NCBI GenBank assembly: GCA_000509225.1
Contig: BAOK01000001.1
Span: forward strand, 2,526,914 to 2,590,913
Direction of reading: 5' to 3'
DNA length: 64,000 nt
Origin: Parvibaculaceae bacterium Mf 1.05b.01
GTDB lineage: Bacteria > Pseudomonadota > Alphaproteobacteria > Parvibaculales > Parvibaculaceae
Shown here: positions 1 through 64,000 of the stretch, piece by piece
How positions within the stretch are numbered: position 1 is the first letter of the stretch
Layout of the letters: every line of letters begins with the position of its first letter
The notes under the pieces: model-generated
Seen by the model: only the letters and a program-made list of their open reading frames with translations
Database searches by the model: none
Told to the model about the DNA's origin: nothing
Position numbers and translations under genes: made by a program

Positions 1-609
1 ACCAGCGGCAAAAGGAACAAGACCAATATGAATTTTGTCCAGGTCCGGGTTGTCGCCGAAGAGGATATTCACAAGAGATGTCGCAGCCTCCTTCATCGCA
101 CCAAGCTTGCCGTTTGATCCCATGGAGCCGGTATTATCAAGCACCATGACGATCTCAAGCGCCTTATTCTCTCTGGTGACTTCAATCTCACTGCCAACAT
201 CCATTTCATCGATACCGAAAACACCCAGCAGCGATGTCGGGAGGGTCGCTGTCGCAGACAAGGTGACAACATTGTCTCCAAGGTTCAGATGAAGTTCTCC
301 TGGAACACCAATCTCAGTTGTGGGGTAATTCGCATTGAAGAAGTCTTGCGCCAGTGTTTCCAGATACTCCTCTGACGCACCAGGTGACCCAGCAACAGCG
401 AGCCCGGCAGCGTCCAATGCCTGTGTCAGATGCGCCTTTACGAGGTAGGCACGCGATAGGTCGACGCCAATTCCGGCGGCGGCCATAATCGGCATCAGCG
501 CCACTGCGAAGATGATCGCGACATTGCCTTGCCTGTTGCGCCGGAACTCGCCAATTGTCGCGAGGAACTTAAACGCCGCCAGCGCCATTCTATTGCCAAT
601 CTGGTCCAT
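1..609 (-). CDS. TadG-like pilus assembly protein with VWA domain (3' end outside window)
   Basis: The visible 203 codons give a Tad/Flp pilus-associated protein of the TadG type. Residues 19-60 contain the RNRQGNVAIIFAVALMPIMAA membrane anchor typical of TadE/TadG, with a positively charged cytoplasmic N-terminus. A von Willebrand A domain begins near residue 153 with the MIDAS motif DNTGSMG (D158, S162), which binds a divalent metal and usually mediates protein contacts. The ATG at 609 has a GGAG about 11 nt upstream. The gene is divergent from the two TadE-like genes at 896 and 1480, so all three probably belong to one pilus locus. The C-terminus lies beyond position 1. Confidence 0.85.
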   Translation of the reverse strand, partial: MDQIGNRMALAAFKFLATIGEFRRNRQGNVAIIFAVALMPIMAAAGIGVDLSRAYLVKAHLTQALDAAGLAVAGSPGASEEYLETLAQDFFNANYPTTEIGVPGELHLNLGDNVVTLSATATLPTSLLGVFGIDEMDVGSEIEVTRENKALEIVMVLDNTGSMGSNGKLGAMKEAATSLVNILFGDNPDLDKIHIGLVPFAAG

Positions 610-714
610 ATTCTCATTGCTCCGTTCTCGGAACACTCCCGTGCCGGGGATTGAAATCGGGATCAGACTAGGCCGCCGGTGTTAAGGGGGCTTCAATGAC
701 GAAGGTAAATTTTG

Positions 715-792
715 GCTCAAATTGTCGCTATTTGACGGGGTGGGAAATGGATAAAATTTGAGACAAATTCGCGTCCCTTTTAGCTCAAATTG
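715..792. promoter_or_regulatory. Divergent pilus-gene promoter region with repeated GCTCAAATTG motifs
   Basis: The gap between the divergent pilus genes carries GCTCAAATTG at 715-724 and again at 783-792, with an inverted relative (AAATTTGAG) at 755-763 that also forms ATTTG-aga-CAAAT. Repeats in a shared divergent promoter suggest regulator sites. The regulator is not identified, and the TTAA-N7-TTAA pattern of CtrA is not present. Confidence 0.35.
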
Positions 793-895
793 CCCCACCA
801 AAACTGACGCTCCAGAAAACCTTTTCCCCTATTCCTCGTGAAAGGAAAGAACTGTCAAATCCTGACAGGCGCTAGGTCAAAGAGCGAGGCACCCC

Positions 896-1477
896 GTGAC
901 GTACAAGGGCACAAGAACGGGACTATTGAGGAAATGGCGACGTTTGCCGGCCTCTCAGTCCTATAGGCAGGATGAAGGCGGCAGCGTGGCGGTCGAAATG
1001 GGCCTCGTCGCATTCCCCTTCTTTGCACTCCTTTTCGCGCTGATTGAGACAACGCTCATCTTCTTTGCCTCTGTGGCCATGGAGGGGGCAATGGAAGATG
1101 CTGCCCGCATGGTGCGGACTGGCATTGCGCATAATGACGGCATGAATGCTGCGGAATTCAAGACCGAGATCTGCACCAAGAGTCCGCTGTTCTTTAACTG
1201 CGACCAGAAGCTGATTGTCGATGTGAGGACGTTCGACGAGTTCGGCGCCGTCAACGCTGACAGCCCGATCGATGAGAATGGGAATCTCTCAAACAATTTC
1301 CAATATAATATCGGCGGTGCAGGCGATGTGGTCCTGGTTCGGGCGTTCTATGTCTGGGACGTGTTGACACCTATCGGTATTGGACTTGAGAACATGTCCG
1401 GCGGCAATCGCCTGATCGCATCCAGTTCAGTATTCCGTAATGAGCCATTCGGTGAAATTCTGGCAGGAGGCGTTTGA
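896..1477 (+). CDS. TadE-like pilus assembly protein
   Basis: A 193-residue TadE family protein. After a basic N-terminus it has the diagnostic EGGSVAVEMGLVAFPFFALL stretch at about residues 27-47: a Glu at the start of a hydrophobic helix, resembling the prepilin class. A periplasmic domain follows (residues 70-193). TadE-type pseudopilins are membrane-anchored minor components of the Tad secretion/pilus machine. The start is GTG at 896 with a weak GCGAGGC upstream; an in-frame TTG at 926 is an alternative. The stop lies 2 nt before the next gene's start, so the two are co-transcribed. Confidence 0.82.
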   Translation: MTYKGTRTGLLRKWRRLPASQSYRQDEGGSVAVEMGLVAFPFFALLFALIETTLIFFASVAMEGAMEDAARMVRTGIAHNDGMNAAEFKTEICTKSPLFFNCDQKLIVDVRTFDEFGAVNADSPIDENGNLSNNFQYNIGGAGDVVLVRAFYVWDVLTPIGIGLENMSGGNRLIASSSVFRNEPFGEILAGGV

Positions 1478-1479
1478 TC

Positions 1480-2031
1480 ATGGCCCTTTTCTTCTCCAAG
1501 ACCAGTTCTCTCGCGCGGACCTTGTTCAAAAGAAATGAGGGCACCTCATCGGTTGAGTTTGCGCTCCTGTTACCACTGATGCTCTCCATTTACTTTGGAG
1601 CGGTCGAATTCAGTAATGCGCTGCTCGCTGACCGGAAGCTCAATAAAACAGGAAGTGCTGTGGCTGATCTGGTCGCACAGGCGGTTGTGATCGACGATAA
1701 CCTGATGGATGACATATTCGACGCCAGCACGACCATTATGGAACCGTTTGGCTCAACCACGCTGACGGTCGTGGTCGCCAGCGTTGTCGCTGATGAAAAC
1801 AGTGTTACGACGGTTGACTGGAGCGACGCTCTGAACGGGACAGCTTTTGCGCCCGGCTCGCCCTATGTATTGCCCGCTGGCCTCGCTGCTGCGGGCTCCA
1901 GCGTAATCGTTGCCGAGGCTACATACACCTACACATCTCCCATCGGACAGTATCTGACGGGTGGCATTACATTCACCAATCAGTATTTTCTGCGCCCCCG
2001 CCGGACGTCTGCGGTCGGCCGCACAAGCTAA
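1480..2031 (+). CDS. TadE/TadF-like pilus assembly protein
   Basis: A second TadE-family protein, 183 residues from the ATG at 1480, which has GCAGGAGG 9 nt upstream; an in-frame TTG at 1474 lies too close to that site. Residues 17-45 hold NEGTSSVEFALLLPLMLSIY, the conserved Glu-containing anchor. The rest is a periplasmic domain rich in Ala, Thr and Val. It follows the first TadE gene by 2 nt and probably forms a membrane heterocomplex with it and the TadG-like protein on the other strand. Confidence 0.8.
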   Translation: MALFFSKTSSLARTLFKRNEGTSSVEFALLLPLMLSIYFGAVEFSNALLADRKLNKTGSAVADLVAQAVVIDDNLMDDIFDASTTIMEPFGSTTLTVVVASVVADENSVTTVDWSDALNGTAFAPGSPYVLPAGLAAAGSSVIVAEATYTYTSPIGQYLTGGITFTNQYFLRPRRTSAVGRTS

Positions 2032-2097
2032 CATCAACCCTTCAGGATTGATTAACCATGTTTCTCATTTAGGTGATGCAAACATGTCGCAGGTGGC

Positions 2098-2157
2098 TTT
2101 TTGCCCCTCATTTGAGGCGGTGAGTGATTGAGACTCACAAGCCCCTGGGAGCAAAAA
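2098..2157. other. Potential three-way-junction RNA/DNA structure
   Basis: An outer stem TTTTTGC (2098-2104) / GCAAAAA (2151-2157) encloses two hairpins: CCTC-attt-GAGG (2106-2117) and GTGAGT-7 nt-ACTCAC (2120-2138). It lies after the second TadE gene and before tRNA-Ser. It does not look like a standard terminator, because no T-run follows the stem on either strand. A small RNA or 3' UTR structure is possible; the strand is undetermined. Confidence 0.35.
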
Positions 2158-2246
2158 TACGCCGATCCGACGGGGCGGTCGGTCCAGTCAAAAATGAGTC
2201 AGCTTGTCTGACATAATTGTAAGTGTTTGAATCTGAAGGAAAATGG

Positions 2247-2337
2247 TGGCGGAGAGAGAGGGATTCGAACCCTCGAGACGGGATTACCGCCTACACGCTT
2301 TCCAAGCGTGCGCCTTCAGCCACTCGGCCACCTCTCC
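2247..2337 (-). tRNA. tRNA-Ser (anticodon GGA)
   Basis: On the minus strand the molecule starts GGAGAGG and ends CTCTCC-G-CCA with encoded CCA. The acceptor stem GGAGAGG pairs with TCTCTCC. The anticodon arm is ACGC-TT-GGA-AA-GCGT, giving GGA for UCC/UCU serine codons. A long variable arm and the T arm GAGGG-TTCGAAT-CCCTC are both visible. The 91-nt length with CCA suits a type II serine tRNA. Confidence 0.97.
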
Positions 2338-2497
2338 GCAGTCAGCGGCTTCTTAACCACCTGATTTGGCGCGCAATATACCCCACGCCCCTTTTGAATC
2401 AACACCTGTAAGCGTTCGTCGCAAAATCATCGCAACGCGAGATCTTGTCGTTTGTCGCTTCAGCAGTTACCGTTTCGTTAAGTCGTGATATGTCGCG

Positions 2498-2818
2498 ATG
2501 AGTAAATGGCTGGGGGGCCAAAGAATAATGATCGTTTTCAGGCTAATCGGACTTATCTTTATTGCAGCTGCGCTCATGGTATTGGGTGCAGACGGAATAC
2601 AGACACTCGAAGCCGGGGAAGTAAAAATCCGCTCCTTGGGTGAGTTATGGACCTTGCTTCATCCCGCAACATTGGAATCAACAAACGCGTGGGCAGCCGA
2701 AACACTGCCAGGTGTTGTTGCAGATCCAGGATTTACGTCACTTCTGACATTCCCGTCTTGGGCTGTGTTTGGCGTGATTGGTATCCTGATCGCATTCCTC
2801 TTTCGTCGTCGCGACTAA
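2498..2818 (+). CDS. Small membrane protein, paralogue of the next gene
   Basis: A 106-residue protein of unknown function with two predicted membrane helices: residues 11-30 (MIVFRLIGLIFIAAALMVLG) and 86-102, ending in the basic anchor FRRRD. The middle section (residues 45-80, with GELWTLLHP) should be periplasmic. The second helix and the spacing match the protein encoded at 2918, so the two look like a tandem duplication. A start at 2528 (Met11) is also plausible, because the GGGGGG tract lies ahead of it. I do not recognise a function. Confidence 0.6.
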   Translation: MSKWLGGQRIMIVFRLIGLIFIAAALMVLGADGIQTLEAGEVKIRSLGELWTLLHPATLESTNAWAAETLPGVVADPGFTSLLTFPSWAVFGVIGILIAFLFRRRD

Positions 2819-2917
2819 ATATCTTCCAGACTCGGTGGCCCGGCGAACGCTTTGGGGGAAGTTTTCGCATTGTAGGACGCCCGCATAACGGAGCATGCTC
2901 TCGGGCATCGCTCCGTT

Positions 2918-3250
2918 ATGCACTTCTATTGGACATTCATTGTGCGGCTTCTACTGACACTCTTATCGGGCGCTTTTGCTCTGGCGGCTCTGGGTGCAGG
3001 TCTCTTTGACCTGTTCGGGGCTCCTGCGCGCAGCGGCTTCTTCCATACAGGTGGTGAGATCTGGTTCTCTCTGTCGCCCGACAGTCTCAATCTGATGCAG
3101 GCTGTGACCCAGCGCTACGTGTCGCCTGAATTGTGGGACCCGACCATCGTGGCGGTGCTGAAGCTGCCCGCTATCCTCTCTCTAGGATTGCTTGCGGCTA
3201 TCTTTGGCGCCTATCCAATCCTGCGAAAGCTTACGCGGTCTCGCGCCTAA
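2918..3250 (+). CDS. Small membrane protein, paralogue of the previous gene
   Basis: A 110-residue protein of unknown function with N-terminal and C-terminal membrane helices (about residues 7-30 and 83-100) and a polar section with GGEIWFSLSPDSLNL between them. That section aligns by eye with GELWTLLHPATLES of the upstream neighbour, and both proteins end in a basic tail. It lies about 100 nt downstream in the same direction. The start ATG has no strong ribosome site. Confidence 0.6.
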   Translation: MHFYWTFIVRLLLTLLSGAFALAALGAGLFDLFGAPARSGFFHTGGEIWFSLSPDSLNLMQAVTQRYVSPELWDPTIVAVLKLPAILSLGLLAAIFGAYPILRKLTRSRA

Positions 3251-3290
3251 CCTGAGCAAGAAACTCGCCGAGCGTGCGTCTCTACCCGGT

Positions 3291-3458
3291 CGCATTTTCG
3301 AACCACAAAAGTCTGCAACTTTTTCTGAAAGTGCTCGGGTCTCAACCCGGTCGCATTTTCGAACCACAAAAGTCTGCAACTTTTGTTGAAAATGCTCGAG
3401 TCTCAACCCGGTCGCATTTTCGAACCACAAAAGTCTGCAACTTTTGCTGAAAATGCTC
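3291..3458. repeat. Three tandem copies (61-bp period) of a dispersed palindromic element
   Basis: CGCATTTTCGAACCACAAAA...CTGAAAATGCTC occurs at 3291-3336, 3352-3397 and 3413-3458, separated by nearly identical spacers (tctcaacccggt), so the period is 61 bp. The third copy touches the lepA stop codon. Each copy has GCATTTT / AAAATGC arms like the single copies elsewhere in the window. Copies 2 and 3 differ at only a few bases, which indicates recent duplication or homogenisation. Confidence 0.9.
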
Positions 3459-5261
3459 CTAATTCTCGTCCATCTTCAGAGCAGCAATGAAGGCTTCCTG
3501 AGGGATGTCGACGCGTCCGAACTGGCGCATCTTTTTCTTCCCCTCTTTCTGCTTGTCCAGAAGCTTGCGCTTCCGGCTGACATCGCCGCCGTAACATTTC
3601 GCCGTCACGTCTTTGCGCATCGCGGCAATCGTCTCGCGCGCCACAATGCGCCCGCCAAGGGCGGCCTGGATCGGCACTTTGAAGAGGTGACGTGGGATCA
3701 ACTCTTTCAGTTTCTCACACATGGCCCGACCGCGTTGTTCCGCCCGGGAGCGATGAACAATGGTGGCCAACGCGTCCACCGGCTCTTCATTTACCAGGAT
3801 CGACATTTTGACGAGGTCATCTTCCTCATAGCTTTCAATCTGATAGTCGAAGCTTGCATATCCGCGCGTCACCGACTTCAGACGGTCATAGAAATCGATG
3901 ACTACTTCGTTGAGCGGCAGCCGATAGACGACCATTGCCCGCGAACCGGCATAGGTGAGATCAATCTGGGATCCGCGCCGGTCCTCGCAAAGCTTCAGTA
4001 CAGCACCCAGATACTCATCTGGGACCAGGATCGTTGCTTTGATCCACGGCTCTTCAATGTGGTCGATCTTCATCACATCAGGCATATCAGCCGGATTGTG
4101 CATTTCTTCCATCGTCCCATCGGTCATATGGAGGTGGTAGATCACACTTGGCGCTGTGGTGATGAGATCAATGTTGAACTCACGCTCGATCCGCTCGCGC
4201 ACAATCTCCAAATGGAGAAGCCCCAGAAAACCGCAGCGGAAGCCGAAACCGAGCGCTGCACTGGTTTCCATCTCAAACTCAAAACTTGAATCGTTCAGCC
4301 GCAGCTTCGCCATCGCCTCACGCAAATCTTCAAATTGAGCTGCATCTACCGGGAAGAGACCACAGAAGACAACCGGCTGGGCCGGATGGAAGCCGCCAAG
4401 TGCTGTCTCGCAAGGCCGTCGTTCATCCGTGATGGTATCGCCAACAGCGGTGTCGGCCACCTCTTTGATGGAGGCTGTAAAGAAACCAATCTCTCCGGCT
4501 TTCAGCGACGGCAGGTTTTCCTTCTTCGGCCGGAACATGCCAACCTGATCCACAGGGTACACACCACCTGTGGCCATCATCTTGATGCGTTGACCTTTTT
4601 TGAGCTCGCCATCCACGACCCGTACAAGCACGACCACGCCTAAATAGGCGTCATACCAGCTGTCGACCAGCATCGCCTTCAAAGGCGCTGAGCGGTCTCC
4701 TTCAGGCGGCGGCAGCTTGGTGACAATGGCTTCCAGCACATCGTCAATGCCGAGGCCCGACTTTGCCGAGATCTCCACAGCGTCGCTAGCATCCAGACCG
4801 ATTACATCTTCAATCTGTTGGCGCACCCGGTCGGGCTCAGCTGCTGGCAAATCAATCTTGTTCAGCACAGGCACGATCTCATGATCGACCTCAATGGCGG
4901 TATAGACATTGGCGAGGGTCTGCGCTTCCACTCCCTGGCTCGCATCAACGACCAGGAGCGACCCCTCACAGGCGGCCAGCGACCGGTTCACCTCATAGGC
5001 GAAATCTACATGGCCGGGTGTGTCGATCAGATTGAGCTCATAGGTGATCCCATCCGCTGCCTTGTAGTCCAGACGGACGGTCTGGGCCTTGATGGTAATG
5101 CCTCGCTCCCGCTCGATATCCATGCTGTCGAGCACCTGCTCCTTCATCTCACGTTGCGTGAGACCGCCACAGGTCTGGATCAACCGGTCGGCCAGCGTGG
5201 ATTTGCCGTGGTCAATATGGGCGATGATGGAGAAATTACGAATATGGGCGAGGTCTGTCAT
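3459..5261 (-). CDS. lepA: Elongation factor 4 (LepA), ribosome back-translocase GTPase
   Basis: A 600-residue GTPase with the LepA domain order: G domain with P-loop AHIDHGKST (14-22), [14 protein letters not shown] switch I region, DTPGH and NKID motifs, then EF-G-like domains and the LepA-specific C-terminal domain with [25 protein letters not shown]. It binds ribosomes, promotes back-translocation and is thought to help ribosome biogenesis under stress. Length is normal for the family. The ATG at 5261 is the first Met of the conserved [20 protein letters not shown] start. Repeats follow directly after its stop. Confidence 0.98.
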
Positions 5262-5346
5262 GGGCGCGATATATCACTGCTAGCCCCTCTTTCCAACATT
5301 ATAGAATAGGTAGCAGAGCCGCGCGCTCGGCGGACCAAGGCGCGCT

Positions 5347-6183
5347 CTATTCGGACCCATCGCCCCCAGCCCAATTCGCCGGACGTTTCTCCATCCAGGC
5401 CTTAATGCCTTCTTTGTAGTCAGGGTGCTGCGCCATCTCCTCCAGAAGGCGCTCAGCCTCCTCTACAGCCGCGCCAGCGCTCCTGTGCTGGTCGCTATAG
5501 ACCTGCCATTTGGTCTCCCTGAGCGAGCCAGGGGCTGACTGGGTCAGCATCTGGGCATATTCATAAACGGCGGGCATGAGCGCTTCTGGCTCCAGACATT
5601 TGTTTAGGAATCCCATCTCCATTGCTTCTTCAGCCAAAAAGACCCGGGAAGACAGAAGCAGGTCATTTGCATGGGTAAGCCCGACAATCCGGGGCAGGAC
5701 CCAGGAGAGGCCGAATTCGGCCGGGAAGTTGAAGCGACCATGCGCGGTCGTGAATTTGGCCCCTTTCACCGCAAATCTTAGATCTGCAAAGGCCGCGAGG
5801 ACCACGCCAATGCCGGCAGCCGCGCCATTTATTGCGGCTATTACCGGTTTTGAGAGACCAAAATGGTAGGCAAAAGTCGCGTCAAACTCATCGCGGATGC
5901 CATAGCCCGGCCTGGAAATATCATCGGTGGTACCGCTGTCATAGCGGCCCTTCTCGGAATGACCTTCCAGCGCAGCCGTATCCGCCCCCGCGCAAAAGGC
6001 TTTGCCCTCGGGATCGCCTGTCACAATGATCACGCGCACATCTTTGTCATGGTCAAGCTCGGTCAGGACATGGCGGTATTCCGTATGCATCCGCCCGGTC
6101 CAGGCGTTGCGTCGATGGGGTCTCGACAAAAAGACAGTAGCGATCTGACTTTCACGCTCGACCTTGATCGTTTTGAGTTCCAT
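5347..6183 (-). CDS. Enoyl-CoA hydratase/isomerase family protein
   Basis: A 278-residue crotonase-fold protein. NGAAAGIGVVLAAFADLRFA (about 119-138) holds the oxyanion-hole region, and HGRFNFPAEFGLSWVLPRIVG carries the usual active-site loop with a Glu. Substrate specificity cannot be read: the family includes hydratases, isomerases and hydrolases acting on acyl-CoAs. It precedes a K+ channel gene in the same direction (28 nt gap), which may be simple co-transcription. Length is normal. Confidence 0.85.
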   Translation of the reverse strand: MELKTIKVERESQIATVFLSRPHRRNAWTGRMHTEYRHVLTELDHDKDVRVIIVTGDPEGKAFCAGADTAALEGHSEKGRYDSGTTDDISRPGYGIRDEFDATFAYHFGLSKPVIAAINGAAAGIGVVLAAFADLRFAVKGAKFTTAHGRFNFPAEFGLSWVLPRIVGLTHANDLLLSSRVFLAEEAMEMGFLNKCLEPEALMPAVYEYAQMLTQSAPGSLRETKWQVYSDQHRSAGAAVEEAERLLEEMAQHPDYKEGIKAWMEKRPANWAGGDGSE

Positions 6184-6211
6184 CGCTTAGCTCCTGTCTG
6201 GTGTCAGAAAT

Positions 6212-7009
6212 TCATTTCGCGCGCCGATCAGCCTCAAGTCGCTCCATAAACGCGCCTGCAATAATGCCCGAGGGCAAGGCGATGATCCCAATTCCGATCA
6301 GGGCGATCACCCCCGCGAGCATTTGACCCAGGCCCGTCACCGGATAGGCATCGCCATATCCCACTGTTGTGAGCGTCACAACCGCCCACCATAGGGACCT
6401 GCTGATGGAGCCGAAATATTCTGGGTTAACTGCGCCTTCGGCATAATAAATGGCGACAGCTGCAAAATAGACCGACGTTATTGAGAGGAAAAAGCTGATC
6501 AGCAATTGGCGCCAGACGGACTCGATCACATCCACCAACATCTGGGCTGCCGGCACAAATCGAGCGAGCTTCACCAATCGCATCAGTCGGACGGCCTTCA
6601 AGCCTTCGACAGAGAAAGGGATCTCAATACCCGCCGACACGAGTGCGACAATCAAGAGCTCCGGCGCAAATGCCAGAAAATCAACAATCAGCCAGAAGCG
6701 GCCTGCATACCGCGCCCGTTCAGCAACGCCGCGAATCCCCCGCGTCTCTCCCGCCGCCCAAAGGCGCAATAGAAACTCAATGCCAAAGACACAGAGAATA
6801 ATCAGGTTGGCTGAATTGAGCGCCTCGGCCCATGGGCCCGCAAGTGCTGGCTCCGTTTCCAGGGTGAACAGCACCACGCTGGAGAAGATCAGGACAATCA
6901 GGATCCAGTTGGTCGGCGACAAGCCAGGCTTGTCCCAGGAGTCGATGGTAAGCTGGCGGTCGACCACCCGTCTGAGCCAGTTGCCGTTCGCTGATGATGA
7001 TGTCTGCAT
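6212..7009 (-). CDS. Voltage-gated potassium channel (Kv type)
   Basis: A 265-residue protein with six membrane segments. The selectivity filter TVGYGD is at 215-220 between two pore helices. S4 carries regularly spaced charges (R141, R144, K147, R150), the mark of a voltage sensor, so this is a KvAP-like tetrameric K+ channel and not a two-helix pore. The short cytoplasmic tail (ERLEADRRAK) has no RCK domain. The ATG at 7009 gives MQTSSSANGN; the ribosome site GGAGGGGAC lies just upstream on the minus strand. Confidence 0.92.
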   Translation of the reverse strand: MQTSSSANGNWLRRVVDRQLTIDSWDKPGLSPTNWILIVLIFSSVVLFTLETEPALAGPWAEALNSANLIILCVFGIEFLLRLWAAGETRGIRGVAERARYAGRFWLIVDFLAFAPELLIVALVSAGIEIPFSVEGLKAVRLMRLVKLARFVPAAQMLVDVIESVWRQLLISFFLSITSVYFAAVAIYYAEGAVNPEYFGSISRSLWWAVVTLTTVGYGDAYPVTGLGQMLAGVIALIGIGIIALPSGIIAGAFMERLEADRRAK

Positions 7010-7027
7010 GTCCCCTCCGCTCCATCT

Positions 7028-7063
7028 GTTTTAAAGCGGTAGCGAAGGGTTTTAAAGCGGTAG
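7028..7063. repeat. 15-bp direct repeat pair, 21-bp spacing
   Basis: GTTTTAAAGCGGTAG is present at 7028-7042 and 7049-7063, between the GST gene's stop and the K+ channel's start. The 21-bp period equals two helical turns, as in paired regulator sites, but the element could equally be a fragment of a dispersed repeat. Confidence 0.5.
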
Positions 7064-7107
7064 TGCGCAAAAGGACCTGTTTGAGACCAACCTTGCGCAT
7101 CCTTACG

Positions 7108-7749
7108 TTAGGCAGCCTCGATGCCATGGGAATTCAGAAAGACTGTCATGGGTTCCACCACCCGTTGCACTGCAGAACGTGCTCCTACCCGATGATGCCA
7201 CTCGGTTAGGCGGGGGCATGCGGCGGGAATGGCTTCACCCAGGAACCCGGCAAAGTAGGATGCCATATAGAAGGCAATATCTGCATAGGTGTAGTCACCG
7301 ATCAGATAATCCCCTATCAGCCCGCTCTCGGCTCTGGCGTAGAATGCCTGTATCGCGACACGCGCGGCAGCAACTCCCTCAGGGCCGACGCGCTGTGCAC
7401 CAGCTGGCATGAGAGAGACAATGTTTGGAAAAAAGACTTCGTCCGATGTCAGTTCAGCCAGGCGTGCTCTCGCCCTTTGTTTATCGTCCTTAGGCCACAG
7501 AGGCGGCTTTGGCTGCACATCCTCCAGATATTCGAAAATCTGGGTTGAATCGAAAATCTCCAGGTCACCATCAACAAGGACCGGCACCTGTTCCTTCGGG
7601 TTGACCCGTTTCACGACTTCATGTTTAGGCGCGTAAAGTTCACGAAGAGAAAAAGGGACAAATTCGAGATCAAAGTCGATCCCTTTTTCATGGCAAGCGA
7701 TCTCGGCTTTCGCCCCAAACATGCTGAGCGGACCGGAATAGAGTTTCAT
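7108..7749 (-). CDS. Glutathione S-transferase family protein
   Basis: A 213-residue soluble GST. The thioredoxin-like N-terminal domain starts MKLYSGPLSMFGAKAEIACHEKG, with a Ser/Tyr catalytic region at residues 4-9, the cis-proline motif VPVL (about 55-58) and the glutathione-binding DST about ten residues later. The helical C-terminal domain spans about 85-205. Such proteins conjugate glutathione to electrophiles or act in aromatic breakdown; the substrate cannot be told. The gene stands alone, about 100 nt upstream of the K+ channel gene. Confidence 0.85.
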   Translation of the reverse strand: MKLYSGPLSMFGAKAEIACHEKGIDFDLEFVPFSLRELYAPKHEVVKRVNPKEQVPVLVDGDLEIFDSTQIFEYLEDVQPKPPLWPKDDKQRARARLAELTSDEVFFPNIVSLMPAGAQRVGPEGVAAARVAIQAFYARAESGLIGDYLIGDYTYADIAFYMASYFAGFLGEAIPAACPRLTEWHHRVGARSAVQRVVEPMTVFLNSHGIEAA

Positions 7750-7902
7750 TGCGACATCTCCCTAAGGTTTCGATGATGATGTCAGCAAGATCTGGCGGGC
7801 TGCAGCGCCAATTGGCGGGTTGTCTGTCAAACCATTCGCTTGAACCTCTTGAGGAAGCTCCGGTAAATTACACGCTCAGTGCCACGCAGTTGCGGAGTAG
7901 TT

Positions 7903-8214
7903 ATGCGTTCCTTTGTTGTCCTTTCTACAAGTCTTGTTTTTCTTTCTACAGCCGTCATTGCTGACGACGCGAAACCCGCGATTGACTTATCAACGCAGAG
8001 CGACTCGTTTGTTGTTGAGGAAGAGTATCAATCCATCCGTCCTGGTGCGATGGACGAACGCTTCGAACGGGAAGAAGGCGTAGGTGGTACCAGCGTCAAC
8101 CTCTCCTACGATGAAGATCAGCCGGAACGTGACGAGTATGGCATCATTCGGGAGATTGAGGGGCCCGCGACAACTGACTATTCCAAGCCGCCTCAACTTC
8201 AATCAGACAATTGA
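7903..8214 (+). CDS. Small exported protein of unknown function
   Basis: A 103-residue protein from the ATG at 7903, chosen because it begins a clean signal peptide, MRSFVVLSTSLVFLSTAVIA|DD; an earlier in-frame Met would add nonhydrophobic residues. The mature part is short, very acidic and probably disordered (EEEYQSIRPGAMDERFEREEG; YDEDQPERDEYG). No family recognised. Its 3' end overlaps the convergent membrane-protein gene by 12 bp. Confidence 0.6.
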   Translation: MRSFVVLSTSLVFLSTAVIADDAKPAIDLSTQSDSFVVEEEYQSIRPGAMDERFEREEGVGGTSVNLSYDEDQPERDEYGIIREIEGPATTDYSKPPQLQSDN

Positions 8215-8583
8215 CGTCGCAGCGGCTCCTCCCATCGCGCCGGCGATGGCCAGAAAAATGTACCCCTGTCGCATTGCCGTCCAGGACTGACAGAGGACAC
8301 GGGAAACAACAAGACACAGAACGCCGAGCAGCGCTGCATGGACAGCGCCAAAGGCAATTGCACCTGTCAGCAAAGCATGGCTGAAAAACGCGCCAGACAA
8401 AGCCAACAGACAATGTAGCGCAAGCCAGACACTCACTGCATGCCAGGTGAGGCTCTCCAGGGCCTTCGGAAATCCAGTAAGAGCCGCCTGCATCTCAGCG
8501 TGGACGGTGCGTCCAGCCAAGAAGACATGGATCACAACGCCACCGGCCAGCAGAACTGCTGCAACCATCGCATACAGGTTCAT
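8203..8583 (-). CDS. Four-helix inner membrane protein, second gene of TetR-linked pair
   Basis: A 126-residue integral membrane protein with four hydrophobic stretches (about 3-23, 45-65, 70-95, 105-125) and few charged residues. The function is not recognised. It follows the 8596-8979 gene by 12 nt in the same direction, and both lie downstream of the palindromic operators, so the pair is probably a TetR-controlled operon. A transporter or membrane-modifying role would be a guess. Confidence 0.6.
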   Translation of the reverse strand: MNLYAMVAAVLLAGGVVIHVFLAGRTVHAEMQAALTGFPKALESLTWHAVSVWLALHCLLALSGAFFSHALLTGAIAFGAVHAALLGVLCLVVSRVLCQSWTAMRQGYIFLAIAGAMGGAAATSIV

Positions 8584-8595
8584 ACCGCGCCTCTC

Positions 8596-8979
8596 CTATA
8601 AATAGGGCCACGCAGCGCCTGCTGCGATGCCGAGAAAGACAATCCACGCAAGATGCCGTCCCTTTGAGGCGACCAGAGTCACGATGCCAGTGATGGCGAA
8701 TGTCATTGCGATCGTAAGCGGCACGAAAGCAGGATTGCTCTCCATGCCAAGCAGTGGTGCCAACAGGATGACGGCCAGCCCGGTCCACGCAAATGTCGTG
8801 ATGTGCCAGGCGAACCGAACGGTGCTGTTCAGGAAGTCCGCATCCGGTGGGACGCCGTTCCAATTCATGCGTTTCAGGACCGGCTTGACGATCCCCTGTT
8901 CGCCCAGAATTGAATGGGCGAGCCCAATGCCCACGGCACCGAGTGCGGCGACAATGAGCGCTATCTGATCTATCGGCAT
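8596..8979 (-). CDS. Four-helix inner membrane protein, first gene of TetR-linked pair
   Basis: A 127-residue membrane protein with helices at about 5-25, 50-72, 80-100 and 105-125. The loop GEQGIVKPVLKRMNWNGVPPDADFLNSTVRFAWH is polar. The start ATG at 8979 lies 9 bp from the nearer operator palindrome (8988-9005), so repression by the divergent TetR protein is likely. The function is unknown. It resembles its neighbour in size and topology. Confidence 0.62.
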   Translation of the reverse strand: MPIDQIALIVAALGAVGIGLAHSILGEQGIVKPVLKRMNWNGVPPDADFLNSTVRFAWHITTFAWTGLAVILLAPLLGMESNPAFVPLTIAMTFAITGIVTLVASKGRHLAWIVFLGIAAGAAWPYL

Positions 8980-8987
8980 TTACATCT

Positions 8988-9005
8988 CCATACGCTTCCG
9001 TATGG
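8988..9005. promoter_or_regulatory. Palindromic TetR operator 1
   Basis: CCATACG-cttc-CGTATGG is a perfect inverted repeat with 7-bp arms directly in front of the membrane-protein pair. The half-site ATACG recurs in the second palindrome 48 bp away (start to start). It is most simply the binding site of the divergent TetR protein. Confidence 0.75.
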
Positions 9006-9035
9006 CTACTCTCCTTGGATATGCTAGCGGCGTCA

Positions 9036-9049
9036 ATACGGATCCGTAT
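9036..9049. promoter_or_regulatory. Palindromic TetR operator 2
   Basis: ATACGGATCCGTAT is a perfect 14-bp palindrome sharing the ATACG half-site with operator 1. It lies 24 bp upstream of the chosen tetR start, within the likely tetR promoter, which indicates autorepression. Confidence 0.75.
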
Positions 9050-9073
9050 GGCATTTTGTCGCTGGAGCCTTGC

Positions 9074-9646
9074 ATGGGTGCAAAACCTCAAGAATTGAGC
9101 AAAACTGATTGGATCGCTGCTGCATTCCGGGCGCTTGTCGCGGATGGGCCCTCGGCCATTAATGTCGAACCGCTGGCCAAAAGCTTAGGCATCACCAAAG
9201 GCAGTTTCTACTGGCACTTTAAGGACCGCGCAGCCCTTCACGCCGCCATGCTGGACCACTGGGAGAAGATCGCCACAGATCACATTATCGATGATGTGGA
9301 GGCCCATGGAGGGTCAGGCAGGGCCAAACTGGAACGCCTGATTGGTCATGCGATCAGCGCTGCACCGGATGCCTATGGCGGTGCACAAGCAGAAGGCGTG
9401 TTGCGCGGTTGGGCCGCAAGCTATGATCCGGCAGGAGCGATCCTTGCCCGCGTCGACAAAAGACGACGGGCCTATCTCGCACACCTCTTTCAGGAGGCCG
9501 GTCTGGACAAGGCAGATGCGCGGCCCGCGGCCGACATTGCCTATCTCGCAAGCATCGGCGCCCAGAACACAAGAGCGACAGGCGGCAAGATGGACCGGCC
9601 AGCAACGTGGCGCTACATGCTGGACCGCCTCCTGGGAGAGACCTAG
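9074..9646 (+). CDS. TetR/AcrR family transcriptional regulator
   Basis: A 190-residue regulator from the ATG at 9074. The reading frame is open from 9002, but that upstream part holds the operators, so the later start fits. The helix-turn-helix is INVEPLAKSLGITKGSFYWHFKDRAALHAAML, the normal TetR form. The C-terminal ligand domain is unspecific. It is divergent from two membrane-protein genes and probably represses both promoters through the paired palindromes. Its stop overlaps the pheT stop by 4 bp (convergent). Confidence 0.9.
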   Translation: MGAKPQELSKTDWIAAAFRALVADGPSAINVEPLAKSLGITKGSFYWHFKDRAALHAAMLDHWEKIATDHIIDDVEAHGGSGRAKLERLIGHAISAAPDAYGGAQAEGVLRGWAASYDPAGAILARVDKRRRAYLAHLFQEAGLDKADARPAADIAYLASIGAQNTRATGGKMDRPATWRYMLDRLLGET

Positions 9647-12081
9647 CCGCGCAGTTTGCCGCCTGTTGCTTTGGCGACCGCCGCGACGACCTTATCGCTC
9701 ACCGCTTCCAGCTCTTCGTCCGTCAGGGTTTTATCCCGTGGCTGCAACGTCACTTCGATGGCGAGGGACTTCTCATCCGCGCCGAGGCTCCCGCCTTCAA
9801 ACGCATCAAAGAGCGTTACCCCGGTGATCAGCTTTTTATCCGCACCCGCCGCTGCATGTACCAGCGCATCCGCCGCCTGATCCTTCGCAACAATGAAGGC
9901 GAAGTCCCGACGCACAGGCTGAAGATCAGGGATCGTGAGGCCCGGCTTGGTTTTCGTCGGCTTCACTTTCGGCTTCGGAATGGCGTCGAGCATCACTTCA
10001 AAAGCCACAATCGGCCCTGCCACATCGAGCGCATCTAGAATCTTCGGGTGAATTTCACCGAACCTCGCCAGCACATTTTTTGGGCCCATACGGAAAACGC
10101 CTGAACGGCCCGGGTGATACCAGGCCGGCGCATCGGCTGCGACCTGTAGATTGTCGACCTTTGCGCCAAGGCTTGCGAGCAGTGCGGCGGCATCGGCCTT
10201 GGCGTCGAAAACATCAACCGCATTCGCTGCGCCCTGCCACTGACGTCCGGCACCATTAATCCCGGCCGTGCCCTGTCGGACACCGGTCGCGACATTGATC
10301 TGATCTGTCGGTTGGTCGCCCTCATATTGCTGCGCTACTTCGAACAGCATGATGTCACGTGCGCCACGGGCCATGTTGCGCCCGGCTGCCGCGATCAAGC
10401 CTGGCAGAATGGCAGGCCGCATATGGCTCATGTCACTGGAGATCGGATTGGCGAGCTCAAGAGGTGCAATCGCATTCTCACCGCCGCCAAAGAGTTCCGC
10501 CTGAGCCTTTGGAATGAAGGACCAGTTCACCGCTTCCACGAAGCCCCGCGAGGCCAAGACGCGCTTGGCATTGCGCAAGCGCTTCTGGGATAGGTTAAGC
10601 ACAGGGTCCGCCACAGCATGTGATTTTGGCAGCGGTGTGGACGTGACTTCCTCAAGCCCGTGAATACGGACGACTTCTTCCACCAGATCCGCTTCGCCAA
10701 ACACATCCGGGCGCCAGCTTGGGGGTGTCACATCGAGACGCCCGCCTTCACCAATTGTCACTTCGAAGCCGAGGTCGCCCAGGATTTTTTCAATCTCTGC
10801 GGTTTCCAATGCAACACCGGTGAGCTTTGCCACCCGCGCCGGATCGAATGAGATCACATGGGAATGGTCCGGCGTTTCGCCGGCGACAACCATGTTCGAT
10901 GCTTCGCCTCCGCAGAGCTCCATGATGAGTGCTGCAGCGCGATCAACACCCGGCAGTGTCGAGGCCGGATCAATACCCCGCTCAAACCGGTAGCGCGCAT
11001 CAGACACAATGCCCGTCTTTCGGCCTGTCGACGCCGTTCTGCGCGGATCGAAGTAGGCGCTCTCGATGAAAACATCCGTCGTTGCGTCCGTCGACCCGCT
11101 TTCTTCTCCGCCCATCACGCCCGCAAAACCTAATACACGGGCATCGTCGGCAATCACCGTCATGGTCTCATCAGCTTTGTATTCTTTGCCGTCGAGCGCT
11201 GTGAAGGTATCGCCTTTGCCAAGTCGGGCGCGCACATTGCCGTTGAGCTTTGCCACGTCATAGACATGCAGCGGACGGGCCTGATCGTAAGAAAGGTAGT
11301 TGGTGATATCGACCAGGGCATTGATGGGGCGCAGACCAATGGCGATCAAACGCTCCTGCATCCAGGCGGGGCTTGGGCCGTTCTTCACGCCGCGCACCAT
11401 GCGGCCTGCCAAAATGGGGCATGCGTCTTTTGTGTCTGCGTCGAACTCAAGCTCCATACTGACAGAGCTTTCGAACGCGTTAGACACTTTGGGAACAGCG
11501 GTTTCTTTCAACGTGCCGAGACCAGCAGCCGCTAAATCACGCGCAATGCCATAGACACCCAGGCAATCAGGCCGGTTCGGCGTGATGCCGATCTCAATCA
11601 TGGGATCGGTTTTGCCCAGCGCTTCCGACGCCGGCGTGCCCACAGCAAAGTCACCGTCGAGCTCAATGATGCCGGTGTGCTCGTCAGAGAGCTCAAGCTC
11701 GCGCTCAGAACACATCATGCCGTTTGATTCAACACCGCGGATCTTTGTGGGCTTCAGCACCATGCCGTTCGCGGGGATCGTGGCACCCGATGGTGCAAAG
11801 ATGCCGAGCAGGCCGGTCTTGGCGTTCGGCGCGCCGCATACGACTTGCAGCATCTCGGTCTTGCCATCGACGACTGCTTCCACTTTGCAGAGCTTCAGCT
11901 TGTCCGCATCGGGGTGTGGCCCAGCTTCAACAATGCGCGCAACCGCGAAGGGCGCAAGCGCTGCCGCCGGGTCCACCACCTCTTCGACCTCAAGGCCGAT
12001 CATGGTGAGCTTGTCGACGATCTGATCAAGGGTCGCGTCGGTGTCGAGATGATCTTTCAACCATGAGAGGGTGAACTTCAT
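9643..12081 (-). CDS. pheT: Phenylalanine--tRNA ligase beta subunit
   Basis: An 812-residue protein with the full bacterial PheT layout: N-terminal EMAP-like tRNA-binding domain (about 40-150, with [13 protein letters not shown]), B3/B4 editing domain (about 210-380), B5 DNA-binding-like domain, catalytic-like core, and the C-terminal FDX-ACB anticodon domain ([17 protein letters not shown] to the end). With PheS it forms the (alpha-beta)2 enzyme that charges tRNA-Phe. Its start overlaps the pheS stop by 4 bp, giving translational coupling. Confidence 0.98.
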
Positions 12082-13160
12082 GAGCTGAGCCCTCCCGCCA
12101 GAGTTGGCACATCCAGCGCGGCAAACCCATAGTGGCGGAGCCAGCGGAGATCTGTCTCAAAGAAGGCGCGGAGATCCGGAATGCCATATTTCAGCATCGC
12201 CAACCGGTCGATGCCGACACCGAAGGCAAAGCCCTGGAATTCATCCGGGTCAATATTCGCAGACTTCAGCACATTGGGGTGCACCATGCCGCAGCCCAGA
12301 ATTTCGAGCCAATCGTCACCCTCACCAATGCGGATTTCATTGCCGAGGCGGGCGCAGCGCACATCCACTTCCATGGAAGGTTCCGTGAACGGGAAGAAGC
12401 TTGGGCGGAAACGAATTTCCACGCCTTCGGTTTCGAAATAGGCACGCAGGAATTCTTCCAGCGTCCATTTCAAATGGCCCATATGGGTGTCGCGATCCAC
12501 GACCAGGCCTTCGACCTGATGGAATTGCGGGGTGTGGGTCTGGTCGCTGTCACAGCGGAAGGTGCGGCCGGGCGCGATGAAGCGGAAGGGCGGCTTGCTC
12601 TTTTCCATGGTGCGCACCTGCACGGGACTTGTGTGGGTGCGGAGCAGCGGACGGGTGCCGTCTTCGCGCTCATGGAAATAGAAGGTGTCGTGCATTTCCC
12701 GCGCCGGATGGCCTTCGGGGAAATTCAGCGCTTCGAAATTATAGTAATCGGTCTCGATGTCCGGACCTTCTTCCACCGCAAAGCCCAGATCACAGAAGAT
12801 CGCGGTGATCTCGTCCATGGTCTGGGTCAGCGGATGAATGCGGCCCTGCTCGATGGGCGTTGAGCGCACCGGCAGCGTCACATCGACTTTTTCGGTGGCT
12901 AGGCGTTCTTCGAGAGCGGCTTCATGCAGTTCGGCTTTCCGAGCCGCAATCGCATCACCGACACGGGTTTTGAGGCCATTCAAGGCGGGGCCCATTTCCT
13001 TGCGCTCTTCAGGGCTCATTTTGCCGAGCCCCTTCATGAGCTCAGAAATGCTGCCCTTCTTGCCAAGGGCGCCCACGCGCACTTCTTCCAGGTCTTTTTC
13101 GGTGCCAGCGCCTGATACAGCTGCCAGAACGTCCGCTTCAATCTTCTCTAGATCGCTCAT
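12078..13160 (-). CDS. pheS: Phenylalanine--tRNA ligase alpha subunit
   Basis: A 360-residue class II synthetase subunit from the ATG at 13160 (MSDLEKIE), which has GAGGGA upstream; the frame extends further to 13298 but through a dispersed repeat, so that part is untranslated. The N-terminal coiled coil spans about 1-85, motif 2 is [30 protein letters not shown] is present, and motif 3 is [19 protein letters not shown]. It binds ATP and phenylalanine and activates the amino acid. It follows rplT across a terminator-like hairpin and one repeat copy. Confidence 0.98.
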
Positions 13161-13183
13161 TATCCCTCGATCCTTTTTTCGGT

Positions 13184-13242
13184 CGCATTTCCGGGCAGAA
13201 AACCCCACCAAATCTGATTTGGCACTTTTCCTGGAAATGCTC
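13184..13242. repeat. Dispersed palindromic element, copy B
   Basis: CGCATTTCCGGG...CTGGAAATGCTC, with GCATTTCC / GGAAATGC arms and an internal CCAAATCTGATTTGG palindrome. It lies in the 5' untranslated region of pheS, ending 24 bp from the pheS start. Confidence 0.85.
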
Positions 13243-13276
13243 CGAATCTCACCGCCCTTGATACAGGAACGGCTTA

Positions 13277-13350
13277 AACGCAAAAACCCCGCACGCAATC
13301 TTCAGCTGCCTTTTATTCAGGCGGCCCAAGAGAAGCTGCGGGGTTCTCGA
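13277..13350 (-). terminator. Terminator or attenuator between rplT and pheST
   Basis: On the minus strand ACCCCGCA (near 13345) pairs with TGCGGGG (near 13290), followed by TTTTTGCG. The enclosed sequence forms further pairs (CTTC/GAAG; GCC...GGC). It is positioned to end rpmI-rplT transcription or to attenuate pheST. I find no Phe-rich leader peptide upstream, so a simple terminator is the more cautious reading. Confidence 0.65.
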
Positions 13351-13417
13351 ATGTTGGACGTTCAATGTAGGAGACCGGCAGATTATCTGAGTTCAGAATG
13401 CCGCCGGATATTCCGCT

Positions 13418-13774
13418 TTATTGAAGTGCCGCTTCCGCCTGGTCGACCAAAGACTTGAAGGCCTCCGGCTCGTGGACGGCGAGGTCAGCCAGAACTTTCC
13501 GGTCAACCTCGATGCCAGCGCGCCCGAGACCGTTGATAAATCGGCCATAGGTGAGCCCGTGGCTCCGGCTGGCGGCGTTGATCCGCTGGATCCAGAGAGA
13601 GCGGAAGTTCCGCTTCTTGGCCTTGCGGTCGCGATAGGCGTATTGACCGGCTTTTTCGACAGCCTGGTTGGCAATACGGAAGGTATTTTTGCGGCGGCCA
13701 TAAAAACCCTTTGCCTTTTTGATCACCTTGCGGTGACGGGCATGGGTGGTGACGCCTCTTTTTACACGTGACAT
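13418..13774 (-). CDS. rplT: 50S ribosomal protein L20
   Basis: A 118-residue basic protein, [51 protein letters not shown], the characteristic L20 start. L20 binds 23S rRNA early in assembly. It follows rpmI by 12 nt. In other bacteria L20 represses its own operon; no specific site was identified here. Confidence 0.98.
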
Positions 13775-13786
13775 TGATCTTGCTCC

Positions 13787-13984
13787 TTAGCCGTACGGCA
13801 TCATCTTTTTAATAATCCGCGCATCCGGGTCGGACAGAATGGCCGTGCCCCGCTGATTGCGGATCTGTTTGTTCGTACGTTTGATCATGCCGTGCTGCTT
13901 GCCGGACTGCGGGTGCCGCACTTTTCCGGAAGCGGTCAGCTTGAAGCGCTTTTTCACGCTCGATTTGGTCTTCAGCTTGGGCAT
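13787..13984 (-). CDS. rpmI: 50S ribosomal protein L35
   Basis: A 65-residue basic protein, [46 protein letters not shown], a textbook L35. It is followed by rplT. The usual upstream partner infC is 3.7 kb away (start at 18230), so this pair must have its own promoter in the 289-nt gap upstream. I see no clear regulatory structure in that gap. Confidence 0.98.
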
Positions 13985-14273
13985 TTTGCTCTCCTTAAGT
14001 CTCTAGATTTTTGCGCCGGGGTTTCGAAAACCAAGGGAAACCCTAGCCTTTTTGGCATTTTGAACCGCCTCGGCATGCCCTAGATGAGCCGGACGGTTCT
14101 GAAGAGGGCGAGTTATACGAGGTTTTGGGCCAAAAGCAAGGGGTGGCGGAGGAAAACCCCAGTTGCGTCAGCGTCCAAAAAGAGGTCAAGCTGGTGAGAG
14201 ATGTCGTGGAAGTAGCTTAAAGCACGGCCCGCAGATCCCAGATAAGTATTCGTAAGTGATCGAGGAGTGAGAG

Positions 14274-15050
14274 GTGTTTCAGACTGCAGTCAAATTTGCA
14301 CTCCTTTTTGTCACGACTATCCTCCTTGCTTCGTGCAGCGGCGCATCAATGCTCCGAGCCATTTTGCCTGCGCCCTCCCAGGAAGAAATCGCAGCTGCAA
14401 GGATATCAATTGCGCCATATTGCGAAGAAAAGAGCGGCGCTCGAGTTTTCAGAACCGCTGAAAATGTTGATGGGTTTGTCTACCGATCCTCCGTCAACTA
14501 TGGCAACGGTCTTCAGAATCCCCCGACAGAGGAATGGGGATCCGGATGTAGTTATTGGTGTCTCAAGAATTTACTCAACGGCTTTAGCTATGTTGAAGCA
14601 GAACTTCAAATAGCGCCAACGAGAAGAGAGAACAGATTTGATTTCGTAGGTGCTCCCGCGGGGTTTTACCGATACGAATTTGCGAAACGATCTGGCGACA
14701 ATTGTGCTCGCTTTGACCAGATGGCAAAAACAAACGACGCCCTGCAATCAGCGATACGCAGTTACCCGGAGATTTTGGAAGACCAATGTGTGGTAGGCCG
14801 CCCCATTTCATCTTTTGAAGCCAAGTATCAATTTGAAGGCTATCGCGTTGTGCGGGAGCGGCATAGCCACGGAACGTACATACAAGAATACGGTAACCAG
14901 ATAGTCGACCGCACGAATGGTAACGTGTTAGCTAATAACTCGAACTTGATAGTGCGGAACTCCAAATATGGTCGAACGGTACTCGCGTCATGTGAACTGA
15001 ATCAAAACACTGATATAGCTCCTATAGATGTCCTGGTGCCAAGAAACTAA
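14274..15050 (+). CDS. Putative outer-membrane or periplasmic lipoprotein
   Basis: 258 residues from GTG at 14274 with GAGGAG 8 nt upstream. The signal peptide ends in the lipobox LLAS-C21, so Cys21 should be lipidated. The mature protein has several further Cys residues (about 40, 92, 96, 147, 171, 236), possibly disulfides, and no domain I recognise. Codon use is more AT-rich (AGA, ATA, GGA) than the ribosomal neighbours, and the gene sits on the opposite strand between rpmI and infC. This suggests an acquired gene inserted in the translation block. Confidence 0.65.
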   Translation: MFQTAVKFALLFVTTILLASCSGASMLRAILPAPSQEEIAAARISIAPYCEEKSGARVFRTAENVDGFVYRSSVNYGNGLQNPPTEEWGSGCSYWCLKNLLNGFSYVEAELQIAPTRRENRFDFVGAPAGFYRYEFAKRSGDNCARFDQMAKTNDALQSAIRSYPEILEDQCVVGRPISSFEAKYQFEGYRVVRERHSHGTYIQEYGNQIVDRTNGNVLANNSNLIVRNSKYGRTVLASCELNQNTDIAPIDVLVPRN

Positions 15051-15062
15051 AGCATTCGCGTG

Positions 15063-16310
15063 CTACTCCGCAGCGGTCGACTTATTCACCTGGGGTGAGG
15101 AGACGGCGGCGCGGATGTAGGGGATGTCTTCGTCCTTCAGTGGTTCCATCCACTCTTTCCGAGCCAAGGCTGCTTCAATGTAAGGCGCAAGCTCCTCGGC
15201 TTTCTTCGCCTCACGCGCGGCCACATCCTTCTTGAACTCAGGCATCACCCGGTCGGCGAAAAGTTCCAGCGACTCGCAGATATGCTCATGCTTGTTGCGT
15301 CCGGCCTGCTGCATGAAGATCACCTGATCCACACCTGACGCCTGGAAGGCTTTCAGGTGCTGGGTCATGTCGTCGGGCGTACCAATGCCTGCGGGCTGGG
15401 TCATGAGGGATTGAGAATCCTGGATCATCTGCTCGGTCCTGTCGCCACGCTGCTTCACAAACTCGCCCCACATGTCTGTGCGGCCAGGCTTTTGATCCTT
15501 TGTGACCATGGAGGCCAGCGCATAGCCGAAAAACTCAAAGCCTTCAGCCCCCCGGCGGATCGCTTCTGCGCGGTCTTCATGCAATGAGAAGCTTGAGACC
15601 ATGGCGATGTTGGCGTTCACACTGTGGCCGATGGGCTTGCACTCATCTGACTTGATGATGCCGTAATAAATGTCGGCCCAGGCTTTGGCTTCTTCCGGAT
15701 CGACAAAGGAGAAAGCCAGCGCGCCAACGCCGAGGGATGCCGCCACCTTGATCGTGTCGCGATTGGTGCACGCCATCCACATGGGTGGGTGCGGCTTCTG
15801 CATGGGCTTTGGCAGCACATTGCGGCAGGGCATGGAGAAACTTTTGCCCTCAAAGCCCGGATAAGGATCAAGTACCAGCATGTTGGCGACCTGCTCTGCG
15901 GCCTCCAGCGCCATGGCGCGTTTCTCTTTCGGGTTGATGTCAAAGCCCCCCAGCTCAAGACGGGTCGCCCCTTCGCCAATGCCGAACTCCACGCGGCCAT
16001 TCGACATGATGTCGAGAGTTGCAATGCCCTCTGCCGTGCGGGCGGGATGGTTATAGTTCGGGATCACCTGCCGGATGCCGTGGCCCAGCCGAATGCGTTT
16101 GGTCTGGGTTGAGGCTGCTGCGAGGAAAACTTCCGGCGCACTTGAGTGGGAATATTCATCCAGAAAGTGATGTTCCACTTCCCAGGCATAATCGAAACCC
16201 AACTTGTCAGCGAGGACCACCTGGTTCAGCGCCTCATGGAACAGCTTGTGTTCGTCGCCCTCTTTCCAGGGTTTGGGCAATTGCAGTTCGTAAAAGACAC
16301 CGAATTTCAT
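15063..16310 (-). CDS. Luciferase-like (LLM class) flavin-dependent monooxygenase
   Basis: A 415-residue TIM-barrel flavin enzyme of the bacterial luciferase superfamily. Visible blocks are MKFGVFYELQLPKPW, the YAWEVEHHFLDEYSHSSAPEVFLAAASTQTKRIRLGHG region, VEFGIGEGATRLELGGF and PHPPMWMACTNRDTIKVAASLGVGALAFSFVDPEEA. Such enzymes use FMNH2 from a partner reductase to oxidise carbonyl, sulfonate or other substrates. The substrate here is unknown, and no flavin reductase gene lies next to it. The C-terminus converges on the lipoprotein gene with a 12-nt gap. Confidence 0.85.
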   Translation of the reverse strand: MKFGVFYELQLPKPWKEGDEHKLFHEALNQVVLADKLGFDYAWEVEHHFLDEYSHSSAPEVFLAAASTQTKRIRLGHGIRQVIPNYNHPARTAEGIATLDIMSNGRVEFGIGEGATRLELGGFDINPKEKRAMALEAAEQVANMLVLDPYPGFEGKSFSMPCRNVLPKPMQKPHPPMWMACTNRDTIKVAASLGVGALAFSFVDPEEAKAWADIYYGIIKSDECKPIGHSVNANIAMVSSFSLHEDRAEAIRRGAEGFEFFGYALASMVTKDQKPGRTDMWGEFVKQRGDRTEQMIQDSQSLMTQPAGIGTPDDMTQHLKAFQASGVDQVIFMQQAGRNKHEHICESLELFADRVMPEFKKDVAAREAKKAEELAPYIEAALARKEWMEPLKDEDIPYIRAAVSSPQVNKSTAAE

Positions 16311-16514
16311 GCTTGTCCTCCCGGGCCTTTGACCCTCAGCTGAATATCAATGATGAAAGGCTAGATCGGTTCTTCGCCTGGTACAATGCTCAAACCATCC
16401 CCGGCAGATAACGCAGGGTTCTGCTCCTGACTTGCGGTCGCCGGGCAGCTTCGCGAAGATGTCACGAAACCTTTGGAGGGTGATCTTTCCCTCTTCTCAC
16501 CGGAGTTGCCTTCC

Positions 16515-17468
16515 ATGCCCAATCCTTCAGGACGTCCCCTAAAGATCGCCCATCGCGGTGGCACAGGACTTTGGCCGGAAAACACGATGGGAGCTTTTGA
16601 GCGCGCCATTGCAGACGGCGCGGAAGGCATTGAGCTTGATGTGCATCTGTCGAAAGACGGCGTGCCCGTGGTGCATCACGATGAAGCCCTGAAGCCTTCC
16701 ATTGCACGAGGACCGGACGGTGAGTGGCTCGCGAAACCCACGCCCCTCATCAAAGACCTCACGTTCGACGAGCTGCAGGCTTATGACATTGGACGCTTGA
16801 AGCCTGGTGCGCGCTATTCAGCGCGTTATCCCGACCAGACGCCGCTCGATGGGGAACGCATTCCATCGCTTGAAGCGGTGATTGATCTGGTAAAAGCAAA
16901 AGCTGGCCCAGACTTTGTGGTCTATACGGAACTGAAAACCGACCTTATGGACCTGACTCAATCCTCTGACCCGGTGACGCTTGCCAATATTGTTGTGGAC
17001 CTTATTGAACAAAAAGATTTTGACGCGCAGACAGTGTTCGTTTCGTTCGACTGGCGCGCACTCGCCCAGGCGAAGAAACGCGCGCCCACGATCCGCAATG
17101 CCTTCACGACCCTTCCCTTCTATTCGATTGATCCCGATGACAAATCAATTGCGAATGACAGCGAGGGTGCGGCGGCGCTTCGTGCCACCTCAGCCAATGG
17201 GGCAGATTTTTTTGGCGGCTTTGATTGGCGGCATCAGGAAGGTGCCAGTTTTGATGCGCGTGTGCTGCGCGCCATTGCCGCCGGTCCGTCCGATGGCTGG
17301 TTTTCCTGGCATGGGGATATTGATGAAACAACTACGGCGCTCGCGAAAGAGCTTGGCCTCACCGTCTCTGCCTGGACTGTTGATATGCCCGACGACATGA
17401 AACGGCTCACAGACCTTCAGATTGATGCGATCCTTACCGACCGGATGGATCGGTTGAATGTGTTGTGA
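16515..17468 (+). CDS. Glycerophosphodiester phosphodiesterase family protein
   Basis: 317 residues from the ATG at 16515, which has GGAG 9 nt upstream; an upstream in-frame ATG at 16473 lacks homology-like sequence. The GDPD core is complete: AHRGG (H13, R14), PENT (21-24), metal ligands E40 and D42 in GIELDVH, and catalytic H55 in VVHHDE. It hydrolyses glycerophosphodiesters to glycerol-3-phosphate and an alcohol. There is no signal peptide, so it is cytoplasmic. It could recycle membrane lipid headgroups. Confidence 0.93.
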   Translation: MPNPSGRPLKIAHRGGTGLWPENTMGAFERAIADGAEGIELDVHLSKDGVPVVHHDEALKPSIARGPDGEWLAKPTPLIKDLTFDELQAYDIGRLKPGARYSARYPDQTPLDGERIPSLEAVIDLVKAKAGPDFVVYTELKTDLMDLTQSSDPVTLANIVVDLIEQKDFDAQTVFVSFDWRALAQAKKRAPTIRNAFTTLPFYSIDPDDKSIANDSEGAAALRATSANGADFFGGFDWRHQEGASFDARVLRAIAAGPSDGWFSWHGDIDETTTALAKELGLTVSAWTVDMPDDMKRLTDLQIDAILTDRMDRLNVL

Positions 17469-17523
17469 GATGCAAAATGCACTCTCGCGAATGACGTTGT
17501 TCTACGGGCAACTAGCCCTGTCC

Positions 17524-17603
17524 TGTCACCCTCGGGCTCGACACGAGGATACATACTGAGGGGAAAAGCTGCTTGGACCCTCGGGTCAAGCCCGAGGGTG
17601 ACA
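17524..17603. repeat. Paired palindromic repeats (TCACCCTCGGGCT family)
   Basis: TGTCACCCTCGGGCT (17524-17538) is inverted as AGCCCGAGGGTGACA (17589-17603), 15-bp arms. The second copy also forms its own hairpin, ACCCTCGGG-tcaag-CCCGAGGGT at 17577-17599. It lies between the converging GDPD and infC genes. It resembles dispersed alphaproteobacterial intergenic repeats. Confidence 0.75.
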
Positions 17604-17635
17604 TGCAAGAGAACCAGGTGGTGACAATAATAGTG

Positions 17636-17671
17636 CAAACAAAAACGGGCCCTGAAACAGAGCCCGTTTTG
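17636..17671 (-). terminator. Rho-independent terminator of infC
   Basis: On the minus strand AAAACGGGC-tctgtttcagg-GCCCGTTTTTGTTT forms a strong stem followed by a T-rich tract, about 25 nt after the infC stop. The stem is nearly symmetric and may also serve the converging GDPD gene. Confidence 0.88.
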
Positions 17672-17693
17672 AATTCTCAAAGTCTATTGGAGA

Positions 17694-18230
17694 TTAGCGC
17701 GGCGCCAGCACCATAATCATCTGGCGACCTTCCATCTTTGGATAGAGCTCGACTTTTGCGATCTCTTCCAGATCACTGCGGACCCGGTTCAGCACTTTCA
17801 TGCCGAGATCCTGGTGCGCCATCTCACGACCCCGGAAGCGAAGAGTCACTTTGACTTTGTCGCCCTCTCCGAAGAAGCGCAGCATGTTCTTCATCTTCAC
17901 GTCATAGTCATGCGTGTCGATGTTCGGGCGCATTTTGATTTCTTTGACTTCGACGGTCTTCTGCTTCTTCCGCGCCTCGGCAGCTTTCTTCTGTGCCTGG
18001 TACTTATATTTCCCAAGATCCAGAAGTTTGCATACGGGCGGGTCAGCGTTCGGCGAGACCTCTACGAGATCAAGGCCAGACTCATCTGCAAGGGTAAGGG
18101 CATCTTCAAGCGAGACGACACCTCGTTTTTCACCTTCACCATCAATCAACATGACGTTAGGGACGGTAATGTCTCGGTTGGCGCGCGGTCCTTCTTTCGT
18201 TGGCTGCGCGAATACGGCTCTACGGGCTAT
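17694..18230 (-). CDS. infC: Translation initiation factor IF-3 (ATA start codon)
   Basis: 178 residues if translation starts at ATA (18230-18228). The frame gives [20 protein letters not shown], the normal IF-3 N-terminus. AGGAGG lies 5 nt upstream, and an in-frame TAG closes the frame just before it, so no ATG, GTG or TTG is available until the internal ATG at 18152, which would delete 26 conserved residues. Rare start codons of the AUU/AUA type are how IF-3 limits its own synthesis. The N and C domains ([33 protein letters not shown]) are complete. It prevents premature 30S-50S joining and checks the start codon. Confidence 0.95.
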
Positions 18231-18339
18231 GAAACCCTCCTATAGTTATGGGTCGCGCGGGAACTGTTTCTCGCACGTGATAAGATTAAGGTTTACGACG
18301 CTCACCGTGGGAGTCAAGAAGCTTTGTGTTTACAGGTGT

Positions 18340-18696
18340 TTAACCCGAGCGGGCTGTGCTTCCAGAGACACGGACCAGCGAGGACAGGTACCAGGTAGGG
18401 CTTGGACGAACGAACCACCTGTAGGCTTTTGTGCGCCGGGAGGCATCAAAATCGTGGATCTCCGCAAACTGAGCCCAGGAGATCCGGCGAACTAGCGCCA
18501 AGAGCCTCAAAAAGCCCCGAGGGGCGCCGTCTGGCCACACGGTTAAGGCAAAATCCGCATAAATGCTGGCTGTCTCTGATGACGCGAGAATGGTGAGGCT
18601 GTCGCCTCGTTCGAGCAATTCCTGAACAAATTTCAGCACTGCGTCGCTGTTTTCTCGATTTCCCAGATGAATGATCATAATCGCCTGTGCACTCAT
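18340..18696 (-). pseudogene. Truncated glycosyltransferase-9-like (heptosyltransferase N-domain) gene
   Basis: 118 residues, overlapping the upstream glycosyltransferase stop by 4 bp (ATGA). The pattern IMIIHLGNRENSDAVLKFVQ...LTILASSETASIYADFAL...WAQFAEIHDFDASRRTKAY resembles the first half of ADP-heptose-type transferases, which carry a DLQ-x-S-x-R-x-R signature at this place. The sugar-nucleotide-binding C-terminal half is absent, and only 110 bp separate the stop from infC, so there is no room for it in another frame. It is either a decayed remnant or a short stand-alone domain; the family assignment is tentative. Confidence 0.45.
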
Positions 18697-19898
18697 CTGT
18701 CGACCAGGTCGCGGTAGACCGCCAGAGTCCGATCCGTCATCGCCTTCATGGAAAACTGATCTGCCACAAAGGCACGCCCCCGGGTGCCCATCGCCTGGCG
18801 ATCTGTGCTGTTCATCGCCAGAGCCTCCGCCATTGCGCTTGCCAAAGCGTCGGCATCACCCGGTGTCACCCGCCATCCTGTCGCTGCTGGAATGCCCCCA
18901 GAGTCTGAGGCGTCCAGAACCGTATCCTTGGCGCCCCCATGATCGGCGACGATAACAGGACGGGCCATAGCCTGCGCCTCAACCGCGCTTCGTCCAAAGG
19001 GCTCTGGGTCAAGAGAGGGAGCCAGAACAATGTCGGCGGCACTGCACGCGGCTGGCATATCGTCACAATGGCCCACCAGGCGCACTCTCAGTGCCGGATT
19101 GTAAGCCTCAATCGCGGCCTTGATTTCATCTTCATAGTCAGTTCTCCCCTGGGCGTCGCCGACCAGGATCAGCTTGGCACTGGCCGCGCTCGACCCCATG
19201 CGGGCATTCAAGCGTCCGAGCGCCTCGGTTGCCAGCAACTGACCTTTCCAGCGCGTGAGGCGTCCGGCAAGCATGAAAAGCGTGTCTCCACTGCCAGCAC
19301 CCCATTGTTCCCGCAAGACCTCGCCGCGCTTCACTGCTGGGCCGGCAGGGTCAAACTCTGACATATCTGTGCCGCGGGGAATGGTGACGATCTTGGCCCC
19401 TGTTTCCCCGTGAAATTTTCGGATGCGCTCGGCGGTAAATTCGGAGTTGGCGATGACAACGGCACCGCGGGTCATGACTGAATTGTAGAAAACCTTGAGG
19501 CGGGGCCGTTCATGGACCTTGCTGTGATAGGTGGTCACGAAGGGCCGCTTTGTGCGCCGGGCAGCAGCCAAAGCACTCCAGGCCGGGGCCCGACTGCGCG
19601 CATGCACGATGTCTACATTCTGTTTTTCGATAAGCCGCGTCAGACGTTCCACATTCAGGCCCATCACGACGGGGTTTTTTGAATGGACCGGCAATTCAAT
19701 ATGCTCCGCGCCCATCTGGTCCAGCTCCCTGACCAATCTGCCACCGCGGCTCGCAACGATCGCTCTACACCCGTCCGCCATCAGTGCGCGCGCAACATCA
19801 ATTGTTGTGCGCTCAGCGCCGCCGGTCCCCAAAGACGGAATGACTTGAAGGACAGTCGGTTTTGCGGGTTGCACCAGCTTGATGGTCACGTGAGGCAC
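18693..19898 (-). CDS. GT-B glycosyltransferase (family 4-like)
   Basis: 401 residues. N-terminal Rossmann domain with LQVIPSLGTGGAERTTIDVARAL, then a C-terminal domain with LAGRLTRWKGQLLATEAL, LILVGDAQG and the family signature EPFGRSAVEAQAMARPVIV (E-x7-E), which binds the nucleotide-sugar phosphate. It is probably a cell-envelope polysaccharide or LPS transferase acting at the inner face of the membrane. It is translationally coupled to the truncated gene after it. Start at ATG 19898; an in-frame M at the VTIKLVQ region is not needed. Confidence 0.88.
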   Translation of the reverse strand: MPHVTIKLVQPAKPTVLQVIPSLGTGGAERTTIDVARALMADGCRAIVASRGGRLVRELDQMGAEHIELPVHSKNPVVMGLNVERLTRLIEKQNVDIVHARSRAPAWSALAAARRTKRPFVTTYHSKVHERPRLKVFYNSVMTRGAVVIANSEFTAERIRKFHGETGAKIVTIPRGTDMSEFDPAGPAVKRGEVLREQWGAGSGDTLFMLAGRLTRWKGQLLATEALGRLNARMGSSAASAKLILVGDAQGRTDYEDEIKAAIEAYNPALRVRLVGHCDDMPAACSAADIVLAPSLDPEPFGRSAVEAQAMARPVIVADHGGAKDTVLDASDSGGIPAATGWRVTPGDADALASAMAEALAMNSTDRQAMGTRGRAFVADQFSMKAMTDRTLAVYRDLVDR

Positions 19899-19969
19899 TC
19901 TCGTATTTGATCGAAATCCCAGGGCATTTGAATGAAAACCGAGTCACTCAGATACCCTAAGTCTTTTTT

Positions 19970-20017
19970 GAGCATATTCTTGTCCGAAAACCGCGCACAC
20001 TTTTCGGGAATATGCTC
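19970..20017. repeat. Dispersed palindromic element, copy C
   Basis: GAGCATATTC (19970-19979) is perfectly inverted as GAATATGCTC (20008-20017) around an internal CCGAAAA...TTTTCGG stem. It lies upstream of the glycosyltransferase gene and the divergent hydrolase gene. Confidence 0.85.
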
Positions 20018-20115
20018 TAGGTTGCGCAATATCATTGGGTAGGCAATGAAGGACACGGACACAAGCTTTCGCTGTCTAACTGGATATTGCGACACCTCTT
20101 TTACAGGATGCGCCG

Positions 20116-20886
20116 ATGAGCACCCAGACCCAAGTTTCTTTTCTTTCGCGACCCGGTGGCGAAAAGCTCGCCTATTTGCAGGAAAAAGCTGCTGGCGGCA
20201 CTGCGAGTGTTACCTGGCTCGGTGGGTTTAAGTCCGACATGACCGGGACAAAAGCGACCGCTTTGGCTGATTGGGCCAGAGCGCACAACCGGTCCTATCT
20301 GCGCTTCGACTATTTCGGCCATGGTCAGTCGAGCGGACGGTTTGTCGATGGCACCATCAGCCGGTGGCGCGACGACGCTCTGGCTGTGGTGGATGAGCTT
20401 TGCGAGGGTCCCCAGATATTGGTCGGCTCCAGCATGGGGGCGTGGATTGCGCTCTTGGCGGCGCTCGCCCGCCCGGCGCAGATCAAGGCTCTGGTTCTGA
20501 TTGCTCCGGCGCCTGATTTTACCGAAGCACTTATGTGGGAGGGGTTCGATGAAACAATCCGAACGATATTGCGGACCGAGGGCATCTACCGCCAGCCATC
20601 GGACTATGATGAGCCCTATGAAATCAGCTACAGCCTCATTGAGGATGGCCGCGAACATCTGCTGCTGGGAGATACGATTCCCCTCACCCTCCCTGTCCGT
20701 ATTCTTCAGGGCATGGCAGATGAGGATGTGCCCTGGCGGCACGCCATGCTGCTCGCCGAAACGCTTGCGAGCGATGATGTCACGGTCTCGCTCACGAAGA
20801 GCGGCGACCACAGACTGTCAGAACCTGATGATATTGAACGGCTCACCCAAACACTCGACAAACTGCTCAATGAGCTTGGCGCTTAA
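20116..20886 (+). CDS. Alpha/beta hydrolase (ABHD10-like serine hydrolase)
   Basis: A 256-residue cytoplasmic serine hydrolase. The nucleophile elbow is GSSMG (S106), the acid is probably D202 or D204 in QGMADEDVPW, and H232 is in SGDHRLSEPDD, giving a complete triad in the usual order. The oxyanion strand SVTWLGGFKSDMTGTKA and RFDYFGHGQSSG are typical of the small ABHD10-type group. The physiological ester or thioester is unknown. Its stop overlaps the convergent gene by 4 bp. Confidence 0.85.
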   Translation: MSTQTQVSFLSRPGGEKLAYLQEKAAGGTASVTWLGGFKSDMTGTKATALADWARAHNRSYLRFDYFGHGQSSGRFVDGTISRWRDDALAVVDELCEGPQILVGSSMGAWIALLAALARPAQIKALVLIAPAPDFTEALMWEGFDETIRTILRTEGIYRQPSDYDEPYEISYSLIEDGREHLLLGDTIPLTLPVRILQGMADEDVPWRHAMLLAETLASDDVTVSLTKSGDHRLSEPDDIERLTQTLDKLLNELGA

Positions 20887-21281
20887 TCCAGCTGCGGCAG
20901 CATGCGGTCCGCCTGTTTGAAATAGGCTTTGGCATAGTACACCAGCTGTCCATCGGTTGGATGGTCAACACTCTCAACACCAATAACTTTCTCTGCTGTC
21001 TTTGGATCTTTCTTGTGCAGATATTTCACAAAGGCCGTTTTCGCGTTGGCAGGGCCAACCACAAGGACTTCCTGCACAGGTGCAAGCCGTTCAGCGACCG
21101 ACTTGAAAAACTTGATGTCTTCCGGTGCACGCCAGCTGGCGCTTGATCCGGCTTTGGTATGCAGGTGTTTGATCGGATGATGTGGCTTCACGTGCATTTC
21201 ATCGACTTCATCTTTGCCGATTTCGATGACACGGGCCTCGTGATGATCAATCCAGACGACTGCGTGATAATGGTGGGACAT
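20883..21281 (-). CDS. eRF1-domain-3-like small protein ('translational machinery' family)
   Basis: 132 residues, starting MSHHYHAVVWIDHHEARVIEIGKDEVDEMHV and including VLVVGPANAKTAFVKYLHKKDPK, a pattern like domain 3 of eukaryotic/archaeal release factor 1 and of host-attachment proteins. Bacterial members are often labelled translational machinery protein, but no function has been shown to my knowledge. It is rich in His. It stands alone with a GGAGG-type site before its ATG (minus-strand AGAAGGAGG upstream of 21281). Confidence 0.7.
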   Translation of the reverse strand: MSHHYHAVVWIDHHEARVIEIGKDEVDEMHVKPHHPIKHLHTKAGSSASWRAPEDIKFFKSVAERLAPVQEVLVVGPANAKTAFVKYLHKKDPKTAEKVIGVESVDHPTDGQLVYYAKAYFKQADRMLPQLD

Positions 21282-21352
21282 GACCGACCTCCTTCTCTCA
21301 GTTGAGAGTGAGTCTAGGCCTCCGGCCGTCGCGCTGCCTTGATCTGGGGCAA

Positions 21353-22225
21353 TTAGTCTCCGGACTCGGCTATCGCGCGAAGACCTTCTCGATAGGTAGG
21401 ATACCGCAGTTCTACGCCGAGCTCTTCCTTGATGCGCCTGTTGGAAACGCGTTTTGACTCCGCATAAAAGCTTCGGGCCATGGGGCTGAGATTTGCGTCC
21501 TCAAAAGGCACTTCCGGAGGTGGGGTCATGCCAATAAGATCTGCCGCAAAGGCAACGACATCTTGCGGCGGGGCCGCTTCGTCATCGCACACATTGTAGG
21601 CAGCACCAGCATTGGGCCTCGCAATCGACGCCTCCAAAACGGATGCAATATCTTCGACGTGAATGCGGGAGAAGACATGACCTGGCTTCACGATGCGACG
21701 CGCTTTACCTGTACGGAGCGAGACGATCTGGTTGCGGCGCGGCCCGTAAATCCCTGCCAGACGAAATGTCTGAACGGGCACACCCGCCTCTCGCCCCAGT
21801 GCAAACCATGCCTCTTCGGCTGCCTGGCGCCGTCGGCCTCTGTCGCTCGTCGGGGCCATCTCCATTGTTTCATCAACAAGCCCGCCCGCCCGATCGCCAT
21901 ACACACCAGTGGTTGACAGATAACCGATCCATTTGAGCGTCGTACGTTGGCTCACGATCTCGTCTTGCATCATGCGCAATACTGGATCGCCGTCGGCACC
22001 CGGCGGAATGGAGAGCAGAATATGTGTCACCCCTTGCAAAGCTTCCGGTGGGAGCTTCTTATCGCTGGAAAACAGGTGGGTCTCGACGCCTTTAGATCTG
22101 ATTGCTTCTGCTTTTTCCGACGTGCGGCAGGTGCCAGAGATGTGCCAGCCACCGCTTTGAAGACGCGAAGCCAGGACAGAGGCCGTAGAGCCGAATCCAA
22201 ATGCAAAGAGGTGTTTGTTTGTCAC
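21353..22225 (-). CDS. NAD(P)-binding epimerase-like protein (YeeZ type)
   Basis: 290 residues from the GTG at 22225, chosen because AGGGA lies 8 nt upstream; a TTG seven codons earlier is possible. An N-terminal Rossmann fold is indicated by LFAFGFGSTASVLASRL, and an extended SDR core by YLSTTGVYGDRAGGLVDE and RLAGIYGPRRNQI (the YxxxK lysine is not clear). Members related to E. coli YeeZ lack an assigned substrate. The two ribosome-site-like ACAGGGAA repeats at the start are a local duplication. Confidence 0.75.
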   Translation of the reverse strand: MTNKHLFAFGFGSTASVLASRLQSGGWHISGTCRTSEKAEAIRSKGVETHLFSSDKKLPPEALQGVTHILLSIPPGADGDPVLRMMQDEIVSQRTTLKWIGYLSTTGVYGDRAGGLVDETMEMAPTSDRGRRRQAAEEAWFALGREAGVPVQTFRLAGIYGPRRNQIVSLRTGKARRIVKPGHVFSRIHVEDIASVLEASIARPNAGAAYNVCDDEAAPPQDVVAFAADLIGMTPPPEVPFEDANLSPMARSFYAESKRVSNRRIKEELGVELRYPTYREGLRAIAESGD

Positions 22226-22291
22226 GCTTATTTCCCTGTTGTCCAAACTTCCCTGTTGCCAAACCGGGGCACATGTTGAACCTTACGCGCC

Positions 22292-23089
22292 ATGATGCCT
22301 ATCACAGAGACTTTCACCCGACCACTTGCGATGCTAAGTGCCCTTTACCTCATTATGGCCTTTGCCTCGGCGACGGCAGCGAACGCACAAGCTGTTAGCT
22401 ACAATTCCTGCGTTGAGCTTGCCCGTGTTGACCCGGACGCCGCCTATGACGCCGCGCTCGTATGGGCTGAGACGGACCTAACAGGAGGTGCCTCCCATTG
22501 CGCAGGTCTTGCCCTTGTCGGACTTGGTCTCTTTGAGGCGGCCGCTGATCGGTTTACCCGCGCGGCTGTTGAGGGCCAGAAAATGGAAGATGTGGAGAGG
22601 GCCTTGCTCCACCAACAGGCAGGTGACGCCTGGCTGTTGGCCAATAGTGGGGCGAATGCGACCGGCGCTTTCACGCAGGCCCTTACCCTTATTCCAGAAA
22701 ACCCGGAGCTCTTGTTTGGGCGGGCGCGCGGTTATGAACTAGACAAGCAGACTGCCCTTGCATTGCAAGATGTCAATCTGGCCATTGCAAGGAACCCAAC
22801 CTATGGAGCCGCTTACCTGCTTCGAGGACGCCTCTATCGTCAAAGCAAGCAGCTTGACGCAGCGGCGGCAGATATCGATGCGGCGCTTGCAAATGGCGTC
22901 GACGAAGTCGCGGCGCGTCTAGAGCGCGGCCTCATTCGTTTTGAAATGGGCAATGAGGCAAGTGCCATTGAAGACTGGCAGATGATCGTTGCTACAGACC
23001 GGCGCGCAGATGGATCACCTGGCCCTGCGGCCCTGGCAGCGAGTGGATTTATCGCGGAAGTGACGGCAAGCACGCCCACTCAGCCTTAA
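22292..23089 (+). CDS. Exported tetratricopeptide-repeat protein
   Basis: 265 residues with signal peptide MMPITETFTRPLAMLSALYLIMAFASATAANAQA (cleavage about residue 33). The mature protein consists of TPR-like helix pairs (for example NPELLFGRARGYELDKQTALALQDVNLAIARNPTYGAAYLLRGRLYRQSKQLDAAAADIDAAL). It is likely a periplasmic scaffold or interaction protein. Its last 41 bp overlap the convergent queG gene, which is unusually long for this genome's convergent overlaps. A second ATG at 22295 is equally possible. Confidence 0.75.
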   Translation: MMPITETFTRPLAMLSALYLIMAFASATAANAQAVSYNSCVELARVDPDAAYDAALVWAETDLTGGASHCAGLALVGLGLFEAAADRFTRAAVEGQKMEDVERALLHQQAGDAWLLANSGANATGAFTQALTLIPENPELLFGRARGYELDKQTALALQDVNLAIARNPTYGAAYLLRGRLYRQSKQLDAAAADIDAALANGVDEVAARLERGLIRFEMGNEASAIEDWQMIVATDRRADGSPGPAALAASGFIAEVTASTPTQP

Positions 23090-24200
23090 CGTCTCTATCT
23101 GTTTCTTGGTCACCATATTCAACGCGGGCGCGTTCCACGTCTTTCGGTGCTGCAAGTTGTCCCAACGCCCAAACCGCCATGGCCCGCACCAATTCAGAGG
23201 CATCGTCCAGATGAGCTGTGACATGGGGCAGCAAGGTCTCGTCACCTGAATTGCCGGCGGCAATCAGCACATTGCGCAGAAATCTATCGCGTCCGATCCG
23301 CTTGACCGGGGACCCAGCAAAGAACGCGCGAAACGCAGCATCGTCGAGCGCGAGAAGTTCCCGAAGGTCTGGACTTGTTAGGCTCTCACGTGGCTTAAGG
23401 GAAATTTCCGACGCAGCACGGGCAAATTTGTTCCAGGGGCAGGCCGCCAAACAATCGTCGCACCCATAAATCCGATTTGCCATCGGCTTTCTGAACTCCG
23501 GCGCGATATGCCCCTTATGCTCAATGGTCAGATAGGAAATGCAGCGACGGGCATCGAGCTCATAGGGATTGGGGAAAGCATCCGTTGGACATGCATCGAG
23601 ACACGCATGGCAGGAGCCGCACTGGTCGCCGTGAGGCTGGTCCGGCGGAAGCGCCATGTCTGTAAAAATTGACCCAATGAAAAACCAGCTGCCAAGTTCG
23701 TTTGACACAAGATTGGTGTGCTTGCCCTGCCACCCGAGCGACGAACCCGCCGCCACGGGCTTTTCGAGAATCGGCGCTGTGTCCACAAAAACCTTGAGCT
23801 CGCACCCGGTCTCTTCAACCAGCCAACGCGCAATGCGCTTCAAACGCTTTTTCACCAGATCATGATAGTCCCGGTTTCGGGCATAAACAGAAATGTTGGC
23901 TTTGTCAGGCTGTTGCAGCGTTTCAAGCGGGTCGCCGTCTGGTCCATAATTCATGGCCAAGACAATGACGCTTTTCACGTCCGGCCAAAGCGCTGTTGGT
24001 GAGGCACGGCGCTCTCGTGTCTCCTCCATCCAGGCCATATCGCCATGGGCACCCTGATCCAACCAGTGCTGGAATTTCTGTTGCGTCTCTTCACTTAAAT
24101 CCGCAGGAGAGAAACCGACATCGTCGAACCCGGCCGCTTTTGCCTGCGCAACAATTTCTGCTTTGAGAGCAGCGACATCTGTTTGCTCAGTCGCCGACAT
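23049..24200 (-). CDS. queG: Epoxyqueuosine reductase QueG
   Basis: A 383-residue enzyme for the last step of queuosine synthesis in tRNA: reduction of epoxyqueuosine to queuosine using cobalamin and two [4Fe-4S] clusters. Cluster motifs are CGSCHACLDACPTDAF and CDDCLAACPWNKFA. The DUF1730 cobalamin-binding region (SVIVLAMNYGPDGD..YARNRDYHDLVKKRLKRIARWL) and a C-terminal HEAT-like tail (residues 310-375) are present. Length is normal. The downstream end overlaps the TPR gene. Confidence 0.97.
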   Translation of the reverse strand: MSATEQTDVAALKAEIVAQAKAAGFDDVGFSPADLSEETQQKFQHWLDQGAHGDMAWMEETRERRASPTALWPDVKSVIVLAMNYGPDGDPLETLQQPDKANISVYARNRDYHDLVKKRLKRIARWLVEETGCELKVFVDTAPILEKPVAAGSSLGWQGKHTNLVSNELGSWFFIGSIFTDMALPPDQPHGDQCGSCHACLDACPTDAFPNPYELDARRCISYLTIEHKGHIAPEFRKPMANRIYGCDDCLAACPWNKFARAASEISLKPRESLTSPDLRELLALDDAAFRAFFAGSPVKRIGRDRFLRNVLIAAGNSGDETLLPHVTAHLDDASELVRAMAVWALGQLAAPKDVERARVEYGDQETDRDVKAEWACLPSLPR

Positions 24201-24205
24201 GGGCC

Positions 24206-24886
24206 TTAAAAATCCAGATCTGCATAAGCACGCGGCGGCGGCATGCCCGCGACATGATCGGCTAGCAAAGTGCGAAACGCGGGCCGCGACTTAATCCGAA
24301 CGTACCATTCCTTTGCGCTCTCATACTGACGCCAGGGCACATCGCCAACATAGTCGAGACAAGAGAAATGCGCGGCGGCGACCAGGTCCGCAATGCTGAT
24401 CTCATCGCCTGCAAGCCATGTTCGGCTTTCCATGAGATAGCAAACATAGTCGAGGTGGTAGCGAATATTGTGAAGCGCCGCACGAACCACAGCCATTTCC
24501 GGACCGCCGCCGCCTGAGGAGACACTGAGGAAGCGTTTTGTGACTTTCTCATAGATGAGAGGCTCAGAGACTTCCGCTGCAAACTTGGTCGCAAACCAAT
24601 CAGCGACCCGTCTTGCCTCGACCCGGTCTGCTGCCTCCGTCGGCAATAATGAAGGATTGGGATATTTCTCATCCAAATACTCGACGAGTGGCCAGAAGCC
24701 CGGAACCACCAAACCATCATCTTCGACCAGCACTGGAATTTCGCCAGCGGGATTGAGGCGCAGAAAATCTTCGCGGCGTTCCCAGGCACGTTCCTCAAAG
24801 AGTGCCGGTTCAATTCCCTTCTCACCCAGAAGCAGTCGAATGGTGCGGCAGGAAGGTGAAACGGGAAGATGATAAAGTTGGGGCAT
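24206..24886 (-). CDS. Glutathione S-transferase family protein
   Basis: 226 residues from the ATG at 24886 (MPQLYHLPVSPSCRTIRLLLGEKG). The N-terminal thioredoxin fold has S10-P-S-C at the catalytic position and the cis-Pro motif IPVLVEDDG; the helical domain carries WLAGDEISIADLVAAAHFSCLDYVG. A TTG six codons upstream would add unlikely residues. It ends 5 nt before the queG start in the same direction, so the pair is probably co-transcribed. The substrate is unknown. Confidence 0.85.
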   Translation of the reverse strand: MPQLYHLPVSPSCRTIRLLLGEKGIEPALFEERAWERREDFLRLNPAGEIPVLVEDDGLVVPGFWPLVEYLDEKYPNPSLLPTEAADRVEARRVADWFATKFAAEVSEPLIYEKVTKRFLSVSSGGGGPEMAVVRAALHNIRYHLDYVCYLMESRTWLAGDEISIADLVAAAHFSCLDYVGDVPWRQYESAKEWYVRIKSRPAFRTLLADHVAGMPPPRAYADLDF

Positions 24887-24970
24887 GAGTCTCAGTTTAC
24901 ACAAGTGCCATTTGCAGGAAACGATGGGGCAAGATTAGGGCACTGACTTTTTTGAATCGGGTGCTCACCC

Positions 24971-25372
24971 TTACCGCGCTTCGCCCATATTCGACAACTC
25001 TTCAATTATCGGACAGTCCGGGCGGTCATCGCCATGACATTTTGTGGCAAGTTCACCCAAGGTGAGACGGATGGACTGAAGCTCTTTGATTTTCCGGTCC
25101 ACCTCTTCTATGTGGGCAAGCGCGAGCGCCTTTACATCTGCGGATGCCCGAGATCGATCGCTGTAAAGCGTGAGCAAGGCCTTGCATTCTTTGACAGAAA
25201 ACCCCAAGCCCCGTGCCCGCGCTACAAATCGTAAAATATCGATATCGTTATCCACGTAGGCGCGATAGCCCCCTTCAGTTCGTGGAGGCGGATCAATGAG
25301 GCCCACTTTCTCGTAATAGCGGATGGTTTTTGTCGAAAGTCCCGCTCGCTCAGCCAAGGTTCCAATCTTCAT
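24971..25372 (-). CDS. Cu(I)-responsive MerR family regulator (CueR/HmrR type)
   Basis: 133 residues. The MerR winged helix is MKIGTLAERAGLSTKTIRYYEKVGLI, followed by a dimerisation coiled coil and the metal loop KC112HGDDRPDC120, whose two Cys match the CueR Cu(I) ligands in number and spacing. Such proteins twist the promoter DNA of copper-export genes when Cu(I) binds. No copA or copper oxidase gene is in the window, so its target lies elsewhere or is not obvious. A dispersed repeat lies 50 bp upstream. Confidence 0.92.
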   Translation of the reverse strand: MKIGTLAERAGLSTKTIRYYEKVGLIDPPPRTEGGYRAYVDNDIDILRFVARARGLGFSVKECKALLTLYSDRSRASADVKALALAHIEEVDRKIKELQSIRLTLGELATKCHGDDRPDCPIIEELSNMGEAR

Positions 25373-25421
25373 GACGCTGCTCCATCAATTCCAAGGCCAC
25401 ACTCCAAGTTCTCTAGATTGT

Positions 25422-25467
25422 CGCATTTCTGAAGGCCGAAGTGCTTTAACTTCAGCTGGAGATGCTC
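25422..25467. repeat. Dispersed palindromic element, copy D
   Basis: CGCATTTCTGAAGG...CTTCAGCTGGAGATGCTC, in the same orientation as copies A, B, E and F, upstream of the MerR gene. Confidence 0.75.
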
Positions 25468-25534
25468 GAGACAATGGAAATAGGCGTGCAAATAATATAA
25501 CACTTCTGCACCTTGTTGGAGCTCGCCTAAATCC

Positions 25535-26335
25535 ATGTCTTTGGAACAATTGATCCTTCTTGCGCTCATTCAGGGCATAACCGAATTTCTGCCCATAAGC
25601 TCATCTGGTCATTTGAGCCTCGTTCATGAGCTGACGGGCTGGGCAGATCAGGGCGTCCTCGTCGATGTTGCTGTCCATACGGGAACCCTTGGGGCGGTTC
25701 TGCTCTATTTCCGGCGAGATGTCTGGGCAATGGCCCTGGGCGGGCTCGCCCTGTTGCGAGGCGACCTCACCGACGATGGACGCATGGCGCTCTATATCGT
25801 TGGCGCCACCATCCCGGTGGTCCTTGTGGGATATTTCCTTCTCTCCACGGGATATGTCGATGTTCTGCGGGCTGCGGCGATTGTGGCCTGGGCCAATCTC
25901 TTTTTCGCTGGTGTGCTCTGGATCACTGACCGCGCGGGCGCTATGACACGGCGTCTTGAACAGATGACCTGGAGCGCTGCGATGATCATTGGTGGCGCAC
26001 AAGTGCTCGCACTCATCCCTGGCGCCAGCCGGGCGGGCGTCACAATTTCAGCAGCGCGCATGCTTGGCTTTGAGCGTGAGGGTGCTGCGCGGTTCTCCAT
26101 GCTGCTCTCCATCCCCACCATCCTTGGGGGGGCGGTCGCAAGCAGCATCAAAGTCTACGAAACGGGTGATGTCAGTTTGGGGGCAGACATGGGCATCGCA
26201 GCCCTCCTGTCTTTCGCCGTGGCCCTGGCTGCCATTCATCTCTTTCTAAAGATGATGACGTACATGACCCTTACGCCCTTCGTTATCTACAGGGTTGTGT
26301 TGGGTGTCGGCCTTCTTGGCTGGCTGTACCTATAA
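25535..26335 (+). CDS. uppP: Undecaprenyl-diphosphatase UppP (BacA)
   Basis: A 266-residue polytopic membrane enzyme that recycles the C55 lipid carrier for peptidoglycan and LPS by removing one phosphate from undecaprenyl pyrophosphate. The active-site motifs are ALIQGITEFLPISSSGH (Q13-x3-E17, then PISSSGH 20-26) and LIPGASRAGVTISAARMLG with the catalytic Arg. About eight helices. Length matches the family. It stands alone. Confidence 0.97.
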   Translation: MSLEQLILLALIQGITEFLPISSSGHLSLVHELTGWADQGVLVDVAVHTGTLGAVLLYFRRDVWAMALGGLALLRGDLTDDGRMALYIVGATIPVVLVGYFLLSTGYVDVLRAAAIVAWANLFFAGVLWITDRAGAMTRRLEQMTWSAAMIIGGAQVLALIPGASRAGVTISAARMLGFEREGAARFSMLLSIPTILGGAVASSIKVYETGDVSLGADMGIAALLSFAVALAAIHLFLKMMTYMTLTPFVIYRVVLGVGLLGWLYL

Positions 26336-26391
26336 AGCACTGATGTTGCCGCGATATCGACCGGTGTCACCTGCAAAAAAAGCGCTCCAAC

Positions 26392-27378
26392 TCAGGCATC
26401 GTCGGCAACACCGTCCGCGAATTGCCCGGTGCGCCGGAAACGATAGAGATAGGCCGGCAGGATTGCCGACATGGCAGAGGGCTCGATGCCGAGATCAGAG
26501 AACCCCAGAGCGCCGTCGCTGACCACATTGTCGTGCTTTAGGAGCTCCACCTGATCCACGGTCAGCAGCGGAGCTGGCAGGAACTGAAGCACAGATGCCA
26601 TCGCCTTCGCAGCGAAGGAGGGCAGCTTTACCAGCGGCCGCGAACGACCAGTTTCTTTGAGCGTGATTTCCATCAGCTCCGCAAAGGTTGCGACCTCGGG
26701 GCCGCCCAGCTCCAGAACCTTGCCGTTCCACTGAGGCTGTTGCAGAGCGATCGTCATCGCGGCAGCCACGTCTTTGACGTAGACCGGCTGATATCTGGTC
26801 TCGCCGCCACCGATCAAAGGAAGTGCGGGGGCCAAGCGGGCCATGGCAGCAAAGCGGTTGAAGAACTGATCTTCCGGTCCAAAAATGATGGAGGGGCGCA
26901 CAATAGTTGCCGTCGGAATCGCCTCAAGTACAGCGGCTTCCCCAATGGCTTTGGAGCGCGCGTATGCTGACGTGCTGTCAGCGTCGGCCCCGATGGCCGA
27001 CATCTGGACGAAGTTGGTGATGCCAGCGCCCGCGGCGAGCTCTGCAAGCTGTTTCGCGCCTTTTGCGTGGACTGCATCGAATTTCTGCGCGCCGCTTTCG
27101 TAGAGGACACCCACCAGATTGACGACCGCGCTCGCACCTTCCATGGCCGCGGCACAGGATGCCCGATCGCGAATATTGGCCTGCACAGGCTGAACCTGCC
27201 CCACATCCCCCATAGGTTTCAGAAAGAGGGCCTCGTTGGGCCGACGCACAGCCACACGGACCCGATAACCCTGTTCTGCCAGCGCCCGCACAAGGTAGCG
27301 TCCGACAAAACCGGACCCGCCAAAAACTGTTACAAGATCCCCTGCCCTAAGCTCTGATCCAGATGTGCCCGCTGACAT
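26392..27378 (-). CDS. Complex I NDUFA9-like NAD-binding protein
   Basis: 328 residues from the ATG at 27378, preceded by GAGGGA; an open frame extends 41 codons further but lacks conserved sequence. The Rossmann motif is VTVFGGSGFVGRYLVRALAEQG, followed by atypical SDR blocks (SAIGADADSTSAYARSKAIGE; TIVRPSIIFGPEDQFFNRFAAMARL). This matches the NDUFA9-like family, in mitochondria an accessory subunit of complex I that carries NADPH. Its role in alphaproteobacteria is less clear. Confidence 0.88.
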   Translation of the reverse strand: MSAGTSGSELRAGDLVTVFGGSGFVGRYLVRALAEQGYRVRVAVRRPNEALFLKPMGDVGQVQPVQANIRDRASCAAAMEGASAVVNLVGVLYESGAQKFDAVHAKGAKQLAELAAGAGITNFVQMSAIGADADSTSAYARSKAIGEAAVLEAIPTATIVRPSIIFGPEDQFFNRFAAMARLAPALPLIGGGETRYQPVYVKDVAAAMTIALQQPQWNGKVLELGGPEVATFAELMEITLKETGRSRPLVKLPSFAAKAMASVLQFLPAPLLTVDQVELLKHDNVVSDGALGFSDLGIEPSAMSAILPAYLYRFRRTGQFADGVADDA

Positions 27379-27639
27379 GCCGCTGTCCCTCTTGAAAAAT
27401 TCTGGCTTCAAACCGATTGGCTGAGGCCCTGTTTGTGTTTCCCCTCGAAACATCAGAGTCGCCATCGCCTGCCGATACGCCTTGATAGCGCAGCTGAGCA
27501 CAGGCGTATAGAGGCCGGTTGCCGCAGAGATTGCATCCAGTTCAAAAACCAGATTCGCCCGAAACCCTTCTATTCTGCCGCCAAACGCTGCTGTATGATT
27601 GACAAACCTGGGTACGGGAGATAAGTCTCCGCACCTTGG

Positions 27640-27726
27640 GCCCAGGTGGCGGAATTGGTAGACGCGCTAGCTTCAGGTGCTAGTGCCCGCAAGGGCGTGG
27701 AAGTTCGAGTCTTCTCCTGGGCACCA
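27640..27726 (+). tRNA. tRNA-Leu (anticodon CAG)
   Basis: Acceptor GCCCAGG pairs with CCTGGGC, discriminator A, encoded CCA. The anticodon arm is CTAGC-TT-CAG-GT-GCTAG. There is a long variable arm (GCCCGCAAGGGC) and the T arm has GTTCGAGTC. It reads CUG codons. A stem GGCTTTTCG...CGAAACGCC follows the gene, without a T-run. Confidence 0.97.
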
Positions 27727-27897
27727 AAGGCTTTTCGCGACGCGAAACGCCGGGAATGAAATGGGTTTCCTTAGCGGGGTTTTTCGAATCCTCTCTGTTT
27801 TTGGGGAACCAACTATTCAGATGCAGCAAAGTGTTTGCTGCAGGATGGGCGTTCGCCGCAAAACGGGTTTGCCCCTCACGGCAACACGAGAACCGGC

Positions 27898-28509
27898 ATG
27901 AGCATCACACTCCACAAAGGCGACCTTCCAGCAGACATCGATTTCGGCACCTCTGTCGCGGTCGATAGTGAAACGCTGGGATTGCAGATCCCCCGGGACA
28001 AGCTGTGTCTGGTGCAGCTGTCTGCCGGTGACGGAAACGCCCATATCGTTCAACTCGACAGGGCGCGCTATGACGCTCCCAACCTGCGCGCCTTAATAGC
28101 GAACCCGGATGTCACGAAGATTTTCCACTATGCCCGGTTTGATGTCGCGGTTATGCAGCAATATCTGGGTGTTGTGACGACCCCGATTTATTGCACCAAG
28201 ATCGCCTCAAAGCTGGTGCGCACCTATACAGACCGTCACGGGCTGAAAGACCTGTGCCGAGAGCTCGCTGGGGTGGAGATTTCCAAACAACAGCAGAGTT
28301 CCGATTGGGGGGCTGAAACACTGTCAGAGGCTCAATTGTCTTACGCCGCCTCGGATGTGCTTCACCTGCACAAGCTGAAAACAGTGCTCGACGGCATGCT
28401 GGAGCGTGAAGGCCGTATGGAATATGCCAAGGCCTGCTTCGCCTTTTTGCCAGTTCGGGCATCACTGGACCTTGCCGGATGGCCGGATGAGGACATTTTC
28501 TCTCACTAA
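27898..28509 (+). CDS. rnd: Ribonuclease D, short alphaproteobacterial form
   Basis: 203 residues from the ATG at 27898. The 3'-5' exonuclease domain has the DEDDy set: D23 and E25 in AVDSETLGLQ, D82 in FHYARFDVAV, Y149 and D153 in SYAASDVLHL. The C-terminal HRDC domain of the E. coli enzyme is missing, as is usual for this short form. It trims tRNA and other RNA 3' ends. It lies directly after a tRNA gene, which may be coincidence. Confidence 0.92.
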   Translation: MSITLHKGDLPADIDFGTSVAVDSETLGLQIPRDKLCLVQLSAGDGNAHIVQLDRARYDAPNLRALIANPDVTKIFHYARFDVAVMQQYLGVVTTPIYCTKIASKLVRTYTDRHGLKDLCRELAGVEISKQQQSSDWGAETLSEAQLSYAASDVLHLHKLKTVLDGMLEREGRMEYAKACFAFLPVRASLDLAGWPDEDIFSH

Positions 28510-28610
28510 GCCAGCCTTGGTTTCACGAGAATGCTGCAGTTGACCCCCCTTTGGCTGCCAGCGCATACTGTGAACGGCTAGGGGCCACACTCGCGTTACG
28601 AAGGATGCTG

Positions 28611-29297
28611 ATGAGCGTGCAATCGCCACCGGGCCAGTCTGCCCAGAATTTTGGTTCGCCGGATAGTGGGCCAGATGGGGTTGCCATTGGCCTTGAGCCC
28701 AGCGATGAACGCAGCAGGTACAGCGCCTTTGTTCTTGGAATGAAGATCCTGCTTCCTGCGCTCGCAATCATTCTTGTCATCAGCGTCTTTGTTTCATCCA
28801 CAACATTCAATTCAAGACCGGAAATCACGCCTACCTTTCGCGAAGTTGGACGTCTCAATGACGACTTGCGGATGGTGAGCCCCCGGATCACCGGTGTCGA
28901 CAGACGCGGACGCCCCTACGTCGTCACTGCGGATACGGCGACCCAAGAGGTCGACAATCCGGATCTGATTTTTCTTGAAAATATTGAAGCTGACTTGATG
29001 TTGGACGAAGGCGGCAATTGGCTATCGGTGACATCGCGCTTCGGAACGCTTCAAACAGAAGCTGAAACGCTCAAGCTGCGGGAAGATATCAGCGTCTTTT
29101 CAGCAAATGGGTATGAATTTCATGCTCAAACAGCCGATATGGATTTCAGGGCGGGATCGCTGACCAGCGACCAGCCAGTTTATGGCCAAGGGCCAGTGGG
29201 GACGCTCAACGCAAATGGCGTTGAAACATCGAATAATGGTGACAAGATCGTATTCACCGGTGGTGTGCGTGTCGTTGTGTATTACAAGGCGGGATAG
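28611..29297 (+). CDS. lptC: LPS export protein LptC
   Basis: 228 residues from the ATG at 28611 (AAGGA 5 nt upstream). A single membrane anchor follows a charged N-terminal segment (about residues 42-63, LGMKILLPALAIILVISVFVSS), then a periplasmic beta-jellyroll (TFREVGRLNDDLRMVSPRITG to the end). LptC sits on the LptBFG exporter and hands LPS to LptA. It leads directly into lptA and lptB. Confidence 0.92.
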   Translation: MSVQSPPGQSAQNFGSPDSGPDGVAIGLEPSDERSRYSAFVLGMKILLPALAIILVISVFVSSTTFNSRPEITPTFREVGRLNDDLRMVSPRITGVDRRGRPYVVTADTATQEVDNPDLIFLENIEADLMLDEGGNWLSVTSRFGTLQTEAETLKLREDISVFSANGYEFHAQTADMDFRAGSLTSDQPVYGQGPVGTLNANGVETSNNGDKIVFTGGVRVVVYYKAG

Positions 29298-29327
29298 TCG
29301 GTGGTAGATGTGTGCAGGAGTGATGGT

Positions 29328-29903
29328 GTGATTGGTCGCTTGGGAAAACTCATGATGGCGGCGGGCATTGCCCTCCTCCTTTTGCCTTTTGGCGCGCAGG
29401 CTCAAGATGATGACAGTCCCGTCGGCTTTAAGACCGATCCGGATGCGCCGATCGAAATTGAGGCGGATACGCTTGAGGTTGAGCAGAACGCTCAGACGGC
29501 AACTTTCATAGGCAATGTTATCGCCGTGCAGGGGGTCATACGTCTCCGCGCTGACCGGCTTATTGTCACCTATGCTCAGAAAGCAGATGGAGCGCCATCT
29601 TCCGATGATGGGACAGGCGGTACCGAAATCACCCGGATTGATGCGAAATCAAATGTCCATGTCATGTCAGAGGACGATCAGTCCGCGTCCGGTGATTGGG
29701 CGCTCTATATGGTCGCTGACGAGAATATCACGATGGGCGATGCTGTCGTCCTGCGACAAGGTGAAAATGTCATTCGTGGGCAGCGGCTCAATATCGACCT
29801 TAATAGCGGGCAGGCACGCGTCGAAGGCGGGGTGACCGCTACAGACACGGAAAATCCAAGTTCCGGGCGGGTTCGAGGGCTTTTTCAGGCGCCACAGCAG
29901 TAA
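29328..29903 (+). CDS. lptA: LPS transport periplasmic protein LptA
   Basis: 191 residues from the GTG at 29328, chosen for its AGGAG site 7 nt upstream and because a clean signal peptide (about residues 1-26, ending FGAQA|Q) follows; the frame is open from a GTG at 29301. The OstA/LptA domain spans about 40-180 (PIEIEADTLEVEQNAQTATFIGNV; GDWALYMVADENITM). It forms the periplasmic bridge carrying LPS from LptC to LptD. Confidence 0.92.
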   Translation: MIGRLGKLMMAAGIALLLLPFGAQAQDDDSPVGFKTDPDAPIEIEADTLEVEQNAQTATFIGNVIAVQGVIRLRADRLIVTYAQKADGAPSSDDGTGGTEITRIDAKSNVHVMSEDDQSASGDWALYMVADENITMGDAVVLRQGENVIRGQRLNIDLNSGQARVEGGVTATDTENPSSGRVRGLFQAPQQ

Positions 29904-29966
29904 TTTTGCTTGGTTAATTTCTTCTTTCATACAATTTTAATGCCAACAACGCTTTGATGGGGGCAC

Positions 29967-30779
29967 ATGACCGACCGTATCGACACATCTATGGGCGACA
30001 CAAACGCCGGATCCACCGCTTTTGACGCGGAGGGCGGCCCACGCCTGGTGACCAGCAATGACGGTCTGGTTGTAGACAAGATTGGCAAGAGCTTCCGGCG
30101 GCGCCCCGTTGTAAGGGGCGTCAGCTTCTCAGTGCAGCGCGGCGAAGCGGTCGGCCTTCTTGGTCCCAACGGGGCCGGGAAAACCACGACCTTTTACATG
30201 ATCACTGGGCTCATCTCGCCGGATTATGGAAATATCGGCCTGGACCGACGCAATGTTACCGATCTGCCCATGTACCGGCGCGCTCGGCTGGGCATCGGTT
30301 ACCTGCCACAGGAAGCCTCTATCTTTCGCGGTCTGTCCGTCGAAGAAAACATCCGCGCGGTTCTGGAAGTCGTTGAGCCGGACCGTGATCGTCGCGAAGC
30401 GCAGCTGGATGATCTGCTCGCTGAGTTTTCGATCACTCACCTTCGACGCACACCGTCCATCGCCCTCTCTGGTGGTGAACGACGTCGTGTGGAAATTGCA
30501 CGGGCGCTTGCAACTCAACCTTCATTCATGTTGCTCGATGAACCGTTTGCCGGGATTGACCCAATTGCCATCGGCGATATTCGCGACCTCGTTGCGCACC
30601 TGAAAGACCGTGGCATTGGCGTTTTGATTACCGACCATAATGTGCGCGAGACGCTCGAGCTCATCGATCGCGCTGTCATCATTCACGACGGGCAGGTTCT
30701 GATGGAAGGACAACCATCAGAAATTGTGGGCAACGAGGATGTCCGTCGTCTTTACCTGGGGGATAGGTTTAGCCTCTGA
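29967..30779 (+). CDS. lptB: LPS export ABC transporter ATP-binding protein LptB
   Basis: A 270-residue ATPase. Walker A is GPNGAGKTT (66-73), the signature is LSGGERRRVEIARAL, Walker B is MLLDEPFAGID, and the H-loop is in ITDHNVRETL. Compared with E. coli it has about 30 extra N-terminal residues, common in this class. It powers LPS extraction with LptF and LptG, which are not in the window. A hairpin TCTGAT-tttg-ATCAGA overlaps the stop. Confidence 0.97.
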   Translation: MTDRIDTSMGDTNAGSTAFDAEGGPRLVTSNDGLVVDKIGKSFRRRPVVRGVSFSVQRGEAVGLLGPNGAGKTTTFYMITGLISPDYGNIGLDRRNVTDLPMYRRARLGIGYLPQEASIFRGLSVEENIRAVLEVVEPDRDRREAQLDDLLAEFSITHLRRTPSIALSGGERRRVEIARALATQPSFMLLDEPFAGIDPIAIGDIRDLVAHLKDRGIGVLITDHNVRETLELIDRAVIIHDGQVLMEGQPSEIVGNEDVRRLYLGDRFSL

Positions 30780-30809
30780 TTTTGATCAGACGGCGAACCG
30801 ACATGCGAC

Positions 30810-32402
30810 ATGGCACTCAACCCACGGATAGAACTCCGACAAGGCCAGTCGCTTGTTATGACGCCGCAATTGCAGCAGGCGATCAAGCTGTTGCAACTGA
30901 ACAATCTGGAGCTGGCGGACTATGTCGAGCAAGAGCTCGAAAAAAACCCCCTGCTGGATGAAGCCCGCGACGATGATCAGCCAGGTCTGATTGAACCGAC
31001 CGAAGGCGAGACCCCGCACAAAGAAGAATTCGATATTGATTTCGCCGATGGTCCCGACACCAGCGATGCTGTTGAGGGCGGTGATGTTGGCGATGCCTCC
31101 ACACTTGCGCTTTCGGAAGAAAATGCCCCGCCTGCCCCCGATGGGGACATGGACACAGACTATGACAATGTTTATGCGGACCAGAGTGTGGCTGACGCCC
31201 CTGTTGCAGATGCTGAGACACCGGGTATGTCCAGTTCTGACTGGCAATCCACCAGCAGCCAAGGTGGTGGCAGCTTTGACGGCGAAGGCGAACTTGAAGG
31301 CTCTTTGACCCGCGCTGAAACCCTTGTTGAATATCTCACTGATCAAATGGTGGTCGCGCTCAAAAACCAGACTGACCGAATGATCGGCGCCTATCTCATC
31401 GACCTGGTCGATGAATCCGGTTATCTGACGGACGGCCTTGAGTCGGTTGCCGATCGCCTGGGTGTGGACATTGAGGACGTGGAAGCCGTTCTGGGTGTTC
31501 TGCAAACCTTTGACCCTATTGGAGTCTGTGCCCGCGACCTTCGCGAGTGTCTGCGCTTGCAGCTGGCTGAGAAAGATCGCCTTGATCCGGTTATGGAGCG
31601 CTTTCTCGAGAATATTGATCTGTTTGCCAAGCGCGATATGGCCAAACTCATGAAAGCCTGCCAGATCGAACAAGACGACCTGTCCTGCCTGATTGACGAC
31701 ATCCGCAACTGCAACCCGAAACCTGGCAATGTGTTTGGCGAAGAACCGGTGACACCGGTCGTGCCCGACATATTCATCCGTCCAAAATCAGATGGCGGTT
31801 GGGCCATTGAACTCAACACGGCAACACTGCCGCGGGTCCTCGTAAACAAACAATATTATACGGAAGTCATCGCGGCTTCAGCCAAAGACACTGAAGCAAA
31901 AACCTATCTCTCCGATTGTCTTGCAGATGCCAACTGGCTCGTAAAGAGTCTTGACCAACGGGCGCGGACAATCTTGAAGGTCGCAACAGAAATTGTCCGC
32001 CAACAGGACGCCTTTCTAGTATATGGCGTTTCCCACCTTCGGCCGCTCAACCTGAAAATGGTGGCCGATGCAATCTCAATGCATGAGTCGACGGTGAGCC
32101 GCGTCACGTCCAACAAGTATATGGCAACGCCGCGCGGCATCTTTGAACTAAAATACTTCTTCACGTCCTCCATCGCGTCAGCCACGGGCGGCGACGCCCA
32201 TTCAGCCGAAGCGGTGCGCCATCGCATCAAGACATTGGTCGATGCGGAGACCGCCGATGCCGTCCTGTCTGATGACGCGATTGTTGACCTGCTGCGGGCC
32301 AATGGAATTGAGATTGCCAGACGGACTGTGGCGAAATATCGCGAGGCGATGCAAATCCCGTCCTCGGTGCAACGCCGACGCGAAAAACGCGCAATGGTGT
32401 GA
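30810..32402 (+). CDS. rpoN: RNA polymerase sigma-54 factor
   Basis: 530 residues. Region I activator domain (LRQGQSLVMTPQLQQAIKLLQLNNLELADYVEQELEKNPLL), an acidic region II (about 55-165), core-binding region III, and the DNA-binding C-terminus with the RpoN box ARRTVAKYREAMQIPSS. It directs -24/-12 promoters that need enhancer-binding activators. It sits in the conserved lptB-rpoN-raiA-ptsN order. Confidence 0.98.
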   Translation: MALNPRIELRQGQSLVMTPQLQQAIKLLQLNNLELADYVEQELEKNPLLDEARDDDQPGLIEPTEGETPHKEEFDIDFADGPDTSDAVEGGDVGDASTLALSEENAPPAPDGDMDTDYDNVYADQSVADAPVADAETPGMSSSDWQSTSSQGGGSFDGEGELEGSLTRAETLVEYLTDQMVVALKNQTDRMIGAYLIDLVDESGYLTDGLESVADRLGVDIEDVEAVLGVLQTFDPIGVCARDLRECLRLQLAEKDRLDPVMERFLENIDLFAKRDMAKLMKACQIEQDDLSCLIDDIRNCNPKPGNVFGEEPVTPVVPDIFIRPKSDGGWAIELNTATLPRVLVNKQYYTEVIAASAKDTEAKTYLSDCLADANWLVKSLDQRARTILKVATEIVRQQDAFLVYGVSHLRPLNLKMVADAISMHESTVSRVTSNKYMATPRGIFELKYFFTSSIASATGGDAHSAEAVRHRIKTLVDAETADAVLSDDAIVDLLRANGIEIARRTVAKYREAMQIPSSVQRRREKRAMV

Positions 32403-32529
32403 CGGCTTTTTCTCTCTGCCGTCAAGTGATTTCCCGCGGGTTTCGGCTCAAAATTTTCAGTAAAAAATTGCCCTAACACACTGTTTCTGAAGTATAATTT
32501 TGAACATGAACTGAGTTGGTTGACAGGGT

Positions 32530-32661
32530 CGGGACGGCCCACTAGTTTCCGTCCCGCTCGCGCCGCCGGGGTCTGTTTTCTCCCTAGCCCGAGCATTGAA
32601 AAGGGCTCGGTGACGCAGCAGCGAACTCCGTTTTTCCATTCCTCGAGACACATGCTCGAGG
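32530..32661. other. Three consecutive hairpins in the rpoN-raiA gap
   Basis: The 365-nt gap (32403-32767) has no gene. It contains CGGGACGG/CCGTCCCG (32530-32556), CCGAGC/GCTCGG (32589-32610) and CCTCGAG/CTCGAGG (32641-32661). TTGACA at 32519 with TAGTTT 17 bp on could be a raiA promoter. None of the stems is followed by a T-run, so they are not classical terminators. Confidence 0.5.
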
Positions 32662-32767
32662 CCGATCAGATAACGGCATTTGATTACTAGATAGTGGCAC
32701 ACCGAATCCGGCGTAATTTGATGCAGTCGGGTCTCTTAGATTTTAACGGCGCTTGGAAAGGTCCTTG

Positions 32768-33349
32768 ATGCAGGTTCAAATTACCGGAATTCATCTTGAT
32801 GTCGGCGACGCTCTGCGCAGCCATGTGGAAGATCAGCTCAGCGCCAGCGTAGGCAAGTATTTTGATCGCCCTGTGGATGGGCAGGTGACTTTCGCGAAGG
32901 ACGGACATGAGTTTCGCTCCGATTGCTCGGTCCACCTGAGCTCAGGCATGACCCTGCAAGCCCAAGGGCAAGCCGGCGATATATATGCCAGCTTTGATGA
33001 TGCGGTTGAGAAACTCGAAAAGCGGTTGCGGCGCTATAAGCGACGCTTGAAGAACCATCACAATAGCCCTAAGGCTGACCTTCCGGTGCTTGATGTTCCC
33101 TCCTTCGTGCTGGCCGCGAATGAAGGCGAAGAAGACGTTGCTGAAGGCGACGATGCACCCATGATCATCGCAGAAGGCACAACCGCCGTGCCTGTCTTGT
33201 CTGTGAGTGATGCGGTTATGCAGCTCGACATTTCTGACGCACCACTGGTGATGTTCAGAAATGGCGATGGCGGGCTCAATCTCGTTTACCGCCGTCCCGA
33301 TGGCAATGTTGGTTGGATTGATGCCGCTAGCGATTCGAAAAAGGCTTAA
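32768..33349 (+). CDS. raiA: Long ribosome hibernation factor (RaiA/HPF)
   Basis: 193 residues from the ATG at 32768 (AAAGG upstream; an earlier start at 32753 is less likely). The N-terminal S30AE domain (MQVQITGIHLDVGDALRSHVEDQLSASVGKYFDRPVDGQV) binds the 30S decoding centre. An acidic linker (about 115-135) leads to the C-terminal dimerisation domain (residues 137-190), so this is the long form that pairs two 70S ribosomes into 100S. It is usually induced in stationary phase. Confidence 0.95.
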   Translation: MQVQITGIHLDVGDALRSHVEDQLSASVGKYFDRPVDGQVTFAKDGHEFRSDCSVHLSSGMTLQAQGQAGDIYASFDDAVEKLEKRLRRYKRRLKNHHNSPKADLPVLDVPSFVLAANEGEEDVAEGDDAPMIIAEGTTAVPVLSVSDAVMQLDISDAPLVMFRNGDGGLNLVYRRPDGNVGWIDAASDSKKA

Positions 33350-33470
33350 AGGGCTCCGGCCCCGGGCACAGCGCACCGGGGAGGTCACGCCGTTTCGGCG
33401 GGGTGCCTATCAGAAAGCTCCGACCAGGGTCTCGGCAGGCCCAGTGGGAATAATAAACAGGAAACGGATC

Positions 33471-33935
33471 ATGGATCTGGATGAACTTCTGACCCCAGAA
33501 GGTGTGACTGCACATCTCAAGGTCACGAGTAAAAAGCAAGCCCTGCAAGAGCTTTCAGCAAAAGCAGCGGCGGTTTGCGGACTACCGGAACGTGCCATCT
33601 TTGAGACCCTGCTTGAGCGCGAACGTTTAGGCTCGACCGGTGTTGGGCAAGGGATCGCGATCCCCCATGGCAAGCTGAACGAGCTTACGCGTCTTCACGG
33701 CTTGTTTGCCCGTCTGGAAACGCCTATTCAGTTTGAGTCTGTTGATGATCAGCCGGTCGATCTGATCTTCCTGCTTCTGGCACCTGAATCAGCCGGTGCC
33801 GACCATCTCAAAGCGCTGGCGCGTGTCTCGCGCCTGCTGCGCAATCAATCGATGGTTGAAAAACTTCGCGCGACCGACGATGCCGCAGCCCTTTTTGCTC
33901 TCCTCACAGAGCCAGCGGCTTCAAACGCAGCCTGA
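33471..33935 (+). CDS. ptsN: Nitrogen PTS EIIA component PtsN
   Basis: 154 residues from the ATG at 33471 (AGGA upstream). EIIA-Ntr fold with the phosphorylated His66 in GIAIPHGK and the block LDQPVDLIFLLLAPE-like (DDQPVDLIFLLLAPESAGADHLKALARVSRLLR). It receives phosphate from NPr and controls K+ transport, nitrogen response and other targets. It is the third member of rpoN-raiA-ptsN. Confidence 0.97.
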   Translation: MDLDELLTPEGVTAHLKVTSKKQALQELSAKAAAVCGLPERAIFETLLERERLGSTGVGQGIAIPHGKLNELTRLHGLFARLETPIQFESVDDQPVDLIFLLLAPESAGADHLKALARVSRLLRNQSMVEKLRATDDAAALFALLTEPAASNAA

Positions 33936-33945
33936 CCGATACATC

Positions 33946-34233
33946 TTAGTGAACGCTGAGCGCCTGATAGCCATAAGCCGCGGCACCCTGAAAGGCTGCT
34001 TCCCGACTGTCTACAATGGCAACGCGGACACCGTTCGCCGCATGCACTGAGTAGAGCCAGGTCTCCGGCGGCACATCAAGCTGCCCCTTCAGATCCTCAA
34101 GAATTTCTTTCGCCTGAATTGGGCGCGCGTAGACATGCGTCTGCATGCCAATTTCTGCAAGCACGTCCTGGGTTATCTCCCCGGCGGGGATCAATTGTTC
34201 TGCTGTTGAGTTTTCTTCTGTCTGATCGAACAT
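33946..34233 (-). CDS. DUF1150 family protein, partner of the small heat-shock gene
   Basis: 95 residues from the ATG at 34233 with GGAGCGAAA ahead. The C-terminal DUF1150 block is YSVHAANGVRVAIVDSREAAFQGAAAYGYQALSVH. In alphaproteobacteria this family sits immediately after small Hsp20 genes, as here, but I know of no assigned function. The gap to hsp20 holds a dispersed palindrome. Confidence 0.85.
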   Translation of the reverse strand: MFDQTEENSTAEQLIPAGEITQDVLAEIGMQTHVYARPIQAKEILEDLKGQLDVPPETWLYSVHAANGVRVAIVDSREAAFQGAAAYGYQALSVH

Positions 34234-34261
34234 TTTTTCGCTCCTTCGAGCTTTTTGTCGC

Positions 34262-34307
34262 CGCACTTCCGGACGGAAAACCGAAACCACTTTTCCTGGA
34301 AGCGCTC
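34262..34307. repeat. Dispersed palindromic element, copy E
   Basis: CGCACTTCCGGACGGAAAAC...CACTTTTCCTGGAAGCGCTC, close to the form common in Rhizobiales. It lies between hsp20 and the DUF1150 gene and should form a hairpin in their shared mRNA. Confidence 0.85.
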
Positions 34308-34390
34308 TTTGTGGCGCGGCTCAAAACTACTTAAACCGCCCTGGCGAGGTGGCAATCCTGTGCACTTTCGGCTCAGGACCCCTTTGATAC

Positions 34391-34816
34391 TCAAGACCCG
34401 TGGGTTTTAATTTCAATCTGCTGGACGATTTCTTCGGGCGTCTGCTGTTCTAAGGAAATGGTCAAAAGCCCGTTCTCCAAATCAGCGCTCAAGATCTCAA
34501 TACCCTCTGCCAGCACAAAGGCCCGTTGAAACTGCCTTGCAGCAATCCCGCGATGAAGGAAAGTGCGATCCTCCTCATCGGATTGACCACCGCGAATAAC
34601 CAGTTGATTTGATTCCACCGTGACCGAGAGATCTTCAGCTGCAAAGCCGGCAACCGCGAGCGTAATTTTCAGCTGCCCGCCTTTGTCCGTTTGCACTTCT
34701 TCCACATTGTAGGGGGGATAGCCGTCAGCGCCCGTGCGGGCAACCCTGTCGAGCAGACGTTCTACCTGATCAAATCCCAACAAAAAGGGACTGTCGAAAC
34801 GCGCCATTCGCGTCAT
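34391..34816 (-). CDS. Small heat-shock protein, Hsp20 (IbpA-like)
   Basis: 141 residues from the ATG at 34816 (AAAGGA 8 nt upstream; a TTG two codons earlier is not needed). Alpha-crystallin domain: YNVEEVQTDKGGQLKITLAVAGFAAEDLSVTVESNQLVIRGG through LENGLLTISLEQ, with the GLL (x-I/L/V) segment. It is an ATP-independent holdase that binds unfolding proteins. A candidate RpoH promoter and a ROSE-like thermometer lie upstream, and DUF1150 follows. Confidence 0.93.
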   Translation of the reverse strand: MTRMARFDSPFLLGFDQVERLLDRVARTGADGYPPYNVEEVQTDKGGQLKITLAVAGFAAEDLSVTVESNQLVIRGGQSDEEDRTFLHRGIAARQFQRAFVLAEGIEILSADLENGLLTISLEQQTPEEIVQQIEIKTHGS

Positions 34817-34870
34817 AGCCAAAGTCCTTTCTCAAGCAACTTGCCTCGACCAGCGCCCCTGTCCGGGCAC
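34817..34870 (-). promoter_or_regulatory. ROSE-like RNA thermometer in the hsp20 leader
   Basis: In the mRNA, UUGCU (34839-34835) stands 5 nt before AAAGGA (34830-34825), the hsp20 ribosome site. The conserved U(U/C)GCU of ROSE elements masks such a site at normal temperature using a G-G pair. A GCCC/GGGC hairpin (34868-34855) precedes it, as ROSE leaders have upstream stems. A competing CAAG-UUG-CUUG hairpin also exists, so the assignment is provisional. Confidence 0.55.
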
Positions 34871-34936
34871 ACTGTCGAACATTCCTTTAGAGCCCGATTT
34901 TGATGGAATCAAACCCGGTCTCTAGATCTGTTTTTC

Positions 34937-34982
34937 CGCATTTCCGGACGCTGAAATGCTGCAACTTCAGCTGGAAATGCTC
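34937..34982. repeat. Dispersed palindromic element, copy F
   Basis: CGCATTTCCGGACGCTGAAATGC...CAGCTGGAAATGCTC, inside the likely untranslated leader of hsp20. A companion GATTTTGATGGAATCAAA palindrome lies just downstream on the mRNA (34899-34915). Confidence 0.85.
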
Positions 34983-35018
34983 ATAGCGGTCCCGATGGTG
35001 GGCCCCGCTATGGGATAA

Positions 35019-35047
35019 AGGTGGGAAACTATTTGTGGGGTTTCAAG
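35019..35047 (-). promoter_or_regulatory. Candidate heat-shock (RpoH) promoter of hsp20
   Basis: On the minus strand CTTGAAA (35047-35041), 14 nt, TCCCACCT (35026-35019). This fits the sigma-32 pattern CTTGAAA-N14-CCCCATNT in spacing and most bases. Transcription would begin near 35010, giving a leader of about 190 nt that includes repeat F and the ROSE-like element. Confidence 0.65.
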
Positions 35048-35117
35048 CCCTTTCGAGCTCTTTTTTGCCATCAGCTGGTGCTGATTTTTCATTAAAAACA
35101 ACAGGTTACCTATCCAA

Positions 35118-35984
35118 CTATAGCTGAATCACCCGATCAGGCCGTCCAGACCAATGCCAGGCGCGAGACGGGCGCGACAAGCCCAACATCATGCCGCCAA
35201 GCGCTGGCGGATGGAGCCACATCTGATCGGCCATCTCTGACTCTGGGCGCCCTTCTGGCCGGTCGATGGTCAATCCTGCTCCCGCCTCCTTTGCCCGCTC
35301 CTCGATCTCCAGAATATGAGGTGTCTCGGCAAAGGACATGTAGAAGGCCCTGCCCTGGCGACCGTGGAAACGGCCCATGGTCGTTTCGGGCGAGGTGGGC
35401 GTTATGATCTCAAACCGGTCGAGCTCATCAGGATGGAAGAGAGTTAGGTAGCCATCATATTTGAAATGGTCAGATGTGATGCGGCTGTAGTGATCTGCGT
35501 TCAATCCGAAGAGGTCGGTAATCTGGTCAATGAGAGGTTGAAAGGGATCTTCCAGGATGGTCGCTTCATAGAGGCGATCAATGAGGCCCACAGGATCACG
35601 CTCAACCCGTTCGCTCACCACAAAACGCAAATCATTTTGTCCCGCCTCGCTGATGGTCACATATCCATGATTGCCTTCTTTGATGAGGCTCGCCCCTGTC
35701 GTCTCTATATGAGCGATCAGCGCACCCAGGTCCGGCGTTGCCACACCAGCGGCAAAAAGATGCGGTCGTCCACGTGCTGTCAGGCTGTCCGCCACGGCTC
35801 CAGTTCCGTCTGCCTCCAGGAACTCCACTTCCGAGCTGCCTACCTGATAGACAGACCGCAATGCACCAAGGCATGCCACTTTGTCATCGCGGGCATGCTC
35901 TGCACCCAGCAGTTTGACCCACCCCTCTGCTGCATCTGATCGATTGGCCACGACAAGCTGAACCCGGTCAACATTGGTGAGCAT
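35118..35984 (-). CDS. Two-domain VOC (glyoxalase/dioxygenase fold) protein
   Basis: 288 residues with two vicinal-oxygen-chelate modules. The first starts MLTNVDRVQLVVANRSDAAEGWVKLLGAEHARDD; the second runs from about residue 135 (DHFKYDGYLTLFHP, RAFYMSFAETPHILEIEERAKEAG). GGAGAAGGGG precedes the ATG. Metal ligands cannot be fixed by eye. Substrate unknown; it may act on an aromatic or aldehyde, given the amine dehydrogenase operon next door (divergent), but that link is inferred. Confidence 0.7.
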   Translation of the reverse strand: MLTNVDRVQLVVANRSDAAEGWVKLLGAEHARDDKVACLGALRSVYQVGSSEVEFLEADGTGAVADSLTARGRPHLFAAGVATPDLGALIAHIETTGASLIKEGNHGYVTISEAGQNDLRFVVSERVERDPVGLIDRLYEATILEDPFQPLIDQITDLFGLNADHYSRITSDHFKYDGYLTLFHPDELDRFEIITPTSPETTMGRFHGRQGRAFYMSFAETPHILEIEERAKEAGAGLTIDRPEGRPESEMADQMWLHPPALGGMMLGLSRPSRAWHWSGRPDRVIQL

Positions 35985-36050
35985 CTGCCCCTTCTCCTTT
36001 ATATTTTCCGCAGCAGTGAGCCAGCGCGGTATCAGAAATGCAAGCCTTCT

Positions 36051-36078
36051 AATTTGTCATACGATCGTTTGACAAATT
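36051..36078. promoter_or_regulatory. 28-bp palindromic operator of the amine dehydrogenase operon
   Basis: AATTTGTCA-T-ACGATCGT-T-TGACAAATT is a palindrome over 28 bp with one mismatched pair. It overlaps TTGACA (36069-36074), a good -35, with TAAAGG 17 bp further as a weak -10. It is the probable binding site of the TetR/BetI-like protein encoded last in the operon. Confidence 0.75.
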
Positions 36079-36127
36079 AAATTGACTCCACTAAAGGTAG
36101 GGACATCTTGATCCGGGGCGAGGTTTC

Positions 36128-37378
36128 ATGCGCACATTCCCAACACTTCTTTCTGCCGCTGTATTGCTTGTAAGTGCCTTGCTCACCGGTGTCTCTGCCG
36201 TGTCGACGAAAACCGCACAGGCCGCCGACCTGCCGGAGGATCCGATGGGTGAAGTGGTGAGCTTTTCCCGCCAGGATCATGACCGGCTCGTGTGGGTGAC
36301 CGACATGAACATGCCCTATCAGGCACATGGTCGGGCCTATCTGATCGATCCCGATACAGGCCGCTTCCTCTCAATGCTTGATCTTGGTTATTGGACCACG
36401 GGGATTGAGCTCCCGTCTGATGGAAAGCGGATCATCTCTGCAGAGACCCATTTCAGTCGGACCACACGGGGGGAGCGCTCTGACGTGCTGGTCACCTATG
36501 ACGCAACCACATTCCAGGTCCGCTCTGAAGTCACGATCCCGCCCAAACGCGCAAGCGTTGTTAAGATGCAAGGCACGTCATCGCTGAGCGATGACCAGAG
36601 CCTGTTCGCGCAGATGAACTTCACCCCGGCGGTTTCCCTCACCCTTGTCAATCTTGAGCGTGATGGATTCATCGCCGAGATCGACACGCCGGGGTGCCCG
36701 AATATTTATGGCGGCGGTGAGCGCAGCTTCCATCTGCTTTGCGGCGATGGATCGTTCCTCACCTATACGTTTGATGAAAATGGTGCTGTGACAGGCAAGA
36801 GCCGGTCCGCCGCCCTTTTTGATCCATTTGAAGACCCAATCAGCATTTCCGGTGTCCGCCGCGGCGACCACTGGTATTTCGTGTCGCTGGCGGGCGATGT
36901 GTACGACTTTGAGATGGATGCTGATGGTGTCCGTCTCGCAGCTACCTGGCCTCTCATCACAGAGGACGAACGTGAGGATGAATGGTCCATCAGCGGGTTC
37001 CAGCATCTGGCGCTTCATGCGACGTCCGGCCAGCTCTACCTGCTCACCCATCAGGGACCACCAGAAACATTTGAAGATCCGGGGACCCATGTCTGGGTGT
37101 TTGACCTCAAAACCCGTGAGAAGATTGAGGCCTATGAACTGCAGGAGCTCACAATTTCCATCGCCGTGTCACAGGATGATGCCCCTCTTCTCTATGGGAT
37201 TGGGGCACATATCCCCATGCCGTTTTTTGCGCAGGTCTGGGTCTATCTTACAGAGGGTGAGGCCCCCCTCATCGACACGGTGCAATTCGGCCTGGATATT
37301 TATGATGCGGGAGATGGCAGCTACCAGCGCAGCGTGCCTAAGCTTGGAAATCTCCCCAGCATGATCCAGCCCTGGTGA
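36128..37378 (+). CDS. TTQ amine dehydrogenase large (alpha) subunit
   Basis: 416 residues with a Sec signal peptide ending AQA|ADLPEDP (about residue 33). The mature part is the seven-bladed beta-propeller of methylamine/aromatic amine dehydrogenases: DMNMPYQAHGRAYLIDPDTGRFLSMLDLGYWTTGIELPSDGK, FHLLCGDGSFLTYT, LHATSGQLYLLTHQGPPETFEDPGTHVWVFDLKTRE. It holds the quinone-bearing small subunit in a heterotetramer in the periplasm. It is the first gene of a six-gene operon with overlapping or tightly spaced neighbours. Confidence 0.92.
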   Translation: MRTFPTLLSAAVLLVSALLTGVSAVSTKTAQAADLPEDPMGEVVSFSRQDHDRLVWVTDMNMPYQAHGRAYLIDPDTGRFLSMLDLGYWTTGIELPSDGKRIISAETHFSRTTRGERSDVLVTYDATTFQVRSEVTIPPKRASVVKMQGTSSLSDDQSLFAQMNFTPAVSLTLVNLERDGFIAEIDTPGCPNIYGGGERSFHLLCGDGSFLTYTFDENGAVTGKSRSAALFDPFEDPISISGVRRGDHWYFVSLAGDVYDFEMDADGVRLAATWPLITEDEREDEWSISGFQHLALHATSGQLYLLTHQGPPETFEDPGTHVWVFDLKTREKIEAYELQELTISIAVSQDDAPLLYGIGAHIPMPFFAQVWVYLTEGEAPLIDTVQFGLDIYDAGDGSYQRSVPKLGNLPSMIQPW

Positions 37379-37384
37379 CCCGCG

Positions 37385-37924
37385 ATGATTGACCCCGTTT
37401 TCGACATTGCCTTTCGAGGCGCCTTCGCTGCTCTTCTGCTGAGTGCCGCCTGGCATAAGCTGCGCGATCCGTTCGTGTTCTGGCAAGCTGTGTCCGGTTA
37501 TAAGTTGCTCCCGCAAGCTTTTGAAAGACCCATTTCCAGGATTATCCCTGTTGCGGAAATTGCGATCGCGCTCTCCTTGCTCCTGTTCAGCGTATCTGCG
37601 TTCCCCGTGTTTGCCGCCCTCACTCTTTGGATCTTTTATGGCGGCGCCATCGCGATCAACCTTTTGCGTGGGCGCGACACGCTTGACTGTGGTTGTGGCG
37701 GCATTGGCGCAGATCAGACAATCCATTGGGGTTTGGTTCTCCGTAACAGCATCCTGGCACTCACCGCCGGTTTCCTCCTGCTCCCTGTATCAAGCCGCGC
37801 ACTTGGCTGGTTTGACTATGCTACCGCAGGCTTCGCGGTTCTCCTTCTGCTGCTCATCTATGCGACAGCGGAACATTTGCTGCGCAATGCAGCGCTTCTC
37901 GGTCACGAAGGAACACATCCATGA
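37385..37924 (+). CDS. mauE: MauE-type membrane protein for amine dehydrogenase maturation
   Basis: 179 residues, four membrane helices, with the MauE block LRDPFVFWQAVSGYKLLP and the Cys motif DTLDCGCGGIGADQTIHWGLVLRN. MauE with MauD is needed to form the many disulfides of the small subunit. It overlaps mauD by 4 bp (ATGA). Confidence 0.9.
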   Translation: MIDPVFDIAFRGAFAALLLSAAWHKLRDPFVFWQAVSGYKLLPQAFERPISRIIPVAEIAIALSLLLFSVSAFPVFAALTLWIFYGGAIAINLLRGRDTLDCGCGGIGADQTIHWGLVLRNSILALTAGFLLLPVSSRALGWFDYATAGFAVLLLLLIYATAEHLLRNAALLGHEGTHP

Positions 37925-38526
37925 TCGACGCTCTTATCATTTCCAACATCGTGAGCTGGGTCGCTATTGCGGCGCTCGGTCTCATCGTCTTTGCGCTTAC
38001 CCGCCAGATCGGCCTCCTGCACGAGCGCATGGGACCTGTCGGTGCGCTGACTGTCGCCAAAGGCATGAAAGCTGATGAGCCTTTGCCTCCTTTCTCTTTC
38101 CCTTCGCTGACGGGCGGACAGGTGGAAGTGGGGGCCGGGACCGCGGCCAGCAAATCAACGCTCTTGTTCTTTTTGTCGCCCGACTGTCCGGTCTGTAAAT
38201 CCCTCCTTCCCGTCATTGCCTCGGTGCGTGCCCGGGAAGCCGCGTGGCTGGACGTCGTTCTGGCGAGCGACGGGGAGCCGTCTGCACATCATGCTTTTCT
38301 GAAGAACCAGCGTTTGGACGACTATCCTTACGTGCTTTCATCCGACCTCGGCCTGACGATTGGCGTCAGCAAGCTTCCCTATGCCGCGCTGGTTGATGAG
38401 CATGGAATCATGGTCGCCCATGGCCTCACCAATACGCGGGAACATATTGAAAGCCTGTTTGAAGCAAAGACAAGAGGCGTCGCCTCCATTCAAGATTATA
38501 TGGAACAGGAGCAGCAGCGCGCTTAA
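37921..38526 (+). CDS. mauD: MauD-type thioredoxin-like protein for amine dehydrogenase maturation
   Basis: 201 residues with an N-terminal membrane anchor (about 5-27) and a periplasmic thioredoxin fold with C89-P-V-C92 in FFLSPDCPVCKSLLPV. It catalyses disulfide formation in the six-disulfide small subunit encoded next. The gap to that gene is 19 nt. Confidence 0.93.
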   Translation: MIDALIISNIVSWVAIAALGLIVFALTRQIGLLHERMGPVGALTVAKGMKADEPLPPFSFPSLTGGQVEVGAGTAASKSTLLFFLSPDCPVCKSLLPVIASVRAREAAWLDVVLASDGEPSAHHAFLKNQRLDDYPYVLSSDLGLTIGVSKLPYAALVDEHGIMVAHGLTNTREHIESLFEAKTRGVASIQDYMEQEQQRA

Positions 38527-38545
38527 TCGCACGCCCTGAAATGCC

Positions 38546-39058
38546 ATGACCTGGTTTGACACTTTCATAGAAAAAACAGCCCGAACGACTGCCCGGCTTT
38601 CGTCACGGCGAAGTGTTGTCGCAGGCATCGGCACCCTTCTTGCCGGCGCTGCAGCCTTCCCTCTTCTCCCGGTCTCCCGTGTGCGCGGTGAGGAAGTCGC
38701 TAATGATCCGGGCGATCCTGAAAGCTGCGACTATTGGCGCTACTGCGCGATTGATGGATATCTCTGCAGCTGTTGTGGCGGCACTCACACTGCCTGCCCG
38801 CCTGGCACCATCATGTCGCCCATCACCTGGGTCGGCACCTGCCTCAACCCGGGCGACAATAAGCACTACATCATTTCCTATAATGATTGCTGCGGCAAAA
38901 GCGGCTGTGGACGATGCGGCTGTGTTCGCAATGAAGGCGATAAGCCCATGTACCTTCCGCAGGCTGCCAACAATATCAACTGGTGTGCAGGCGGCAGCGC
39001 CGACATTATCTACAATTGCTCAACAGCTATCATTATCGGTGTCGATGACGACGCTTAG
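38546..39058 (+). CDS. TTQ amine dehydrogenase small (beta) subunit, aromatic-amine type
   Basis: 170 residues. A twin-arginine signal (SSRRSVVAGIGTLLAGAAAF) is followed by the Cys-rich catalytic subunit. W95 (SPITW) and W146 (NNINW) correspond to the two Trp that fuse into tryptophan tryptophylquinone, and D114 (ISYND) to the catalytic Asp; their spacing (51 and 19 residues) equals that in the Alcaligenes enzyme as I recall it. CDYWRYCAIDGYLCSCCGG and CGKSGCGRC resemble aromatic amine dehydrogenase more than methylamine dehydrogenase. It oxidises primary amines to aldehyde plus ammonia in the periplasm. Confidence 0.92.
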   Translation: MTWFDTFIEKTARTTARLSSRRSVVAGIGTLLAGAAAFPLLPVSRVRGEEVANDPGDPESCDYWRYCAIDGYLCSCCGGTHTACPPGTIMSPITWVGTCLNPGDNKHYIISYNDCCGKSGCGRCGCVRNEGDKPMYLPQAANNINWCAGGSADIIYNCSTAIIIGVDDDA

Positions 39059-39497
39059 AATATTTGGCGCCCGCCTCCTCAGCGGTCTGCTCGGCCTGGG
39101 GCTCACAACCAGCGCCGTCTTCGCCGGCGAGGCACGGGCACGCGCGGACTATATGATCCATTGTCAGGGGTGCCATGTGCCTGATGGGCGCGGCTTTCCA
39201 GACAAAGTTCCTGATATGCGGGCCACACTTCCGCTTCTGCTTTCTGTTGAGGGTGGCCGCGCCTTTCTGGTGCAGGTTCCAGGCTCCGCCATGTCGGCAC
39301 TTCCCAATGATCGGTTGGCCGCGACGCTCAACTGGATCGTGAAAAATTTCACCGATGACGAGACAGTGGCGGGCTTCGCCGATTATACAGAGCAGGAAGT
39401 CGAACAGATGCGCGCTGTTCGCCTTGATAATGTCTTCACCACGCGCGATGCCCTGATTGGACATTTGGAAAACGCGCATGGTGGGTCGACCGAGTAA
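39045..39497 (+). CDS. Periplasmic monohaem cytochrome c of the amine dehydrogenase operon
   Basis: 150 residues from the ATG at 39045, overlapping the small-subunit gene by 14 bp. Signal peptide ends AVFA|GEA (27). Haem site C40-Q-G-C43-H44; M83 in GSAMSALP is the likely second ligand. It probably takes electrons from the dehydrogenase, a role played by azurin or amicyanin in known systems; neither is present here. Longer open frames upstream run through the small-subunit gene and are not the start. Confidence 0.85.
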   Translation: MTTLRIFGARLLSGLLGLGLTTSAVFAGEARARADYMIHCQGCHVPDGRGFPDKVPDMRATLPLLLSVEGGRAFLVQVPGSAMSALPNDRLAATLNWIVKNFTDDETVAGFADYTEQEVEQMRAVRLDNVFTTRDALIGHLENAHGGSTE

Positions 39498-40086
39498 AGC
39501 GCCGGAGCGGCGCGACCAGATATTGGATGCGATGGAAGTCTCTGTGCGCGCGCATGGCATTGGACAAGCGTCCATGCGCCGGATCGCCGACCAGTCAGGC
39601 CTGTCGCTCCAAATGGTCAGCCACTATTTTGGGAATAAGGAGCAACTGGTTCTGGCGTTTGTGACCCGTGTTGGTGAGAAACTCGCCGTTGAGGTCGATA
39701 CAGCGATCACCGGGGCTACGCCGCAAGCGGAACTCACAAGCCTTATCCAGTTTTTGTGCAGCGATCGGTATAAACGCATTCCCGGAAATGATGTTATTGG
39801 CCGGGAGATCTGGGGGCTTGCTGAACGAGACCCGGACATCCGCTCTATTGTCTGGGGGTGGTATGACCGCTCGATCGCCAGCATCAGCGAGACAATTTCC
39901 AAAGCCTACCCAGCCGCCGCCCCTGAAAGGTGCCGGGAGACCGCCTATGCAATCCTCTGCCTCACAGAAGCCAATGAATTCTTCTCCGGCATTGGAGATG
40001 CTACACGCCCGACGCATGCAGCCGAAGCGGCGGCGCTCGGCCTTCTTCAGTTACTAGAGATGGCCGACGACACCACGTCCGCTTAA
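39478..40086 (+). CDS. TetR/BetI-like regulator, last gene of the amine dehydrogenase operon
   Basis: 202 residues from the ATG at 39478, overlapping the cytochrome gene by 20 bp. HTH: GIGQASMRRIADQSGLSLQMVSHYFGNKEQLVLAF, of the BetI kind. The C-terminal domain (about 80-195) should bind the inducer, plausibly the amine or its aldehyde. Being co-transcribed with its presumed targets, it would give negative feedback through the 36051 palindrome. No own promoter is apparent. Confidence 0.88.
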   Translation: MVGRPSKAPERRDQILDAMEVSVRAHGIGQASMRRIADQSGLSLQMVSHYFGNKEQLVLAFVTRVGEKLAVEVDTAITGATPQAELTSLIQFLCSDRYKRIPGNDVIGREIWGLAERDPDIRSIVWGWYDRSIASISETISKAYPAAAPERCRETAYAILCLTEANEFFSGIGDATRPTHAAEAAALGLLQLLEMADDTTSA

Positions 40087-40094
40087 CAAGATGA

Positions 40095-40625
40095 TCAGGT
40101 CGGCGCGCCCAACACGATGACCTTGTCGGCAGAGAGCCCCTGTGCCTCACAGAGCCCCTGGTAGGCCGCGAGAATGCTCTGCGCGTCAACAATGCCAATC
40201 ACATTACCGTCGTCATCCACATTTATGTTGGCGCCATAAATGGCAAACCAGACATCTGTCTCCCCTTCATTATCTTCTGACACGGTCAGCGTATGTACAG
40301 AGTGGGCCGGTTCATAAAGGTAGGACCCCTTCGTGTTCACATAGTCGGGATATTCCTTGTAATACCAACTGCCTTCCAACGTCACAGCGAAAACTGAGCC
40401 TGTGTGGTAGTGCTTGTCGACTTTATAACCTGGCGCAAATTTCGTGCGCACAACCCAAAGCCCCTGGTTGAGGTCGACCTGCAACAACTGCAATTTGCTT
40501 CCATCGCCTAGGTCAACGAATGGCAGATCGCTTTCGCCAATATGGATTGCGGCCGTCAGACCGTGCGCCGGGATCATGCCGCCCTGCCCTGCAATCTGCT
40601 CACTCATGTTTGGTGTGTCACTCAT
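40095..40625 (-). CDS. Cupin, 2,4'-dihydroxyacetophenone dioxygenase family
   Basis: 176 residues from the ATG at 40625 with GGAGGAAG ahead. The cupin core carries the metal ligands in KVDKHYHTGSVFAVTLEGSWYYKEY (H-x-H, then E) and a later His in EPAHSVHTLTV. The family enzyme splits the C-C bond of 2,4'-dihydroxyacetophenone to 4-hydroxybenzoate and formate using iron; the same fold is in ChrR. The true substrate is unknown. It ends 8 bp from the converging tetR gene. Confidence 0.75.
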   Translation of the reverse strand: MSDTPNMSEQIAGQGGMIPAHGLTAAIHIGESDLPFVDLGDGSKLQLLQVDLNQGLWVVRTKFAPGYKVDKHYHTGSVFAVTLEGSWYYKEYPDYVNTKGSYLYEPAHSVHTLTVSEDNEGETDVWFAIYGANINVDDDGNVIGIVDAQSILAAYQGLCEAQGLSADKVIVLGAPT

Positions 40626-40740
40626 GTCTTCCTCCGAAGCTAAAAACGCCCCGCTGATTTGAACCTGGTGGTCTTCTGGGGGCATCGGTCTATATGGTTA
40701 CCTGCATCCTACCTCTCCACACCGATCAACGCATCCCATC

Positions 40741-42171
40741 ATGAGCCCCACACTCGTCCTCTTTCATACCAACCTTCGGGTCGGCGACAATCCGGCGCTT
40801 ACTGCTGCAGCGGAATTGGGCCCGGTTGTGCCCATCTTTGTGCTTGATGAGGGTTTTGGGCGTCCGATTGGCAATGCCTCGCGCTGGTGGCTCCACCGCT
40901 CGCTTCAATCTCTTGCAAAGAGCCTTAAGGGTCTCGGCGCCCCGCTCATTCTTCGTCAGGGCGACCTGATTGATGCCGTGAAGGAGCTTGTTGAGGAGAC
41001 CGGTGCGCCCCGCGTCTTTCTGCAGCATGGCTACGACCCGTCGGTCCAGAAAGGCGAGGCGGCACTTCATGACTGGGGCGTAAAGTCGGATGTTGAGATT
41101 AAACGGTTTGCTGGTCAGGTCCTCTTTCCACCAGAGACAATCCGAACACAACAGGACAAGCCCTACACGGTCTTCTCCCCTTTCTGGCGAACCTGTCTAA
41201 AACAGGCGAGCTTTGGGCCGCTGGTACGGTGCACCGCGCTTGTGCCTGTGGCCAAACAGCCAGGCTCTCTCGATCTGGACGCGCTCAATCTCCTCCCCAA
41301 TGGCTTTGATTGGACACCGGGTCTCTCAGACGCTTTCACGCCCGGTGAGGCTCACGCCCTAGAAACGCTTGATGCTTACCTTGATGATGGTCTGCGGTCC
41401 TATAAAGAGATGCGCGATCATCCTGGTCATTCGCCCGGCACATCAAAGCTTTCAGCACATCTTCGGTTTGGAGAAATCAGCCCGCGCACGATCTGGCATC
41501 GAACCCAAGACGCCATGGCGCGAAACCCGGATCTTGCCCGCGACGGGGAGTGGTTTCTGCGCGAGCTTGGCTGGCGGGACTTCTCCTATAACCTGCTCCA
41601 TCACTTTCCGTCCTTGCCGGAAAAGCCGCTCCGCCCCGCCTTCGATGATTTTCCCTGGACCGAGGGCCCGAGCACTGACCTCGCGGCCTGGCAAAAAGGG
41701 TTGACCGGGTTTCCCATCGTTGATGCAGGCATGCGCCAGCTCTGGCAGACAGGCTGGATGCATAATCGGGTGCGCATGATCGTCGCCTCCTTTCTGGTAA
41801 AAGAACTGCTCATTCACTGGCGGGAAGGAGAAGCCTGGTTCTGGGACACGCTGGTTGATGCGGACCCAGCGAGCAACACGGCCAGTTGGCAATGGGTGGC
41901 AGGGTGTGGCGCCGATGCGGCGCCCTATTTCCGAATTTTCAACCCGGTTTTGCAGGGTGAAAAGTTTGACGCTGATGGTGCCTATGTCACCCGATTTGTG
42001 CCGGAGCTTGCAGAACTTCCGAAAAAATACCTCCACAAACCGTGGGAAGCGCCAGCGGATATTCTGGCAGAGGCCGGTCTGCGGCTGGGTGAAAATTATC
42101 CGCGTCCCATTGTGGACAGGAAACAGGCGCGGACCCGCGCCCTTGAGGCATTTCAGTCGATTAAGGCCTAA
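40741..42171 (+). CDS. phr: Deoxyribodipyrimidine photolyase (class I CPD type)
   Basis: 476 residues. N-terminal antenna domain (LVLFHTNLRVGDNPALTAAAELGPVVPIFVLDE) and C-terminal FAD domain with WHNRVRMIVASFLVKELLIHWREGEAWFW and DADPASNTASWQWVAGCGADAAPYFRIFNP. It repairs UV dimers in DNA using blue light. In Rhodobacter a photolyase is in the RpoE singlet-oxygen regulon; here it is near that locus, but I find no clear TGATC-N18-TA promoter in front. Confidence 0.96.
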   Translation: MSPTLVLFHTNLRVGDNPALTAAAELGPVVPIFVLDEGFGRPIGNASRWWLHRSLQSLAKSLKGLGAPLILRQGDLIDAVKELVEETGAPRVFLQHGYDPSVQKGEAALHDWGVKSDVEIKRFAGQVLFPPETIRTQQDKPYTVFSPFWRTCLKQASFGPLVRCTALVPVAKQPGSLDLDALNLLPNGFDWTPGLSDAFTPGEAHALETLDAYLDDGLRSYKEMRDHPGHSPGTSKLSAHLRFGEISPRTIWHRTQDAMARNPDLARDGEWFLRELGWRDFSYNLLHHFPSLPEKPLRPAFDDFPWTEGPSTDLAAWQKGLTGFPIVDAGMRQLWQTGWMHNRVRMIVASFLVKELLIHWREGEAWFWDTLVDADPASNTASWQWVAGCGADAAPYFRIFNPVLQGEKFDADGAYVTRFVPELAELPKKYLHKPWEAPADILAEAGLRLGENYPRPIVDRKQARTRALEAFQSIKA

Positions 42172-42190
42172 AAACCTCGAGATTTCTGGC

Positions 42191-42220
42191 TGATCCAGTC
42201 CCGCCTCGCACCCGTATACC
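42191..42220 (+). promoter_or_regulatory. RpoE (ECF11)-type promoter of the DUF6134-SDR-NTF2 operon
   Basis: TGATCC (42191-42196), 18 bp, TATACC (42215-42220), matching the TGATC-N18-TA pattern of RpoE-ChrR promoters and the two other sites at 46392-46473. Its downstream gene starts at 42251. Confidence 0.78.
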
Positions 42221-42250
42221 AATCAATAACGCCGTTTCATGGAGATTTTG

Positions 42251-42985
42251 ATGAGGCTTTCAGCCCTTACCCCGCGCCTGCCCCTAAAGCCGCTTGCTCT
42301 TGCGGCCTGTCTATCTGCGTTCAGCGTGCCCCCTCACGCTGCAGCCTCCGCGCCAGATATGACCGAGCAGGCGCGGGCCCTCTATGGGGACTCCATCGCC
42401 TTTGACATCTACCGGAATGATGCGCGCATCGGGTCGCACAATGTCACCTTCCGCGATGAGGCCGCGGGCCTGAAAGTCACGACGAATTTCGAACTCGAAA
42501 TCGGCCTGCTCTTCGTCACACTGTTTGAGCTACAATATCAGTCCGAGGCCCTCTGGGAAGATGGACAACTTGTTGCGCTGAGCGCAAGAACAGACCGCAA
42601 TGGCGACATCTCTGAAGTGGAAGCGTCTGTCTTCGAAGACACGCTCACAATTGATGGTCCGAATGGCCGACAGACGACTGCGATGGGCGTTTACCCAACC
42701 AATCATTGGAACTCTGGCGTGATCGGCAGCACGCAGCTGATGAACACGATCACAGGCAAAGTGAACGACGTGCGGCTGGTGCCGCTTGGGACAGAACGTG
42801 TCACCACCAATGCGGGCATGGTGGACGCCACGCGTTACAAGTATGAAGGCGCGATCCAGAACGAAGTCTGGTACGACGCGGATGGCCGCTGGGTCGCCAT
42901 GCAGTTCCCCGGCGATGATGGATCCTTGATCGAGCTGCGGTGCCGCCAATGCGTCGCCAGCGCCTCGCTTGAGGCAACACGATGA
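42251..42985 (+). CDS. Exported DUF6134-like protein
   Basis: 244 residues from the ATG at 42251 (GGAG 6 nt upstream). Signal peptide about residues 1-32 (LALAACLSAFSVPPHAAASA). The mature domain (FDIYRNDARIGSHNVTFRDEAAGLKVTTNFELEI..., LIELRCRQC) is a predicted periplasmic beta-barrel-like fold seen next to RpoE-ChrR genes; function unknown. It starts a three-gene operon with 4-bp overlaps. Confidence 0.75.
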   Translation: MRLSALTPRLPLKPLALAACLSAFSVPPHAAASAPDMTEQARALYGDSIAFDIYRNDARIGSHNVTFRDEAAGLKVTTNFELEIGLLFVTLFELQYQSEALWEDGQLVALSARTDRNGDISEVEASVFEDTLTIDGPNGRQTTAMGVYPTNHWNSGVIGSTQLMNTITGKVNDVRLVPLGTERVTTNAGMVDATRYKYEGAIQNEVWYDADGRWVAMQFPGDDGSLIELRCRQCVASASLEATR

Positions 42986-43752
42986 GCCACACACCCAAAA
43001 CAGTCTGGATCACGGGTGCCGGTAAGGGTATTGGACGCGCGCTTGCGCTCAAGATGGCCGCCGATGGATGGACCGTCGCGGCAAGCGCCCGCACCACTGA
43101 CGATCTGGAAACACTCGCCCAAGAGGTGGCCTCCAGCAATTCAATGGGCGCGATCCATGCTTATCCGCTGGATATTATCGACATCGAAGGCAATCAGAAT
43201 GTGCTCGCCCAAATCGAACAGGATTTGGGACCTCTGAACCTTGCGGTGTTGAACGCGGGCACCCATCAGCCCATGTCAGCGTCAGAGTTCTCTGTCGACA
43301 CGGTGCGCCACCTGGTTGAAACGAACCTGATGGGAACGGTGAACGGGCTCGGCGCTTTGCTACCGGTCTTCCGGGCACGGCAGAGCGGTCGGATCGCGGT
43401 CGTCTCCTCTGTTGCCGGCTACAGGGGCCTGCCCACATCGGCGGCCTATGGCGCCACGAAGGCGGCGCTCATCAATATGGTTGAGGCGATGAAGCCGGAG
43501 CTCGACCGGGAAGGTGTTTCCATCTCCCTCATCAATCCGGGCTTTGTTGAGACACCACTCACAGAGAAGAACGAATTTCCGATGCCTTTCCTTGTGACCG
43601 CAGAGGACGCAGCCACCACTATTTATCGGGGGCTTGAGGCTCACAAATTTGAGATCGTCTTCCCTCGCCGCTTCGCCTTCCTGATGAAGGTTTTGCGCCT
43701 CCTGCCGAACCGTCTTCTGTTTTCAGTAACTTCACGGATGATCACGACATGA
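42982..43752 (+). CDS. Short-chain dehydrogenase/reductase
   Basis: 256 residues. Classical SDR: cofactor motif TGAGKGIG (about 11-18), NAG (about 90), catalytic Ser and Y-x3-K in SAAYGATKAALINM, and NPGFVETPLT. It reduces a carbonyl or oxidises an alcohol with NAD(P)H. The substrate is likely an oxidised lipid or related stress product, given the RpoE-type promoter. It overlaps both neighbours by 4 bp. Confidence 0.9.
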   Translation: MSHTPKTVWITGAGKGIGRALALKMAADGWTVAASARTTDDLETLAQEVASSNSMGAIHAYPLDIIDIEGNQNVLAQIEQDLGPLNLAVLNAGTHQPMSASEFSVDTVRHLVETNLMGTVNGLGALLPVFRARQSGRIAVVSSVAGYRGLPTSAAYGATKAALINMVEAMKPELDREGVSISLINPGFVETPLTEKNEFPMPFLVTAEDAATTIYRGLEAHKFEIVFPRRFAFLMKVLRLLPNRLLFSVTSRMITT

Positions 43753-44183
43753 CCACCGCTCTCGACAAATATGCCCGCTTTATGGGGTCGCTCAGCAGGG
43801 AGAGCCTTGAGACTCTTCCCGATTTTGTGATGCCGGACGTACATTTCCGCGATCCCTTCAATGAAGTAATCGGCGCTGACAGGATGGCTGAGATCTTCGT
43901 GCACATGTTCGACACGGTAGGCGACGTACGTTTCGAGATCCTCCATAGTGCGGTCTCAAGCGCAGCTGACGGTGACACCGGTATGCTTTACTGGCGCTTG
44001 CACTCAACCTTGCGCAAGAAGCCCTGGTCCTTTGAAGGCATGAGCCGGGTGCAGTTCAATGCCAATGGCCAGGTGGTTTCTCATTTTGATCACTGGGATG
44101 CGGCGCGGGAGTTTTACGAACATTTCCCTGTTATCGGTTGGGCATTATCGTCGATCCGCAACAAGATTGCCCTTGCTGCCTGA
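43749..44183 (+). CDS. Nuclear transport factor 2-like (SnoaL-fold) protein
   Basis: 144 residues, cone-shaped SnoaL/NTF2 fold: LDKYARFMGSLSRESLETLPDFVMPDVHFRDPFNEVIGADRMAEIF and QVVSHFDHWDAAREFYEHFPVIGW. It may be a small isomerase or binding protein. It is the last gene of the RpoE-type operon. Confidence 0.82.
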   Translation: MTTALDKYARFMGSLSRESLETLPDFVMPDVHFRDPFNEVIGADRMAEIFVHMFDTVGDVRFEILHSAVSSAADGDTGMLYWRLHSTLRKKPWSFEGMSRVQFNANGQVVSHFDHWDAAREFYEHFPVIGWALSSIRNKIALAA

Positions 44184-44210
44184 ACGTGACGCTGCTTGAA
44201 CGTGACTGGG

Positions 44211-45005
44211 TCAGTCCGCTGCTTCTGATCTTATCTTGATCGGGGCGTGAGTCGCTGTGATGCGTTCAGCAGCCGGCTCATGGCGAACGATCGGCACCTT
44301 CTTCCACCACAGCTTCAACGCTTCATAGTGGATGCCCACAGTGACCTTGAGCGTCATCAGGGGGTATTGCAGGAAGGTGAGCAGCAGCGCCTTGTCGTTC
44401 CAAGGTTCGCGGTCCCCTTCAAATGAAGCTGACAGGAGCGGGCCTTCCGCATCACTCAGGCCGATAAACACCCGGACGGTTTCGCCCGGCGGACACAGTT
44501 CAAACTGGTAGTGCCCGTCCATTTCCGTAAAGGGTGACACATACATGCGCTTTTCAGTCTCCTGACGGACACGCCCGCGGAGATCAACCGGTGCAGGCAA
44601 GACGTAAGTATGTTTCTCATTAAACGTGTTGTGCACTTCGTGCAGAGTCACCGTCAATACGCCATTGGGATCGTAGCAATAATAGACCGTCAACGGGTTG
44701 AAGACGTAGCCGAGGATACGCGGGTAACAAAGGACGCGCACACGCATGTCTTTTGCGCAAAACCCTGCCTGGGTGACATGCTCCGCCACCCAGTCTTTCA
44801 GGCCTGTGCGCTCTCCTGCCCCATGATCCTTTTCCCAAAAGGACAATAGGGACCGGCGGTTGACACCAAACAAACGGCTGGTGCGATTGATCTCACCAAG
44901 CTCATCTAGATCGAGCAGAAGCGAGAAGACCCGATAGCGCAGCGTGTGGCGCGTCGGGCGCCGCCGGGCGTGATCAACAAATCCTTTATAGAGGCTTGAG
45001 AACAT
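44211..45005 (-). CDS. DUF1365 family protein
   Basis: 264 residues, with the conserved blocks HTLRYRVFSLLLDLDELGEI, RVLCYPRILGYVFNPLTVYYCYD, LHEVHNTFNEKHTYVLP and KRMYVSPFTEMDGHYQF. It follows the FAD oxidoreductase gene by 5 nt. This gene pair is a standard member of RpoE-ChrR regulons; in Rhodobacter it has been connected with fatty-acid modification under singlet oxygen. The exact reaction is not established here. Confidence 0.88.
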   Translation of the reverse strand: MFSSLYKGFVDHARRRPTRHTLRYRVFSLLLDLDELGEINRTSRLFGVNRRSLLSFWEKDHGAGERTGLKDWVAEHVTQAGFCAKDMRVRVLCYPRILGYVFNPLTVYYCYDPNGVLTVTLHEVHNTFNEKHTYVLPAPVDLRGRVRQETEKRMYVSPFTEMDGHYQFELCPPGETVRVFIGLSDAEGPLLSASFEGDREPWNDKALLLTFLQYPLMTLKVTVGIHYEALKLWWKKVPIVRHEPAAERITATHAPIKIRSEAAD

Positions 45006-45010
45006 GGATA

Positions 45011-46363
45011 TCAGTCGGCTGCCAAGGGCAGAACCACCTCTGTGTTAACGCGCGAGCTGTTTGACGCCACATTCCAGGGACGGAGCGTGCCGGACAGCTG
45101 TTCAGCCACTGCCAGCCCCGCTTCGAGTGCATCTTCATGGAATCCGTAGCCAAAGTATGAGCCACAATACCATATCCGATCTCGTCCCTGCAGCTGCCAA
45201 AGTTCTTTCTGCGCCTTAATGGCCGCGCGATTAAAGAGCGGGTGCTGATAGGAAAATTTCCGAATGATGGTCTCATCGCGCGGGGTAATATGCGGGTTCA
45301 GCGTGACGAAAAGCGGGTGGCTTTCGTCAATCCCCTGCAGTCGGTTCATCCAGTATGACAGCGTCAGCTGCTTACCCGCATCTGCCGCGCCGTCATCAAT
45401 ATAGTTCCAGCTTGACCAGACGCGGCGACGCTTAGGCATAAGACGCGCGTCAGTGTGGAGGTAAGTGTCATTGTCGGTGTATTGGAAAGCACCGAGCAGC
45501 CTCTGCTCGCCCTGACTGGGATTTGATAACAGTGTCAAAGCATCATCTGCATGGGTGGCCAGGACAACATCATCAAACAGGTGTTGGTTGCCGCTCTCAG
45601 TCATAACTGCAACGCCGTTGAGTGTCCGTGTGACCGCAACCACGCCTTCCCGTCTGATCTTTCCCTGATAGGAAGCCGTCAGGCGTTTCACATATTCTCG
45701 GCTGCCCCCATCAACCGTACGCCATTTGGGCCGGTCTTTGAATTTCAGCAGGCCATGGCTCTCGAAGAACCGCACGAAGGTCGCCAGGGGATAATCCAGC
45801 ATATCCTTGACAGTGGTCGACCAGATCGCGGCCCCCATGGGCAGGATGTGATCGCGAATAAATGCGTCGGAATAGTTATTCTCCTGTAGATAGTCGCCCA
45901 GCGAGATTTCTGCTGAGGACGCCGCTCCATCAAGGGTCGGAGCCGTCTTATAGAAACGCACAATGTCGGACATCATGGCCCAGAAGCGGGGGCTCACCAG
46001 GTTGCCGCGTTGCCCCAGCAGGCCGTTCAAGCCGGTCCCGCTATACTCAAAGCGGCCTTTGTCGATGGATGCCGCAAAGGACATGTCAGACGACTTGGTT
46101 GGCACATTCAAATGGTCAAACAGAGCCACGAGGTTTGGATAGTTTTGCTCATTGTAGACGATGAAGCCCGTATCGACCGGAAGTGGTTTTTCGCCCCGGC
46201 CTGCATCCACCGTATTTGAGTGTCCGCCAATATGGTCCCCTGCCTCAAAGACAGTGATGTCATTCTCCTTGTTCAATAACCAGGCGGCGGACATGCCCGC
46301 AATTCCAGACCCGATAATGGCGATTTTTTTGCGTGTTTTGGGGAGGGACGCTTCGTAGGGCAA
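45011..46363 (-). CDS. FAD-dependent oxidoreductase (amine-oxidase fold), RpoE operon
   Basis: 450 residues from a TTG at 46363 with AAAGGCTGG ahead. An ATG at 46459 in the same frame lies upstream of the mapped RpoE-type promoter and so cannot be the start. FAD site: KKIAIIGSGIAGMSAAWLLNKENDITVFEAGDHIGGHSNT. The family is related to squalene/phytoene desaturases and acts on lipids. It is divergent from rpoE and followed by DUF1365. Confidence 0.9.
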   Translation of the reverse strand: MPYEASLPKTRKKIAIIGSGIAGMSAAWLLNKENDITVFEAGDHIGGHSNTVDAGRGEKPLPVDTGFIVYNEQNYPNLVALFDHLNVPTKSSDMSFAASIDKGRFEYSGTGLNGLLGQRGNLVSPRFWAMMSDIVRFYKTAPTLDGAASSAEISLGDYLQENNYSDAFIRDHILPMGAAIWSTTVKDMLDYPLATFVRFFESHGLLKFKDRPKWRTVDGGSREYVKRLTASYQGKIRREGVVAVTRTLNGVAVMTESGNQHLFDDVVLATHADDALTLLSNPSQGEQRLLGAFQYTDNDTYLHTDARLMPKRRRVWSSWNYIDDGAADAGKQLTLSYWMNRLQGIDESHPLFVTLNPHITPRDETIIRKFSYQHPLFNRAAIKAQKELWQLQGRDRIWYCGSYFGYGFHEDALEAGLAVAEQLSGTLRPWNVASNSSRVNTEVVLPLAAD

Positions 46364-46391
46364 ATGACCAGCCTTTTTCTGTGTGTTTATT

Positions 46392-46421
46392 TGAATACGG
46401 CTGAAACGCGGGGTTAGATCA
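46392..46421 (-). promoter_or_regulatory. RpoE (ECF11)-type promoter of the FAD oxidoreductase-DUF1365 operon
   Basis: On the minus strand TGATCT (46421-46416), 18 bp, TATTCA (46397-46392). Transcription would start near 46385, about 22 nt before the TTG start codon. Confidence 0.82.
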
Positions 46422-46444
46422 GGAAAAATCACGTAAAAACATGC

Positions 46445-46473
46445 TGATCTAACACCCATTTTGGTGCGTAAGA
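46445..46473 (+). promoter_or_regulatory. RpoE (ECF11)-type autoregulatory promoter of rpoE-chrR
   Basis: TGATCT (46445-46450), 18 bp, TAAGA (46469-46473): an almost exact match to the RpoE consensus. The expected start site falls at or next to the rpoE ATG at 46480, so the mRNA may have no leader. Confidence 0.88.
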
Positions 46474-46479
46474 CATATT

Positions 46480-47187
46480 ATGAGTATGCACGATAATATT
46501 TCCGGTTCAGGTCGCGAGCGCAGTAGACTGCGCTTGGTGGTCGTCAATAATGACGCCCCGCAGGACCTTGGAGCACCCAATCCAGAAATGGCCGAAGCGC
46601 TAGTGGAAGAGTTTGACATTGACGACCATGCGGCATGCCTGCAGGCAGTTGGCGCGCATCAGGACAAAAGAGCATTCAAGTCCCTGTTTTCCTATTTCGG
46701 CCCGCGTGTGAAGGCCTATGTCATGCGCCTTGGATGCCAGCCAGGACAGGCGGAAGAACTCACACAGGAAACCATGATCAAGGTTTGGCGGAAAGCCAGC
46801 CAGTTTGATGCCTCCAAATCCGCACCCTCCACCTGGATCTTCCGAATTGCCCGAAATCAACGCATTGACGTTTTTCGGCGCGAAAACCGACCTGAACTGG
46901 ACCCTAATGATCCGAGCCTCATACCCGAGCCGGAAGAAGCAGCAGATAGCGTGATCGAGCAGAAGCAGTCAGAGATGCAGCTTCTGGAAGCCATGAACCA
47001 CCTCTCTGAAGACCAAAAAGCCATTCTGAAACTATCGTTCTTTGAGGACATGTCTCACGGACGCATCGCCGAGCATCTGGAAATCCCGCTCGGCACCGTG
47101 AAATCGAGACTGAGGCTTGCCCTGGGCAAGCTGCGCTCCACTTTAGATGATAGCAGACTACCTCCCACCGACGGACGACGCGTATGA
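46480..47187 (+). CDS. rpoE: ECF sigma factor RpoE (singlet-oxygen response)
   Basis: A 235-residue ECF sigma of group 11. Region 2 contains CQPGQAEELTQETMIKVWRKASQFDASKSAPSTWIFRIARNQRIDVFRR; region 4 contains LSEDQKAILKLSFFEDMSHGRIAEHLEIPLGTVKSRLRLALGKLR. The N-terminal 40 residues are an extension of low complexity. It is held inactive by ChrR and released by singlet oxygen. Overlaps chrR by 4 bp. Met3 (46486) or later starts cannot be excluded. Confidence 0.95.
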   Translation: MSMHDNISGSGRERSRLRLVVVNNDAPQDLGAPNPEMAEALVEEFDIDDHAACLQAVGAHQDKRAFKSLFSYFGPRVKAYVMRLGCQPGQAEELTQETMIKVWRKASQFDASKSAPSTWIFRIARNQRIDVFRRENRPELDPNDPSLIPEPEEAADSVIEQKQSEMQLLEAMNHLSEDQKAILKLSFFEDMSHGRIAEHLEIPLGTVKSRLRLALGKLRSTLDDSRLPPTDGRRV

Positions 47188-47846
47188 CTATTCGCCATCA
47201 CATTGCAGACGAAATCCTTGCCTCTTACGCTTCGGGCAGCTTGCCTGAATCCTGGAGCCTGTTGGTCGCGACCCATCTGGCCCTGTGCCCTTCCTGTCGG
47301 AAAGCGGCGCGGGACGCTGAAGAGCTCGGTGGCGCGCTGCTGGATGAGCTGACGCCTGTCGATTTGAGTGAAGACGCTTTTGACAAATTGATGAGCAAGC
47401 TTGAATCCGCTGAGCCGGAAGAAGAGGCCGTTGGGGCGAAGAAGCAGACAACTGAAATCCCGTCTGTCTTGCCGGAACCGCTTAAGTCCTACCTGGGCGG
47501 AGACCTCCATGCGTTGAACTGGAAGCGGCTCGGCAAAGGTGCGTATCACATCCCCATCACTCTTCGGAACGGGGAAGGCAAAGCCCGCCTTCTGAAAGTG
47601 CCTGCTGGCCAGCCTGTTCCAGCCCATGGGCACAGGGGGGAAGAACTGACGCTCGTTTTGACAGGATCTTTCACAACGCACCAGGGCGAATTCCTGCGCG
47701 GTGACGTTGAAGCTGCCGACGATGATGTTGAGCACATGCCTGTTGCCGGGCCTGGCGAAGACTGTATCTGCCTCGCCATCACAGACGCACCACTCAAGTT
47801 CAAGAGTTTGGGCGCTCGGATCGCACAACCGTTTATAGGCATCTAG
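47184..47846 (+). CDS. chrR: Anti-sigma factor ChrR
   Basis: 220 residues. The zinc anti-sigma domain has H6, H31, C35 and C38, identical in numbering to Rhodobacter ChrR. The C-terminal cupin domain holds H148, H150, E154 and H184, with C194 and C196, each seven residues later than the Rhodobacter ligands as I recall them. Singlet oxygen causes ChrR turnover and frees RpoE. All key residues are present, so it should be functional. Confidence 0.95.
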   Translation: MTIRHHIADEILASYASGSLPESWSLLVATHLALCPSCRKAARDAEELGGALLDELTPVDLSEDAFDKLMSKLESAEPEEEAVGAKKQTTEIPSVLPEPLKSYLGGDLHALNWKRLGKGAYHIPITLRNGEGKARLLKVPAGQPVPAHGHRGEELTLVLTGSFTTHQGEFLRGDVEAADDDVEHMPVAGPGEDCICLAITDAPLKFKSLGARIAQPFIGI

Positions 47847-47992
47847 GTCTAAAGCGCTCCCCCCTTATTGGCGAGCTCAATACCCTCTTTTTCCTTACCG
47901 TTGTTTGCACAAAAAAAACCTCTATCTTGCCGGTGACTTTGTGACGGATGACCTCTTCGCGGAGGCATCGACGCAGGAAAGGGTTTGCGTTT

Positions 47993-48979
47993 ATGGCAGA
48001 TGTACTCGCGGTAGCGGCAAGCAATCTGGTTTCACCAGCTATACTGGCATTCTTACTGGGCGGTCTTGCCGGTTTCCTTCGAAGCGATCTGGAAATACCA
48101 GAAGCGATCGCCAAAGGGCTATCGATCTATCTGATGCTCGCCATCGGGCTCAAAGGAGGTGCGAGCCTCGCTTCCTCCGACGCTGGCATGTCTATCCTGC
48201 CTGGATTAATTGCCGCAGTCCTGCTGAGTTTTCTGATCCCTTACATCGCGTTTTTCCTGCTGCGCATGACAACCCGCTTCTCCACGATTGATTCCGCGGC
48301 TGTCTCTGCCCACTACGGCTCCGTGAGCATCGTGACCTTTGTCACAGCCACTCAGTTTCTGACCAGTCTCGACATCACTTATGAGGCCTACATCATCGCC
48401 ATGGTCGCACTGATGGAAACACCGGCGATCGTGTCCGGTCTCCTGCTCGCACGCAAAAAGGGCGCCGAGAACGGTACCAAGCCGCCGCTTTTTCAACCCG
48501 AAATGCTTCGGGAAATTCTGTTCAACGGCTCGATCATGTTGCTGCTTGGCGGGTTTGTGATTGGCTGGGCCACCGGAGAACAAGGGCTAGAGACAGTCGC
48601 CCCATTCTTTGTTGATCCGTTCCAGGGCGTGCTCTGTCTCTTCCTGCTGGATATGGGGCTCGTGGCAGCACACCGTCTTCGTACCGCCTCGTCGCTTAGT
48701 CCCTCAGCGATTGCGTTCGGGCTCTATATGCCGATCATCGGAGCCGTGCTTGGCGGCGCGACCGGCTATGCAGTTGGCCTCTCAGCAGGTGGCACCACAT
48801 TGCTCGCTGTTCTTGCGGCAAGCGCCTCCTATATCGCGGTGCCCGCCGCCATCAGACTCGCCCTGCCCAAAGCAGACCCGGGCATATTCATCCCCCTTTC
48901 GCTGGGGGTTACCTTTCCCTTCAACGTGCTGGTCGGCATCCCGCTTTATGCGGCGGTGATAGCCACCCTTTACAGCTAA
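47993..48979 (+). CDS. sbtA: SbtA-type sodium-dependent bicarbonate transporter
   Basis: 328 residues from the ATG at 47993 (AGGAAAGGG ahead). About ten membrane helices in two inverted halves; NLVSPAILAFLLGGLAGFLRSDLEIPEAIAKGLSIYLMLAIGLKGG and FVTATQFL..MVALMETPAIVSGLLLA are typical. In cyanobacteria SbtA imports HCO3- with Na+. The gene is followed by a PII-like partner and faces nhaA. In a heterotroph it may feed carboxylases; that use is inference. Confidence 0.9.
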   Translation: MADVLAVAASNLVSPAILAFLLGGLAGFLRSDLEIPEAIAKGLSIYLMLAIGLKGGASLASSDAGMSILPGLIAAVLLSFLIPYIAFFLLRMTTRFSTIDSAAVSAHYGSVSIVTFVTATQFLTSLDITYEAYIIAMVALMETPAIVSGLLLARKKGAENGTKPPLFQPEMLREILFNGSIMLLLGGFVIGWATGEQGLETVAPFFVDPFQGVLCLFLLDMGLVAAHRLRTASSLSPSAIAFGLYMPIIGAVLGGATGYAVGLSAGGTTLLAVLAASASYIAVPAAIRLALPKADPGIFIPLSLGVTFPFNVLVGIPLYAAVIATLYS

Positions 48980-48991
48980 CGGGAGACGATC

Positions 48992-49300
48992 ATGCAGATG
49001 TTCACAAAGAAGAAAATTGAAGTGGTCGTAGAGGCAATCTATGCCCCGCGTGTGGTGGAGGCTGCCAAGAATGCTGGTGCCAAAGGCTATACAGTGCTGC
49101 CTAACCTTCAGGGAAGCGGCACCCATGGCGACCGACGTGGTAGCGGGTTAAGCGGGGCTTTTGAAAACGTCATGGTGATCTGCGTGGTCGATCCGTCCAT
49201 CGCCAGCACCGTCATGACAGCAATCAAGGAAGCCATTGGTGATGCCATTGGCGTGCTCTACGCCTCAGACGTTGAAGTATTGCGGGACGAGCACTTTTAG
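48992..49300 (+). CDS. PII-like SbtB regulator of the bicarbonate transporter
   Basis: 102 residues with a PII fold: IEVVVEAIYAPRVVEAAKNAGAKGYTVLPNLQGSGTHGDRR..SGLSGAFENVMVICVVDPS. The T-loop lacks the Tyr that is uridylylated in GlnB, and the protein follows sbtA by 12 nt, so it is an SbtB type that binds adenyl nucleotides and gates SbtA. The C-terminal Cys loop of some cyanobacterial SbtB proteins is absent. Confidence 0.82.
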   Translation: MQMFTKKKIEVVVEAIYAPRVVEAAKNAGAKGYTVLPNLQGSGTHGDRRGSGLSGAFENVMVICVVDPSIASTVMTAIKEAIGDAIGVLYASDVEVLRDEHF

Positions 49301-49333
49301 AGACCTGTCGCGAAACGCGAGCCTTGGTGACGA

Positions 49334-50539
49334 TCACTGTGCGACAGCGGCTGTCGCCGGCGCTCCGGACAGGAAGCGCAGACAGACATATCCGATAACA
49401 CCTGAGATGAGCGAGCCAATCAGGACGCCAAGACGCACTGTTGCGGCGTAGGATGGGTCTTCAAAGGCGAGTGTGCCAATGAACAGGCTCATGGTGAAGC
49501 CAACACCACAAAGACAGGCAATCCCGTAGATCTGCATCCAGTTGGCTCCCACTGGCATTTTTGCAATGCCTGACTTGATGGCCAACCAGGCAAACCCAAA
49601 GACGCCTGCCATCTTGCCGATCACGAGGCCTGCGATGATGCCTGCGGTGACAGGATGCGCGAAGCTATCCAGCCCCATGCCCGCAAATGAAACGCCGGCA
49701 TTGGCAAATCCGAAGAGCGGCATAATCCCGAAAGCCACCCACGGCAGAAGCGAATGCTCCAGCCGCAGCAGTGGCGGTTCGCCATGCTCATCGCCTTTTG
49801 TGTCGCCCCTAAGCGGCAGTGCCATAGCAATGGCAACACCGGCCAGGGTGGCGTGGACACCTGATTTCAGCACACAGACCCAGAGGAAAACGCCAACGAT
49901 GATATAGGGCGCCAAGCGTCTCACGTTCGCAAAGTTAAGGGCGGCAAGGCCGAAAAGGCCGATCGCTGCGAGCCCCAATGACATGACCGAAAGGTTTTCC
50001 GTGTAGAAGAGCGCAATGATGATGATGGCACCCAGGTCGTCGATAATCGCAATCGCGGTCAAAAGCACTTTGAGCGACAGCGGCGCGCGGGCACCAATTA
50101 GCGAGAGAATGCCAAGCGCAAAAGCGATGTCGGTTGCGGCAGGTATCGCCCAACCGCGTATGTGAACGGGGTCGCCCCAAGTGATGACAACATAGGCAAG
50201 AGCCGGCAGCGCCATGCCCCCAACAGCTGCAAAGAAGGGCAAAGCTGCCTGATCACGGGAGGAGAGTTCGCCTTGCAGGAACTCCCGTTTAATCTCGAGA
50301 CCGACCAGCAGGAAAAAGATCGCCATCAGGCCGTCATTCACCCAGAGGAGAAGAGGTTTTGCGATCTTGAGCGCGCCAAACTCCACAGCGACAGGCGTTG
50401 CCAAAAAGGCGTCGTAATATCCGGCGAAAATTGAGTTCGCGATGACAAGCGCCAGGACAGCAGCGGCCATTAAAACAATGCCGCCAGCGGCTTCTAGTTT
50501 CAGAAATTCCTGGATTTTGGAAAGTACTGCGTCGCCCAC
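49334..50539 (-). CDS. nhaA: Na+/H+ antiporter NhaA
   Basis: A 401-residue, 12-helix membrane protein. The paired Asp motif [19 protein letters not shown] and [16 protein letters not shown] are the ion-binding and assembly regions of NhaA. It exports Na+ in exchange for H+ and would maintain the Na+ gradient that SbtA uses. It converges on sbtB with a 33-nt gap. Confidence 0.95.
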
Positions 50540-50696
50540 TTAGGTGCCCTCTTTTTCTTGTTTCTCGTATTGAAATGGGTCGTGGTGCGCGAGAAACAAG
50601 CCGAGGAAAAGTAGGGACTTATGCGAAATGCGACGCGCGGAGCGCCTTGGTTTTTCATCCCCCTCCGGGGATAAGCCATCGGCCTAGAGGTGACCC

Positions 50697-52223
50697 TTAG
50701 CCCTTATTTTTTTTGGGCTTGCTGCCATGATCTTCGACCGGTGCTGTAGGCTTATTGCCAGACTGAGCCAGACGGATCACATCCTTAGACGTATCAGCAG
50801 AGTCCTGATCAAGCTCTTTCAGAAACTGTTTCCTGACCATGTCGATATTCTCATTGAGGTCTTCAATCTCCCAGTCCGCCGTTTCAACAGGCGGCAGCAC
50901 AGTGACATGAACTGTTGCCGGCCGCGCGATGAAGGCGCTCTTCGGCATGGCGTCTGTCGTGTTGTGCAGCACGATCGGCACAATCGGCACGCCAGCCTGC
51001 ATGGCCAGGTGGAAACCACCTTTCTTGAATTTGGAGAGCTTGTTGGTTGGGCTGCGGGTGCCTTCCGGGAAAATGATGATCGATGTGCCGCTCTTCAGTG
51101 CCGTCACAGCAGGCTGCAGCGCCTCACGGGCCGCCTTATTGTCGGATCGGTCCACAAAAATGGTGCCCATGGCTTCAGACATCTGGCCGATCACAGGCTG
51201 GGACTGCACTTCCTTTTTCGCAATCGCCGTGAAGTCGCTTTGCACCAGTTTTAGGACGGCAATGGCATCCACCGCGCTTTGATGGTTCGCCATAAAGACC
51301 GCCGGGCGATGGGACCATAAATGCTCGCGCCCTTTCACATCGAGCTCAAGGCCGATGGACGCGGAGGAGAGCTCCCCCCAAAGGCCCTGGAAAATATTCC
51401 GCGCCTGACGCGCCGAGCCATTGATGGAATAGGCAGATAGAGCTGCCGCGGCAGCGGGGGCTGCGCTCAGATACGCAAGGCCTGTCCGCGCCACGTCTTT
51501 CGCTGACGTTCGCCCACGGCCTTCAAAGCGCGTGATGTGCCAATCGCGAGACTTAGCGACCGACGTCAGCTTCTTGTTCGGATTGAGTGGGCGCGGGTTG
51601 CCGACAATTTCCAGGAGCGGAAGATCCTCATCCCCATCGCTGTAGAAATAGCTTTCAGCAAGATCAACATTCCGGTCTGCAATGAAGTTACGGACAGCGA
51701 TGGATTTTCCTTCGCCATAGCAGGCCGGCTCAACCACCTTGCCAGTGCAAATGCCGTTCTGTACTTCCAAGTGGGTGCAGAGAAAGCTGTGAACGCCTAG
51801 ATCATTGGCGACTGGCTCCACCTGATAAGGTGTTGCAGCGGACACGATCACAACCACATGGCCCTTTTTGAGATGGGCATCAATCAGAAGCCTGGATTCT
51901 GGATAAATGCGAGAAGCAACCCGCTTTTCAAAGACACGGCGCCCAAATTCATAGTTCCGGCTATCAACCTGACCCCGCAGATGTTTCGCGGTGCTGTTCA
52001 CCATTTCTGCAAAGTCGATCTTGCCACGCGCAAACTGAATCCCGTGAGAGGCCTGATTAACAACCTCACCGATAGAGAGCTCGCCGCTGGTCACCTGTTC
52101 GATCATCAGATCCTGCGCGGAAAAGCCATAGATCAACGTCCGGTCCATGTCGAAAAAAGCGGCAATGTGAGAACCGGAGGGTCCCTTTTCCACTTCATCG
52201 ATCAGAAAACGATAGCTTGGCAT
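50697..52223 (-). CDS. HAD-IB phosphatase fused to PlsC-type acyltransferase
   Basis: 508 residues. The HAD domain (about 18-220) has motif I FFDMDRTLI (D25, D27) and YFYSDGDEDLPLLEIVG. The PlsC domain (about 270-470) has NHQSAVDAI (H-x4-D) and FPEGTRSPT. It may make phosphatidate by acylating lysophosphatidate and dephosphorylate it or a related lipid, feeding diacylglycerol to the neighbouring WS/DGAT. Third gene of the wax-plsB-HAD/PlsC operon, 56 nt after plsB. Confidence 0.88.
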   Translation of the reverse strand: MPSYRFLIDEVEKGPSGSHIAAFFDMDRTLIYGFSAQDLMIEQVTSGELSIGEVVNQASHGIQFARGKIDFAEMVNSTAKHLRGQVDSRNYEFGRRVFEKRVASRIYPESRLLIDAHLKKGHVVVIVSAATPYQVEPVANDLGVHSFLCTHLEVQNGICTGKVVEPACYGEGKSIAVRNFIADRNVDLAESYFYSDGDEDLPLLEIVGNPRPLNPNKKLTSVAKSRDWHITRFEGRGRTSAKDVARTGLAYLSAAPAAAAALSAYSINGSARQARNIFQGLWGELSSASIGLELDVKGREHLWSHRPAVFMANHQSAVDAIAVLKLVQSDFTAIAKKEVQSQPVIGQMSEAMGTIFVDRSDNKAAREALQPAVTALKSGTSIIIFPEGTRSPTNKLSKFKKGGFHLAMQAGVPIVPIVLHNTTDAMPKSAFIARPATVHVTVLPPVETADWEIEDLNENIDMVRKQFLKELDQDSADTSKDVIRLAQSGNKPTAPVEDHGSKPKKNKG

Positions 52224-52279
52224 TCACTTGGTCCTTTGGTCGGTCGTAACCTGTTTGGCCCGCTTGGGCTGATTGGCGT

Positions 52280-54619
52280 CTAGTCGGTCTGGCGGCTGAT
52301 GGACAGCCCCAACAATATTTCCAGTCGGCGGCTCACAGAGCGCACCTGGTCAGCAAAGATCTTGCGGTCTCCCGTCAAAGTCTCGCCATTCTCAGCAATG
52401 AGGCCTCTATGATCTGCGAGTTTATATGCAGTTTCGTAAAGGGTCTTTGAAAGGGATTCTTCTGAAAATACCCGCTGCAGCAAATGGGCCTGCGCTCCAT
52501 AGGTCATGCAGAGCTGCAGGAATTCCTTTTTATTTTCAATAGGTTGCCCACCCCGCTGCACCAGCGCATCGGCCAGCACCTGATAGGCATCGATGAAGGA
52601 GCGAAGGACGCCCTGCGACACAACAGGCTCGCGGGCTTCCAGAAGGGTCCGGGCTGACGCTTCGCCTTCCTGCAGGCGGGCCTGCCAATTGGGATCGCGT
52701 TCCGCCATTTTCTCGCGCACTTCCTTCAGGAAATCTTCGCGGGTGGCAAAATAGAACTCGAACTTCAAAAGATCGCGGAGCGCCAGGGCTTCGCGCCAGA
52801 ACGCCATCTCCGTGTCCTTTTGTTCTGCTGCATGGAGCAGGGCCAGTTCAATAATGGCGTCAGTGACAAAGAAATGGATCGCTGTGTTTCGGTAATAGGC
52901 CGCCTTGTGATACTGCCCGGCGGCAATGTGGAACACGGCGCCGAGCCCTGAATCATGGCGGGTCACAACCCCATTTTCTTCCAAGGAAGTCAGGGTCGCT
53001 TCAATCTGGCTTGGGGTGCGCAGCTTGTCATTGCCACCGACAACCGGAATGTTCCGACTGTCCACCAGGTCCATCCAGGAACAGACGGTGCGGGTAAGCC
53101 CTTCCAGCGTTCTTGCCCGCGGGCCGTTGGCCAAGAGGATCAAGGTCAGAAGCGAGGTCAGATTGATTGGCGAGGCATCGTTTAATCGAACAGCGGCGCG
53201 GATCGCAATTTGCTCAACCAGCTTCTTCTTATCTGTATCCGGTAAATCCTCGTTGAGGCTTTCGCCAGGCAAGACATCCAATGCGGTGACCGGCTCTCCG
53301 AAGCGGACGTAGATTTTGTGATCTGATCCTTTGCCGGTGATGAATTTCAGGAACCAGCTGGCGCCTTCGGGCTTCTTGTCCTGCCCTTTTTGCTCAATGA
53401 CATAGTCATCAACTTCGGTGATCTGATCATAGGTCACCGAGACAGGCACGAACCGAAGCCCATGGGTCTTGGTTCTAACAATGGACTCAACCACATAGTT
53501 CATCAGGCCGTAGCGCGGCGGCAGCAGTTTTCCGGTCCGTGACCGCGTGCCTTCCAGAGCCCACATGAGCGAGAAGCGCTTTTCAACCAGATAGTCCACA
53601 TAGCGGCGAAAGGTCGCCTTGTAGATGTCATTGTCCTGAAACGCGCGGCGAAGGAATATGACGCCTGAATTGGCCGCCAAACGACCAATACCAAACGTGT
53701 TGAGGTTGATACCCCCAAATGTCAGCGGCACGGGAATGTTGTGCTCAAAGAGCACGGTCGAGACCGCCATGGTGTCCAGCATGGATTTATGGGTGACCAA
53801 CAGAACGACCGGTCCCTCTTCCATCCATTGACGGAGCTGCTCTAGCTCTTCTGGCTCATAGTCTATGTTTCCGTCGTGATGACTACGGCAGGCCCGGCGA
53901 TAGAGGCCCATTGCAATATCAAGTGAGACGGGCGTCTGGCGCGCGCTCATTTCGTCCAGATAGGTTTTGGTCTCTGTCTCAACTTCGGAAAGAGATCGAC
54001 CCAAGGTTCCTGCGAGCGCGCCAAGGTCGCGCTGGAAAGACGGGCTGGAGACAACATCTCCCATCAGGAGGCGCGCAACCTTGTAGCGCGCACCGCGAAT
54101 GCTGCGCTCTGCCCGATCAAGGGCAATTACTGCCTGGCGCACAACAAATTCCGGCAACCGGGTCGTCCGGACACCTTCTGATCCCCAGGTTTCGTCAAAG
54201 CGTTCACGAACCGTACTTAAGAAAGCACCCTGTCCTTCCGCCACCCGCAATCTGTCTGGCGCGGAGCCGCCCATCAGCTTTTGCCGAAAGCGGCCGGGTT
54301 TTTCGAAGACGGTTGCGAGCCAGGTGTTCACAAATGACTTGCCGTGGCGCACGTCTTCGCTGGGCTTCCAGATGACCCGCAACGGCTGCAGCCAGGGGTC
54401 GCCTGAAATATCGCCACCATCCATCAGGGTTTTCAGTTCTTTGTGGCCACCGTCGCGCGCATCGCCGATCACGACGAGCTTGGCGTCACTTTCAGAATGG
54501 CGCGGATGCTCTTCGATCCACTTGCGAATGCAATTGAGCTCAAACGAGCTGCCAGCCTCCACAAGGAAAACGGTTTCCGCTTCCCTTTCCGGCATCTGCA
54601 CTACGACGTTTTCCGACAC
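52280..54619 (-). CDS. plsB: Glycerol-3-phosphate O-acyltransferase (PlsB type)
   Basis: 779 residues. Motif I VTHKSMLDTM (H-x4-D), then FGGINLNTFGIGRLAANSGVIFLRR, motif III ALEGTRSRTGK and motif IV VPVSVTYDQI. The N-terminal 200 residues and the helical C-terminus match the long PlsB family. It makes lysophosphatidate from glycerol-3-phosphate and acyl-CoA or acyl-ACP. Alphaproteobacteria usually depend on PlsX/PlsY, so this copy is probably for storage lipid. It follows the WS/DGAT gene by 39 nt. Confidence 0.93.
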   Translation of the reverse strand: MSENVVVQMPEREAETVFLVEAGSSFELNCIRKWIEEHPRHSESDAKLVVIGDARDGGHKELKTLMDGGDISGDPWLQPLRVIWKPSEDVRHGKSFVNTWLATVFEKPGRFRQKLMGGSAPDRLRVAEGQGAFLSTVRERFDETWGSEGVRTTRLPEFVVRQAVIALDRAERSIRGARYKVARLLMGDVVSSPSFQRDLGALAGTLGRSLSEVETETKTYLDEMSARQTPVSLDIAMGLYRRACRSHHDGNIDYEPEELEQLRQWMEEGPVVLLVTHKSMLDTMAVSTVLFEHNIPVPLTFGGINLNTFGIGRLAANSGVIFLRRAFQDNDIYKATFRRYVDYLVEKRFSLMWALEGTRSRTGKLLPPRYGLMNYVVESIVRTKTHGLRFVPVSVTYDQITEVDDYVIEQKGQDKKPEGASWFLKFITGKGSDHKIYVRFGEPVTALDVLPGESLNEDLPDTDKKKLVEQIAIRAAVRLNDASPINLTSLLTLILLANGPRARTLEGLTRTVCSWMDLVDSRNIPVVGGNDKLRTPSQIEATLTSLEENGVVTRHDSGLGAVFHIAAGQYHKAAYYRNTAIHFFVTDAIIELALLHAAEQKDTEMAFWREALALRDLLKFEFYFATREDFLKEVREKMAERDPNWQARLQEGEASARTLLEAREPVVSQGVLRSFIDAYQVLADALVQRGGQPIENKKEFLQLCMTYGAQAHLLQRVFSEESLSKTLYETAYKLADHRGLIAENGETLTGDRKIFADQVRSVSRRLEILLGLSISRQTD

Positions 54620-54658
54620 ACTTTCTCCTCCAGGTCTCCGTTGAGGAAACCTCTCTCC

Positions 54659-56113
54659 CTATTCAAGATAGACGACTGTTTGATCTTCCCCATCATCGTC
54701 TTCAACCAGTGCTTTGTATTCTTCAAACGACGCCTGCACACACTCCGCATAGAAAGACGGATCAGGCAGCATTTCCCTGTCGGCCGTGACACAGACCGAC
54801 AATTGATCCTGGTAGCCGGTAATGGCGTGGAAAATCCCCATGCCGTCTCCGAGCGGTGCCAAACCATAAGATCGGACGAGTTTCGCGCCTGAAAAATACA
54901 TGTCATGGGGAATGCCCGGAACGTTTGAGACAAACGTATTGCAGACCGGCTTGATGCGGGAAATCCACTTCATGCCTTCTGCCGACCGAAAGAACCAGGA
55001 TGCGGTTGCGGGACTGACAAGCCCCATCACGCTTTCCAGCATTTCCGAACCGCGGGTCTGAGCCAGCTGCTTGGCATCATCGGTACGCATTTTCACCGCC
55101 TGGAGCCGTTGCAGCGGATCTGCAATGTCCGTCCCCATAGCGACCGTCATATCCGTGATCTGGTTGCCAGCTTCCATACCCGCGGGCCCAGTGCGCACGG
55201 AAATGGGGCACATGGCGACCAGCGATTCATCTGGCAGTTCGTTTGTTGCCGCTAGGTAGCGGCGCATCGCACCACCGCAAACGGCGATCGCCACATCGTT
55301 CACTGACGCGCGTTCCACCAGCTTTTTGATGTGCCTGAAATCATCCAGTTTGAAGTCGACCGCTTCAAAGACGCGGTAGGGCGAGACTTCTTTGTTGAAA
55401 CGGGTCATCGGCGCTGACGGCGCGCTCGCCACATTGTTTTCAGACTTCAGCCGACGGGCTTTCAACTCGCCCCTCACCAGCGAGAGCGCCGACTGAGCGG
55501 TCGTCAGCGGCTGACGAGCCAGAGACGGGAGCGACTTGGTGATCATCGCCATGTCGCTGGGCAACGGTTTGGCGGTCTTGGCTTCTTGCAATGGCGCCCG
55601 CGGCGGCGCGGCCTTCTGGGTTTCTGAGTGAAGGGCCTGCAAGAGCGACACCGTCCCCATTCCGTCGACCACCATGTGATGGAGCTTCACCAACACAGCG
55701 AAGCTGCCCTTTGGCAGCCCCTCAACCTTGTCCAGTCCCTCAATGACGTTCACCTCCCAAAGGGGGCGGTTCATATCGAGTGGGCGTGAGTAAAGACGCG
55801 ATGCGAGAATACAAAGCTGACGCCAGTCACCCGGCTTGGGCAATGACAGATGGCGGACATGGAATTCAACATCAAAATTCGGATCTTCTGCCAGATAGGG
55901 CAAATCAAGATCGAAGGGTACACGCACCAGGCGCTGTGTGAACGGGCCCCAAAGATGGAGACGATCCTCAATCCAGGAGAGAATCTCCTTAAAGCGTACC
56001 TTTCCACGACCAGCGGTCGATTGATCGTAGATCATCAGCCCACCTACGACACTCGGTGTGCGCTGAGTGTCTGCGTAGAAAAACGAAGCGTCTGTATTTG
56101 ATATGCGCCGCAT
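54659..56113 (-). CDS. Wax ester synthase / diacylglycerol acyltransferase (WS/DGAT)
   Basis: 484 residues. Catalytic HHMVVDG (H145, H146, D150, G151) in a condensation-type N-domain; PLWE at 117-120; C-terminal motif with SVNDVAIAVCGGAMRRYL. It esterifies diacylglycerol or fatty alcohols with acyl-CoA, making triacylglycerol or wax ester on the inner face of the membrane. First gene of the operon; divergent from gpsA. Confidence 0.95.
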   Translation of the reverse strand: MRRISNTDASFFYADTQRTPSVVGGLMIYDQSTAGRGKVRFKEILSWIEDRLHLWGPFTQRLVRVPFDLDLPYLAEDPNFDVEFHVRHLSLPKPGDWRQLCILASRLYSRPLDMNRPLWEVNVIEGLDKVEGLPKGSFAVLVKLHHMVVDGMGTVSLLQALHSETQKAAPPRAPLQEAKTAKPLPSDMAMITKSLPSLARQPLTTAQSALSLVRGELKARRLKSENNVASAPSAPMTRFNKEVSPYRVFEAVDFKLDDFRHIKKLVERASVNDVAIAVCGGAMRRYLAATNELPDESLVAMCPISVRTGPAGMEAGNQITDMTVAMGTDIADPLQRLQAVKMRTDDAKQLAQTRGSEMLESVMGLVSPATASWFFRSAEGMKWISRIKPVCNTFVSNVPGIPHDMYFSGAKLVRSYGLAPLGDGMGIFHAITGYQDQLSVCVTADREMLPDPSFYAECVQASFEEYKALVEDDDGEDQTVVYLE

Positions 56114-56356
56114 GGAGCCCTTCCTTCAGGCGTGTCCTTGTCGTCCCCAGCAAGATCAGCTCCCCACAACTGACAATTCGTCAATCGCTTGCCCGTCTTG
56201 CCTTTGATCGTACACAGAGAGACTTACCTTATGCCAGTGCAACTTCCCGTATTTAGGACATTTTTCCGCCCCCGACCGCCCGCCCTCGGTTGGCAGAGCC
56301 CGTGACTTACGCTTAACATCCTTAAAAACAAGTTGGTAAAGGGAGACGCCATCCAT

Positions 56357-57400
56357 ATGAACGACCAGATCCGCAATCGCCAAGAGCGCAATAACCCGAT
56401 GCATCTCAAAGTCAGCGTGCTAGGGGGCGGGTCCTGGGGCACAACCGTTGCCGCGCTGGTCGCCCGCAATGCTGAGACCAAGCTCTGGCTGCGGAACCCT
56501 GACGCGGCCACCGAAGTGAATGTCCTCAACACCAACCGGAAATATCTGCCCGACGCCAAACTGCCGGAAACCTTGAGCGCCACCACCTCTCTGGAAGAAG
56601 CCGTGTCAGATGCCGACGTCATCGTGATGGGCATTCCCTCCCAGCAATTCAGAAAAGTGCTGGAAGACGCCAAGCCCTTCATTCGGCCTTGGGTCCCTGT
56701 GATCAGCCTGTCGAAGGGGCTCGAGCAAGGCACGTCGCTCCGCATGACCCAAATCATTTCCGAGGTCCTGCCCGGTCACCCCCCAGGTGTGCTGACCGGA
56801 CCCAACCTTGCCCGCGAAATCATGGCCGGATCGGCTGCGGCGAGTGTGCTCGCCATGGAAGACGAAACCGTCTGCAACTCTCTTCGATCCGTGTTCCAGT
56901 CCGGCCTTTTTCGTGTCTACACCAATAATGACCTGATCGGTTGCGAACTGGGTGGCGCCTTAAAGAACATCATCGCGATTGCCGTGGGCATGGGCGATGG
57001 ATTGGGCGCTGGGGATAATACCCGCGCTGCCGTTATCACGCGCGGTCTCGCAGAACTCACCCGGCTTGGGGAAGCGCTCGGCGGACGGGCGGAGACATTT
57101 GCCGGTCTGGCGGGCATGGGGGACCTGGTTGCGACCTGTACCAGTCCACAAAGCCGAAACCGTCATGTCGGGGAAAAACTCGGTAAAGGCCAATCGCTTG
57201 AGCAGATTATCGACGAGATGCACATGGTTGCTGAAGGCGTCAAGAGCGCGCCGGTGGTGATGAAGATTGCCGAGGAAGCCGGCGTCACCATGCCGATCGC
57301 CGAGGAAGTTTTTAACGTGGTGCAAAACGGCGCGACGCCGCAACGGGCATTCCGAGGTTTGCTCAGAATGGCCGCTGGGTCAGAAGCAGATCCTGGTTAA
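56357..57400 (+). CDS. gpsA: Glycerol-3-phosphate dehydrogenase [NAD(P)+]
   Basis: 347 residues from the ATG at 56357 (GGGAG 11 nt upstream); an ATG at 56399 just before VSVLGGGSWGTT is an alternative. Nucleotide motif LGGGSWGTTVAALVARN, then GIPSQQFRKVL, LSKGLEQGT, GPNLAREIM and catalytic K in GGALKNIIAIAVGMGDGLGAGDNTRAAVITRGLAE. It makes glycerol-3-phosphate from DHAP, the entry substrate for PlsB. It converges on the lipase gene with a 4-bp overlap. Confidence 0.97.
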   Translation: MNDQIRNRQERNNPMHLKVSVLGGGSWGTTVAALVARNAETKLWLRNPDAATEVNVLNTNRKYLPDAKLPETLSATTSLEEAVSDADVIVMGIPSQQFRKVLEDAKPFIRPWVPVISLSKGLEQGTSLRMTQIISEVLPGHPPGVLTGPNLAREIMAGSAAASVLAMEDETVCNSLRSVFQSGLFRVYTNNDLIGCELGGALKNIIAIAVGMGDGLGAGDNTRAAVITRGLAELTRLGEALGGRAETFAGLAGMGDLVATCTSPQSRNRHVGEKLGKGQSLEQIIDEMHMVAEGVKSAPVVMKIAEEAGVTMPIAEEVFNVVQNGATPQRAFRGLLRMAAGSEADPG

Positions 57401-58863
57401 GCGACTGCTTTGGTGCCGATAGGAGTGGCCGTTGGTCGATAGAGGCCAACCACGTCGCCTTCAATTTCCTCAAGCAGATTGTCCAGCGTGTGGCTGATCA
57501 TGCTGCAATTGCGGATCATCTCAACCTGCGGCCAGGTTGCAGCTTCCCCTTCCGCGATCAGATATTCCATCTCTTCACGGTCGAGTGGAGCGAGCAGTTT
57601 GCGCGGGTCCCAGAAACGGCGGCGCGGGATAATGTTGATGTCCGCCGTGTATTCCTGAAGCGCAACGGAGTGGAACATGTTCAGCGCAGAATTCACACTT
57701 GGCAGGCTGCGCGTCATCTGATCAGAGAAATTGCGTGTTGCGCGGAACCATTCTTTGGTGGCACGGCTGCCCAAATTCCAAAGATGGCCAAACAAGCCAC
57801 TTTCGCCATTGGGGTTCTGAATGGTCCAGAGGATGATCGGATTGGTCTGGCTGGCGATGAAGTGGTTCACCCCATAAAGACGGGCGAGGCGCTTTGCCGG
57901 CATATCGTCTGTGACGGAACCATCGATCCAGCGCATATCTGAAAGGTATGGCTGTTTTTCACCATCAGCGTCACGGGCCATCAACATGACAGGCGGGAAA
58001 ACACCTGGCACAGCACAAGAGGCCATCACCGCCTCGCGCACCAGCACGTTTGGCGACGTGATCGCGTTTAAGAGACGCGATGCCTGCATTTTCTTGGTCG
58101 GCGCAACAGAGACATTGATGTGACGACCGGTCAGCTGAAAGGCTTCGGCAAATGTGAGGTCTGGAATCCAGGCCTCAACCATTTCGCGCAAATCCTCTGT
58201 CTGGATGCGGTCACGCCACCCCAGCACGGAAGTCACATGCGCTTCCTCGATTGTCGCTTCAATCTCGATGTCCGCTTCAAAGAAAGGGACGAGCTCTTCA
58301 TCAGAATGAGTTCCGATCACCGCTGCGGTCAAAGCGCCTGCGCTTGATCCGGAGATGACCCGCGGCAGCAGACCTTCCTGCGCCAGCGTTTTGATCACGC
58401 CGATATGGAATGGCCCAAGGGCACCCGCCCCACTCAGCATAAGAGCAGACCGCCCGAAGCAATGGCTTGCTCTATGGAAGAAGTCGAGCTTCTCCGCTTT
58501 GGTAATGACGTTGGAGCGCACCTTTGAAATGTGAATGAGAGAGCGTGTTACCTCATCTACATAGTCAGTAATGAGACGCTTTGTGCCCACTTTCGACCGC
58601 GTATAGAGCGAGGCCTTGCCCATACCGCCAAGATTGCCATGAATGCCTTCGTTCAATGCAAACAGAAGCGCGCGGTCATCGCCCGTATCCCGGGCCTTGC
58701 GGATCTCCCGAAGACGTTCGCGGATCGTCGCATAATCATAGCGGCTTGTGTGTTCCTGCCGCTTCCAGTCTTCAGCACCGGACAGCACATCGTGTTCGTG
58801 TGCCGCTTCTTTCCACTCATCATAAGTGGTGGCGTCGTCCATCCTCTTTTGCGCGTTCTTCAT
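57397..58863 (-). CDS. Patatin-like lipase with N-terminal DUF3336 (TAG lipase family)
   Basis: 488 residues. DUF3336 region (about 5-120), then patatin core: oxyanion GAGALG (145-150), nucleophile S174 in GSSAGAL, and catalytic D314 in WIDGSVTDD. This architecture is that of yeast Tgl3/Tgl4 and plant SDP1 triacylglycerol lipases, so it is likely to mobilise stored triacylglycerol. It is next to WS/DGAT and plsB. Confidence 0.92.
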   Translation of the reverse strand: MKNAQKRMDDATTYDEWKEAAHEHDVLSGAEDWKRQEHTSRYDYATIRERLREIRKARDTGDDRALLFALNEGIHGNLGGMGKASLYTRSKVGTKRLITDYVDEVTRSLIHISKVRSNVITKAEKLDFFHRASHCFGRSALMLSGAGALGPFHIGVIKTLAQEGLLPRVISGSSAGALTAAVIGTHSDEELVPFFEADIEIEATIEEAHVTSVLGWRDRIQTEDLREMVEAWIPDLTFAEAFQLTGRHINVSVAPTKKMQASRLLNAITSPNVLVREAVMASCAVPGVFPPVMLMARDADGEKQPYLSDMRWIDGSVTDDMPAKRLARLYGVNHFIASQTNPIILWTIQNPNGESGLFGHLWNLGSRATKEWFRATRNFSDQMTRSLPSVNSALNMFHSVALQEYTADINIIPRRRFWDPRKLLAPLDREEMEYLIAEGEAATWPQVEMIRNCSMISHTLDNLLEEIEGDVVGLYRPTATPIGTKAVA

Positions 58864-59081
58864 CTGGAAGCGATCTCCGACTGTTTACATCTGCAACAAT
58901 TGTGCAGTGCGAATAGAGCGCATGCTAGCCCCATTTGGCACGCTTCATGTAAATTACGCGTCAAATATGTTAATCAAACGGCACATTTTCCGTCCAAGCG
59001 GTATGATTTCCGGGCCAAATACCCAGTAAAAATGGGGAGATTTCTGCGATTTGCCAGCCTTAGGCCTGGAAATTAGAATTC

Positions 59082-59960
59082 TCAGCCTAACCCGACAGAT
59101 TTTTTGGCCCAGTCCACAAAATCAGAGGTCACTTCTGCGCGATTCGTCTCATTGAACAGCTCATGGCGGGCATTTTTATAGAGCTTTAGATCTATTTTCT
59201 GAATCCCCGCATCGCGATATCGCTCTGCAACAAGGTTGACCAATTCGCCATTCAATCCCACCGGATCGAGGTCACCAGAGAAGATATAGAGAGGCAGATC
59301 TTTGCGAACTTGGCCAATGGCTTCGGGCGTCGAATAGGCGACACCTGCCTCGCCCAACGAGGCGGAGGAGGCATCAGATACCGTAAAGCCACACAGTGGG
59401 TCAGCGACATATTTGTCCACCTCGGCGTCATCACGGCTCAACCAATCCGACTCTGTTCGGGTTGGCGCGAACGCAGCGTTCAATGTTTCAAAAACATTCG
59501 CGTCTGGGTCAGCCACTGCCGCAGCCATCACGTCTACAGCGGTGGTCCCACTCAATGCAGCCGCGTCAATCAGCTCGCTGGCTTCGGTCAGCAGGTGCTG
59601 CAACACCATGGACCCCATTGAGTGCCCCATCAGAACGACCGGCAATCCGGGGAAGTCTTTTTTCGCACGCGCGATGACTTCTTTTTCGTCATCCACAAGA
59701 CCGCGCCAGCCTGCTTCCCCATAGTCGCCCAATTTTGAGGCATCGGGCACGGTTGCGCCGTGACCGCGGTGATCATTGGCATAGACAACAAAGCCGACAG
59801 CGTTCATTGCCTCCGCCAACCGGGCGTAACGCAGCGCGTGCTCGCCCATGCCGTGAGCAATCACGAGAATGGCGCGGGGGTCTTCTTCGCCCTGCCAGCG
59901 ATGAACCACCGGACACTGATCATTTGGAGATGTCGGCAATGTGAAGTGGTCGTAGGTCAA
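59082..59960 (-). CDS. Monoacylglycerol-lipase-like alpha/beta hydrolase
   Basis: 292 residues from the TTG at 59960. Blocks ILVIAHGMGEHALRYARLAEAMNAVGFVVYANDHRGHG, nucleophile GHSMGSMV, FSGDLDPVG (Asp) and NARHELFNE (His) form a full triad of the monoacylglycerol lipase/lysophospholipase type. The TTG overlaps the stop of a 13-codon reading frame (59998-59957), which has GGAGGGG 8 nt ahead; a TTG at 60026 would give a longer protein. It fits the last step of lipid breakdown. Confidence 0.85.
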   Translation of the reverse strand: MTYDHFTLPTSPNDQCPVVHRWQGEEDPRAILVIAHGMGEHALRYARLAEAMNAVGFVVYANDHRGHGATVPDASKLGDYGEAGWRGLVDDEKEVIARAKKDFPGLPVVLMGHSMGSMVLQHLLTEASELIDAAALSGTTAVDVMAAAVADPDANVFETLNAAFAPTRTESDWLSRDDAEVDKYVADPLCGFTVSDASSASLGEAGVAYSTPEAIGQVRKDLPLYIFSGDLDPVGLNGELVNLVAERYRDAGIQKIDLKLYKNARHELFNETNRAEVTSDFVDWAKKSVGLG

Positions 59961-59998
59961 AGTAACGCGTTCCCAAATAAGTGTGATTTGACGGCCAT
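59957..59998 (-). other. 13-codon leader reading frame with strong ribosome site
   Basis: ATG at 59998 with GGAGGGG (60013-60007) 8 nt upstream encodes 13 residues, and its TGA overlaps the TTG start of the hydrolase (TTGA). It may couple translation to the weak TTG start. Confidence 0.5.
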
Positions 59999-60071
59999 AC
60001 TGACATCCCCTCCAATGATCCGACAAGACACCAGATCATGTCTGGGAACATAAGGGCGCTGGGAGGCATTC

Positions 60072-62060
60072 ATGACTGCTGAAAATACCGAAACAAGCTG
60101 GGCCAAAGTGGCTGAAGTCGACGACCTCGCAGAAGGTCGCGTCATGACTGTTACAGCAGGCACGCTCTCTCTCGCGCTGACACATTTTTCCGGGCAGTAC
60201 GCCGCCATGGACAATCGCTGTCCCCACCAGGGCGGGCCGCTCGGCGAAGGCTCGATTGAAGACGGTATTGATGGCCAGTGCTGGCTGCGCTGTCCCTGGC
60301 ATGGGTGGGATTTTGACCCCTTGACCGGCAAACCTCCGGGGGGTCACGAAGATACCGGCCAGCAAATGTATCCTGTTGAAGTGCGCGATGACGGGATTTA
60401 TGTGGAAGTACCCGCAGAACCTGAAAGCCCGCGCACGATCTCACATGTCATGGCCGACACGATGATCAATTGGGGCGTGAAACGCGTCTTCGGCATGGTG
60501 GGCCATTCCAATCTTGGTGTCGCCGAAGCGTTGCGGATGAAAGAGCGGGACGGCGAGCTTGGCTATATCGGCATTCGCCATGAGGGTGCTGCCGCCTTTG
60601 CCTGTTCAGGCTATGCGAAACTCTCCGGCAAGCCGGCGGCCTGTCTTGCCATTGCAGGCCCGGGTGCAACCAACCTTCTTACCGGTTTGTGGGATGCCAA
60701 AGTCGACCGGGCACCTGCGCTTGCGCTGACAGGGCAAGTGAATGTTCAGGTGCTTGGCCCAGGCTCATTCCAGGAGATCGATCTCGCCTCTGCATTTGAG
60801 AGTGTCGCCCATTTCTCGCAGACAGTTTTACACTCCTCCAAACATGCGGAACTGATGACGCTTGCCTGTCGAAGCGCAATTCTTAATCGAGATGTGTCCC
60901 ATCTCATCTTCCCGGACGATGTGCAGACAATCCCTGCCGACGACAGCGTCGAAGCAGGCAGTCCGGATGGTCGTCTGGGGGATATGGCTGTGACACCGTC
61001 TGATGCTTCTATCGCTCAGGCGATCGATCTGATTTCAAAAGCCAAACGTCCCGTGATTATTGCTGGCTATGGCGCGCGCGATGCGTCTGACGCGGTCATT
61101 GCCTTTGCCGAGCGCCTTAACGCACCAGTGCTCACAACATTCAAGGCCAAGGGGCTGATCTCCGACAAGCATCCTTGTGGGGCTGGTGTGCTCGGACGCT
61201 CCGGCACACCGATTGCCAGCTGGTTCATGAATGAAGCTGACCTGCTGATCGCCCTTGGCAGCTCATTCTCCGATCATACCGGCATCGAAAAATCGAAGCC
61301 CATTGTCCAGGTGGACTTTGATCCCATGCATCTTGGCAAGACACACCCTGTCGATTGCCCGGTGCTCGGCGACATTGGGCAGGCACTTGCCGCTTTTGAG
61401 GCAGGACTGCCAAAGACCCTCACCGCAGAAGACCAGACACGGGAGATCGCTGAACGCTGGCAAATCTGGCGCGACGAAAAGAAGAGCCGCGCTCAGGATG
61501 ACCGAGGCGACGGCCTTAACTCAGCCAGCATTTTTGCGTCGCTTACGGAGCTAGTTCCCGAAAACGCAGTCATTGCCGTTGACGTGGGGAACAATACCTA
61601 CTCCTTCGGGCGCTATTTTGAGTGCACTGACCAGGACGTGCTCATGTCTGGATATCTGGGCTCTATTGGCTTCTCGTTTCCAGCCGCCATGGGTGCCTGG
61701 GCAGCGGTTCAGGATTTCCCGGAATATGCGGGCCGGCCGGTCGTCTCCGTTTCCGGCGATGGTGGATTTGGACAGTATATGGCGGAGTTCACCACTGCCG
61801 TGAAATACGGGATGAATATCACCCACATCCTGCTCAACAATTCCGAACTTGGAAAAATTTCCAAAGAGCAGAAGGCAGGTGAATGGCCGGTCTGGCAAAC
61901 CACGCTGCACAATCCCAGCTTCGCTGCCTATGCACGGCTCTGTGGGGGTCACGGCGTTAAGGTGACTGACAAGGCAGAACTCGCCCAGGCGATCCAGGAG
62001 GCCCTGGCGTACGACGGACCTGCATTGGTGGAAATCATCTCAGACTCGGATTTGCTCTGA
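60072..62060 (+). CDS. Rieske [2Fe-2S]-thiamine diphosphate enzyme fusion
   Basis: 662 residues. An N-terminal Rieske domain (about 8-113) has C50-P-H52 in NRCPHQGGPLGEG and C74-P-W-H77, all four cluster ligands. From 121 on it is a complete acetolactate-synthase/pyruvate-oxidase-like ThDP enzyme: catalytic E171 in RHEGAAAFACSGYA, GPGATNLLTGL, a central domain (about 313-445), and the ThDP motif GDGGFGQYMAEFTT..LLNN. It starts after GGGAGG (5 nt). A soluble redox 2-oxoacid decarboxylase or oxidase with built-in electron transfer is plausible; the substrate is unknown. Confidence 0.9.
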   Translation: MTAENTETSWAKVAEVDDLAEGRVMTVTAGTLSLALTHFSGQYAAMDNRCPHQGGPLGEGSIEDGIDGQCWLRCPWHGWDFDPLTGKPPGGHEDTGQQMYPVEVRDDGIYVEVPAEPESPRTISHVMADTMINWGVKRVFGMVGHSNLGVAEALRMKERDGELGYIGIRHEGAAAFACSGYAKLSGKPAACLAIAGPGATNLLTGLWDAKVDRAPALALTGQVNVQVLGPGSFQEIDLASAFESVAHFSQTVLHSSKHAELMTLACRSAILNRDVSHLIFPDDVQTIPADDSVEAGSPDGRLGDMAVTPSDASIAQAIDLISKAKRPVIIAGYGARDASDAVIAFAERLNAPVLTTFKAKGLISDKHPCGAGVLGRSGTPIASWFMNEADLLIALGSSFSDHTGIEKSKPIVQVDFDPMHLGKTHPVDCPVLGDIGQALAAFEAGLPKTLTAEDQTREIAERWQIWRDEKKSRAQDDRGDGLNSASIFASLTELVPENAVIAVDVGNNTYSFGRYFECTDQDVLMSGYLGSIGFSFPAAMGAWAAVQDFPEYAGRPVVSVSGDGGFGQYMAEFTTAVKYGMNITHILLNNSELGKISKEQKAGEWPVWQTTLHNPSFAAYARLCGGHGVKVTDKAELAQAIQEALAYDGPALVEIISDSDLL

Positions 62061-62082
62061 TCCCAGAGCATGCAAAAACAGC

Positions 62083-62195
62083 GAATTCAGGGGAATATTC
62101 GAGATTGTCTCAGTTTCGGGACGATTTGACAGGCCCAATGGAAACCGGATTTTACCTTTTTTAACCTTGTACTGACTAAATACACCCCTGAATTC
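62083..62195. repeat. Separated 11-bp inverted repeat in the kinase promoter region
   Basis: GAATTCAGGGG (62083-62093) is inverted as CCCCTGAATTC (62185-62195), 91 bp apart, within the 148-nt gap before the kinase gene. The second arm ends 13 bp from the start codon. It might be two half-sites of an operator or a long hairpin in the leader. Confidence 0.55.
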
Positions 62196-62208
62196 TCGGG
62201 GGAGTGAG

Positions 62209-64000
62209 ATGGTCGAGGCTGTTGCAAAACATAGCGCCAGCAATGCGAGCGCCAGTGACATTGAGGCGCTGTTTTCGGAAGCCATCGAGGCTCTCGATGA
62301 CGGCTTTGCCATCTATGACAGCGAATTCCGTGTGCTCTACGCCAATGCACAAGCGCGAACAGATTTTAAAGACTGGTACGACGTTATTGAAGCAGGTGGC
62401 ACATTTAAGGACGCAATGCTTGCGTCCCTGGTGAGCCTCACAAAATATTCCGAAGATGACGGTCTGGATGAGCTTGCAGAAGCTGCGGTAAAAATGCTGT
62501 TGGACGGCGAGCCCCTAAAGACAGCCATGCCTGACGGCCGCACACTCCTGATCACGCACAGACCTATGACGGGCGATCGCTGGGTGGGCACATCTATCGA
62601 CATGACCGACGAGCTGGTGCGACAGCAAGAGCTTAAAGACATGAAGAAAGAGGCGGAGGCCGCGTCGAGGGCCAAGTCGCAGTTTCTTGCAAATATGAGC
62701 CATGAGATCCGCACACCGCTTAATGCTGTGTTGGGATTTGCGAGCCTCATTAAAGATACGGAGCTTGATGAGCGGCAGGCAGACTATGTTGAGACCATTG
62801 CCGAGAGCGGTGAATCTCTTCTTTCGATCCTGAACGATGTCCTGGACGTCTCAAAGATTGAAGCCGGTGCGCTCGATCTGGACGAAACCGAAGTTAATAT
62901 TGAACGGCTCATTCGTAGTGTCATGGCTTTGATGTCCGTGCGCGCTCAGTCGAAAGACCTTGAAATTGCGTCCTATGTGGACCCGAACATTCCCGTCTCT
63001 CTGATCGGAGACCAGGGGCGCATCCGCCAGATCCTCGTCAACCTTATTGGCAATGCGATCAAATTTACAGAAGAAGGTGGCATCTCCCTTGAGGTGCGCC
63101 TGGAAGACCGCCTTCCAGGTGACAAGGTCGCTGTTCTTTTCAGTGTCAGCGACACGGGCATGGGAATCTCCCCTGAACAACAGGCCCAACTTTTTGAGCG
63201 CTTCACGCAAGCCGATGTTTCCACCACGCGCGAGTTTGGCGGCACCGGTCTTGGCCTTTCCATCTGCCACGACCTTGTGGAGCTCATGGAAGGGACACTT
63301 GAGGTTCAGAGCGAGGTTGGCGAAGGCAGTACGTTTAGGGCGCGTATCGTCCTGGAAGCAGATGATGGTGATGAGCGCTATCTCGACTCCGACGATGCCC
63401 AGACGTTGCGCGGACGTCGCCTCCTTGTTGTCGATGACAACCAAGTCAATCTGCGTGTTATCGGTCTTATGCTGGCAGCCTATGGGTGCCGCGTGGAAAC
63501 GATCGACGATCCCCTCGGTGCTCGCGATCTTATTCTTGCAGCCCAGGAAAAGGGCAAACCCTTTGAGACGGTCATTATCGATCATATGATGCCCGGCATG
63601 GACGGCGTTCAGCTCGCCGCTCAGCTTCAGGATGATGCCGAGGTTAAGCCTGTGAAACTCATCCTCTCGTCTTCCGGCATTGCCACGGCAAGCCAGGCAG
63701 AGGACTGGGGCTTTGATGCAATTGCGCCCAAGCCCATAAGTCAGCGACGCCTGATTAACACACTCAACCGGTTCTTCGAAAACCTGCCGACAAAAGCAAA
63801 GGCCTCCAAGAAGGTCCAGAAAACGGCGCCCGCGCCCAAGAGACCATCCGGTGACGGCGCAGGCTGTCGCATTCTCCTTGCAGATGACAATCCCACCAAC
63901 CTGAAATTCATCCAGAGCGCCCTGGAGAAACACCCGGTGACTGTGGATACGGTGGGCGATGGCCGCGAGGCTGTAAGCGCCGCGCGTTCGCTTCCTTATG
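62209..64000 (+). CDS. Hybrid sensor histidine kinase with two receiver domains (3' end outside window)
   Basis: 597 codons visible, from the ATG at 62209 with GGGGGAG ahead. A PAS-like domain (about 18-135, with ALDDGFAIYDSEFRVLYANAQA), HisKA with H165 in MSHEIRTPLNAVLGF, HATPase with NAIKFTEEGG, DTGMGIS and GGTGLGLSI, then a receiver with D458 in VIIDHMMPGMDG and a second receiver beginning near 550 (CRILLADDNPTNLKF). No membrane segment, so it is a cytoplasmic sensor. The signal is unknown. Confidence 0.9.
   Translation, partial: MVEAVAKHSASNASASDIEALFSEAIEALDDGFAIYDSEFRVLYANAQARTDFKDWYDVIEAGGTFKDAMLASLVSLTKYSEDDGLDELAEAAVKMLLDGEPLKTAMPDGRTLLITHRPMTGDRWVGTSIDMTDELVRQQELKDMKKEAEAASRAKSQFLANMSHEIRTPLNAVLGFASLIKDTELDERQADYVETIAESGESLLSILNDVLDVSKIEAGALDLDETEVNIERLIRSVMALMSVRAQSKDLEIASYVDPNIPVSLIGDQGRIRQILVNLIGNAIKFTEEGGISLEVRLEDRLPGDKVAVLFSVSDTGMGISPEQQAQLFERFTQADVSTTREFGGTGLGLSICHDLVELMEGTLEVQSEVGEGSTFRARIVLEADDGDERYLDSDDAQTLRGRRLLVVDDNQVNLRVIGLMLAAYGCRVETIDDPLGARDLILAAQEKGKPFETVIIDHMMPGMDGVQLAAQLQDDAEVKPVKLILSSSGIATASQAEDWGFDAIAPKPISQRRLINTLNRFFENLPTKAKASKKVQKTAPAPKRPSGDGAGCRILLADDNPTNLKFIQSALEKHPVTVDTVGDGREAVSAARSLPY

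Follow-up and report, generated by a model that had tools for sequence, protein, structure and literature searches.

Background

A close known relative of the locus studied here is the RpoE-ChrR system of Rhodobacter sphaeroides. Its published ECF11 core regulon consists of about eight genes, cited in PMC5507510 as rpoE-chrR, RSP1087, RSP1088, RSP1090, RSP1091, phrB and cfaS. The same source gives TGATCC-N16-CGTA as the ChIP-seq promoter consensus of PSPTO_1043, an RpoE/ChrR-type sigma factor of Pseudomonas syringae. UfaD and UfaO act on methylated 18:1 chains, from which they form furan fatty acid (PMC7380195), and RSP1090 is required for the loss of ChrR (PMC3818230). Deletion of RSP1087, RSP1088 or RSP1089 left the fatty acid profile of R. 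sphaeroides unchanged (PMC7380195), hence a short-chain dehydrogenase/reductase (SDR) is not needed for synthesis. A term search of PMC7380195 found no mention of oxidation products of furan fatty acids.

Here we analyse a stretch of 64,000 nucleotides from Parvibaculaceae bacterium Mf 1.05b.01 ("the window"), in which RpoE-ChrR probably turns on neighbouring operons. One of these, encoding a DUF6134 protein, an SDR and an NTF2-like protein, may handle damaged membrane lipids.

Results

The RpoE-ChrR pair

Table 1. Genes and promoter sites of the locus, in window coordinates
Feature	Position	Strand	Evidence
DNA photolyase (neighbour)	40741..42171	+	FAD_binding_7 307 bits
ECF11-type promoter of DUF6134-SDR-NTF2 operon, TGATCCA-N15-CGTA	42191..42216	+	pattern scan, conservation
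DUF6134 protein	42239..42985 (ATG 42239 or 42251)	+	DUF6134 (PF19630) 167.4 bits, cut-off 27.9
SDR	42982..43752	+	adh_short 6e-47; YGATK motif
NTF2/SnoaL-like protein, ketosteroid-isomerase-like	43749..44183	+	SnoaL_2 3.7e-15
ufaO-like DUF1365 protein	44211..45005	-	DUF1365 264 bits
ufaD-like FAD oxidoreductase, 450 aa from TTG 46363	45011..46363	-	Amino_oxidase 5.6e-16
ECF11-type promoter of ufaD-ufaO operon, TGATCTA-N15-CGTA	46396..46421	-	pattern scan; 22/23 related loci
ECF11-type promoter of rpoE-chrR, TGATCTA-N15-CGTA	46445..46470	+	pattern scan; 23/23 related loci
rpoE, ECF sigma factor, 235 aa	46480..47187	+	Pfam Sigma70_r2 4e-19, r4_2 9e-16
chrR, zinc/cupin anti-sigma factor, 220 aa	47184..47846	+	TIGR02451 216 bits, cut-off 124.5

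The chrR gene overlaps the stop of rpoE by 4 bases, and its product aligns with the solved ChrR of R. sphaeroides (2z2s) at 2.4e-53. An earlier note on this DNA had stated that ChrR keeps every zinc and cupin ligand, and this is borne out letter by letter in the 2z2s alignment: H6, H31, C35 and C38, which we take to be the N-terminal zinc ligand set, are present, as are H148, H150, E154 and H184. The cupin ligands are named in PMC6852236. We place RpoE, which itself matches general ECF models only, in ECF11 by its ChrR partner and its promoter. The latter departs from TGATCC-N16-CGTA by T for C at base 6 and would make the gene autoregulatory, as in other ECF11 RpoE-ChrR pairs; since only 9 bases separate the end of its CGTA from the ATG, the rpoE mRNA may be nearly leaderless. 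Taken together, the sequence comparison supports an RpoE-ChrR (ECF11) stress locus, with one regulon and three matched promoters. By homology, its inducer would be singlet oxygen. The photosynthetic reaction-centre family PF00124 was not found in the genome.

Promoter sites

The claim of three TGATCY-N18-TA sites, each with an 18-base spacer, held and can be tightened, as all three fit TGATCY-N16-CGTA. A fourth match to the looser pattern, at 10301 in the window, ends in CATA. Shuffled sequence contained 1.87 matches per window and at least four in 10 of 100 shuffles, which makes the pattern by itself poor evidence; with 176 matches in the genome it is too common, and we dropped it. The CGTA form occurs 12 times in the 3.82-Mb genome, three of these in the window, while the reversed pattern occurs five times. 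For three sites within 4.3 kb the Poisson tail is 4e-7, a post hoc figure. The CGTA form was chosen after the three sites had been seen; it was then tested on other genomes and on the published consensus. Base 7, which lay outside this selection, is a purine in 55/55 DUF6134 sites, 36/36 ufaD sites and 39/40 rpoE sites.

What decides whether the three sites are real is their conservation in relatives, which confirms them at the level of sequence. We compared 23 related chrR loci (from 20 of the 30 other genomes of the family with ChrR over the cut-off, plus three named loci; L031 was omitted as the same locus as L085). The site lies 5' of rpoE in all 23, 5' of the ufaD-like FAD oxidase gene in 22, and 5' of DUF6134 in seven of the eight loci in which DUF6134 is linked. 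At L089 (genome G030) the gene order is kept, but the site is inexact, with one mismatch. DUF6134 was not found in the chrR loci of Planktomarina, Roseovarius and Sneathiella that we examined, so it does not belong to every such cluster.

The ufaD-ufaO pair

The ORF tool starts the ufaD-like gene at 46459. The most likely start is TTG 46363, as it is the sole start codon between the promoter and the FAD motif. The order of the FAD oxidase and DUF1365 genes, which adjoin rpoE-chrR, matches that of RSP1091-1090, and by sequence the two are the counterparts of UfaD-UfaO, which act in furan fatty acid synthesis. We infer that this bacterium makes furan lipids. The likely ufaM, a UfaM-like CMAS gene, lies 1.5 Mb away by contig coordinates; a strict site precedes this gene in two of 30 genomes and is absent in the other 28, including the genome studied here.

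Predicted folds of the third operon

The SDR gene overlaps each of its neighbours by 4 bases. The products had been called three proteins of unclear function, which is only partly so: the SDR is of a listed core regulon type, the NTF2 protein resembles ketosteroid isomerase (KSI) and SnoaL, and the fold predicted for DUF6134 is like that of EipB and LolA. The likeness of the SDR to RSP1087, which PMC5507510 lists as a core regulon member, is one of family description.

The N-terminus of DUF6134, read by eye, is signal-peptide-like. The best Foldseek match of its AlphaFold model (pLDDT 94) is EipB (DUF1849, PDB 6ntr; E 7e-6), with Z 12.8 over 189 residues and 8-12% identity in the alignments; Z is 8.0 to LolA and 7.6 to RseB, and the rmsd is 4-6 A across these comparisons. 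We therefore predict a periplasmic EipB/LolA-like beta half-barrel, a likeness of fold that is not proof of kinship or function. A DUF6134 profile (alignment A1: 125 of the 137 listed homologues and the window protein) gave no match with E at most 1 to LolA, RseB or EipB among PDB sequences; its five matches were all dihydrodipicolinate reductases (best E 0.056). The single NTF2 protein had no match among the sequences of solved structures. Families unlisted by VIA-align were not taken as excluded. When folds are compared, the NTF2 protein reaches Z of about 14-16 with KSI/SnoaL-like NTF2 enzymes, and its invariant D35-P36 (alignment A2: 42 of 44 and the window protein) aligns with the KSI Asp-Pro, D35 being a candidate general base.

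DUF6134 sites across Alphaproteobacteria

We examined 144 alphaproteobacterial DUF6134 genes: 41 from the family, covering all places found, and 103 from the class, mainly the higher-scoring among the matches listed, with lower scores left out. An exact site lies 5' of 55 of them. A further 18 have one mismatch to TGATCYR-N15-CGTA (against one in the other-strand control), a further 11 genes lie directly behind chrR, and 78 have neither an exact site nor an adjacent chrR. In the same stretches, changing the spacer to N14, N15, N17 or N18 gave 0, 1, 2 and 0 sites, scrambled boxes gave 0-1 and the other strand 5; 400-1200 bases upstream, the strict site was found for 8 of the 144. A chance origin of the site at 42191, as the abundance of the bare pattern might suggest, is extremely improbable in view of the contrast between 55 exact sites and 0-2 at wrong spacings, and of its conservation in close relatives.

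The exact site persists where DUF6134 is far from chrR. In genus g4 it is kept by 19 of 28 genes unlinked to chrR, and six of the nine unlinked genes without it fall in one paralogue clade (0/8 with site; the tree holds 143 of the 144 rows). ChrR (E at most 1e-30) was found in all 28 class-level genomes having an exact DUF6134 site, and in 43 of the 55 genomes whose DUF6134 genes have neither the site nor chrR next to them. At the same threshold, 106 of 385 genomes have both ChrR and DUF6134, 34 ChrR only, 47 DUF6134 only and 198 neither; these are raw counts, uncorrected for relatedness. DUF6134 genes paired with an SDR are ECF11-associated in 52 of 63 cases, compared to 22 of 81 unpaired ones. 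The comparison shows a recurrent tie of the DUF6134 operon to ECF11. We found no description of this operon in the literature searched, where the name DUF6134 does not occur; another name, supplements or the original regulon paper could hide one.

RpoE may control the operon without any role in furan lipids: DUF6134 would then be a general envelope-integrity factor like EipB, while the SDR and NTF2 proteins would detoxify unrelated carbonyls. EipB, the best Foldseek match, is itself tied to envelope integrity, and the 47 genomes with DUF6134 but no ChrR fit this as well. We nevertheless hold it to be unlikely, though worth keeping in mind, as the pairing of DUF6134 with the SDR follows ECF11 association and a UfaD- or UfaO-type gene lies near 38 of the 144 DUF6134 genes; both finds are favoured by the longer stretches read at chrR-linked loci, where neighbour genes are easier to find.

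Sites beyond the locus

The regulon had been called self-contained, and this does not stand: other parts of the genome have such sites in front of rpoH2 and yciB, and the likely ufaM lies far off. The site precedes rpoH2 in four of the four chrR-bearing genomes looked at, and yciB in nine of 13 chrR-bearing genomes and in neither of two without chrR (the yciB scan covered 15 of 16 genomes; G001 has a weaker paralogue only). The rpoH2-type gene matches the sigma-32 model PRK07500, presumably the RpoH2 model, with 396.9 bits (cut-off 315); the other RpoH of a chrR-less relative also passes narrowly (319 bits). A photolyase is indeed present next to the DUF6134 operon, but it has no site of its own: no TGATCY-N18-TA match precedes it here, nor was a site found in five relatives of the same genus.

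CGTA-type -10 elements are common to several ECF groups, and a different ECF sigma factor with a similar architecture could use the sites, RpoE-ChrR being only one of several users. The DUF6134 site is also present in G017 and G027, in which no ChrR over the cut-off was found; a ufaM-type gene is present in these two and in G020, which likewise showed no such ChrR, all three being drafts (G017, G020 and G027 are 98, 71 and 83% complete). Against this, rpoE is itself preceded by the site in every related locus, the yciB site goes with the presence of chrR, and ChrR accompanies the exact DUF6134 site in all class-level genomes, so that we regard another sigma factor as very improbable.

Several other candidate sites were rejected. 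The site before a YbbA/LolD-like ABC gene (L009) is weak, since it lies inside the listed frame of a divergent GDSL-lipase gene; it is conserved in four genomes, but so is the whole stretch. The L019 site falls within an open frame, the L035, L037 and L039 sites have no purine at base 7, and the L036 site has no look-alike in the six other genomes of the genus.

Discussion

Building on gene identities, promoters, their conservation, the ECF11 tie and predicted folds, all obtained by sequence comparison, we think it likely that an ECF11 regulon has three operons here, the third of which handles furan or oxidised lipid products. ChrR would keep RpoE inactive until it is lost in response to singlet oxygen or organic hydroperoxides; the freed RpoE would then transcribe rpoE-chrR, ufaD-ufaO and DUF6134-SDR-NTF2 from TGATCYR-N15-CGTA promoters. 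In membrane phospholipid, UfaD-UfaO and the remote UfaM would form furan fatty acids. Singlet oxygen destroys these acids, and they have been proposed to contribute to the signal for the loss of ChrR. The DUF6134-SDR-NTF2 operon most likely deals with the resulting products. As for location and substrates, we infer that DUF6134 may bind and carry lipids in the periplasm, namely furan or oxidised acyl chains, and that in the cytoplasm the SDR may act as a reductase and the KSI-like protein as an isomerase on oxidised (e.g. enedione) products.

A bolder, and very improbable, proposal sees in DUF6134 the envelope reporter that the ECF11 system has lacked: an RseB/EipB-like periplasmic protein that would bind furan or oxidised phospholipid and thereby control DegS/RseP-type proteolysis leading to ChrR loss. 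If true, a cytoplasmic zinc anti-sigma factor would be read out via a periplasmic lipid sensor, as RseB serves the envelope sigma factor of E. coli.

In the preferred reading, with DUF6134 as a carrier, a family of unknown function gains a likely pathway and a predicted lipid-carrier-like fold. Across Alphaproteobacteria DUF6134 is a further family that recurs under an ECF11-type promoter, in many cases together with genes for an SDR and an NTF2-like protein. The testable gap is the fate of furan or oxidised lipids after singlet oxygen, and the route from membrane damage to ChrR.

Comparison with known systems

DUF6134 resembles EipB, LolA and RseB in its predicted beta half-barrel and signal-like N-terminus, but its profile gave no match to them. 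PSPTO_1043/1042 of P. syringae DC3000 has the promoter TGATCC-N16-CGTA and shares SDR, amine oxidase, RSP1090, cfa and photolyase homologues; the passages of PMC5507510 covered here name no DUF6134 there, and in DC3000, unlike here, the motif precedes the photolyase. With the UfaM-UfaD-UfaO pathway (PMC7380195) our locus has in common the pair of amine-oxidase-like and DUF1365 genes in the same order and a UfaM-like CMAS in the genome, whereas the pathway is a predicted one here and the ufaM-like gene is 1.5 Mb off. The likeness to RpoE-ChrR of R. sphaeroides covers the rpoE-chrR pair, the adjoining ufaD-ufaO, an SDR, the form of the promoter, an additional target of rpoH2 type and a photolyase nearby. 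In contrast to R. sphaeroides, the cluster here lacks MFS and DUF3833 genes, the ufaM-like gene is remote and siteless, and the SDR shares its operon with DUF6134 and an NTF2-like gene.

Promoter sites of the three operons

According to the earlier note, a TGATCY-N18-TA promoter stands in front of rpoE-chrR, of the divergent FAD oxidase-DUF1365 pair and of a third operon, DUF6134-SDR-NTF2. A pattern scan of the window finds it at all three places. Since there are four matches in the window against 1.87 expected, and 176 in the genome, the bare pattern is weak evidence. All three sites fit the longer form TGATCY-N16-CGTA (hereafter the site), which occurs 12 times in the genome (5 times if the pattern is reversed). 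They share this form with the ChIP-seq consensus for the P. syringae sigma factor of RpoE/ChrR type, PSPTO_1043 (TGATCC, a 16-base gap, CGTA; PMC5507510).

The CGTA ends 9 bases before the ATG of rpoE (46445-46486), so that the rpoE transcript may have almost no leader, unless translation begins further in. For the FAD oxidase gene, TTG 46363 is most likely the start, because no other start codon lies between its promoter and the FAD motif. Four-base overlaps join DUF6134 to SDR, SDR to NTF2 and rpoE to chrR, a pattern as in tightly coupled operons. The scan shows no site in front of the window's photolyase; among photolyase genes of other loci, 8 of the 22 tested have one.

We compared the chrR loci of 20 family relatives (of 30 with a ChrR over the cut-off) and of Planktomarina, Roseovarius and Sneathiella. 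The site lies upstream of rpoE in 23/23 loci and of the FAD oxidase gene in 22/23, the exception being Planktomarina. Where DUF6134 is linked it has the site in 7 of 8 loci, and the remaining one (L089) has a one-mismatch site. The base following TGATCY, which lay outside the selection, is a purine in 55/55 DUF6134, 36/36 ufaD-like and 39/40 rpoE sites. The three-promoter observation is right.

Features of the locus and recurring sites elsewhere in the genome (G000)
Feature	Position	Strand	Remark
Order of genes in the window			photolyase, DUF6134-SDR-NTF2 (+), DUF1365 and FAD oxidoreductase (-), rpoE-chrR (+)
Fourth TGATCY-N18-TA match	window 10301-10326	+	ends CATA
Stand-alone ChrR-cupin-like protein	window 40095-40685	-	Cupin_7 2.6e-13; divergent from photolyase
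Sbt_1 bicarbonate-transporter-like gene	window 47948-49300	+	just behind chrR
Site before rpoH2-type sigma-32 gene (L029/L332)	C1:771888-771863	-	also in G005, G006, G008, with changed spacer
Site between ftsY-like gene and yciB/ispZ (L010/L346)	C1:411257-411232	-	
Recurring site before second SDR gene (L038)	C2:1555974-1555949	-	

ChrR and the Ufa proteins

ChrR matches TIGR02451 with 216 bits, and an alignment to the solved R. sphaeroides ChrR bears out the claim that its ligand positions are kept, the four N-terminal ones being those that we take to be ligands. The cupin ligands are named in PMC6852236. The FAD oxidase and DUF1365 protein are the RSP1091-1090 pair, UfaD-UfaO, which together with the methylase UfaM leads to furan fatty acids (PMC7380195). 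Loss of ChrR under singlet oxygen requires RSP1090, and full defence requires both proteins (PMC3818230).

A gene remote from the cluster, L045, is likely the UfaM of this genome, judging by its 44-52% identity to UfaM-like proteins encoded within the clusters of five other loci, versus 31-39% for the three other CMAS proteins. In four family genomes (G007, G010, G030, G031) a ufaM-type gene lies inside the cluster, and four in which no chrR was found (G001, G002, G004, G029) have only a distant kind of CMAS gene. The fit between ufaM and chrR is not perfect, however: the drafts G017, G020 and G027 (completeness 98, 71 and 83%) have a ufaM-type gene but no ChrR over the cut-off. No strict site precedes the likely ufaM in 28 of 30 genomes.

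The genome is alphaproteobacterial, of 3.82 Mb, and a search for the photosynthetic reaction-centre family PF00124 found nothing in it; its Sbt_1 gene is followed by a small gene that, by eye, looks PII/SbtB-like. A MAG, Rhodobiaceae bacterium FE80, has a very close chrR locus (ChrR identity 95%).

Sites beyond the locus

The regulon had been described as self-contained, which does not hold, since four other sites also recur across the genus, the best being those of an rpoH2-type gene and yciB. The former lies 124-127 bases before the domain in all four chrR-bearing genomes examined (397-399 bits). In G002 and G004, without chrR, the only RpoH matches (319 and 310 bits) are siteless, as is the second RpoH of those four genomes. 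RpoE drives rpoHII in Rhodobacter (PMC7074977). The yciB site is present in 9/13 chrR-bearing family genomes and in 0/2 without chrR; neither YciB nor "septation protein" was found among the matches listed in the RpoE-ChrR literature. Before the second SDR gene the site starts 57-60 bases upstream in three genomes.

Association of DUF6134 with the site

DUF6134 occurs in 33/40 family and 153/385 class genomes. Among 144 distinct genes (41 family places and 103 class-level genes, mainly higher-scoring matches), 55 are preceded by an exact site no more than 400 bases away, 11 come immediately after chrR and the remaining 78 fall in neither group. In the same stretches, wrong spacings give 0 (N14), 1 (N15), 2 (N17) and 0 (N18) matches, scrambled boxes 0-1 and the opposite strand 5; the next 800 bases upstream yield 8, some of which may be neighbouring promoters. 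With one mismatch allowed, 18 more genes qualify, while the opposite strand yields 1 and shuffled sequences 0.3.

The exact site also precedes 19 of the 28 DUF6134 genes unlinked to chrR in genus g4. The other nine comprise six members of a paralogue clade (exact site in 0/8), one gene with CATA for CGTA and two divergent copies. L103-L110, the second DUF6134 paralogue clade in the sister genera, have no ECF11 site. Two genomes of genus g5 (L135, L136) carry a DUF6134-SDR pair with a one-mismatch site only.

ChrR is present in 28/28 class-level genomes with an exact DUF6134 site and in 43/55 of those whose DUF6134 has neither site nor chrR adjacency; G017 and G027 have the DUF6134 site and lack a ChrR over the cut-off. 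In raw counts that ignore kinship, 106 of 385 class genomes have both ChrR and DUF6134, 34 ChrR alone, 47 DUF6134 alone and 198 neither. We labelled a gene ECF11-associated if it had the site, an adjacent chrR or a chrR within the same locus stretch. On the DUF6134 tree this label changes 24 times, versus 48 when shuffled, and it applies to 52/63 DUF6134 genes followed by an SDR but to 22/81 of the rest.

Possible roles and comparison with known loci

AlphaFold predicts mature DUF6134 as a half-barrel (pLDDT 94.1). The best Foldseek match is EipB (DUF1849, 6ntr; E 7e-6), then VioE and LprG; VIA-align gives Z 14.2 for an axonemal protein chain, 12.8 for EipB, 8.0 for LolA and 7.6 for RseB. EipB is periplasmic, has a LolA-like architecture and is tied to envelope integrity, in a role that is unsettled (PMC10787603). 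A sequence-profile search of solved structures gave DUF6134 no link to EipB/LolA-like families. The NTF2 model (pLDDT 87.4) resembles the folds of ketosteroid isomerase, epoxide hydrolase and SnoaL, and in the alignment its invariant Asp-Pro falls on the Asp-Pro of ketosteroid isomerase. We infer that the third operon serves lipid carriage in the periplasm and that oxidised acyl products are reduced and isomerised in the cytoplasm.

In a fuller arrangement (L199), DUF6134-SDR-NTF2 faces DUF3833-MFS-UfaM-UfaO-UfaD, which is divergent from rpoE-chrR. In Sneathiella (L034) SDR-NTF2 has the site and DUF6134 is absent. In the Planktomarina and Roseovarius loci, the SDRs encoded after UfaO share 34% identity with that of the window. 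We found no description of the recurrent DUF6134 operon in the literature searched, outside which Dufour 2008 lay.

The assignment of the window locus to an RpoE-ChrR regulon is strong. The locus belongs to a known kind, with the recurrent DUF6134 operon as a variant. The eight genes of the published core include an SDR (RSP1087), a lipoprotein (RSP1088), the Ufa pair, photolyase and cfa (PMC5507510). As cited there, this core is without DUF6134 and NTF2, whereas the window operon has both.
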